Assembly: GCA_016213945.1 (NCBI GenBank)
Contig: JACQZF010000048.1
Location: 1 to 33,853, forward strand
Length of the DNA stretch: 33,853 bases
DNA from: Nitrospirota bacterium
Lineage (GTDB): Bacteria; Nitrospirota; Thermodesulfovibrionia; UBA6902
Reading direction: 5' to 3'
The notes under the pieces were generated by a model that saw nothing but the letters and a program-made list of their open reading frames with translations, was not told the DNA's origin and did not search any database. Below are positions 1 to 33,853 of the stretch, in pieces. Every line of letters starts with the position of its first letter. Position 1 is the stretch's first letter. Position numbers and translations under genes: made by a program.

Positions 1-83
1 ACCATGCGTCGATACTTCGTTGGAAAGACAAAATGATACAGCAATACACTGACATTATGGCTCTTATGTATATAGATGCTCAC
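1..83 (-). CDS. tnpA: IS200/IS605-like Y1 transposase, N-terminal part (cut by window edge)
   Basis: Reading the minus strand from a GTG at 83-81 gives about 27 residues beginning MSIYIHKSHNVSVLLYHF and continuing VFPTKYRRM. This matches the first beta strand of IS200/IS605 single-strand transposases, which usually have a segment like YHFVFPTKYRR. The catalytic HUH motif and tyrosine would lie outside the window. A TATAAT box (minus strand, 96-91) sits only 7 bases before the GTG, so the message would be almost leaderless. A GC-rich hairpin lies just upstream, as expected for the left end of such an element. Identification is from motif memory on a short fragment. Whether the element is complete cannot be told. 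Confidence 0.72.
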   Translation of the reverse strand, partial: MSIYIHKSHNVSVLLYHFVFPTKYRRM

Positions 84-125
84 GTCATCTATTATACTCG
101 CCGCAAGCGGCGGGGAATTAGACCC
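84..125. mobile_element. Probable left end of the IS200/IS605-like element with subterminal hairpin
   Basis: A perfect 6-bp inverted repeat, CGCCGC-AA-GCGGCG, lies at 99-112, followed by GGGAATTAGACCC. IS200/IS605 elements have no terminal inverted repeats but carry subterminal hairpins recognised by the transposase, and this hairpin sits just upstream of the transposase start. The exact boundary is not determined. I place it near 121-126 because a protein-like reading frame begins there on the other strand. Confidence 0.6.
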
Positions 126-574
126 TAAGAGAGATTAAAAATGCCATCATTGCCCATAAGAATCGTTTGGACATTCATGACTCTAACGTCAGGTTTTTAG
201 ATACTCTTGCCATACTTTCAGGATGCAAAGAACACATAAGCACCTCATTGCCGGACGGTAGACGACCAGATGTGATGAGAGTTAATACAAAGCGCCGTCT
301 TTTTTTTATTGGCGAAGGGAAGAACACAGAATCACCTGGCTGCCTTAATACACAAGAACGCCTGTGGGTGTATCTCCGATGGCTTTCAGCGCACCTATAC
401 AGAGAAGATAGCATCGGCATTTTAGCTATTTGTTTTAAGAAAGAATATGACAACAATAAGTGGATAGAAACGATTATGTCACTATCCCATGACATGAACC
501 TCATTTGTTCCGATTTCGGGAAGGAAACATTTGGATCGGGAATAAATGTTGTATGGTTTTTGTTCCGAAATTGA
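122..574 (+). pseudogene. 5'-truncated PD-(D/E)XK nuclease-like protein
   Basis: The frame is open from the codon after a TAG at 119-121 to the TGA at 572-574. No ATG or GTG start exists; the first usable start is TTG at 167, giving 135 residues. The codons before that TTG (REIKNAIIAHKNR) read like ordinary protein, so the gene probably once began further left and lost its start when the neighbouring element inserted. From the TTG, RPD at 33-35 followed by FFIGEGK at 46-52 fits the PD-(D/E)XK nuclease core: the Asp, a hydrophobic strand, then E50-x-K52. I do not recognise the family. The alternative is a functional gene using the TTG start. It stands alone, on the opposite strand to the next genes. 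Confidence 0.5.
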
Positions 575-697
575 ACTCTAACACTTAGACAATAAAATTG
601 ACGGATGCAATACTATGATATATTGGTAAGATAACCTGATGACATGGAAAAACTATCCAGTTTTCCCAATAGTGACAAAAGCTCAAGAAATATCTAC

Positions 698-1090
698 TTA
701 TTTTTTTGTTGTTTTATATAATTCCTTCTTGAACCACTTAACCGCGTCTTTAAAGGAGATTTTTTCGGTAGCCATCCTGAGCGTGAATTGCTCAAGCTCC
801 TTCTGCGAGGCTTCCAGTGAATAGCCGTTAATTCTCAAGAAAATACCGGTAGCTGTTATAGCGGTCCTCTTATTCCCGTCGATAAAAGGATGATTTTTTA
901 TGAGTGATTCCATCAGCGCGGCAGCTTTATGAAAGATATCGGGATAGAGGTCTTTACTCCCGAATGTTGCCCTGGGTCTTGATACGGCGGATTGAAGAAG
1001 ACCCAAATCCCTGACGCCGTGAGCGCCCCCTGTCTCATCAATAAGCCTGCTGTGAATAAACAGCACCTGTTCCGCAGAAAGATATTTCAC
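698..1090 (-). CDS. doc: Fic/Doc family toxin (death-on-curing type)
   Basis: A 130-residue protein of normal Doc length. The active-site motif HPFIDGNKRT at 67-76 matches the Doc version of the Fic motif, HxFx(D/N)(A/G)NK. Family members transfer phosphate or AMP to a target: Doc from phage P1 phosphorylates elongation factor Tu, while other Fic proteins AMPylate. The N-terminal segment (LSAEQVLFIHSRLI) and HGVRDLGLLQSAV also fit Doc. The start overlaps the last codon of the upstream AbrB-type gene by 4 bases, so the two are co-translated as an antitoxin-toxin pair. The motif is intact, so it is probably active. The exact target is unknown. Confidence 0.93.
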   Translation of the reverse strand: MKYLSAEQVLFIHSRLIDETGGAHGVRDLGLLQSAVSRPRATFGSKDLYPDIFHKAAALMESLIKNHPFIDGNKRTAITATGIFLRINGYSLEASQKELEQFTLRMATEKISFKDAVKWFKKELYKTTKK

Positions 1091-1335
1091 TTTTTTGCAA
1101 GCTCTTTGAGCGCAGGTTCATACTTCTTTATAAATTCGTTCACCTGTGAAACAAACTCCCTGTCAACACCTTTAGGATATTTCTTTTTCCTGACGGGCTC
1201 AACTATTATCCTTGATTTGTCCTCATCAAGTTTTACATCCACATCCGAGCCGACTGACAGATCAAGCTTTTCAAGGACGTCTACGGGGATGGAAACCCCC
1301 CGGCTGTTTCCTATTGAACATATTTTCCTGTGCAT
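1087..1335 (-). CDS. AbrB/MazE-type antitoxin
   Basis: A small protein with an N-terminal AbrB/SpoVT swapped-hairpin DNA-binding domain (SIGNSRGVSIPVDVLEKLDL, about residues 7-26) and a charged C-terminal tail (RKKKYPKG onward) that should bind and neutralise the Doc partner. I start it at ATG 1335, not the GTG at 1341, because GGAGG is spaced 5 bases before that ATG; this gives 82 residues. It lies directly upstream of the doc gene and overlaps it by 4 bases. Proteins of this class usually repress their own operon, and a candidate operator lies just upstream. Confidence 0.9.
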   Translation of the reverse strand: MHRKICSIGNSRGVSIPVDVLEKLDLSVGSDVDVKLDEDKSRIIVEPVRKKKYPKGVDREFVSQVNEFIKKYEPALKELAKK

Positions 1336-1352
1336 TAACACCTCCGCAAAAT

Positions 1353-1371
1353 GTTATAACATGATTATAAC
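1353..1371 (-). promoter_or_regulatory. Candidate operator and -10 box of the antitoxin-toxin operon
   Basis: On the minus strand GTTATAATCAT is followed directly by GTTATAACATT. These are two near-palindromic boxes spaced one helical turn (11 bp) apart, about 18 bases before the antitoxin start. The first box contains a TATAAT (1369-1364). I see no good -35 box. The overlap of two symmetric boxes with the -10 element is what an autoregulating AbrB-type antitoxin would be expected to bind. That binding is inference. Confidence 0.5.
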
Positions 1372-1397
1372 ACAACCCCGCGCCTTGCCCTTTTGCT

Positions 1398-3122
1398 CTA
1401 TTGAGCTTTTGCTTTTTTCAATCTCTTCATCAATGCGCTATACCCCAGCGTATTCAAAACATCCTTCTTCTCCGCCCAGCCTCTCCGTGCGGTGCCGATG
1501 CCGTAAGTCATAAAGTCAAACTGGAACGTGACGTGGGTGTCTGTATTGATCGCAAGCGCGATTCCAATTTCTTTTGCTTTCTTGACATACATGTCACTCA
1601 AGTCAAGTCTCAGCGGATAGGCGTTTATCTCGATTGCAGTACCGGTTTCTTTTGCGGTTCTTAAAACTTCTTCCATATCAACTTCATACGCGTCGCGCTC
1701 TCCGATAAGTCTTCCGGTCGGATGGGCGATGATGGAGACATACGGGTTTTTCATGGCGGAGACAAGCCGCTTTGTAATTTGTTCCTTAGACTGTCTGAAC
1801 CCTGAATGTATGGAGGCGATGACTATATCAAGCTTCTTCAAAACCTCATCGGGATAATCCAGCGTCCCGTCACTTTTTATATCCATCTCCGTGCCGGAGA
1901 GGAGTTTGAAGTCGTTTAATTTTTCATTCAGCGCCTGTATCTTTTTATTCTGCTCAAGCACCTGCTCGATGCTCAATCCTCCGGCTACGCCGAGCCCTTT
2001 TGAATGGTCTGTTACCGCAAGATATTCGTAGCCTCTCTTTTTGGCGGCCTCAATAAGCTCCGCAATGTCGTGGCTTCCGTCGCTGTCAGTGGTGTGCACA
2101 TGGAGGTCGCCTTTTATGTCCTTCAATTCAATAAGCTTCGGCAGATCGCCTTCAAGGGCGGCCTCGATCTCTCCGGTGTCCTCCCTCATTTCAGGAGGGA
2201 TGTACGGCATACCAAGTATTTTATAAACATCTTCCTCATGTTCTCCGCCGAGTTTCTTGTCCGTCTTGACATCGAAGATGCCGTACTCATTTATCTTCAG
2301 TCCCTTTCTCACCGCCATCTCGCGGAGCCTTATGTTATGCTCCTTGCTGCCGGTAAAATAAGCCAGCGCCGCGCCGAACGACTCCTCCTCCACAACCCTC
2401 AAGTCCACCTGAATCCCTTCAGCGGTGATAACGCTTGATTTCGTCGGCCCCTTCATGAGCGCTTCCTTTATCTGCGGCAGATGGACGAATACATCCATCA
2501 CTTTATGAGGGTCTTTTGAAGTCGCAAGTATGTCAATGTCATGTATTGTGTCCTTCCAGCGCCTGAGGCTTCCCGCAATGCTCAATTTATTAATGAAAGG
2601 TTTTCCCTTCAGCTTCTCCACAATCCCTTCGGCAACCGGCAGCACGCGTCCCAGGGGGAAACGTCCAGTATGCCGCTTGATCATCGCAATCCCCTTGAGG
2701 ATGTTCTCTTCTGTCTTCGCCTGAATGCCGGGAAGGCCTTTCAGCTTTCCTTCCTTCGCGTATTTCTCAAGATCGTCCACATCTTTAACATGAAGTTTGT
2801 CAAAGAGGAGCTTCGCGGTCTTTGGGCCAAGACCCGGCACGGAGAGGAGGTCAACAAGGCCAGAGGGCACCTCCTTTTTTAATTCATCATAGAACGTTAA
2901 ATGACCTGTCCCGACATACTCATGGATCTTGCCAGCAAGGTCAGCACCGATGCCCGGAATTTCCTGTAATTCTTCCGCGGATATTTCCGTGACGTCCTTA
3001 GCAAGTCCGTCAATGTTCTGCGCGGCGCGCCTGTAAGCGCGTATCCTGAAAGGGTTGTCACCTTTGATTTCGAGAATGTCAGCGATGTCGTTGAAGATCC
3101 TGGCGATCTCCTGATTTTTCAT
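1398..3122 (-). CDS. polX: DNA polymerase/3'-5' exonuclease PolX
   Basis: A 574-residue protein of the usual bacterial PolX length. The N-terminal helix-hairpin-helix region (about 1-90, with IPGIGADLAGKI) is followed by the polymerase X core (about 95-310). That core carries SVPGLGPKTAK and the nucleotidyl-transfer motif GSLRRWKDTIHDIDIL, whose two Asp bind metal. The C-terminal PHP domain (about 335-574) keeps its metal ligands: DLHVHTTDSDG, VTDHS, GTEMDI, IASIHSG, AHPTGR and NTDTH. PolX fills short gaps in base-excision repair, and the PHP domain gives 3'-5' exonuclease activity. It follows nth on the same strand, separated by a 29-bp palindrome, which makes a DNA repair pairing plausible. 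Confidence 0.97.
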   Translation of the reverse strand: MKNQEIARIFNDIADILEIKGDNPFRIRAYRRAAQNIDGLAKDVTEISAEELQEIPGIGADLAGKIHEYVGTGHLTFYDELKKEVPSGLVDLLSVPGLGPKTAKLLFDKLHVKDVDDLEKYAKEGKLKGLPGIQAKTEENILKGIAMIKRHTGRFPLGRVLPVAEGIVEKLKGKPFINKLSIAGSLRRWKDTIHDIDILATSKDPHKVMDVFVHLPQIKEALMKGPTKSSVITAEGIQVDLRVVEEESFGAALAYFTGSKEHNIRLREMAVRKGLKINEYGIFDVKTDKKLGGEHEEDVYKILGMPYIPPEMREDTGEIEAALEGDLPKLIELKDIKGDLHVHTTDSDGSHDIAELIEAAKKRGYEYLAVTDHSKGLGVAGGLSIEQVLEQNKKIQALNEKLNDFKLLSGTEMDIKSDGTLDYPDEVLKKLDIVIASIHSGFRQSKEQITKRLVSAMKNPYVSIIAHPTGRLIGERDAYEVDMEEVLRTAKETGTAIEINAYPLRLDLSDMYVKKAKEIGIALAINTDTHVTFQFDFMTYGIGTARRGWAEKKDVLNTLGYSALMKRLKKAKAQ

Positions 3123-3148
3123 AGGTAAAGTATAACATCAATTCTGCG

Positions 3149-3177
3149 GTAGGGGCGGGTTTAAAACCCGCCCCTAC
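3149..3177. repeat. 29-bp perfect palindrome between nth and polX
   Basis: A 14-bp arm starting GTAGGGGCGGGTTT is followed by one A and its exact complement. There is no T-run directly beside it, so it is not a standard terminator. A diverged copy (about three quarters identical, same length) lies inside queA at 15820-15848, so this is a dispersed repeat. Confidence 0.85.
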
Positions 3178-3182
3178 ATTTA

Positions 3183-3848
3183 CTATCTGTGAATCGTTAC
3201 TCCGACCTTCCCGCAATATTTTTCAATGGCGCATTTGCTGCAAAGAGGAGAGATCGGCCTGCAGATGCCCTGGCCGAATGCGACGAGCAGGCCGTTTATT
3301 TCGAGCCAGTATTCCTGAGGGAGTTTTTCACGGAGGGCGAATTCGGTTTGTTCAGGCGTCTTTGTTTTTACATAACCCCAACGATTGGTTATTCTATGCA
3401 CGTGGGTATCGACGCAGATTCCCGGTTTCTGGTAGCCGAGGGTGATGACGAGATTCGCGGTTTTTCTGCCGACGCCTTTCAGCTTCATCAGCTCATCCAG
3501 ATCATCAGGGACTTTTGAATTGTAATTCTCGATCAGCGTATTGCACAGCTCTTTGATCCTCAGCGCTTTTACTTTATAAAACCCGACCGGATAGATCGCC
3601 TTCTCAATTGTCTTCACCGAAAGACGCGACATGGTCTTCACATCAGACGCCAGATTGAAAAGCCTTTCAGAAGCTGCGCCGGTGGTCCTGTCCTGTGTGC
3701 GCAGGCTCAGTATGCAGGAGATGAGGACTTTAAACGGGTTCCTGTCCCTGAAGGATTGCTGCACTATGCTTTCAAGCCACGGTACATCAAGCCCGCTTAC
3801 CTGCTTTTTCAATTGAGGCCACAACTTATGTATTGCTCGAGTGTCCAT
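3183..3848 (-). CDS. nth: Endonuclease III
   Basis: A 221-residue DNA glycosylase/AP lyase that removes oxidised pyrimidines. The helix-hairpin-helix LKGVGRKTANLV contains the catalytic Lys, and VDTHVHRI contains the catalytic Asp. The C-terminal [4Fe-4S] site is complete, with Cys spaced x6, x2, x5 (CRPISPLCSKCAIEKYC). Length and motif order are standard for Nth. It lies between rlpA and polX on the same strand with no strong terminator seen on either side, so it may share transcripts with both. The ribosome binding site is weak. Confidence 0.96.
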   Translation of the reverse strand: MDTRAIHKLWPQLKKQVSGLDVPWLESIVQQSFRDRNPFKVLISCILSLRTQDRTTGAASERLFNLASDVKTMSRLSVKTIEKAIYPVGFYKVKALRIKELCNTLIENYNSKVPDDLDELMKLKGVGRKTANLVITLGYQKPGICVDTHVHRITNRWGYVKTKTPEQTEFALREKLPQEYWLEINGLLVAFGQGICRPISPLCSKCAIEKYCGKVGVTIHR

Positions 3849-3877
3849 AGGTTTTTTCGGTTCGGGTTTTGTCTGTT

Positions 3878-4618
3878 TTAATTATTCGAAACTATGATCG
3901 TGCTGTACCCTTCATAGGCAAGTTTTGCCGCAACGGAATAGGCGTTCTTGTATTCCCTGAATTCACCCATTCTCACCCTGAAGAATTTTTGACCGTTTAC
4001 ATTGGCAGTCGTAATGTAAACATCGCTGTATTTTAATTCGAGCCCCTTTTTAAGACGGTCGGCGTTTGACTGCTCAATGAATGAACCAACCTGAATGGTC
4101 AGGCCGCCGGATGACGCGACAGGTTCAAAGGGCAATCGCTTGGCGTAACGCATGTCCCTTCCGAGATATACTATCTTCACAGCGCCGACGCCTTTTCCCG
4201 TAAGGCCGATCTCTTTTGCGGCCCCATAGGAGAGATCGAGGTCCCTGCCCCAGATAAAAGGCCCCCTGTCGTTGACGACCACCTCAACGGATCTGTCGGT
4301 ATCGGGATTTGTAACGCGCAGCTTCGTCCCGAAATCATAAGTCTTGTGCGCGCACGTCATGCCGTACATGTCGTATCTCTCGCCCGATGAAGTCGGCTTG
4401 CCGTGAAAATCAGGCCCGTACCATGAGGCAGTAAGATAATCTTCCCCTGTACGAGGCTTGTTTTCTCTATGAGGGAAAGGGGCGCAGGAGAAGAGGAGAA
4501 GGGTAAGGAGGATGGCGAGATACTTTGCCGACGGGTTTATCAAGCTTTTTTCAGTCTCCCGATTCCCTTTTTCGTAATTGACTTCGGGCATCTTGATCCA
4601 CTGATATTGGTACCTCAC
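3878..4618 (-). CDS. rlpA: RlpA-like septal lytic transglycosylase lipoprotein with SPOR domain
   Basis: The N-terminal hydrophobic stretch ends in LLLFSC, a lipobox, so the mature protein should be a lipoprotein. It is followed by a double-psi beta-barrel (about residues 62-150). [18 protein letters not shown] and NDRGPF are typical RlpA motifs, including the conserved Asp. A SPOR domain, about residues 172-246, binds glycan strands without stem peptides at the division site. RlpA family enzymes cut such naked glycan. The GTG start overlaps the clpB stop, so translation is probably coupled. ATG 4591 is an alternative start. Its place at the end of a heat-shock operon is unusual but may be read-through. 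Confidence 0.93.
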
Positions 4619-7224
4619 ACCTCCAGCTCCGCCTCGACTATTCTCCCGAAGACCAGCGTGTCTCCTTCCATGTCGACTTCCACGACATTGCCTTCCTTGA
4701 AGGTGCCGTCAAGGAGTTTTGTTGCAAGCGGGGTGAGGACCTCTTTCTGGATGGCGCGCTTTAACGGGCGCGCGCCGTAGACCTGGTCATATCCGATTTC
4801 CGCGAGATACGCCTTTGCCTTGCCGGTCAGGACGATGTTGACGTTCTTGTCCCTCAGGTATTTCTTCATCCTCTCGATCTGTATATCAACGATATTCATC
4901 AGCAGTTCTTTTGTAAGCGCGTGGAATATGATTATCTCGTCAACCCTGTTGAGGAACTCAGGCTTGAAGAACTTTTTCAATTCCTCCATCACGCCTTTGC
5001 GTATCTGGACTTCCTCGATCCATTCGGTCAGCATTTCCTGAATGTGCTGGCTTCCGATGTTCGACGTCATGATGACAACAGTGTTCCTGAAATCCACAGT
5101 CCTTCCATGTCCGTCCGTAAGCCTTCCGTCATCAAGCAATTGCAGAAGCACATTGAATACTTCAGGATGCGCCTTTTCCACTTCATCAAAGAGGATTACC
5201 GCATACGGCCTTCTTCTTACGGCCTCGGTCAATTGACCGCCCTCGTCATAACCGACATATCCCGGAGGCGCTCCGATAAGCCTTGAGACGGTATGCCTTT
5301 CCTGATACTCGGACATATCAACCCTTATCAGGGCGTCTTCAGCGTCAAAAAGAAATTCAGCGAGCGCACGCGCGAGCTCGGTCTTTCCGACACCTGTGGG
5401 GCCGAGGAAGATGAATGAACCGATTGGCCTGTTGGGGTCCTGAATGCCTGCCCTCGCCCTTCTCACCGCATCCGAGACGGCCTTTATCGCCTCGTCCTGC
5501 CCTACCACGCGGAGCCTCAGACGCTCTTCCATCTTCAGGAGTTTTTCAACCTCGCCCTCAAGCATCCTGCTGACTGGAATGCCTGTCCATTTTGAGACGA
5601 TCTCCGCGATGTCTTCCTCGTCAACCTCTTCCTTGAGCATCCTGCACTTACCCTGTTGAAGGAGTTTATTGTTTTCCTCATCAAGCCTCTTCTGAAGATT
5701 CAGAAGCATTCCGTATTTCAATTCAGCGGCCCTGTTGAGGTCGCCTTCTCTCTCCGCCTTTTCAGCGCCGAGCCTTGTGCGCTCGATCTCTTCCTTGATC
5801 GAGCTTATCTTTCCTATCGCCTCTTTTTCCCTCATCCACTGGGCCTTGAGGCTGTTGCGATTTCCGGTAAGCTCCGCGATCTCTTCATTGATGCGTTTAA
5901 GCCTCTCCTTTGAAGCCTCATCTTTTTCCTTCATCACGGCCTGCTTCTCGATCTCAAGCTGCCTCAATTTTCGTTCAAGCTCGTCGAGCTCCGCAGGCAT
6001 ACTGTCTATCTCCATCTTCAGTCTCGACGACGCCTCGTCAATGAGGTCAATCGCCTTGTCAGGCAGAAACCTGTCGGCGATGTACCTGTGGCTTAAAACT
6101 GCCGCGGCCACAAGCGCGGAGTCTTTTATCTTTACGCCGTGATGGACTTCGTAACGCTCTTTCAATCCCCTGAGGATGGAAATGGTATCTTCAACGCTCG
6201 GCTCTTTGATATGAATAGGCTGGAATCTCCGCTCAAGCGCAGGGTCTTTTTCAATATGCTTCCTGTATTCCGAAAGTGTAGTCGCGCCCACGCACCTGAG
6301 GTCGCCTCGCGCGAGAGCCGGCTTGAGCATGTTTGACGCATCAATCGCGCCTTCCGCAGCGCCTGCGCCTACGACTGTGTGGAGCTCGTCAATAAATAAG
6401 ATCACTTTGCCCTGCGCCTCTTCGATCTCTTTTAAAACCGCCTTGAGCCTTTCCTCAAATTCCCCTCTGTATTTTGCTCCTGCAACAAGCGCTCCCATAT
6501 CAAGGGAGACAACCCTCTTGTCTTTCAGGCTCTGCGGTACGTCGCCTGACGTGATCCTCTGAGCAAGTCCTTCGGCAATCGCTGTCTTGCCGACTCCAGG
6601 TTCTCCGATCACAACAGGGTTATTCTTTGTCCTGCGTGAAAGCACCTGTATGACCCTTCTGATCTCCTCGTCTCTTCCTATGACTGGGTCGAGCTTGCCC
6701 CTCTTTGCGAGGTCTGTTAAATCTTTGGCATATCTCTTCAACGCCTGATACTTGTCCTCAGGCGAGGGGTCTGTCACGCGTTGCGCGCCCCTGATCTCAC
6801 GCATCGCGGAGAGGAGTTTATCATCAGTGACGCCATGCCGTTTGAGGACCTTCTCCGCGCGGTTTTTAGTCTTCAGTATCCCAAGGAGCAGATGTTCAAC
6901 GCTCACATATTCATCTTTTAAATGTTCAGCCTCTTTAAAGGCGCTCTCAAAGACGTTCTTCAACTCCTGTGTAATATACAGTTGTCCGACAGGCGTGGAG
7001 CCAAGCACCTTCGGGAATTTTTCTATCTCGGCGTCAACCTCTTTCCTTAGCGCGGGGACATTAATCTTCAGCGAATTTATGATCTCAAGCGCGACCCCCT
7101 CCTCAAGCAGGACGTGGAGCAGGTGCTCAACATCGACCTGCTGGTTGCCCTTTTGCTGGGCGAAATCCTGCGCCTTCTGGACCGCCTCCTGGCTTTTTAT
7201 TGTGAATTTATCCGATCTCATCAC
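4615..7224 (-). CDS. clpB: ATP-dependent disaggregase ClpB
   Basis: 869 residues, full ClpB length. In order: the Clp N domain repeats (about 1-150), AAA1 with Walker [10 protein letters not shown] and Walker B ILFIDELH, and the coiled-coil middle domain (about 405-525) that distinguishes ClpB from ClpA/ClpC. AAA2 follows with GPTGVGKTE and [15 protein letters not shown], then the C-terminal D2-small domain. ClpB works with DnaK/DnaJ to pull apart aggregated proteins in the cytoplasm. Its start overlaps the hspR stop by 4 bases (ATGA). The operon dnaJ-hspR-clpB implies heat-induced expression relieved from HspR repression. Confidence 0.98.
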
Positions 7225-7562
7225 TCCTCCTCAAATAACTGTCTCATCCTTTTCTGAAATTTATTTCTTATGTCCCTTTCAAGGTAATCCATCATTTCGT
7301 CCATCTCCCGGTTGAGTGTCTCCATCCTGTGCTTCATCCTGAGAATGATGTCCACTCCGGCCCTGTTGACGCCGAGGTCTTTTGTCAGGCTCAGGATCGT
7401 CCTTATCCGCTCAAGGTCTTCCTGGGAATAAAGCCTTGCGCCGCCGACCCTTTTGGGATGAAGGAAGCCCTCCCGCTCATACAACCTCAAAGTCTGGGGA
7501 TGGATATTGAACATCTCGCAGACCACACCGATCATAAATAACGGACGCCTTTTATCGCGCAT
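7221..7562 (-). CDS. hspR: MerR-family heat-shock repressor HspR
   Basis: A 113-residue protein with a MerR-type winged helix at the N-terminus (about 11-80; [18 protein letters not shown] and [12 protein letters not shown]) and a helical coiled-coil tail. HspR binds HAIR sites to repress dnaK/dnaJ/clpB genes, with DnaK as co-repressor in actinobacteria. Placement between dnaJ and clpB, with 2-base spacing to dnaJ and 4-base overlap with clpB, is diagnostic. A matching HAIR-like operator is found upstream of dnaJ at 8684-8704. No dnaK is present in the window, so the partner must lie elsewhere. Confidence 0.95.
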
Positions 7563-7564
7563 GA

Positions 7565-8626
7565 TTATTCCCCCGGCCCGTACGCCTTTGCCAGTTCATG
7601 CAAGGCCTCTTTGGTTTTGTCAGAGACATTCTTAGGGACAACTATTTTTATCACTGCGAACTCGTCGCCTTTTATTCCCGTCTTCCTGTTTGGGATCCCT
7701 TTGCCTTTCAGTTTGAACTTTTTTCCGCTGTCCGTTCCGGGCGGCAGGGTCATTGTTACTGTGCCGTCGAGGGTAGGCACCTGGATCTTCCCGCCCAACA
7801 CCGCTTCGCTGATGGTGACCGGGACATCCGCGTAGATATTGTTCCCCTCTCTTTTAAATACATGATGGGACCTCACGCCCAACTCAATATACAGATCACC
7901 GGGCGGCCCGCCTTGCGCGCCGGGGCCTCCCATGCCTTTCAGCTTTATCCTGCTGCCGGTCTCCGCACCGGGGGGGATCTTAACTTTTATGGTCTCAGCG
8001 GACACAGTAGTGCCTTTGCCTCTGCAGGCCTTACAGGCTTTTGTCGCAACCCGTCCGCTGCCATTGCACGCGGGACAGGGCTGGCTCATCCTGAAGATGC
8101 CCCGGCTCTGTTTCAATGAGCCTGCGCCTTTGCAGCGGGAACATGTCTGCGAGTCTTCAGCGCCGCTGCCGCCGCAGGCTTTGCACGGCGCCTCTCTTGT
8201 CAGGCTTATCGGTTTTGTCACTCCTTTGTAAGCCTCTTCAAGTGAAATATCAAGCGACGTAACAAGGTCATCGCCTTTCATCGGCATGTCCTCCTGCCTG
8301 AAATTTCTGAACAGGTCGGAAAAAATATCTTCGCCGCCGCCGCCGTGCCCGAAATCAAAGCCGCGCCTGCCGGACCCTTCAAAACCCTGGCCCGGCTCAA
8401 ACGCGGCCTTTCCGAACTGGTCGTATTCAGTCCTCTTTTTAGAATCGCTCAGGACTTCGTACGCCGCATTTATCTCCTTGAATTTTTTCTCTGAGTTTTT
8501 GTCGCCCGGATTCAGGTCAGGATGGTGCTTGCGCGCGAGCCGTCTGTACGCCTTTTTGATTTCCTCAGCAGAGGCGGCTTTGCTGACGCCGAGTGTTTCA
8601 TAATAATCTTGAGTTGCGGTAGACAT
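7565..8626 (-). CDS. dnaJ: Chaperone DnaJ with zinc-finger domain
   Basis: 353 residues. The J domain at the N-terminus carries the HPD tripeptide ([10 protein letters not shown]) needed to stimulate DnaK. A Gly/Phe-rich linker (about 75-105) follows. The zinc domain has four CxxCxGxG units ([32 protein letters not shown]), then the C-terminal substrate-binding domains. It is a little shorter than E. coli DnaJ (376) but all domains are present. It is the first gene of the dnaJ-hspR-clpB(-rlpA) operon, behind a consensus promoter with an HspR-type operator. Confidence 0.96.
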
Positions 8627-8674
8627 AATATTTTTCTTCCTTCCGGTTATCGACTGATGCCTTCTATAAAATAA

Positions 8675-8704
8675 ATAATATCACTTGATATAAACCGTGT
8701 CAAG
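8675..8704 (-). promoter_or_regulatory. dnaJ operon promoter with overlapping HAIR (HspR) operator
   Basis: On the minus strand TTGACA (8703-8698), a 17-base spacer and TATTAT (8680-8675) form a near-perfect sigma-70 promoter, with predicted start near 8668 and about 40 bases of leader. The + strand of the same segment (8684-8704) reads CTTGATA, 7 bases, TGTCAAG. This has the 7-7-7 architecture of the HspR-associated inverted repeat (CTTGAGT-N7-ACTCAAG), with five of seven bases symmetric in each arm. The operator covers the -35 box and most of the spacer, so bound HspR would block polymerase. HspR is encoded two genes downstream, closing the feedback loop. Confidence 0.85.
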
Positions 8705-8913
8705 ACATGTTATGCAACACCGCATTGAAGCAGCCCTTCTTTTAAATCATATATCACAGATTACGGTGCGAAACAAGATATGTTGTCTTATGACATCGCT
8801 ATGCCTTCACGTTATGAGAGTTGTCGCACTTTTTTCTGTTGCGCATTACCGCCGTTTGCGTATGATATTTTCCATCACCCCAATTTTCTTTTAAGGAGAA
8901 TTAGAAAAATACC

Positions 8914-9018
8914 ATGGCGGCAAATAACTTCAGGGAAAAAGCAAACTTCATCTGGTCAATCGCTGACTTGCTGCGCGGGCATTATAAACAGGCTGACTAC
9001 GGCAAGGTGATTTTTTAG
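8914..9018 (+). pseudogene. Remnant: N-terminus of type I restriction methylase (HsdM-like)
   Basis: A 34-codon frame with a good ribosome site (AAGGAG, 8892-8897) encodes MAANNFREKANFIWSIADLL and continues to DYGKVIF before a TAG. This matches the very conserved start of HsdM/N6-DNA methylases, which normally continue after GKVI with a run such as LPFTVLRRLDC. The gene stops abruptly there, so only the 5' end survives. The upstream 190 bases have no recognisable gene; TTGCGC and TATGAT at a 16-base spacing (near 8840-8866) could be its old promoter. The orientation is opposite to the flanking dnaJ and aldolase genes. Confidence 0.75.
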
Positions 9019-9039
9019 CAATGGGAAAGGAGTCGAAAG

Positions 9040-9198
9040 ATGACACGTATTAAACCGACGCGTTTGTTTCACTGGCTGTTGGCGGTCGCTTTCCTGGCGG
9101 CCTTCGGCATAGCGCAATTTGTGCCGGACAAAAACCCGCTGTTTTCCGGGGTATCGACCCGCCTGCATACAAAAAAGCGGTCCAGGCTTAACACCTGA
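9040..9198 (+). pseudogene. Remnant: N-terminus of cytochrome b561-like protein
   Basis: A 52-codon frame starting 21 bases after the hsdM remnant, with its own ribosome site (GGAAAGGAG). The first 36 residues (MTRIKPTRLFHWLLAVAFLA, then a run to DKNPLFS) look like transmembrane helix 1 of di-haem cytochrome b561, with the conserved His in RLFHW. After that the homology-like character ends, and the frame runs into the terminator of the neighbouring aldolase gene. A complete b561 would be about 170-180 residues with four helices. This is therefore a 5' fragment, unlikely to be functional. Confidence 0.65.
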
Positions 9199-9205
9199 AC
9201 CCGCT
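9171..9205 (-). terminator. Intrinsic terminator of the aldolase gene
   Basis: On the minus strand, AGCGGGTTCAGG, a TGTTAAG loop and CCTGGACCGCT pair as a stem with one small internal loop. TTTTTTG follows directly. It lies about 55 bases past the aldolase stop, in the right orientation. Confidence 0.75.
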
Positions 9206-9224
9206 TCTCTATTTCAGTTTAAAA

Positions 9225-9256
9225 CACACCCCTAACCCCTCTTGTTAGAGGGGAAT
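9225..9256. repeat. Palindromic repeat (CCCCTCT / AGAGGGG)
   Basis: A 7-bp stem, CCCCTCT-TGTT-AGAGGGG (9236-9253), preceded by CACCCCTAA. It belongs to the same general kind of C-rich/G-rich hairpin as those inside queA, queH and ruvC. It lies between the aldolase stop and its terminator. Confidence 0.65.
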
Positions 9257-9260
9257 AATG

Positions 9261-10619
9261 TTACCCTAAAATATCATCCGGCACTTTCTTTTCGACGACT
9301 ACCGGCTTGACGGTCTTATTCACAAGGTCTTTTGATCCGGCAACCTTCAATTCTTTGAAGAGCAATTCGAATTTGTCTTCAAGCTCTTTCATGATCGGGC
9401 CTTTTACATTTGCCGGAAGGTCCCACCACTTTTTCTTCAAAGTGCCGAAGCCTTTTTTGCGCGTGCTGTAGAAGAACTGCTCTTCGGTCTGTCCTTCTTT
9501 TCTCTCTTTTGCGCACTCGGTTTTTAAATACGCATAAATTTCATCTCTGAATGACGCGGGCAGCGACTTGCTGTCGTACATGATGTTCTGAAATCCTGTT
9601 GCAAGGTGCACTTCAGATGTGGTTGTCTCAGGGAATGTGTGGAACGCTTCGTCGGGCAGTGTTGACGCGCCGTGCTGGACCGCGCCTGAAAGACCGTATT
9701 CCTTTCTCGCGACTTCGGAGATCTTTCTGAGCGTGTCAAAGTCGATCTTTACCTTTGCGAGCGTGCCGTCAGGAAGAACAACGCCGCCGTGCGCGGTGCC
9801 TGTCTGGACGCTCATCTTGCTTATGCCCTTGCCTTTGTAAGTTTCTTTGAAACCGTCAAGATATGCCCTCAGTTCTTCGGGCGTGCTGTTCTTTCCGCCG
9901 ATCTCTCCGATCTCTCCTCCGACGGAAACGGTCACTCCCTTTGGCTCAAGGCCCCTGATATATTCCGTCAGCTCAGCGGCGTTTGCAAAGTTCGGCCTTT
10001 GCTGTTCTTTCAGCGTCGGCTTCTCAAGGTCAACGAGCGTGGATGAGTCAATATCGATATTGTAGAATTCACCTTCAATGGCTTCTTTGATTAGTCCCTT
10101 GATGTAGTTCTTTTCAAGGTCAGGACCTGACAGATAGTTTTTCCTGATGAGCTGGAAATGGTCGCCCTGGATAAAAACAGGGCCGGTAAAACATTCCCTG
10201 ACTGCGGCAGCAAGAATAACAGCGGTATATTCAAGAGGCTTCTGTTTTGTGTAGCCGATCTCCGAGCGGGCTATCTCGAATATGAAGGCGCCGATATTTT
10301 TCTCGAGCGCCTTTTTAAAGATGACCCTTGAAGTGTCATAGGTAAGCCCCCTGATGTTCATCGCGGGCACTGTGAAGCCGGGATAATTTCTCCCCATCTC
10401 TTCATAAAGTCCCTGAATGGATGAAGGCACTGCGCCCATCTGTTTGGCTATCTCAATGACGAGCCTCTGCAATGACTTCCTCTTTTCTTCGTCCTGGTTG
10501 AAGACCGCCTCGTAAATGAGGTCATCAATGAGACCTCTTACCGCGGCAGCATCTTTGACCTGCACCTTTCCGCCGGTGATGCTCACGCAGCTTTTCAGCT
10601 TTGATAATACCTCTGACAT
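9261..10619 (-). CDS. Class II (zinc) fructose-bisphosphate aldolase family protein, long form
   Basis: 452 residues, clearly longer than ordinary class II aldolases (about 280-360). The family core is visible: GDHFQ at 152-156 supplies the catalytic Asp and a zinc His, GTAHGG (His 278) and AVQHGAST (His 316) supply further zinc ligands, and VGGEIGEIGG sits in the expected place. The first 80 residues and the last 80 or so are extra; the C-terminal part is Lys-rich. Class II aldolases cleave or form fructose-1,6-bisphosphate or related sugars; the true substrate here is not certain. It has a strong ribosome site (GAAGGAGG), its own terminator and no operon partner. Confidence 0.85.
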   Translation of the reverse strand: MSEVLSKLKSCVSITGGKVQVKDAAAVRGLIDDLIYEAVFNQDEEKRKSLQRLVIEIAKQMGAVPSSIQGLYEEMGRNYPGFTVPAMNIRGLTYDTSRVIFKKALEKNIGAFIFEIARSEIGYTKQKPLEYTAVILAAAVRECFTGPVFIQGDHFQLIRKNYLSGPDLEKNYIKGLIKEAIEGEFYNIDIDSSTLVDLEKPTLKEQQRPNFANAAELTEYIRGLEPKGVTVSVGGEIGEIGGKNSTPEELRAYLDGFKETYKGKGISKMSVQTGTAHGGVVLPDGTLAKVKIDFDTLRKISEVARKEYGLSGAVQHGASTLPDEAFHTFPETTTSEVHLATGFQNIMYDSKSLPASFRDEIYAYLKTECAKERKEGQTEEQFFYSTRKKGFGTLKKKWWDLPANVKGPIMKELEDKFELLFKELKVAGSKDLVNKTVKPVVVEKKVPDDILG

Positions 10620-10773
10620 ATTGCCTCCTTCGTTTTAAATTGGATTAATTCAAAATGGGACTGCAAATAACGTTTATGCACTATGAAAAAATATCACAGA
10701 GAAATCATATCAAAAACACTTCATTCTATCAACTTCCGAGCAATGTCTGCTTTCCCCCGTCTCATGCCAGTAT

Positions 10774-10850
10774 GTCATTCCCGCATGTTTTTAGCGGGAA
10801 TCCAGTAGTTTTTAGTCTCTGGCTGCCCGATTAAAAACTTCGGGCATGAC
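10774..10850. repeat. GTCATTCCCGC...GGGCATGAC dispersed palindromic repeat
   Basis: Starts GTCATTCCCGC and has GCGGGAATCC 9 bases later. A second inverted pair (CTGCCCGA / TTCGGGCATGAC) closes it, so the outer ends are GTCAT and ATGAC. Copies of the same design lie at 16260-16282, 17316-17383, 24957-25021 and 33673-33703. The rest of the 10620-10882 gap shows no gene. Confidence 0.8.
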
Positions 10851-10882
10851 GAACAAAGGACGATAGCGTTTTAATAATGTTA

Positions 10883-11338
10883 TTATCTTCGTGACATCTG
10901 CTTCAAATACCTGAAAAAGTTCCAGTAATACACCAGGCTCGACAGGACCATGGCGCCGCCGAAACCGATATAGATGACAGAGAGATACGGTTTTGGTATG
11001 GACGAATGTCTCAGTGTCACTCCCATGAAGATCATGAACAGGATGATCAGGTAGCTTTTCCATGATTGAAATGCAAAGACGCACACCTTGTCTTCTTTTG
11101 AAAGTATGCGGTCGATATTCTTGTAAAGCAGTTTCAGGAACATAAAGTGATGAATGATGAGAGAGAGAATGAATCCTGCCGAGCCGAGCCAGACGGCGTT
11201 TTGCAATGTTGTCTCTGACAGCCAGCGAACAGCGAGCCTGCAGAGCATTATGCCGACAATGCTCCAGATAATCCCCGCAAGGACAATCAAAACTCTTTTA
11301 TCAACTGTCGGGTTGAATCTGTCAAACCTGGACCGCAT
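10883..11338 (-). CDS. Uncharacterised four-helix membrane protein
   Basis: I do not recognise the family. From ATG 11338 the protein has 151 residues; the longer frame from 11359 adds seven. I choose 11338 because AAGGAA lies 6 bases before it. Hydrophobic segments lie at about 16-36, 48-70, 90-108 and 115-138, so four helices in the inner membrane are likely, with short charged ends (RSRFDRFNP, LKQMSRR). FAFQSWKSY and YYWNFFRYLKQ are aromatic-rich. No catalytic motif is visible. It lies alone between a repeat and the dgkA-PAP2 gene, on the same strand. Confidence 0.7.
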   Translation of the reverse strand: MRSRFDRFNPTVDKRVLIVLAGIIWSIVGIMLCRLAVRWLSETTLQNAVWLGSAGFILSLIIHHFMFLKLLYKNIDRILSKEDKVCVFAFQSWKSYLIILFMIFMGVTLRHSSIPKPYLSVIYIGFGGAMVLSSLVYYWNFFRYLKQMSRR

Positions 11339-11459
11339 ATGTTTTTCCTTGGTTGTCATTCCTGCTTTGCAGGGACTTGCAGGGGCGAACGGCCATTCGC
11401 CCTCACATACAGCAAGTCTATATTATAGGATATGGATTCTTGATTCAAGAGACGGTATT

Positions 11460-12158
11460 TCAGGAAAATATTTTAAAAAGCAGGAATGTCACCGCCATTC
11501 CAAGGAGCGCACCGAGAACAACCTCCAGGGGTTTATGAATGCCGGTGCTGACCCTGCTCTGCGCGATAAGGACAGCCATAAGCAGCGCAAGTATAGAAGG
11601 CATGAAACTCTCGGTGATAAAGATTACTGCTACCCACATTGAAAAGGCGACAGCGGCATGACCGCTGGGCATTCCCCCCCTTAAAGGTTGCCCCTTGCCG
11701 AATAATGATTTTGCCAAAACTACCAGGATGAGCACCACGATAAGTGAAACAACAGCCACATCGGATTCCGCATGTTTTGCAATATTGAGTCCGTTGTAAA
11801 AGAAACTTTTCACTGGCTCAAAAAGAATAATGTACCCTATTACCGCCGCTCCCAGCGCTGTTATCAGCACTGCGCCGGCAGCCACGTCTTTTATCCACTT
11901 AGCCTGTTCATTGTATTCCTTGAATAGTACGTCGGTGATTGATTCAACTGCGGTATTGAGCATCTCTATAGCGAGGACAATAATGGACAAGGTGATCAGG
12001 ATGACAAATTCGGACCAGCTGATGCCGATGGTAAAACTTATAATAAGTATCAGGATGGCCGCGTACAAATGATAACGCATGTGCCGCTGGGTCTTTGCGG
12101 CGTGAAGTATGCCTTCAATGGCATGATTGGCGCTGTCAGCCCATTTTCTTAACGGCAT
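11460..12158 (-). CDS. dgkA: Diacylglycerol/undecaprenol kinase fused to PAP2 phosphatase
   Basis: Residues about 1-115 are a DgkA-type integral membrane lipid kinase (EGILHAAKTQRHMRYHLYAA and the signature EMLNTAVE). Residues about 125-232 are a PAP2 lipid phosphatase with GQPLRGGMPSGHAAVAF and SRVSTGIHKPLE. In the third PAP2 motif (SRx5Hx3D) the final Asp is Glu here. The two activities would add and remove phosphate on a lipid carrier such as undecaprenol. The ATG at 12158 is preferred over the TTG at 12161 because AGGAG is spaced 7 bases before it. It overlaps the end of ybeY by 23 bases, within the phoH-pgpH-ybeY-dgkA operon. Confidence 0.93.
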   Translation of the reverse strand: MPLRKWADSANHAIEGILHAAKTQRHMRYHLYAAILILIISFTIGISWSEFVILITLSIIVLAIEMLNTAVESITDVLFKEYNEQAKWIKDVAAGAVLITALGAAVIGYIILFEPVKSFFYNGLNIAKHAESDVAVVSLIVVLILVVLAKSLFGKGQPLRGGMPSGHAAVAFSMWVAVIFITESFMPSILALLMAVLIAQSRVSTGIHKPLEVVLGALLGMAVTFLLFKIFS

Positions 12159-12582
12159 CAAATATCTCCTGTTCTTTTTTTCTCATCATCGCTGCCCTGT
12201 GCTTTGACTGTTCGTGGTCATATCCGGACAAATGAAGTATGCCGTGGATCAGAAGGCGGTACATCTCATCATAAAAGCTCCCCCCGTACTGCTTCGCCTG
12301 AAACTCAGCGCGGGGAATGCTTATGACAACGTCTCCAAGCAACCACTTCTGACTTCTGACTTCTGACTTCTGACTTAATTGCGGAAATGAGAGCACGTCC
12401 GTGCTTTTGTTTTTACCCCTGTATTGGGCGTTTAACTGCGTCATCTTTTTGTCTCCCACAAAAAGGACGCTTAATTCAGCCGTAGGTTGCTCTAAAAATG
12501 AGAGTATAGCGCGGGCGGTTTTTATTATTCTTGCTTTATTTATGGGACGGCGCCTTTGCCGGTTTTGTAAAAGTATTTTCAT
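12136..12582 (-). CDS. ybeY: Endoribonuclease YbeY (16S rRNA maturation)
   Basis: 148 residues from ATG 12582; a TTG at 12600 is the longer option. The zinc motif is intact (HGILHLSGYDHE, His 113, 117 and 123), as is the family signature STDVLSFP. YbeY helps process 16S rRNA 3' ends and in ribosome quality control. Residues 69-79 (LSQKSEVRSQK) are encoded by a tandem heptamer (CTTCTGA on the + strand, four copies). They sit exactly where most YbeY proteins have a short variable loop before LGDVVIS. The gene overlaps the end of the pgpH-like gene by 47 bases and dgkA by 23, so translation is tightly coupled. Confidence 0.94.
   Translation of the reverse strand: MKILLQNRQRRRPINKARIIKTARAILSFLEQPTAELSVLFVGDKKMTQLNAQYRGKNKSTDVLSFPQLSQKSEVRSQKWLLGDVVISIPRAEFQAKQYGGSFYDEMYRLLIHGILHLSGYDHEQSKHRAAMMRKKEQEIFDAVKKMG
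12346..12376. repeat. Tandem heptamer CTTCTGA x4.4 inside ybeY
   Basis: Four perfect CTTCTGA units plus CTT. The same heptamer, slightly degenerate, occurs at 26506-26536 inside lolA. A 7-base unit shifts frame with each copy, so only certain copy numbers keep the gene open. Confidence 0.9.
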
Positions 12583-14035
12583 TGTCTGATTCAAATTCAA
12601 AGCCGGGGTAGTTAATGCGTTTATGATACATGCTGCTCAGAAGATAGACAAAGTGGGTCTTGATCTCGCGTATGTCTTTAAAAGTCAATTCGCAGTTATC
12701 TAATTGCCCGTCTATGAAACAGTGATTGATGATCCTGTCAACAAGCATCGCGACCCTTGAGGGCGTGGTATCAGTCAGCACCCTCGAGGCGGCTTCAACT
12801 GCATCAGCCATGAGCACGAGGGCCGCAACGCGCGTCTGGGGTTTCGGGCCGGGGTACCTGAAATCTTCTTCTGTGACAGGAGTATCAATGTCGTGCTGCT
12901 CCTTTGCTTTTTGATAAAAAAATGTTTGGATAGAGGTGCCGTGGTGCTGTTGTATAATGTCTATTACCGCCTGAGGGAGTTTATGCTTTTTTGCAAGCTC
13001 AGCGCCCTCTTTCACATGAGACAGTAAGATAAGGCTGCTCATGCGGGGCGTGAGTTTTTCGTGCTTGCTAACGGAGTTTACCTGGTTTTCCACAAAATAC
13101 TCCGGCATCTTGACCTTCCCTATGTCATGGTAATACGCGCTTACCCTTGCAAGCAAGGGGTTAACGCCTACCGCTTCTGCAGCGGTTTCAGCCAGGTTCC
13201 CGACTATTATGCTGTGATGATATGTGCCGGGGGCTTCAACTAAAAGTTCCCGCATAAGCGGCTGGTTCAGGTCCAGCAGCTCAAGAAGGCTGATATCCGT
13301 TGACAGTTTAAATAAATACTCAAAGACGGGCAAAAGCGCTGACACCAGTGTGGCAACTATGATGCCATTAAAAAAGGCGGAACTTGTAATTACGAAGGTC
13401 TCAAGGGCAAAGAAATGCTCCCTGAAAAGTGATATGACCAGAGCGGTGAAAAAACTTACTACACTGACATAAAAACCCGCACGCCAGATTGCTGAGCGTT
13501 TTTTACATCTGATTACGCCAAAGGCCCCGGTAAGCCCTGATGCGAATACGAATATGGAAAACAGCGGGTTATTAAGCCATAACCCTGCAAGAAGACTTGT
13601 TATGACCGTAAAGACTATTGCGGTATGGATATCAATCAACAGGGCTGTGAGCACCGCGCCGGTTGCAAGAGGGACCGCGTAAATTGTGAGCGCGGGATCA
13701 ACGACGCTTACGACCTTTGTAAAACCCTCAAGGATATAGAAGATGGCGCGCCCGATTATCAGATTACCCGACAAAAGCGTTCCGATAAGTATAAGGAGTT
13801 TGTAATCCTGTTTTATCTGGGGCTTGTACCTGATGAAGTCTTTGTAAAGGATCAGCAGTAATAACGCGGTGATAAGGAAAGAGCCCGCTATTGCCGCTAT
13901 CGGGATGGCTTGCCCCCATACTAATGAAATATTTAAAACAGCGGCAAACGCAATAAGCAGGGAAATCTTTAACAGGAGGTTTTTATCGAAACTGAAAAAC
14001 TGTTTCTTCTGATCAGGGAATTTACCGTTTTTCAT
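12536..14035 (-). CDS. 7TM-HD phosphodiesterase, PgpH-like, without extracellular domain
   Basis: 499 residues. After a single N-terminal helix pair comes a 7TM bundle (about 25-255), then an HD domain (about 280-465). The HD domain has GTYHHSIIVGNLAE, AYYHDIGK and LLSHVKEGAELAKKH, the metal ligands of c-di-AMP phosphodiesterases of the PgpH class. Typical PgpH is 700 residues or more because a large extracytoplasmic domain separates helix 1 from the 7TM part; that domain is absent here. c-di-AMP hydrolysis is therefore likely but not proven, since related HD proteins use other nucleotides. The start overlaps the phoH stop (ATGA), and the end overlaps ybeY. Confidence 0.88.
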   Translation of the reverse strand: MKNGKFPDQKKQFFSFDKNLLLKISLLIAFAAVLNISLVWGQAIPIAAIAGSFLITALLLLILYKDFIRYKPQIKQDYKLLILIGTLLSGNLIIGRAIFYILEGFTKVVSVVDPALTIYAVPLATGAVLTALLIDIHTAIVFTVITSLLAGLWLNNPLFSIFVFASGLTGAFGVIRCKKRSAIWRAGFYVSVVSFFTALVISLFREHFFALETFVITSSAFFNGIIVATLVSALLPVFEYLFKLSTDISLLELLDLNQPLMRELLVEAPGTYHHSIIVGNLAETAAEAVGVNPLLARVSAYYHDIGKVKMPEYFVENQVNSVSKHEKLTPRMSSLILLSHVKEGAELAKKHKLPQAVIDIIQQHHGTSIQTFFYQKAKEQHDIDTPVTEEDFRYPGPKPQTRVAALVLMADAVEAASRVLTDTTPSRVAMLVDRIINHCFIDGQLDNCELTFKDIREIKTHFVYLLSSMYHKRINYPGFEFESDNENTFTKPAKAPSHK

Positions 14036-14970
14036 TGTTTATCACTACGGCTTTTTTCAAACTTTTCATAAGCCTTTACGATTTCCTGGACAAGCTTGTG
14101 CCTGACAACGTCTTTGTCGGAAAAATGAATAAAACAGACCCCTTTTATGTCTTTAAGGATCTTCCCGACCTCAACAAGCCCGGACGTCTTTCCCGGCGGC
14201 AGGTCAATCTGTGTGATGTCCCCGGTAATAACGGTCTTTGAATTAAAGCCCAGCCTCGTCAGGTACATCTTCATCTGTTCCGAGGTCGTATTCTGCGCCT
14301 CATCAAGTATGATAAAAGAATCGTTCAGGGTCCTGCCTCTCATAAACGCAAGAGGCGCTATCTCGATGATCCCTTTTTCTATCAGCTGGTATGCCTTTTC
14401 CGTCTCCATCATATCAAAAAGGGCGTCATAAAGCGGCCTGAGATAGGGGTTGACCTTTTCGTACAGATCACCGGGCAGAAAGCCGAGCTTCTCGCCTGCC
14501 TCTACAGCGGGCCTCGCCAGGATAATCCTGCTCACCTGTTTATTGAGGAGTGCGTTTATAGCCATTGCCATAGCCAGATATGTCTTGCCTGTGCCGGCAG
14601 GGCCTATGCCTATGACCATGTCGTACTGTTTTATCGCGTCAATATATTGTTTCTGGGCGTCAGAGCGCGGCACTATGAATTTTTTCTTGGATGATACGGG
14701 AATGTTGCTCAGGAAAAACTCTTTCAATGACGAGGGGGCGGCCTCTTGCGGAGGAGTGGTTTCACCCTGATCGGGAAAGTCGTTCGAGGGGGTGTCCTCA
14801 AGGGCCTTCAGGGCAAACTTAACGTCTTCAGGGCTTATTGTAAAGCCTTTGGAGTTCATCAAATAAAATTCCTTGATAAACCTTTCCGCTTTGTTTACAG
14901 ACTTTTCACTGCCGTGGAGGAAAACCTTGCTGCCTCTTATGGAGGCTTTGATACCGAGGGCCTCTTCCAT
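14032..14970 (-). CDS. phoH: PhoH-like ATPase
   Basis: 312 residues from ATG 14970. The P-loop GIGPAGTGKTYLAMA and Walker B IILDEAQNT are followed by GDITQIDLP, the standard PhoH/YbeZ set. PhoH is linked to RNA metabolism and commonly neighbours ybeY, as here. The frame stays open upstream of the ATG to about 15099, and the extra codons (VKVELDLGEEKDLSSIYGRL) look like the normal N-terminal domain of PhoH. That would mean a non-AUG start: ACG 15051 has AAGGAG 7 bases before it, and CTG 15078 is another candidate. The ATG at 14970 has no ribosome site. The true gene therefore probably reaches about 15051. Confidence 0.94.
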   Translation of the reverse strand: MEEALGIKASIRGSKVFLHGSEKSVNKAERFIKEFYLMNSKGFTISPEDVKFALKALEDTPSNDFPDQGETTPPQEAAPSSLKEFFLSNIPVSSKKKFIVPRSDAQKQYIDAIKQYDMVIGIGPAGTGKTYLAMAMAINALLNKQVSRIILARPAVEAGEKLGFLPGDLYEKVNPYLRPLYDALFDMMETEKAYQLIEKGIIEIAPLAFMRGRTLNDSFIILDEAQNTTSEQMKMYLTRLGFNSKTVITGDITQIDLPPGKTSGLVEVGKILKDIKGVCFIHFSDKDVVRHKLVQEIVKAYEKFEKSRSDKQ

Positions 14971-15176
14971 TAATTTCAGGGTGCTGTCAAGCCTTCCGTA
15001 TATGGATGAAAGGTCTTTTTCCTCTCCCAGATCTAATTCGACTTTAACCGTAAGCTTTCTCCTTAAAATCTCTAACAGTGCCTTCCCTCTGTAATGCTCC
15101 TATATTATAAGCAAGTATACCATTAAAATGAACTACCCCGCGTGTCATTCTCCGGCTTAACCGGTGAATCTCGTCA

Positions 15177-16223
15177 CTACATAATCATCATCGCGTCACC
15201 GTATGAGAAAAACCTGTATCCTGCCGTTTGTGCCGCGGCATAAGCCTTTTTCAAAAGCTCAAGTCCAGTGAATGCGGATGTGAGCATCATGGGAGTTGAC
15301 CTCGGCTGGTGGAAGTTTGTAACAAACGCGTCTATTATTTTGAATTTGTACCCCGGATAAATAAAAATGGACGTCCTCCCCGCGCCTTCTTTACTCCTCC
15401 CCTTATCTAAGGGGAGGCCGGGTGGGGTTATCCCTGACTCCAGCGCCCTTGTAACAGTAGTGCCTACCGCGATGACCCTCCTGCCATCGGCCTTTGCGCG
15501 GTTGATCGCCTCAGCGGTCGCCTCCGGGATTTCATATAGTTCTTCATCCATCTTATGCTCGCTTATATCGTTAGCGGTAATAGGTTTAAAAGTGCCGTAG
15601 CCTACATAAAGGGTGACTGTTTTTATATCAACTCTTTTCTCCCTGATAATGTCCAGGAGCTTGTCTGTAAAGTGTAAACCAGCGGTGGGAGCTGCGACAG
15701 CGCCTTCCTTCTCCGCATAAACAGTCTGATATTTTTCCGCATCCGCCCGGACCGCTTCCCTCTTGATATATGGAGGCAAGGGCATAACGCCGATCTGGTT
15801 TAATAAATTTTTAATATTGGTAGAGGGGGGGGTTAAATCCGCCCCTAAAAATGTTACCTTTGCATTTGCTCCGTTAGCGCTTGATACCATTGCGGTGATC
15901 CAGTTTTCAAGTATCACCTTCCCATCACGCTGCCCTTTCACAAGCGCTTCCCAGATATTTTCTTCAAGCTCTTTCAGAAGCATGATCTCAACCTTCCCCC
16001 CTGAAGGTTTTCTCCCGTAAATGCGCGCCGGGATGACCCTTACGTCATTAAGGACCAGGAGGTCTCCCGGGAGGAGGCAATCCGTAATGTCTCTGAATAT
16101 CCTGTGCTCAATATTCCCGGAATTCTTGTGGACCACCATCAGCCTTGAAGAATCGCGTTCAGGCAGGGGGTGCTGAGCTATCTGATCGTGTGATATCTGG
16201 TAGTCAAAATCTGAAAGCTTCAT
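15177..16223 (-). CDS. queA: tRNA preQ1(34) S-adenosylmethionine ribosyltransferase-isomerase
   Basis: 348 residues. Family signatures throughout: RDSSRLMVV, GDLLVLNDVRVIPARIYG, MPLPPYIKR, AAPTAGLHFT, VGYGTFKPI, VGTTVTRALE, TSIFIYPG and FHQPRSTPMML. QueA transfers the ribosyl group of SAM to preQ1 in tRNA, giving epoxyqueuosine, which QueH (three genes upstream in the same run) reduces. Two stretches are repeat-encoded. Residues 126-135 come from a palindrome also found at 3149-3177. Residues 264-278 come from a C-rich/G-rich hairpin repeat. Both lie in loops between conserved motifs, so activity is probably kept. Confidence 0.96.
   Translation of the reverse strand: MKLSDFDYQISHDQIAQHPLPERDSSRLMVVHKNSGNIEHRIFRDITDCLLPGDLLVLNDVRVIPARIYGRKPSGGKVEIMLLKELEENIWEALVKGQRDGKVILENWITAMVSSANGANAKVTFLGADLTPPSTNIKNLLNQIGVMPLPPYIKREAVRADAEKYQTVYAEKEGAVAAPTAGLHFTDKLLDIIREKRVDIKTVTLYVGYGTFKPITANDISEHKMDEELYEIPEATAEAINRAKADGRRVIAVGTTVTRALESGITPPGLPLDKGRSKEGAGRTSIFIYPGYKFKIIDAFVTNFHQPRSTPMMLTSAFTGLELLKKAYAAAQTAGYRFFSYGDAMMIM
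15391..15433. repeat. C-rich/G-rich hairpin repeat inside queA
   Basis: A 9-bp perfect stem, CCTCCCCTT-ATCT-AAGGGGAGG (15396-15417), followed by CCGGGTGGGGTTA. It is read in frame as part of queA and encodes residues 264-278 (PPGLPLDKG in the middle). Related repeats lie in queH (18002-18045) and ruvC (20658-20706). Confidence 0.85.
15820..15848. repeat. Diverged copy of the 29-bp palindrome inside queA
   Basis: The same length as the palindrome at 3149-3177 and about three quarters identical, ending CCGCCCCTA. It is in frame in queA and encodes residues 126-135 (LGADLTPPST). The arms are no longer perfectly complementary, which suggests an older insertion. Confidence 0.7.
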
Positions 16224-16259
16224 AAGAATAATTTAAAAATATATGCCTAATGCAATCAC

Positions 16260-16282
16260 GTCATTCCCGCTTGCCGGGAATC
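16260..16282. repeat. GTCATTCCCGC repeat, short copy
   Basis: GTCATTCCCGC-TT-GCCGGGAATC, a half-unit of the family seen at 17316-17383. It lies between the spoIID stop (16304) and the queA start (16223). Confidence 0.75.
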
Positions 16283-16303
16283 TTTCTTTTTTATTTTTGA
16301 TTT

Positions 16304-17440
16304 CTACTTTGAAGAAAAATTGCGGGAACTTAATTCCTCATTATTCTTTATCGTTGTCCCGGGGTAATAATGCGACAGGATCTCCCTGTAGTCCTTCCCC
16401 TGCCTCGCCATTTCAAACGCCCCCCACTGGCTCAGTCCGACGCCGTGGCCGTATCCTTTGCCGTCGAAGACAACTTCTGTTTCACCTTTAATGATCTTAA
16501 AAGCCGTGCTGGGAAGTTTTTTGTATCCGAGCAGCCTGCGGAGTTCCGTGGCCTTGATCTCCACTGCGTCTTCATCAGTGATTATCTTAAGCGTCTTGAC
16601 TCTTTCCGTAGCAGTGTAAGAAGTAATAGATATATCCTTCACTCCTTTTATGCCAAGCGCCTTACTGATCTCGTCAAAGGGGAATCTCCGCTGCCAGCTT
16701 TCATAAGGTGTGTTTTTGTCATTACACTCTACTGATTTTAGATATGGATAGCTTACCCTCCAGACTTCTTCAGGCAGTTCCGTATTTCCCTCGCAGGATG
16801 CGTGGTAAAGCGCATTTATCGGGCGCTCTTCAAACGTCAGTATCTCACCCTTTGTTGCCGTCACGGCACGGATGACCGACTGATCAATATTATTTCCCCT
16901 ATACACCTGATGGAGTTCGCTTGAGGTCAAATGAAAGTTTTTTTCCGCGTTCTGGTTTTTAGTGAATGTTGCATATGTCCTTGAGATGACGGCCTGCGCT
17001 TTAAGCGCCTCAACCTCCCAGTCCTTTCCGACCTCCGAGACAACCACCCCTTCAACGTATTTTTCAAAAGGGAGGTTATTGACAACATAAAGCCCGTGTT
17101 CATCCTTTATAATCTCAATGGAGCCCACATAAGATTGTCCGTTAAAAAACACCTTGCCAGTCAAATCTTCAACTTTCTCGGCCTGTTCGGACGGCAACGG
17201 GACCCTTGAGGATTCAAGTATCAAGACTTTTATGGTATTGTCGGCTGAAGAGAAATGGGGAAATAAAAATAACAGGAAGCTTACCAATAACCCGGTAACC
17301 ACTTGCCTGATCGCTGTCATTCCGGCTTGTCCGGAATCATTCTTTATTCCTCCGTCGTTAGATTCCCGGCAAGCGGGAATGACGGCGGATAAACCTGGAA
17401 GAATGACGTTCTTCAGATTGGTTGCCTTAACAATTTGCAT
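16304..17440 (-). CDS. SpoIID/LytB-domain secreted protein
   Basis: 378 residues. After a signal peptide (hydrophobic core about 47-60, cleavage near SSA) comes a SpoIID domain: LPFEKYVEGVVVSEVG, EALKAQAVISRTYAT, and the C-terminal GYGHGVGLSQWGAFEMA. SpoIID cuts naked glycan strands in spore formers. In non-sporulating bacteria, as here, such proteins are thought to act on septal peptidoglycan. RlpA also acts on naked glycan. Residues 20-42 (IPACRE to SGQAGM) are encoded by a GTCATTCC-type repeat placed between the signal peptide n-region and its hydrophobic core. An alternative start at residue 41 would lie inside the repeat arm. Confidence 0.9.
   Translation of the reverse strand: MQIVKATNLKNVILPGLSAVIPACRESNDGGIKNDSGQAGMTAIRQVVTGLLVSFLLFLFPHFSSADNTIKVLILESSRVPLPSEQAEKVEDLTGKVFFNGQSYVGSIEIIKDEHGLYVVNNLPFEKYVEGVVVSEVGKDWEVEALKAQAVISRTYATFTKNQNAEKNFHLTSSELHQVYRGNNIDQSVIRAVTATKGEILTFEERPINALYHASCEGNTELPEEVWRVSYPYLKSVECNDKNTPYESWQRRFPFDEISKALGIKGVKDISITSYTATERVKTLKIITDEDAVEIKATELRRLLGYKKLPSTAFKIIKGETEVVFDGKGYGHGVGLSQWGAFEMARQGKDYREILSHYYPGTTIKNNEELSSRNFSSK
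17316..17383. repeat. GTCATTCC palindromic repeat inside the spoIID signal region
   Basis: A 68-bp unit with outer ends GTCATTCC and GGAATGAC. Each half is itself an inverted repeat (TTCCGGCTTGTCCGGAA and TTCCCGGCAAGCGGGAA). Same architecture as the intergenic copy at 24957-25021. It is read in frame. Confidence 0.9.
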
Positions 17441-17444
17441 AACT

Positions 17445-17663
17445 TTACTTTCTGCCTAAAAAATAAAATATCAAACTCAGGATGATGCTCAGTAAAATAC
17501 TGGTAGCAAGAGGGAAATAGAAAGTGAAATTCTTCCTCTGTATAACAACATCTCCCGGAAGTTTACCCAAAAAAGAAAGACCGTCTTTAAATAAGATCAG
17601 CAATACGCCGATTACTGCTATTATGATACCAGTTGTTAATAGAAATTTTCCTATGTCAGCCAT
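17445..17663 (-). CDS. DUF2905 family small membrane protein
   Basis: 72 residues with two hydrophobic helices (about 8-25 and 50-68) around a short conserved loop, FLGKLPGDVVIQRKNFTFYF. The GDVVI(Q/E)RKNF segment is characteristic of DUF2905. Function unknown. It lies between queH (8-base overlap) and spoIID (4-base gap), so the three are probably one transcript. Confidence 0.88.
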   Translation of the reverse strand: MADIGKFLLTTGIIIAVIGVLLILFKDGLSFLGKLPGDVVIQRKNFTFYFPLATSILLSIILSLIFYFLGRK

Positions 17664-18339
17664 GAAACTTTTTCAGCTCTCTTTCCTTAATGGCCTGCTC
17701 CCTCTCCAGCTTGCTGAAAATACATCCGCAATATCTCTGCCTGTAAAGGGAGAGTTCTTTTGCAAGGCACTTTGACTCTCTGAAATGCGGCCTGAAATCT
17801 TTCAGATAAAATGAAATTTTATATTTTTCGGCAAGCAGTTTGCCTGTAATTGAGATCTGATCAAAATCCTGGTATGGGCTGATAAGCAGAGTTGTTGAAA
17901 AAGCGTCAAAGCCCTCTTTGCTGGCGGTAGCGGCGGTCCTCTCAAGCCTGAGGGAATAACATGATTTGCAGCGTTCCGGGAAGGTGGGGGTCATAGAAGA
18001 AAATCCCCCTTCATCCCCCTTTGATAAAGGGGGAAATAATTCCCTTCTTTTGAAAAGAGGGGCTGGGTTCCCGTTGCTGCGAAGCATTGCAACGGGAAGT
18101 GGAGATTTTATACTCAACATGTCAAAAAAATCTTCCGGCCTGTATTCATCAAGATAAAGCATATTTATGCGCCAGTCGTCGGACAGCTTTTTTAAAGAAT
18201 CAAGCCGTAACTGATATTCTTCAGGCGGATGAATATTGGGATTGTACCAGAATCCCGTGAAATCGTGTCCTTCCGCCCGCGTCAGTTTGACCGGATAGAC
18301 AGCGCAATTGCTGCAGCATATGTGAAAGAGGATTTTCAT
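17656..18339 (-). CDS. queH: Epoxyqueuosine reductase QueH
   Basis: 227 residues from ATG 18339. The frame extends to 18378, but those 13 residues are encoded by an intergenic repeat and precede the conserved start MKILFHICCSNCAVYP. Family motifs are the paired Cys (HICC), FWYNPNIHPPEEY, RCKSCYSLRL, FSTTLLISPY and YCGCIFSK; the Cys bind an iron-sulfur cluster and metal. QueH performs the last step of queuosine synthesis and lies in the same run as queA. Between FFDML (71-75) and PERC (121-124) it has about 35 residues more than typical QueH. Residues 81-91 and 99-113 of this stretch are encoded by two hairpin repeats. Confidence 0.93.
   Translation of the reverse strand: MKILFHICCSNCAVYPVKLTRAEGHDFTGFWYNPNIHPPEEYQLRLDSLKKLSDDWRINMLYLDEYRPEDFFDMLSIKSPLPVAMLRSNGNPAPLFKRRELFPPLSKGDEGGFSSMTPTFPERCKSCYSLRLERTAATASKEGFDAFSTTLLISPYQDFDQISITGKLLAEKYKISFYLKDFRPHFRESKCLAKELSLYRQRYCGCIFSKLEREQAIKERELKKFHG
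18002..18045. repeat. C-rich/G-rich hairpin repeat inside queH
   Basis: An 8-bp stem, CCCCCTTT-GAT-AAAGGGGG (18015-18033), flanked by AATCCCCCTTCAT. It is read in frame as residues 99-113 of QueH (PPLSKGDEGG). Same family as the copies in queA and ruvC. Confidence 0.88.
18068..18098. repeat. Second hairpin inside queH
   Basis: A perfect 10-bp stem, TTCCCGTTGC and GCAACGGGAA, with an 11-base loop. It is read in frame as residues 81-91 of QueH. No other copy seen in this window. Confidence 0.75.
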
Positions 18340-18350
18340 ATATGAAAAAG

Positions 18351-18426
18351 TCACAAAGTGACAGAGGCACAGAGGCACAAAGTTTTTTCTGTCTTTGTGC
18401 CTTTGCTACTATGTGCCTTAGTGCCT
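18351..18426. repeat. CACAGAGGCACAAAG inverted repeat between ruvB and queH
   Basis: Tandem units of the type ACAGAGGC (left) face GTGCCTTTG-type units (right) across a short T-rich loop. It has the same unit as the termini of the GxxExxY element at 23779-24200 and the hairpins at 19461-19540 and 20167-20227. Confidence 0.85.
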
Positions 18427-18430
18427 AACT

Positions 18431-19447
18431 TCAGAACAAATCATCGCCCTTCTTCATGCCGAAATGTTCATAGGCCCTTTTTGTCGCGACCCTGCCTCTC
18501 GGCGTTCTCTCAATAAAACCCTGCTGAAGCAGAAACGGCTCATACACGTCCTCGATAGTGTCTTTCTCTTCCCTGATAGATGCGGCGAGTGTCTCTATCC
18601 CAACGGGGCCGCCGCTATATTTTTCAATTATGGCGAGGAGCAGTTTTCTGTCCATTTCGTCAAACCCCAGGTTGTCGACTTCCATAGCATGGAGGGCGTC
18701 TTTTGTAATGTCCAGTTCAATTATACCAGTGCCTTTGACCTGGGCAAAGTCCCTTGTGCGCCTGAGCAGCCTGTTTGCGATCCTCGGCGTGCCCCTTGAC
18801 CTGCCCGCGATCTCTGCTGCCGCGGCTTCTCTTATCTCGGTGTTTAAGATCCTGGCAGAGCGGATAAGTATGTTCTCAAGATTTTTGGGTGTGTAAAAAT
18901 CCAGCCTGTTGATTATTCCGAATCTGTCCCTTAAGGGCGACGTCAGCAGCCCAGTCCTTGTCGTAGCGCCGATAAGCGTGAAGCGGGGCAGATTCAATTT
19001 CAGCGACCTCGCGCTGGGGCCCTGTCCGATAATAATATCAAGCTGATAATCCTCCATCGCTGGATAGAGGATCTCCTCTGCCATTCTCGGCAGCCTGTGA
19101 ATTTCGTCAATGAAAAGGATGTCTTTTTCTCCGAGATTAGTAAGAATGGCTGCAAGGTCGCCCGGCCTCTCAAGCACGGGGCCGGAAGTTACCTTAATAT
19201 CAGCTCCAAGCTCTGAGGCGATTATGTGGGCCAGCGTTGTCTTGCCAAGCCCCGGAGGCCCGCAGAACAGGACGTGATCGAGCGCCTCGCCCCTCTGCCT
19301 TGCGGCCTGTATAAATATCTTCAGATTTTCCTTAAGCTTGTCCTGCCCGACAAAATCATCAAACGTCCTCGGGCGGATGCTCAGTTCGAAGTTTAAGTCC
19401 TCGATATTGGCCTCAGATGAAATGCTTCTTTGCGGGATGTCTTTCAT
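18431..19447 (-). CDS. ruvB: Holliday junction branch migration ATPase RuvB
   Basis: 338 residues, standard length. Walker [13 protein letters not shown], Walker [10 protein letters not shown], sensor 1 GATTR, the arginine-finger region (DRFGI) and the C-terminal winged helix ([22 protein letters not shown]). RuvB hexamers drive branch migration with RuvA. The gene follows ruvC and ruvA on the same strand; repeats separate each pair but no gene intervenes. Confidence 0.98.
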
Positions 19448-19460
19448 ATTTTAAATAAAG

Positions 19461-19540
19461 GGACTGAGACGCAAAGGAGCAGAGGCACAAAGCAATAAAG
19501 AAAAACTTAGTGCCTCTGTGCCTTTGAACCTTTGTTCCTT
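19461..19540. repeat. CAGAGGCACAAAG inverted repeat between ruvA and ruvB
   Basis: The left arm GCAGAGGCACAAAGC faces TAGTGCCTCTGTGCCTTTG across an A-rich loop. It is an imperfect hairpin of the same family as 18351-18426. It fills nearly all of the ruvA-ruvB gap. Confidence 0.85.
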
Positions 19541-19545
19541 TCCAC

Positions 19546-20136
19546 TCATTTTTCTGTCAGATATTTTAGTGCTTCCCTGATTATATCTTCAATGGCGGCA
19601 GAGCCGTTCTTTACGGATGTGTCCACTGCCTTTTCAGCCAATGGTTTTTTATAACCTAAGTTCACAAGGGCTGATACGGCATCGTCAGAGGCGCTTCCCC
19701 TGTGAGAAGAACCATCTCCTCCTCCAATGTCAAAGGACGGAAGTTTCCCTTTGAGTTCGAGGATAAGTCTCGCTGACGTCTTTTTCCCAAGGCCCGGAAT
19801 AGTGGAAAGCAGCGAGACATCTTCATTATTGATCGCGTTAATTAATCTCTGCACCGGCATCCCGGAAAGAATGGCGAGTCCGAGCTTGGGACCGACGCCG
19901 TTGATCCCAAGGAGGATTGTAAATATCTTCTTCTCCTCTTCCGAAAGAAAGCCGAACAGTTGGAGCACGTCTTCCCTGACATGCGTATATGTATGAAGAA
20001 ATACTGTTTCTCCCCGTCCCGGAACATCTGCAAGGCTGCTCAAAGGGATACAGACTTGATAACCTACGCCGTTGACGTCAACGATTACGCCTTCAGGTTT
20101 TTTGCTCTGAACAATACCTTTGAGAGATGCGATCAT
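19546..20136 (-). CDS. ruvA: Holliday junction DNA helicase subunit RuvA
   Basis: 196 residues. N-terminal OB fold (MIASLKGIVQSKKPEGVIVDV), two helix-hairpin-helix motifs (LLGINGVGPKLGLAILSG and STIPGLGKKTSARLILELKGK) and the C-terminal RuvB-binding helix bundle (AVSALVNLGYKKPLAEKAV). RuvA holds the four-way junction and recruits RuvB. It lies in the order yebC-ruvC-ruvA-ruvB, which is common in many phyla. Confidence 0.98.
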   Translation of the reverse strand: MIASLKGIVQSKKPEGVIVDVNGVGYQVCIPLSSLADVPGRGETVFLHTYTHVREDVLQLFGFLSEEEKKIFTILLGINGVGPKLGLAILSGMPVQRLINAINNEDVSLLSTIPGLGKKTSARLILELKGKLPSFDIGGGDGSSHRGSASDDAVSALVNLGYKKPLAEKAVDTSVKNGSAAIEDIIREALKYLTEK

Positions 20137-20166
20137 TTTTAATCTTTATTGAATACGTGATTATAA

Positions 20167-20227
20167 ACCACGGAGACACTGAGACACGGAGAGAGATTTT
20201 TTCTCAGTGCCTCTGTGTCTCTGTGGT
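20167..20227. repeat. ACCACGGAGACACTGAG inverted repeat between ruvC and ruvA
   Basis: A 61-bp unit with outer ends ACCACGGAGACACTGAG and CTCAGTGCCTCTGTG, then TCTCTGTGGT. Near-perfect arms, T-rich loop. Same family as the two repeats around ruvB and the GxxExxY flanks. Confidence 0.88.
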
Positions 20228-20239
20228 AATTTTTTTATA

Positions 20240-20758
20240 TTATAGTAATTTATTACCCGAATGTATATGGCATATGCACAGCGCGAGCGCGTCTGTGCTG
20301 TCTTCGCTGCGGGCAGAGGAATTAAGGTTGAGGATTATCTTCACCATTTGCTGCACCTGCATTTTTTCAGCCCTCCCGTAGCCGGTCAGCGCCATTTTCA
20401 ATGCGGTCGAGTTGTATTCAAAGACAGGGATGCCATTCTCGGCGGCAAGAAGCAGGACGACCCCGCGCGTTGACCCGAGCGCCAAAGAGGAGCGGATACT
20501 TTTATGATAAAAGATCTTTTCAATACACAGATGAGAAGGTTTGTATTCGCCAATGATCCCCTTTAGAGAATCATATAGGATTTTAAGGCGTTCAGACAGG
20601 GGGTCTTTTTGCTTCATCCGGATCTCGCCTGAGACGACGTGAATAAGTTTGGAGTTATCCCCCCTTTGCCCCCCCTTGTCAAGGGGGGGATGGGGGGGTG
20701 ATTCTACAATTCCATACCCGCAGCAAACTGTTCCGGGGTCAACGCCGATGATGCGCAT
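20240..20758 (-). CDS. ruvC: Holliday junction resolvase RuvC
   Basis: 172 residues. RNase H-like fold with catalytic Asp 7 (GVDPGT), a Glu in CIEKIFYHKS, and the C-terminal acidic pair in EDSTDALALCICH. RuvC cuts Holliday junctions made mobile by RuvAB. The conserved start GYGIVE normally continues directly to the strand LIHVVSGEIR. Here residues 18-34 (with PPHPPLDKGGQRGD) are inserted, encoded by a long C-rich/G-rich hairpin. This lengthens the first beta turn near the active site. The start shares one base with the yebC stop. Confidence 0.96.
   Translation of the reverse strand: MRIIGVDPGTVCCGYGIVESPPHPPLDKGGQRGDNSKLIHVVSGEIRMKQKDPLSERLKILYDSLKGIIGEYKPSHLCIEKIFYHKSIRSSLALGSTRGVVLLLAAENGIPVFEYNSTALKMALTGYGRAEKMQVQQMVKIILNLNSSARSEDSTDALALCICHIHSGNKLL
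20658..20706. repeat. C-rich/G-rich hairpin repeat inside ruvC
   Basis: The 9-base arm CCCCCCCTT (20669-20677) pairs with AAGGGGGGG (20681-20689) around GTC. It is flanked by a run of C upstream and GATGGGGGGG downstream. In frame in ruvC (residues 18-34). The long homopolymer runs also make it a likely place for sequencing error or slippage. Confidence 0.9.
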
Positions 20759-21510
20759 TAGCTTATTTTAGCCATTATCTCGTCAGGGATATCAAAGTTC
20801 GCGTAGACATTCTGGATATCTTCGTGTTCTTCAAGAGCCTCCATTAATTTCAGCATCTTCTCGGCGTCACGGACTTCGAGTTTTATATAATTTTTTGGAA
20901 CGAGGGTGATCTCCGATAGACCCAGCGTGATCTTTTTTGCGTCAAGATATTCTTTGACCTTATTTAGATCTTCAGGGGCGGTTATGATCTCATAATTTTC
21001 CTCTTCAGGGTCATTTTTAAAATCCTCCGCTCCTGCGTCAAGCGCGTTGGACATCAATGTGTCTTCATCACCTATTTTCTTGCTCACAAGAATGTAGCCC
21101 TTCTTGTCGAAAATCCACCCGACACTGCCTGTCTCACCCATGTTTCCGCCGTGTTTGGAGAGGATGTGCCTGATCTCAGCGACAGTCCTTGTTCTATTGT
21201 CTGTCATGACCTCCATCATTAACGCGACGCCTGCCGGGCCGTAGCCCTCATACAATATTTCCTCGTAGTGTACGCCGGGGAGTTCACCGGTGCCTTTCTG
21301 TATGGCCCGCTTGATATTGTCGGCAGGCATATTTACTTCCCGCGCTTTTTCCATTACAAGCCTGAGACGCGCGTTCATATCGGGGTTCCCGCCGCCAAGT
21401 CTTGCGGCAACGCTTATTTCCTTTGAAAGCTTTGAGAAGGCCTTTCCCTTCTTTGAGTCGGTAGCGGCCTTTTTATGTTTGATCTGCGACCATTTCGAGT
21501 GTCCGGACAT
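20758..21510 (-). CDS. yebC: YebC/PmpR family protein
   Basis: 250 residues, typical length. The signatures [23 protein letters not shown] and [25 protein letters not shown]-type segments are present (each given in part). Described in different bacteria as a transcription regulator and, more recently, as a factor that helps ribosomes through proline-rich stretches. First gene of the yebC-ruvC-ruvA-ruvB run. Confidence 0.96.
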
Positions 21511-21552
21511 AAGTTATGTTACGCTCCTTGATTATTTTATTCTGAAAATTGA

Positions 21553-21593
21553 CCCCTCTGCATCTCACCTTACAAAGGGGAGATGCAGAGGGG
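21553..21593. repeat. 14-bp-stem hairpin upstream of yebC
   Basis: CCCCTCTGCATCTC pairs perfectly with GAGATGCAGAGGGG across a 13-base loop, followed on the + strand by TTTCTTTT. It could terminate plus-strand transcription, but no plus-strand gene precedes it. It more likely belongs to the repeat families or separates yebC from the small genes upstream. Confidence 0.75.
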
Positions 21594-21654
21594 TTTCTTT
21601 TAACATAAAAAATTATAAGGTATGGATTTATTGAAAGGCAATAGGGAAGAGCCG

Positions 21655-21756
21655 TTAATGATTACGTTTATGTTTCTTTTCATAATGCCTGATATATAAA
21701 TATATTCCCCATATCATTACAATACCAAGCAAAAATACAATTGTCAGACCATCCAT
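21655..21756 (-). CDS. 33-residue single-helix membrane protein
   Basis: ATG 21756 to TAA 21657-21655, preceded by AAGGAGG at ideal spacing. The protein starts MDGLTIVFLLGIVMIWGIYL and ends in a His/Lys-rich tail (RHYEKKHKRNH). One transmembrane helix (about 4-22) with the positive tail in the cytoplasm. Its ribosome site lies in the last codons of the upstream gene, so the two are one operon. Function unknown; similar small proteins often serve as subunits or regulators of membrane complexes. Confidence 0.72.
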   Translation of the reverse strand: MDGLTIVFLLGIVMIWGIYLYIRHYEKKHKRNH

Positions 21757-21758
21757 TT

Positions 21759-21941
21759 TTATTCCTCCTTAACCTTTTCAAGTATCAATGCAGCCGAAAA
21801 TGCTGATACCGTGAAGCTTATACCAGCAAGTGTTGCATTCAGACTAAATTTTTCTGCAATAAACTGTCCTACAACCAATGCCGTAAATGCGTACTTCCCG
21901 ATGTCATAAAAGGCCCTTGCCAGATTTTCGTATTTTTTCAT
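21759..21941 (-). CDS. Small two-helix membrane protein
   Basis: 60 residues from ATG 21941, chosen over the TTG at 21953 because GAGGGG lies 4 bases before that ATG. MKKYENLARAFYDIGKYAFT is followed by one hydrophobic stretch, a short hydrophilic turn (AEKFSLN) and a second, ending EKVKEE. I do not recognise a named family with confidence. It is followed at once by the 33-residue gene. Confidence 0.7.
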   Translation of the reverse strand: MKKYENLARAFYDIGKYAFTALVVGQFIAEKFSLNATLAGISFTVSAFSAALILEKVKEE

Positions 21942-22004
21942 ATGTCCCCTCAAAAGATTTCATGATTAAATGTTAGCAGAAACAATTAAAAACTTCAAAA
22001 CAAA

Positions 22005-22034
22005 AAAGGCGTCCCGATAAACCGGGACGCCTTT
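22005..22034 (-). terminator. Strong intrinsic terminator of the porin gene
   Basis: A 12-bp perfect stem (AAAGGCGTCCCG and CGGGACGCCTTT) with a 6-base loop. On the minus strand it runs into TTTTTTGTTTTG. It lies 21 bases past the porin stop and before the small-gene operon, so it separates the two. Confidence 0.95.
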
Positions 22035-22054
22035 AAAATGCTTGTTAAAACAAC

Positions 22055-23434
22055 TTAGAACTTCAGGAGCAGTCCGTGTCTGACTGAGTAGGGGTTGTCA
22101 GATTTTTCGGTTGCAGTATCATATGCTTTACCGGCCATCAGATAACCGCCCTCTACGAAATAAACGAGGTTTGTATCGATCTGATACTCTGCCTTTGCGT
22201 CAATTTCATATCCGAGCTGCTTTGACTTGTCAGAATTTCCGTTTAAAGCAACTTCCTTAACTGCCCTGAGAAAATAGAAGTCACCGGAAAGTTTCAAAGC
22301 TTCAATCGGTTTTGCAGTTACGCCTGCATTAATATACCAGGTGTTGTTTAATCCACAAGACTTCGTGCCATTTGCACAAGTCCCGTTTACACTTCCTGCA
22401 CCTTTAACTTTGTAGTCATATATATATGTGGTATACTGCTGGTCGCTGAGTAATGTGTTAAAGCTCTTATCCGAGTTATCGGTGGTATCATCGTCGCCGC
22501 TTCCATATGCAGCATTGCCTCTAACTGAGACCGGGCCAAGTGGCGCCTCTACACCCGCCATAGCAGCAAAGCCTTTGTGTTTAATTTCTGTTGGTGAGGT
22601 AGACGCTGTTTTATTTGTGCCGGTCTGGACTTCGATGTCACCTTTTACCTTTACAACCTTCAGATCTGCGTTTGCCCTTACGCCGATATTAATTAAATTT
22701 GTGCCTTTGTCATATATTGATTGGTCACGGCCGCGAAGATAGGTAATATCGCCGCTTACATTGATCATATCAATCGGCATTTCAAGTGCGACTACATAAG
22801 CATCCGCGTCATCTGCCTGTGGTTCATGTGCATGGTACTTATCAGTTGTTTTGCCTTCACTAACCTTTATATCAATTATGGATAGTTCACCGGGGCCTAC
22901 GCTGGTCCACACAAGAAGGGCGTCATCACCGAATTTTGTGTGGTCAAAAAACAGCATATTGCCAAGTCCGAGGAGCATGTGACCGGCCTTTAAACCTGCA
23001 AGCATGCCAAGTCCTTTGCCCTGTGTGGCAACATATGCCTGACGGATATTCATCGGTCCGCGTTTTGCATTTGATCCGTATCCCCAAGTATAATTATCTT
23101 TACCATTGTTTACCTTTGAATCATCTGCAGTATCATAACCGGATTCAAGTTCTACAAATCCAAAGGTGTCAGGGGATACCTGTGCCTTGACATTCAGTCT
23201 CGCCCTCTGATCATAAAATTGTGAGGTGTCGCGTTTGTCATTGTCGAAATCTGAGAGGTTCTTGTTTACTTCACCTCTGATCCTGAGCTCTCCGCCGAGG
23301 GTAAGCTGTGCCTTAGCTGCCTTTACTACTGAAGGGCTATATTCTGTAGCTGTTACCTGATGCAGTGCGAATGATGTGGCTGCGAATGCAAGCACAACCA
23401 TCACACTAAACGCTAATACTAAATACTTTTTCAT
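22055..23434 (-). CDS. Outer membrane porin-like beta-barrel protein
   Basis: 459 residues. A clear signal peptide (MKKYLVLAFSVMVVLAFAAT, cleavage near SFA-LH). The mature part has alternating short strands (LTLGGELRIRGEV, ARLNVKAQV, FGFVELESGYDT) and ends LLLKF, with the terminal Phe expected for BAM-dependent barrels. Asp/Asn-rich loops, for example near DDDTTDNSDKS, fit extracellular loops. A disulfide is possible between the two Cys near CANGTKSCG. The substrate is unknown; alginate-export or general porins are the closest impression. Monocistronic, with its own promoter and terminator and a strong AAAGGAGG site. Confidence 0.85.
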   Translation of the reverse strand: MKKYLVLAFSVMVVLAFAATSFALHQVTATEYSPSVVKAAKAQLTLGGELRIRGEVNKNLSDFDNDKRDTSQFYDQRARLNVKAQVSPDTFGFVELESGYDTADDSKVNNGKDNYTWGYGSNAKRGPMNIRQAYVATQGKGLGMLAGLKAGHMLLGLGNMLFFDHTKFGDDALLVWTSVGPGELSIIDIKVSEGKTTDKYHAHEPQADDADAYVVALEMPIDMINVSGDITYLRGRDQSIYDKGTNLINIGVRANADLKVVKVKGDIEVQTGTNKTASTSPTEIKHKGFAAMAGVEAPLGPVSVRGNAAYGSGDDDTTDNSDKSFNTLLSDQQYTTYIYDYKVKGAGSVNGTCANGTKSCGLNNTWYINAGVTAKPIEALKLSGDFYFLRAVKEVALNGNSDKSKQLGYEIDAKAEYQIDTNLVYFVEGGYLMAGKAYDTATEKSDNPYSVRHGLLLKF

Positions 23435-23552
23435 TCATTCCTCCTTTTATAGGTTTTGGTTTTTAATATTTTCTATGTTGAAATCCCATCCCTGTCTTCC
23501 GGGATGACAGATGCTCGTTTTCTTTTACTAATCACCCCCTTTGATGTGAATG

Positions 23553-23581
23553 TTTATAACACTTCGTTTTTTCTTTGTCAA
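23553..23581 (-). promoter_or_regulatory. Consensus sigma-70 promoter of the porin gene
   Basis: Minus strand TTGACA (23581-23576), 17-base spacer, TATAAA (23558-23553). The predicted start near 23546 leaves a leader of about 110 bases before ATG 23434, long enough to hold regulatory structure or a small-RNA target. Confidence 0.85.
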
Positions 23582-23623
23582 GTTTCATTTAACTAATGTT
23601 AAATAATTAGCAAATCCCAAGCC

Positions 23624-23662
23624 AGTTAAAAGTTAAGAGTTAAGGGTTGAAAGTTAAAACTT
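23624..23662. repeat. Degenerate AGTTAAG heptamer repeat
   Basis: Reads AGTTAAA AGTTAAG AGTTAAG GGTTGAA AGTTAAA and so on: five or so 7-base units with drift. It lies in the 23435-23778 gap, which shows no gene. Confidence 0.85.
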
Positions 23663-23684
23663 AAAAAACAAAGAGTTGCATTAA

Positions 23685-23717
23685 CTCGTCACTCGTCACT
23701 CGTCACTCGTCACTTGT
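23685..23717. repeat. CTCGTCA heptamer x4 repeat
   Basis: Four perfect CTCGTCA units then CTTGT. The same family in reverse (GTGACGA) makes up most of the lolA signal-peptide coding region at 26426-26494. Confidence 0.9.
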
Positions 23718-23778
23718 TTTAGTTGTGGTCTTAGTGATATGTGTTGATGCAAAAAGAACACGCTAAATCTGGAATAAA

Positions 23779-24200
23779 CACAGAGGCACGGAGACACAGA
23801 GTTTATAAGACGAGTCTTTTGATACCATTTTTCAATACTTCGGTGTAAAAATTTACAATTAAACCAACTTTAATTTTGGAGAGCCTCAAATATGTCAGTA
23901 GTTGCGCCTCATGTACAGTTGAAATCTTGTCCACGCACTTCAACTCAACAACCACCTTGTTTTCCACAACTATATCCATGCGATAACCGCAGTCAAGTTT
24001 TATCCCTTTATATTCAACCGGCAGCGGCTTTTGTCTCTCAAAGGAAATGCCCTTTAAATGCAACTCATGACAAAAACATTCTTCATGTGCCGATTCCAAT
24101 AATCCAGGTCCTAAATTGCGATGGACTTCTATGGCAGATGCAATAATCCCGTCAGTCAGTTCTTCATTGTAAAGAACCTCCGTGCCTCTGTGTCTCTGTG
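23779..24200 (-). mobile_element. Putative element: GxxExxY gene between inverted CACAGAG repeats
   Basis: The left end (23779-23801) reads CACAGAGGCACGGAGACACA then GAG. The right end (24177-24200), read on the other strand, is CACAGAGACACAGAGGCACG then GAGG. The two are inverted copies of the same short unit. Between them lies only the GxxExxY gene, whose first codons are inside the right repeat. Hairpins of the same repeat without the gene lie at 18351-18426, 19461-19540 and 20167-20227. The layout recalls an element with MITE-like derivatives, but no target duplication was identified and mobility is inference. Confidence 0.55.
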
Positions 24201-24213
24201 TTTTATATTCCAT
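23803..24213 (-). CDS. GxxExxY family protein (PD-(D/E)XK nuclease-like)
   Basis: 136 residues from ATG 24213; the frame extends six codons further to 24231, overlapping nusG. The family signature region is GLLESAHEE at 37-45, with His where the name-giving Tyr usually stands. YRMDIVVENKVVVELK gives the PD-(D/E)XK core: Asp 80, then Glu 90-x-Lys 92. The N-terminal TQRHRGTE (5-12) is encoded by the CACAGAG-type repeat. Biochemical function is unknown. It starts one base after the NusG-like stop and ends at the left repeat. Confidence 0.85.
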   Translation of the reverse strand: MEYKTQRHRGTEVLYNEELTDGIIASAIEVHRNLGPGLLESAHEECFCHELHLKGISFERQKPLPVEYKGIKLDCGYRMDIVVENKVVVELKCVDKISTVHEAQLLTYLRLSKIKVGLIVNFYTEVLKNGIKRLVL

Positions 24214-24214
24214 T

Positions 24215-24742
24215 TTATATTTTCTCAACATCAGATGCGTTAATCGTCAGGGCCACGCCTTGGCGTAACACATCTACTGAGAGGACGAGGATGTGCTTGT
24301 CTATCTTTTCAACAAGGATTCCTTCAACCCCGCTTAGAGGCCCCTTCACAATTCTGACTTTTTGTCCTTCAATAAGATAGGGATAGGGGTCGAGGGCTTC
24401 CTTGTTTTCGATAAGTTTTTGCAGGGCTAAAATCTGGTCATCCGGGATGGGGTCCGGTTCTCCCGGTATTGTGCACAGCATCCTGGAAACACCTTTAACT
24501 TTCAGGACACTCAATAAGCCCTGCGAGCTTTTGGATATGTGGACAAAAAGATACCCTGGGAACAGCGGAAACGCAATTAATTTTTTCCGGTCTTTCCATT
24601 TCCTGACTTTTTCCACGGTTGGAAGAAAGGCTTCCACGCCCTTCAGTTGCAGTCTCTCGTATACCTGGAATTCATGCCGTGATCTTGTGTGGACTGCGTA
24701 CCATTTTTGATTTAAGGAATTTTGAGATTCCATATCAGGCAT
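24215..24742 (-). CDS. NusG-family transcription antiterminator (specialised paralogue)
   Basis: 175 residues. NGN domain about 12-110 (KWYAVHTRSRHEFQVYERL, FPLFPGYLFVHI) and KOW domain about 118-165 (EGQKVRIVKGPLSGVEGILV). General nusG normally sits beside secE and rplK; this one does not, and the sequence is closer to RfaH/UpxY-type paralogues that act on particular long operons, often for surface polysaccharides. No such operon is in the window. The start overlaps the stop of the 50-residue gene upstream, so translation is coupled. ATG 24733 is an alternative start. Confidence 0.9.
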   Translation of the reverse strand: MPDMESQNSLNQKWYAVHTRSRHEFQVYERLQLKGVEAFLPTVEKVRKWKDRKKLIAFPLFPGYLFVHISKSSQGLLSVLKVKGVSRMLCTIPGEPDPIPDDQILALQKLIENKEALDPYPYLIEGQKVRIVKGPLSGVEGILVEKIDKHILVLSVDVLRQGVALTINASDVEKI

Positions 24743-24887
24743 TTGCCTGTGACGTTTGCGCTGCTTCTTCGCCTTTCTCTTTAAAAATCTCCGTGATGCT
24801 CGTGACTTTTATCCCGGCAGCCTGAAGCGCTTTTTGTATGTCCACGGCCTTTGCGTCCTGAACTTTTAACATATAATTGATGTCCAT
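24735..24887 (-). CDS. 50-residue protein upstream of the NusG paralogue
   Basis: ATG 24887 to TGA 24737-24735, with a strong GGGAGG site 6 bases before the ATG. The protein (MDINYMLKVQDAKAVDIQKA, then LQAAGIKVTSITEIF and a charged tail) could form a strand-helix-strand fold. I do not recognise a family. It overlaps the NusG-like start by 8 bases, so the two form an operon and may act together. The codon pattern and ribosome site make it very likely real. Confidence 0.75.
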   Translation of the reverse strand: MDINYMLKVQDAKAVDIQKALQAAGIKVTSITEIFKEKGEEAAQTSQANA

Positions 24888-24956
24888 AAGTCCTCCCGTA
24901 AATATATTGATTGCTCAATTCTAAATAATATTCATTTGCAAATCAAGGTTTATGTC

Positions 24957-25021
24957 GTCATTCCTGCGAAGGCAGGAATCCAGAGAGTAAAAAACTGGAT
25001 TCCCGTTTTCACGGGAATGAC
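24957..25021. repeat. GTCATTCC palindromic repeat, intergenic copy
   Basis: A 65-bp unit: GTCATTCCTGCGAAGGCAGGAA, partly written here, then GGATTCCCGTTTTCACGGGA and ATGAC. Two nested hairpins inside outer inverted ends, as in the spoIID copy. It lies between the deacetylase stop and the 50-residue gene. Confidence 0.9.
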
Positions 25022-25041
25022 GGATTCCGCAAGCAATCCCT

Positions 25042-25800
25042 TTAGTTGCCGACCAACACAGAAACCGGAACGACTACAACTTCATCATTTTTCTTCAGCG
25101 TCCTCTGCAAAAAATCTATTGTATTTTTTCTCGGATGGGCAAGAAGGACTGCATGGCCTTTTTTGCCGGCGATCTTTACCAGTCTCTTCCACGCCTTTAC
25201 CCCCTGCATTTGCGCGAGATGAAATCCAGCCGATTTTGAAGAGGTCAGGCTGTCAAGAAAAAACAGCCGCTTCTTTTTTAATTCGGAGAGCAGCGCCTTC
25301 ATGGCGCGTTCATCCTGCGTAAATGCGGATCCCATGTGATTACTGGCCCCCAGAGCATACGGCACCGAGCGGATATCATTATCAAGGGTTTCGGCAATTT
25401 CAGCATCAGTCATCCATGTGTATAAACCGCCTTTGCCGAGATCATGCGGCGGGGCTGCCTCCATAGGAATGTGGGCTATGATATCGTGTTTGAGTTTGTG
25501 CCCTTCTTCAGCAGTCCACACGGAATAAGGCTGCTGCGGCAGGATGGACAATGTCAGAGGGGCCTTTATATTTAAAATCGCAGCGGCCGCATTTTTATTC
25601 GGCCCGAGGTCATCTATCACGATTACCACCATCGGCTTTGATGGTTTAGGTAGAACCAATTCAGATTTCTTGTCAGGTTTTATACGAGGAACACCCCTGG
25701 GAATTTTTTCTTTCGCGAATTCTTCATAGAGGAAAAATATGCCTGCAATTATAAGGCACAGGACTAATATGATATGGTGTTTTGTTTTACTTTTTTTCAT
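25042..25800 (-). CDS. Divergent polysaccharide deacetylase family protein (YibQ-like)
   Basis: 252 residues. An N-terminal signal anchor (about 8-25) and then the domain: VVIVIDDLGPNK (Asp 63-64), LTLSILP, AHIPMEA, NHMGSAF (His 155), FFLDSLT (Asp 183) and LLAHP (His 222). These are the metal and catalytic positions of the family; the true substrate is not established. Between the VKAWKR at 201-206 and the GKKGHAVLL helix, the family usually has a further 20 or so residues including an RxVFLD-like segment. Here they seem absent, so the protein may carry an internal deletion. It follows lolA closely on the same strand. Confidence 0.88.
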   Translation of the reverse strand: MKKSKTKHHIILVLCLIIAGIFFLYEEFAKEKIPRGVPRIKPDKKSELVLPKPSKPMVVIVIDDLGPNKNAAAAILNIKAPLTLSILPQQPYSVWTAEEGHKLKHDIIAHIPMEAAPPHDLGKGGLYTWMTDAEIAETLDNDIRSVPYALGASNHMGSAFTQDERAMKALLSELKKKRLFFLDSLTSSKSAGFHLAQMQGVKAWKRLVKIAGKKGHAVLLAHPRKNTIDFLQRTLKKNDEVVVVPVSVLVGN

Positions 25801-25842
25801 TTCCTCTTTTGCTTATGAACTTCCGCTCTTCCGCGCTATTCT

Positions 25843-26553
25843 TCACTGGCCCATATCATACACCTCAACTCCCTGAGGCGGTGTAAATATGAAAAGCGCG
25901 TCGTCAAGCTTCGTATTGACTTGAACGTCTTTAAGTTCAATGGTAATTATATTCCCGTATGTATCAAATACCTTCAGCGTTTTTATTGGAAAGTTTCTTG
26001 AGTCGGGTTTAAGGTGTATCTCCTTTATGAATCCGATCCGGTGTTTCGGGTCCAGATCAAGCATGTCTTTTTCCATGAGTTTGGCGTTAAAGTCGGCGCT
26101 GAGATTTTCCAGGCTATTCAATAATGCTATCGGGACCTGGCTGAATGCCTCTTTGCTGAATTTAGTCTTGATCGCCTGCTTCTGGGCTTTTTTATAAATC
26201 CACGTCTCCGTCCCGTTTATGATGACCTTTTCATCGCGGGGCGTTTTATATTCCCACATTAGCAGGGATGGTTTTTTTATAAAGAAAGTGCCGCTGTATG
26301 TCTCGGTCCTCTCAAGGTCTTTGAGATAACTTGTCTGGGAAAAGCTCCCTTTGACATCACGGATCTCCGCAAACCTCTTCTGCATTCCCTGGACAATCTC
26401 ATCAGCAGTCGCCGCGTGAACGACAGTGACGAGTGACGAGTAAAAAGTGACAAGTAAAAAGACTGTGACGAATAACAAGTGACGAGTGACGAGGTTTTTG
26501 ACTGTCCTCTGACTTCTGACTACTGACTTCTGACTTTTCACTTCTTCCTCCAT
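25843..26553 (-). CDS. lolA: Outer membrane lipoprotein carrier LolA
   Basis: 236 residues. The mature domain starts near ATADEIVQGMQKRFAEIRDVKG and contains SFSQTSYLK, SGTFFIKKPSLLMWEYKTP, WIYKKAQKQAI and VNTKLDDALFIFTPPQGVEV, typical of LolA. LolA ferries lipoproteins across the periplasm. The first 47 residues are odd. Residues 6-16 come from a CTTCTGA-type heptamer repeat, and 20-43 from GTGACGA-type heptamers. The latter supply the hydrophobic core of the signal peptide (HLLFVTVFLLVTFYSSLVTV), cut after VHA. The start overlaps the ftsK stop region by 16 bases. A TTG at residue 26 is a possible later start. Confidence 0.93.
   Translation of the reverse strand: MEEEVKSQKSVVRSQRTVKNLVTRHLLFVTVFLLVTFYSSLVTVVHAATADEIVQGMQKRFAEIRDVKGSFSQTSYLKDLERTETYSGTFFIKKPSLLMWEYKTPRDEKVIINGTETWIYKKAQKQAIKTKFSKEAFSQVPIALLNSLENLSADFNAKLMEKDMLDLDPKHRIGFIKEIHLKPDSRNFPIKTLKVFDTYGNIITIELKDVQVNTKLDDALFIFTPPQGVEVYDMGQ
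26426..26494. repeat. GTGACGA heptamer repeat encoding the lolA signal peptide core
   Basis: Degenerate 7-base units (GTGACGA GTGACGA GTAAAAA GTGACAA and onward, with a central AGACTGTGACGAATAACAA part) read on the minus strand as Val-Thr/Leu-Val-rich peptide. Same family, opposite direction, as 23685-23717. Confidence 0.85.
26506..26536. repeat. CTTCTGA-type heptamer repeat in the lolA start
   Basis: CCTCTGA CTTCTGA CTACTGA CTTCTGA CTT: four units with two substitutions. The same family as 12346-12376 in ybeY. It encodes KSQKSVVRSQR-like residues. Confidence 0.85.
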
Positions 26554-28721
26554 AAAATCTCTCTTGGTTTTCCTGCCTCGCCGGGAGGGCCTACCACGCC
26601 TTCCTCTTCTAACATTTCCATGATCCGGGCTGCCCTGTTGTACCCTATCTTCATCCTGCGCTGGATGTATGAGATCGATGCCTGTCCGGTGGAGAGCACT
26701 ATGTCTCTTGCCTGAAGATAGAGATCATCTTTATCATCATCAAGCCTTGCCGACTCTTCCTGTGAGCCGATCGAGATGTCCTCAAACAATGTGTAATCAG
26801 GCCCGCCCTGCGCCCTGATGAAATCCACGACATCCCTTATCTCATCTTCACTCACATAAGCGCCGTGGATCCTTTTTATCTTCTTTCCGGGACTGACAAA
26901 GAGCATGTCGCCCTTGCCTAACAGTTGATCTGCCCCGTACGTATCGAGGATAATGCGCGAGTCTAATTTTGATGAAACCTGGAAAGATATCCTTGACGGG
27001 AAGTTCGCCTTGATTATCCCGGTGATGACATCAACGGACGGCCTCTGTGTTGCAAGGATGAGATGAATGCCTGCGGCGCGCGCCATCTGGGCAAGCCGCG
27101 CGATGGAATCCTCGACCTCGTGTCCCGATGCAAACATAAGGTCGGCAAGTTCGTCTATGAATATTACGATATACGGAAGCGGCTCCCTGCTTATAGAATC
27201 TTCCGCCGCCTTGTGATAAGTACGTGAGGCAACCTTGCTGTTGTATGCCTCGATGTTCCTTGCGCCGCTCTCCGCAAGAAGCCGGTAGCGTCTCTCCATT
27301 TCAAATACCAGGAGCTTAAGCGCGTTTGTGGCCTCTTTCGGCAAAGTGATAACAGGCATGAGCAGATGCGGAATTTCAGAGTACGCGGAAAGCTCAAGCA
27401 TCTTCGGGTCGATCATGAGCATCTTAAGCTCTTTAGGAGAAGCCCTGAATAAAAGGCTGAGCACGATGCTATTCATCCCGACACTTTTGCCGGAGCCCGT
27501 GGCCCCCGCGATCAGGAGATGCGGCATCTTGCTCAGATCGGCTGAGATCGGAGTTCCGAAGATATCTTTTCCCAGAGCGATAGTCAGTTTTGAGGGGCTT
27601 TTCTTAAACGAGTCAGAGACGATAAGGTCCTTCAGGAAAACATCATCCCTCTCCTGGTTCGGCACTTCGATCCCAAGCGTTGACCTGCCGTGGATTGGAG
27701 AAATGCGGATGCTGTTTGCCTTCATCGCCATTGCGAGGTCGTCCGCAAGAGACATCACCTTGTTTATCTTGATGCCCGGCGCAGGCTCAAATTCAAACAT
27801 CGTCACAACAGGGCCGGGCGATACATAAGTGACCTTACCTTCAATCGAATAGTCCAGGAGCTTTTTCTCAAGCAGTTCGGATTGCTGAAGAAGCTCCTCT
27901 TTTGTCGGGCGGGATTTGGAAGGCGGAGGGTCTTTTAAGAGATCAACGCCGGGGAGCGTGTAATCGCCGCTGATCTTTTCAGCATGTTTTGAAATTGATT
28001 TCTTCGACGGTCTCGCTCCTTCATCAGGCGCTATGAGCGGGAGCTCTTCCTGGATTTCGGGTATCTCCGGCATCTCCAATATCGCGGGCTCTTCAGCTAT
28101 TTCCGGCTGAGTCGGCATCACCGGGACGGCTGCCTCCTCTTTTATTTTCGGTTGTTCTTTTTCTTCTTCCCTTTTGGCCTTCATGGCTGAGATTGTCTGC
28201 GCCCCGAAGATTACCTTGCTTTTCGTTTTCCTTGCCAGGTCCGCAACTGAGAACTGGATGATGTACATCAGGCAGACAAGCGTCAGCGTGGCGAACAGGA
28301 GTAAAGAGCCGAGTGACGAAATTATTCTGTTGGTGAATTCCGTAGCCAGTATCCCCACGGCGCCGCCTGAATGACTGCCGAGGAAAAGAGTGAGCAGGGA
28401 AGAAGCGGAGATTATCAAAGCAATGAAAGTAACGATTATCAGAACAGACCTCTGGTTAACTGCCCAGCCGAAGACTTTCCTTACGCCAAACAGTATTAAG
28501 ATCGCCGGGATGATATAAGAGGAAAGGCCGATCACCTGAAGCAGCATCTCCGAGAGATTTGCGCCGAATCTGCCGAGGAGGTTTTTTAATTCACTTGTGT
28601 TATGGGTAAAAAACGATTGGTCCCACTGGTTGTGGCTTATGAGGCTGATGACGACAACGAGGCCTGCGACAATGGCGAGAACGCCGATAATCTCATCTTT
28701 TATCCTGCTCTCCCGCTCCAT
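26538..28721 (-). CDS. ftsK: DNA translocase FtsK/SpoIIIE
   Basis: 727 residues from ATG 28721. The frame extends to a GTG at 28802, but the extra 27 codons overlap a repeat and precede the usual FtsK start (MERESRIKDEIIGVLAI). Four or five N-terminal membrane helices (to about residue 170), an acidic/Pro linker with many PEI repeats, then the motor: YVSPGPVVTMFEFEPAPGIK, Walker A GATGSGKSVGMNS, Walker B VIFIDELADLM, and the C-terminal gamma domain (YIQRRMKIGYNRAARIMEML) that reads DNA polarity. It moves chromosome ends into daughter cells at division. Followed by lolA with a slight overlap. Confidence 0.97.
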   Translation of the reverse strand: MERESRIKDEIIGVLAIVAGLVVVISLISHNQWDQSFFTHNTSELKNLLGRFGANLSEMLLQVIGLSSYIIPAILILFGVRKVFGWAVNQRSVLIIVTFIALIISASSLLTLFLGSHSGGAVGILATEFTNRIISSLGSLLLFATLTLVCLMYIIQFSVADLARKTKSKVIFGAQTISAMKAKREEEKEQPKIKEEAAVPVMPTQPEIAEEPAILEMPEIPEIQEELPLIAPDEGARPSKKSISKHAEKISGDYTLPGVDLLKDPPPSKSRPTKEELLQQSELLEKKLLDYSIEGKVTYVSPGPVVTMFEFEPAPGIKINKVMSLADDLAMAMKANSIRISPIHGRSTLGIEVPNQERDDVFLKDLIVSDSFKKSPSKLTIALGKDIFGTPISADLSKMPHLLIAGATGSGKSVGMNSIVLSLLFRASPKELKMLMIDPKMLELSAYSEIPHLLMPVITLPKEATNALKLLVFEMERRYRLLAESGARNIEAYNSKVASRTYHKAAEDSISREPLPYIVIFIDELADLMFASGHEVEDSIARLAQMARAAGIHLILATQRPSVDVITGIIKANFPSRISFQVSSKLDSRIILDTYGADQLLGKGDMLFVSPGKKIKRIHGAYVSEDEIRDVVDFIRAQGGPDYTLFEDISIGSQEESARLDDDKDDLYLQARDIVLSTGQASISYIQRRMKIGYNRAARIMEMLEEEGVVGPPGEAGKPREILWRKK

Positions 28722-28776
28722 ATTGCCAATATGATAACAAAAGCAGGTAAAAAAGATAATCATAAAAAAAACATTT

Positions 28777-28894
28777 TGCCACGAAATTTCAGGAAGTGTC
28801 ACGAATTCTTAATAATGAATAAGTGCGGCAACATTTCTGTAAGAAAGGGGTTGCTTTAATTCATTCGTGTTTATTTGTGTAAATTCGTGGCAAC
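28777..28894. repeat. Inverted GCCACGAA / TTCGTGGC repeat pair upstream of ftsK
   Basis: The left copy (28777-28808) reads TGCCACGAAATTTC and onward. The right copy (28859-28894) reads TTCGTGTTTATTTGTGTAAA then TTCGTGGCAA. They face each other around about 50 bases. The left copy was counted as coding in the longer ftsK frame. Confidence 0.75.
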
Positions 28895-28896
28895 AG

Positions 28897-29691
28897 TTAC
28901 ATATAATAAAAAAGAACTACAGCTCCGAAGACGATGCGGTATACTGCGAAGGAGTCAAAGGTGTGTTTTGTTACAAATCCAAGGAATGCCTTTATAACGA
29001 TCAGCGCGGAGAAAAAAGATACGATGAAGCCGACGGCAAAAAGGGGCAGGTCTGCCGCCGCTAAACTATGAAAGCTTTTTAAAAGGTCGAACAAAGTCGC
29101 GGCAAACATCGTGGGGATTGCAAGGAAGAAGGAGAATTCTGTTGCTGCCTTGCGCTCCAGGCCGAAGCACATTGCGCCCATTATTGTAGCGCCCGCCCTG
29201 GAAACACCCGGGAAAAGCGACAGGGTCTGCGCCATGCCGATACCAAATGCCTGCTTATACGAGACCTCATCCACGTCGTTCACAACTGGTTTTTTCACGA
29301 CCCTTTCGATGACAAGAATTACAATGCCGCCGATGATCAGCGCGACAGCAACGGTCAAGGGTTTGAACAAGTGGTGTTTTATAAATGAGTGCGCGAGGAG
29401 ACCGAAAAACGCGGCAGGAAGAAATGCTATCAGCAGGTTCAACAGAAAGCGGTTTGTCTTTTGCGTGCCTATCCCTTTTATGGAAGATAATACCTTCGCG
29501 CGATAAAGCCATACTACCGACAGGATTGCGCCAAGCTGAATAAATACCTCAAAGGTTTTCGCCGTCTCCCCGGTAAAACCGAGCATGTCTCCGGCAAGAA
29601 TGAGGTGGCCTGTTGAGGAGATGGGTAAAAATTCGGTAACGCCTTCAACTACACCAAGTATCGCAGCCTTAATAACTTCCGTATCTATCAT
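28897..29691 (-). CDS. uppP: Undecaprenyl-diphosphatase UppP (BacA)
   Basis: 264 residues, the standard length, with about eight membrane helices. The two signatures are present: VVEGVTEFLPISSTGHLIL near the start and LFPGVSRAGATI in the second half, containing the catalytic Glu, Ser and Arg. It recycles the undecaprenyl carrier by removing one phosphate; loss raises sensitivity to bacitracin. The downstream ftsK and lolA are on the same strand. Confidence 0.97.
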   Translation of the reverse strand: MIDTEVIKAAILGVVEGVTEFLPISSTGHLILAGDMLGFTGETAKTFEVFIQLGAILSVVWLYRAKVLSSIKGIGTQKTNRFLLNLLIAFLPAAFFGLLAHSFIKHHLFKPLTVAVALIIGGIVILVIERVVKKPVVNDVDEVSYKQAFGIGMAQTLSLFPGVSRAGATIMGAMCFGLERKAATEFSFFLAIPTMFAATLFDLLKSFHSLAAADLPLFAVGFIVSFFSALIVIKAFLGFVTKHTFDSFAVYRIVFGAVVLFYYM

Positions 29692-29791
29692 TCATCCTCC
29701 GGGGTAGTTTGCCGCTACAAGCGACGAAGCATTGTAACAGTTTACAGTTTGAAGTTTCCATCTCAGGGGGCAATAAATTATTTTTAAATTA

Positions 29792-31054
29792 TTAGACGGT
29801 TTTTATACCTGCTTCCTTTAACCCCTTTATCCGTCTTATCCTCTCCAATACCGGCGGGTGTGAATAATGGAACAGGGCATACAGTGGATGCGGGTGAAGA
29901 TTGGACAGGTTGTCCTTTGAAAGCTTTACAAGCGCGGTGATCATGCTTTGATTATTCCCTGTCATCTCATAAGAAAAGGCGTCCGCTTCATTCTCATGCC
30001 GCCTTGAGAAGTAATTGAACACCGGGCTGAACGGGAAAGACACTATCGGGCCTATAAAGCCGAGCACAACGACCTTAGCAAAGAACGAGTCCTGCTCAAT
30101 ATGAAAAAGCCTCAGGAGAAAATCGCTCTGAAGGATTTTATAGGATATGTATATCGTAACAAATGCGATGGTCTCGGAGGCGATTATACCTTTCAAAAGA
30201 TGCTTCTTCTTCCAGTGTCCTGCCTCATGCGCGAGGACCGAAAGGATCTCATCCCGGTCCATTTTTTCAATGAGCGTATCGTAGAGCACGATCCTCTTGA
30301 CCTTCCCGATCCCGGTGAAGTACGCGTTTGTGTGTTTTGTCCGCTTTGAGGCGTCCATCTTAAAGACCCTGCTGACCTTTATTCCGACCTTCTGCATCAG
30401 GCTGCGGATACCGCTTTCGAGTTCTTCGTTCTCAATTGGCGTGAACTTGTGAAACAGCGGCTCGATCACATAAGGCGAAATGTACATCATAAATATGCCG
30501 AAGGCAAGGAAGAAACACCAGACCCAGAACCACCAGAGATCCGGGCTCTTCTGAATAATTAAAAGCCCCGCAGATATAACCAGCCCCATCAGGACCGTGG
30601 AGATAAGGAGGGATTTTATCGTATCGGCCATCCATAATTTAAACGTCATGGTGTTGAAGCCGTACTTGTTCTCGATCCTGAATGTGCCGTAGAGATCAAA
30701 GGGCATCGAGATGACCGTTTCAGCATAAGTCAGAAACAGAAAGAACATCAATCCCGTCAGGATGAAAGGGAGGCCGAGCGAGACAATCCATGAATTATAA
30801 AAATTAAGCAGCACAAATATGAAAAACAGGAAAGTAACATTGTTGAAAACTGATTGGACAAAATCGAATTTTGTATGCTCAATGTTATACTCGTGTGTCC
30901 TGCTTAAAAGCGCCTGGTCTATATGCCCCTCAAATTCAGGCGGAACAACAGAGCCGTGTTTCTTCATATGGGAGAGATTCAGATAATCGAGCCAGTAGCC
31001 GAAGATGACGACGAGGAGATAGGCGATGATAATTAAAGCAAGATATGTGTTCAT
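29792..31054 (-). CDS. M48 family metallopeptidase, Ste24/CAAX protease-like
   Basis: 420 residues with about six membrane helices. The zinc motif HEAGH at 276-280 (AHEAGHWKKKH) and the third ligand Glu in HENEADAFSYEM fit M48; the order and length match the Ste24 (CAAX prenyl protease 1) branch. MDASKRTKHTNAYFTGIG is the usual Ste24 motif. Bacteria lack CAAX prenylation, so it more likely clears damaged membrane proteins. It stands alone between uppP and the HDOD regulator. The 31055-31273 gap shows no gene or clear signal. Confidence 0.94.
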   Translation of the reverse strand: MNTYLALIIIAYLLVVIFGYWLDYLNLSHMKKHGSVVPPEFEGHIDQALLSRTHEYNIEHTKFDFVQSVFNNVTFLFFIFVLLNFYNSWIVSLGLPFILTGLMFFLFLTYAETVISMPFDLYGTFRIENKYGFNTMTFKLWMADTIKSLLISTVLMGLVISAGLLIIQKSPDLWWFWVWCFFLAFGIFMMYISPYVIEPLFHKFTPIENEELESGIRSLMQKVGIKVSRVFKMDASKRTKHTNAYFTGIGKVKRIVLYDTLIEKMDRDEILSVLAHEAGHWKKKHLLKGIIASETIAFVTIYISYKILQSDFLLRLFHIEQDSFFAKVVVLGFIGPIVSFPFSPVFNYFSRRHENEADAFSYEMTGNNQSMITALVKLSKDNLSNLHPHPLYALFHYSHPPVLERIRRIKGLKEAGIKTV

Positions 31055-31273
31055 TGCGTATTATTCCTCATTCTCACCATACCCCGGTAATCTTTGCTTT
31101 AAAACTTCTACTCTGACAAATTCTTTTCGTCATACTCATAAACACTTTTGTCATTATACCGCCAGCGATTATCTTTATGGTCTCACCGTGTCTTGGTGCG
31201 GGTAAAGTGATGAGCTTAAGTCAGTATAACATTGTATCAAATCTGATTTTCTCTGGGCATCCTCAAGCACCTT

Positions 31274-32503
31274 TTACGAAAGGTAATACATGACGGATTC
31301 TTTAATGGAAGGCAGTTCCTCTTCTGTAAGGTCAAAATATTTCAAGCTTGCCGGATCAGCCTCAGGGATGCGGAAATTGCCGCTTGAGCCCAGCTCAAAT
31401 TTTTGCACAAGCACATTTGCTACATGCACCGCAGCTACTATATCCTGACTGGTTTTGCAGAGATGCGGCTCGTGGTGCCACCTTATGGCGTTGACCAGAA
31501 ATGACGGCATGCTCCACCACTCGGCAAGATGCCTGCCGATCTCCTCGTGGTTTGTCTCCAGTACATCATATTCGGCTTCTATTAATAACGAATTCTTCAG
31601 GCGGGCCGTGTCCATGATTTTTTTGAAATCGTCGGCAAGGCACATTTCCTCGACAAGTTTTCCCATGTCATGCAGTAACCCGGCGGTAAAGGCCCTTTCA
31701 GCTTCCTTGTCGTCCATGTGCGGCAGCCTGCCGGCAAGCATCTTTGCCAGAATGCCGCATGAAAGTGAATGGGTCTGGAAATCCTTTAGGTCAAAACCCG
31801 TGGCCGACCGGGACCCGGATGATATCGGACCAATAATAGAATATGAAAGTACCAGCCCTTCAATAATGTCTATTCCGAGGACCATCAAGGCGCGTTCAAC
31901 AGTGTCAACCTTATGCATCTGGCCGAAGAGGGCTGAGTTGGCCCAGCGCAGGAGCTCAGCCGAGATGGACGTATCCTGCTCGATGATTTCCGCAAGGCGT
32001 TCTATGGATACGGTGTTGATATGTGAAAAACATTTTTTAATTTCAAAATAGGTTTGAGGCATTGTTCTAAGGGTAGAAATGGAGTTGATGATCTTCTGCA
32101 GCCCTTTGCCCTTTTGCTTCAACTCTTCTGCCTGAAGGAGGGCGTCCCTTATGATCCCTTTAAGCTCGTCGTCCTCCCATGGTTTTGAGACAAGCTGCTG
32201 AGCGCATCCCTCGGAGAGGGCCTGGACTATTGCGCTGCGGTCTGCATATCCGCTTAAAAAAATACGGACGACGTGGGGATAAAGCTCTTTGACCTGTTTT
32301 AGAAAGGTTATGCCGTCCATGCCCGGCATCCGCACGTCGGAGATAATAATGTCCACTTCCTGCTTATTGAGAAGCTCCAGTCCCTTTTCGCCGCTTTCGG
32401 CAAAGATGAGGTCCCATGCTTCATCCTGAAGGAGCCGCCGGAGGGAATTGAGAATACTCAGCTCATCATCCACAAAAAGTATGGTCTGGCGCTCTTTATC
32501 CAT
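31274..32503 (-). CDS. Response regulator with HDOD output domain
   Basis: 409 residues from ATG 32503; the TTG at 32509 has worse spacing to GGAG. A receiver domain (about 6-125) with the acid pair VDDE, phospho-acceptor Asp in IISDVRMPGMDG and the LVSKPW Lys. Then an HDOD domain (about 140-340; DTSISAELLRWANSALFG, AGLLHDMGKL, IRWHHEP). HDOD proteins act in signalling without a fixed catalytic HD site. The partner histidine kinase is not in the window. Flanked by the M48 gene and a toxin-antitoxin pair. Confidence 0.93.
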   Translation of the reverse strand: MDKERQTILFVDDELSILNSLRRLLQDEAWDLIFAESGEKGLELLNKQEVDIIISDVRMPGMDGITFLKQVKELYPHVVRIFLSGYADRSAIVQALSEGCAQQLVSKPWEDDELKGIIRDALLQAEELKQKGKGLQKIINSISTLRTMPQTYFEIKKCFSHINTVSIERLAEIIEQDTSISAELLRWANSALFGQMHKVDTVERALMVLGIDIIEGLVLSYSIIGPISSGSRSATGFDLKDFQTHSLSCGILAKMLAGRLPHMDDKEAERAFTAGLLHDMGKLVEEMCLADDFKKIMDTARLKNSLLIEAEYDVLETNHEEIGRHLAEWWSMPSFLVNAIRWHHEPHLCKTSQDIVAAVHVANVLVQKFELGSSGNFRIPEADPASLKYFDLTEEELPSIKESVMYYLS

Positions 32504-32656
32504 CGTCAATCTCTCCGTTCCGCTTGCAGCGCATTATCTATGTTATCACTTTAAAATTTCTATCTCAAATTAACAGTGAAACCTTTTACCTATATATCGG
32601 ATGTAATTCGCGGGAGATTAACGCAGGGTAAAAAAGTGGGGGAAACACAATCAAAG

Positions 32657-33076
32657 TCACAGGTTATATCTCAGAATGACAGCCTTACAAAAATTGTCGA
32701 TATCTCCCAGATGTTTTTTCCAGACAGTGTAGACGATTTTCATGTCAGTCTTTTCGTATTCATGCACGATTCTGTTTCTGAACCCCGACATCTGGGTCAA
32801 TTTTTTTGCGAGAGGCTTTGAAATAATCTTGTTCTTTGAAAGCAGTTCAAAAATCTCCGCCTGTGTTCCAGGAGTATCCCATTCCGAATCACTTATGATG
32901 TGAGCGCCGATATCAATACATGCCTGTATCGCCTGAATAAGATTAAAAAGAATAATACTCTGGAGGTCCCTGTCATTTGCAAACGACTTAATCCCCGGGT
33001 CCTTTTTCTGACGGACCTGGTTAAGATAGGTTTCCATCCTTTCGAGTTTCCTGCTGATAAGGGATTTATCAACCAA
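32657..33076 (-). CDS. hepT: HepT-like toxin (DUF86)
   Basis: 139 residues. The motif FRNRIVHEY contains R-x4-H-x-Y, the RNase-type motif of HEPN domains in HepT toxins. The start is TTG, supported by GGAGG at 7-base spacing. It overlaps the end of the MntA-like gene by 8 bases, giving the normal order of antitoxin first. In the HepT/MntA system the nucleotidyltransferase blocks the toxin by adding AMP to the Tyr of this motif. The motif is intact. Confidence 0.9.
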   Translation of the reverse strand: MVDKSLISRKLERMETYLNQVRQKKDPGIKSFANDRDLQSIILFNLIQAIQACIDIGAHIISDSEWDTPGTQAEIFELLSKNKIISKPLAKKLTQMSGFRNRIVHEYEKTDMKIVYTVWKKHLGDIDNFCKAVILRYNL

Positions 33077-33503
33077 CTGCTGCCCTCCTGAAACGGTTAG
33101 CGACAGCTTTGTTAAAGATGTCCTCTATCGGCCTGAAATCAAGATACTCGATAATCGCCTTTGCAGTGAAGTTCACCCTCAGTTTTCTGTTTTTGTCAAA
33201 GAGTATCCTTCCGGTTTTCAGAACGCGATGTTTCAGATAAGGCGAAGCGGTATTTAGAATTATAATGTCCACCAGGCGCAAAGTAAAAGTCGGCGAAGCA
33301 AGATAGTATTCATTTTTCAAACGCTCAAAGTTCCTTCTCTTCAATTGCTTTTCATTGACGAGAATAGCTATATCAATATCGCTTTCCTTTGTTCCTCTGC
33401 TTTTGGCAAGGCTTCCGAAAAGATATAATGCCGATACCTCTTCCCTGCGTTTAAAATAGGTTGCGATTCTTTTTATGTCGCTATCGTTATCAGACTTTTT
33501 CAT
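33069..33503 (-). CDS. mntA: MntA-like nucleotidyltransferase antitoxin
   Basis: 144 residues from ATG 33503; the longer frame from 33527 crosses the -10 box, so I reject it. LFGSLAKSRGTKESDIDIAIL contains GSx10DxD, the minimal nucleotidyltransferase signature. It forms a type VII-like pair with the HepT gene just downstream. A TATAAT (33515-33510) lies only 6 bases before the ATG, preceded 16 bases upstream by TTGAAG; the message should be leaderless. Confidence 0.9.
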   Translation of the reverse strand: MKKSDNDSDIKRIATYFKRREEVSALYLFGSLAKSRGTKESDIDIAILVNEKQLKRRNFERLKNEYYLASPTFTLRLVDIIILNTASPYLKHRVLKTGRILFDKNRKLRVNFTAKAIIEYLDFRPIEDIFNKAVANRFRRAAVG

Positions 33504-33509
33504 TTTCAG

Positions 33510-33537
33510 ATTATAGCATATGCACAACTATCTTCAA
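33510..33537 (-). promoter_or_regulatory. Promoter of the mntA-hepT pair (leaderless)
   Basis: Minus strand TTGAAG (33537-33532), 16-base spacer, TATAAT (33515-33510). The expected transcription start falls on or right beside the ATG at 33503. No ribosome site is visible. Confidence 0.65.
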
Positions 33538-33588
33538 CACACTCCGCAGGGGCAGATGCCCGCGCGGAAACTGCTTTCCTTTATAATT

Positions 33589-33625
33589 CCCTCGCCCCTT
33601 GCGGGAGAGGGACAGGGTGAGGGGG
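33589..33625. repeat. CCCTCGCCCCTTGCGGGAGAGGG repeat
   Basis: A C-rich half, then GCGGGAGAGGGACAGGGTGA and GGGGG. It is related in design to the C-rich/G-rich hairpins in queA, queH and ruvC. It is outside genes. Confidence 0.75.
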
Positions 33626-33672
33626 ATTTCTTCGTCAACCACGTATTCGTATGAACCGTCGGGATTAAGAAT

Positions 33673-33703
33673 GTCATTCCCGCATGTTGTAAGCGGAAAT
33701 CCG
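33673..33703. repeat. GTCATTCCCGC repeat, short copy
   Basis: GTCATTCCCGCATGTTGTAA then GCGGAAATCCGG, the same family as 10774-10850. Together with the repeat before it, this fills the right intergenic region, which shows no complete gene. Confidence 0.75.
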
Positions 33704-33801
33704 GTTTTTATATACAATTCCCCTGTAATGGATTGCTTCGCACATACAACACGTTTTTACCTGAAAAAATCCACCCGGTTAGTATAAAATGGTTCTTATA
33801 A

Positions 33802-33853
33802 ATGCCTCGTAAAAGCGAACAATATAAGACATCAAAAAACTTCTGGATAACTA
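33802..33853 (+). CDS. Possible gene start cut by the window edge
   Basis: ATG at 33802, then 17 codons reading MPRKSEQYKTSKNFWIT to the window end. There is no clear ribosome site; TATAAA lies about 20 bases upstream. Too short to identify, and it may be chance. Confidence 0.25.
   Translation, partial: MPRKSEQYKTSKNFWIT

Follow-up and report, generated by a model that had tools for sequence, protein, structure and literature searches.

What brings the beginnings of two unrelated genes together between dnaJ and an aldolase gene, on the strand opposite to both? The window analysed here is a stretch of 33,853 bases, the start of the 152-kb contig C14 in the 3.5-Mb draft genome G000. Between the minus-strand genes dnaJ and fba it holds two short plus-strand open reading frames (ORFs), which a sequence-only reading had described as two truncated gene starts, each with its own ribosome site and opposite in strand to its neighbours. 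That description is confirmed: the ORFs, Pfam and a sister genome, G004, agree on it. G004, itself a draft in contigs, shows about 90 to 94% identity. With a probability of roughly 0.9, we propose that two loci exchanged partners in this lineage and that the scar proper, at approximately 8705-9174, is their meeting point. The features on which the argument turns are as follows.

7565-8626, minus strand: dnaJ, the left neighbour of the scar.
8627-8704, minus strand: dnaJ promoter region (dnaJ-hspR-clpB operon), with TTGACA-17-TATTAT found by promoter scan (8703-8675).
8705-9014, plus strand: left end of a former type I restriction (hsd) island, by homology with G004.
8839-8871, plus strand: former hsdM promoter, with a copy of a 35-base box (TTGCGC...TTTGCGTATGATATTTT) that is two bases shorter here.
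8914-9018, plus strand: ORF of 34 amino acids, the hsdM stump.
9010-9019: first joint, from the hsd locus to the b561-fba locus; ATTTT is present on both ancestral sides.
9020-9147, plus strand: 5' stump of a cytochrome b561 gene, with ribosome site and 36 codons, without 12 bases (VWDV) that are present in G004.
9040-9198, plus strand: ORF of 52 amino acids, which starts with the b561 stump.
9148-9174: unplaced filler of about 27 bases, at the second joint, where the b561 body is deleted.
9175-9260, minus strand: fba terminator region, with a hairpin (9179-9201) and a dispersed repeat (9229-9253).
9261-10619, minus strand: fba, class II fructose-bisphosphate aldolase-like (PF01116), intact.
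10734-10897: second synteny break, holding part of a high-copy repeat (10774-10853).

An Rfam scan over the window gave nothing at gathering thresholds. On the dnaJ side, an inverted repeat, CTTGATA-N7-TGTCAAG (8684-8704), overlaps the -35 box; this repeat resembles HAIR, the operator of HspR. The same operon contains a gene of MerR type by Pfam (7221-7562), presumably hspR. On the fba side, the short dispersed repeat at 9229-9253, CCCCTAACCCCTCTTGTTAGAGGGG, was found by BLAST at ten further places in G000.

The left ORF codes, at 8914-9015, for residues 1 to 34 of a type I HsdM protein, and is preceded by a purine-rich ribosome site read by eye (AAGGAGA, 8893-8899). It matches HsdM_N (PF12161) with an E-value of 1.4e-5, which passes the curated cut-off, and 98 of 101 bases are identical to the hsdM start of G004, so that the hsdM-like identity given to this piece beforehand holds. 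Only positions 2-26 of the 135 of the HsdM_N profile are covered, and the stop codon arises at the joint. In G004 and G005 the hsdM genes run on past the point where the stump ends; with a complete HsdM of 583 amino acids in G005, the stump is clearly truncated. The N6_Mtase catalytic domain is absent, as the ORF stops at codon 34 and the body of HsdM gave no match in G000 at an E-value of 1e-20 (it was present in 5 of the 10 genomes searched). The stump thus resembles a type I hsdMSR operon, such as G004 has with its hsdM, hsdS and hsdR, in the start of HsdM_N, but differs from it in having 34 codons and no methylase, specificity or restriction domain.

The homologous arrangement can be read in G004, where the window block 4613-9014 is found on contig C14 (L029, up to 6786) at 92.7% identity over 4,404 bases. 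There, the equivalent of 8631-9014 lies beside dnaJ and is followed by hsdM, hsdS, a RhuM-family gene and hsdR, with hsdM-S-R divergent from dnaJ. Homology of the dnaJ promoter with four of the five other genus members that were read stops at about 8703-8712, the fifth (G001) giving no match; this endpoint is where the hsd island begins on the left. When G000 was searched with the DNA of the G004 hsd operon and its right flank, the stump was recovered, together with a long match on contig C85, a 66% match on contig C72 that lies inside the RhuM gene and, outside these blocks, three short ones of 38 to 99 bases. Of hsdM-S-R, G000 therefore keeps the start only, besides the 66% match to the RhuM gene of the operon. 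The G004 hsdM (L029 6686-8442) is no longer intact either, with a frameshift behind approximately codon 52 and one in-frame stop, and the hsdR of G005 is split into two ORFs, so that the restriction system was already failing in the relatives. The hsdS and hsdR genes of G004 are long open frames despite the broken hsdM.

The right ORF begins, behind a second purine-rich ribosome site read by eye (AAAGGAG, 9026-9032), with 108 bases (9040-9147) that code for residues 1 to 36 of a prokaryotic cytochrome b561. Its Pfam match to Ni_hydr_CYTB, 'Prokaryotic cytochrome b561' (PF01292), is below the cut-off (E-value 7e-4, 19.8 bits compared to 30.1) and spans positions 5-39 of 179. The doubt is removed by the match to the gene of the relatives: 97 of the 108 bases are identical to the start of the G004 gene when a 12-base gap is set aside (82.7% identity with the gap counted), and this gene, of 245 residues, matches PF01292 over positions 1-179 with an E-value of 1e-22. 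The proposed cytochrome b561-like identity is thereby borne out. A search for full-length genes had been suggested together with these identities, and it succeeded for both pieces, the hsdM and b561 genes of G004 being much longer than the stumps. Cytochrome homology stops at 9146-9147, the last 16 residues of the 52-residue ORF being unrelated sequence. Compared to the full domain, the stump is without everything past codon 36 and without four near-start codons.

The full b561 gene was found in G004 only, among 10 genomes; the sole match in G000 is the stump, 39 residues long in this match, and a more distant relative (69%) occurs in G036 in a different setting. Relative to G004, about 670 bases of the b561 body are deleted, up to the fba terminator, and homology resumes at 9175-9176, which corresponds to L030 3814-3815. 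For the filler between the two ends (tested at 9147-9168), no match beating shuffled sequences was found in L030 3101-3830, in the hsd part of L029 or in the rest of the window. Among the 11 codons of the stump that differ from G004, 8 are changed synonymously, where a flat expectation gives a proportion of 0.24 (P approximately 0.001, or approximately 0.01 when the expectation is raised 1.4-fold). This excess indicates that b561 remained a full gene through most of the divergence and was lost recently.

We then asked how the two halves are joined. A DNA search with 8630-9205 was conducted on 61 genomes (G000 itself, nine of the same genus, and more distant ones); 14 of them matched, and G000 alone had the segment in one piece. 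The exact joint sequence was not found in a contig collection, from which the window's own genome is possibly absent. Positions 9020-9146 and 9175-10733 match contig C6 of G004 (L030), with 94.5% identity over 1,571 bases from 9175 on and 98% identity for fba. On this contig, the full b561 gene is flanked by PFK2, a phosphofructokinase gene (PF00365), and by fba. The two flanks that are joined in the window thus sit on separate contigs of G004, C14 and C6. At the first joint, the alignment with L029 ends at 9014 and that with L030 begins at 9013-9020.

If two loci exchanged partners, the other two ends should also be found together. Such a reciprocal joint is present on contig C85 of G000, where PFK2 runs into the DNA directly behind hsdR. 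Bases 1-912 of this contig correspond to L030 1937-2846, which covers the 3' portion of PFK2 together with its flank, and bases 953-3232 to L029 14521-16839, whose first base lies no more than 6 bp past the hsdR stop. The PFK2 gene lies partly on contig C84 and partly on C85. The ends of these two contigs have exactly 141 bases in common, an overlap of the kind left at a branch of the assembly graph, and PFK2 is therefore whole across both contigs. The longest common words near the two joints are of 6 and 7 bases, for compared stretches of 81 to 100 bases. Such short words fit end joining with little homology, and not a false join by an assembler.

The polarity of the change was assessed from the neighbours of dnaJ and fba in the relatives. 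In G001, G005 and G006, that is, three of the five other genus members read, dnaJ adjoins a DUF2064 gene; in G002 and G003 it adjoins neither DUF2064 nor hsd. The PFK2 gene adjoins fba in G003, G005 and L059 (G003 and G005 recur as L060 and L066 in the set of 80 fba loci). About 14 kb separates PFK2 from fba in G001, G006 has the two genes on different contigs, and no match to PFK2 was found in G002. A PFK2-like match occurs at 49 of the 80 fba loci, although some of these matches are only 27 to 29% identical and are probably other genes of the family. No b561 match was found at any of the 80 fba loci, within up to 5 kb on each side, some flanks being short. The orders dnaJ-DUF2064 and PFK2-fba, together with the absence of b561 from the fba loci, indicate that the G000 order is derived, and that the insertions of hsd next to dnaJ and of b561 next to fba predate the split between G000 and G004. 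As gene order is much shuffled among the five other genus members, as in this group at large, we can only infer the ancestral order.

Placed in this context, the marks of a breakpoint scar are all found here: flanks that lie apart in a close relative, a reciprocal joint, and a derived order. The ancestral order would have been dnaJ (leftward), hsdM-S-R (rightward) and DUF2064 (leftward) at one locus, and PFK2 (rightward), b561 (rightward) and fba (leftward) at the other. The breaks would have fallen within hsdM after codon 34, directly behind hsdR, and between PFK2 and b561. Crosswise rejoining would then have placed dnaJ and the start of hsdM next to b561 and fba in the window, and PFK2 next to the DUF2064 side on C85, with the loss of the remainder from hsdM to hsdR, about 7.7 kb, and of about 110 to 160 bp ahead of b561. 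An inversion would be the simplest form of such an exchange, and a translocation would give the same joints. The b561 body up to the fba terminator may have been deleted later or in the same event.

The sequence-only reading had found it odd that both pieces should be 5' ends. The two 5' ends are real, but the oddness disappears once gene orientation is considered: since hsdM was read outwards from dnaJ and b561 was read in the direction of fba, a head-to-tail junction of the two loci kept the start of each. Pseudogene stumps occur at bacterial chromosomal rearrangement breakpoints, and the present case resembles them in having truncated genes exactly at synteny breaks and the complementary joint elsewhere. 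In principle nothing sets it apart from them; that both stumps are 5' ends follows from gene orientation. It is a known kind of event. Literature searches on breakpoints and gene fragments, hsdM pseudogenes, HspR and HAIR, and miniature inverted-repeat elements returned, in the portions of the records available, nothing on this locus among the matches listed.

The causes put forward earlier, from the sequence alone, were successive insertions and deletions, capture of short foreign pieces, or an assembly chimera. Insertions and deletions were right in kind; the two others fare less well. A false contig, put together from separate regions of a single genome or from two strains, deserves consideration in a draft assembly of 101 contigs with 3.72% contamination, where the joint is seen in just 1 of 61 genomes. 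However, the same assembly has the reciprocal joint on a different contig, and the sides share only about 5 bases at the joint, with no common word near either joint approaching the usual word length of assemblers, which is far above 6 to 7 bases. Moreover, a false join would not have made the further deletions of 12 and about 670 bases in the b561 stump, nor does the rest of hsd or of b561 appear anywhere in the assembly. We consider a chimera improbable on these grounds.

A mobile element or an integron-like system might instead have picked up the two 5' pieces as short foreign sequences, independently of any rearrangement. In favour of this, each piece has a ribosome site and is a 5' end, and hsd operons and the b561 gene are patchily distributed. 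Each piece is nevertheless still attached to its G004 neighbour, hsdM to dnaJ and b561 to fba, and the reciprocal joint accounts for both at once, so that we give capture very little credit. It is just as hard to believe that the ORFs are functional short genes, encoding a 34-residue HsdM-like peptide and a 52-residue membrane protein with one helix. Their ribosome sites are intact and the changes in the b561 stump are mostly synonymous, but the synonymous excess can be put down to the time when the gene was still complete. Residues near the start are missing through the 12-base deletion, the tail of the longer ORF is filler, and the short forms are absent from the other genomes searched (60 others, or 9 others for b561). 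An exchange of partners between two loci thus remains our preferred reading, with the stumps as probable dead remnants, perhaps transcribed; nothing supports a function for them.

Gene order tends to be fluid in this group, and the scar is accordingly one of several. A second break lies beside fba: homology with contig C6 of G004 ends again at 10733, and 10898-16223 matches contig C5 of G004 from 35709 on. On C85 of G000, about 1.15 kb past the block from behind hsdR, another part of the same G004 contig is found, reversed (27945-26000). The second pair of breaks may therefore also have its complement on C85; the 7.8 kb of G004 C5 between the two matching parts are unaccounted for. Contig C48 of G000, upstream of rsuA, was considered as the far side of G004 C14, but no match was found in the stretches compared. 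The repeat within the second break (10774-10853, partial; L030 6196-6350) belongs to an interspersed high-copy family of about 155 bases with inverted-repeat character. It makes up 42 of the 46 matches listed for G000, spread over 38 places (both strands match at 4 of these), and 26 of the 42 matches listed for G004.

The box in the former hsdM promoter is a by-product of this analysis that is more interesting than the scar and worth a second look. Its pattern is TTGCGC-TTTAYCGCTGTNT-TTGCGTATGATATTTT, in which the spacer is conserved as well as the hexamers, and conservation extends to the positions that the pattern leaves open. With up to two mismatches, 18 sites (L139-L156) were found in 10 of the 61 genomes, in three families of the order, compared to 0 sites in the 61 genomes for the reversed pattern, used as a control. 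The window's own copy is outside the 18 because it is two bases shorter. By BLAST, the box precedes hsdM in G000, G004, G005 and G034; it was not found before hsdM in G009 or G038.

The genes that follow the 18 boxes are unrelated and mostly of defence type. Five are ORF6N genes: Pfam identifies four, and the fifth, L154, shares its PADLOC families with L141. Pfam also assigns three HNH genes, and AIPR, Shedu SduA and DUF6978 are represented by one gene each. The rest are a protein whose HSDR_N match is weak and under the cut-off, a RecQ helicase, which on its own does not count as a defence gene, and three proteins that match nothing in Pfam. Of the two remaining boxes, one lies at the end of a contig and the other is followed by no clear ORF. 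The same box and leader stand, on contig C34 of G000, before no clear ORF and, on contig C26 of G004, before an open Shedu SduA gene (L144 and L145); G000 may have lost its SduA. Tentatively, the box could be a shared operator or a sigma-specific promoter, which would place scattered defence genes under one regulator. A literature search on ORF6N with promoter in Nitrospir- found nothing.

Taken alone, the locus is of little importance, and adjacent 5' stumps such as these need no exotic capture mechanism. For genome scanning it carries a caution, since one close relative is enough to settle such scars. What it documents is the loss of a dying restriction operon through rearrangement.
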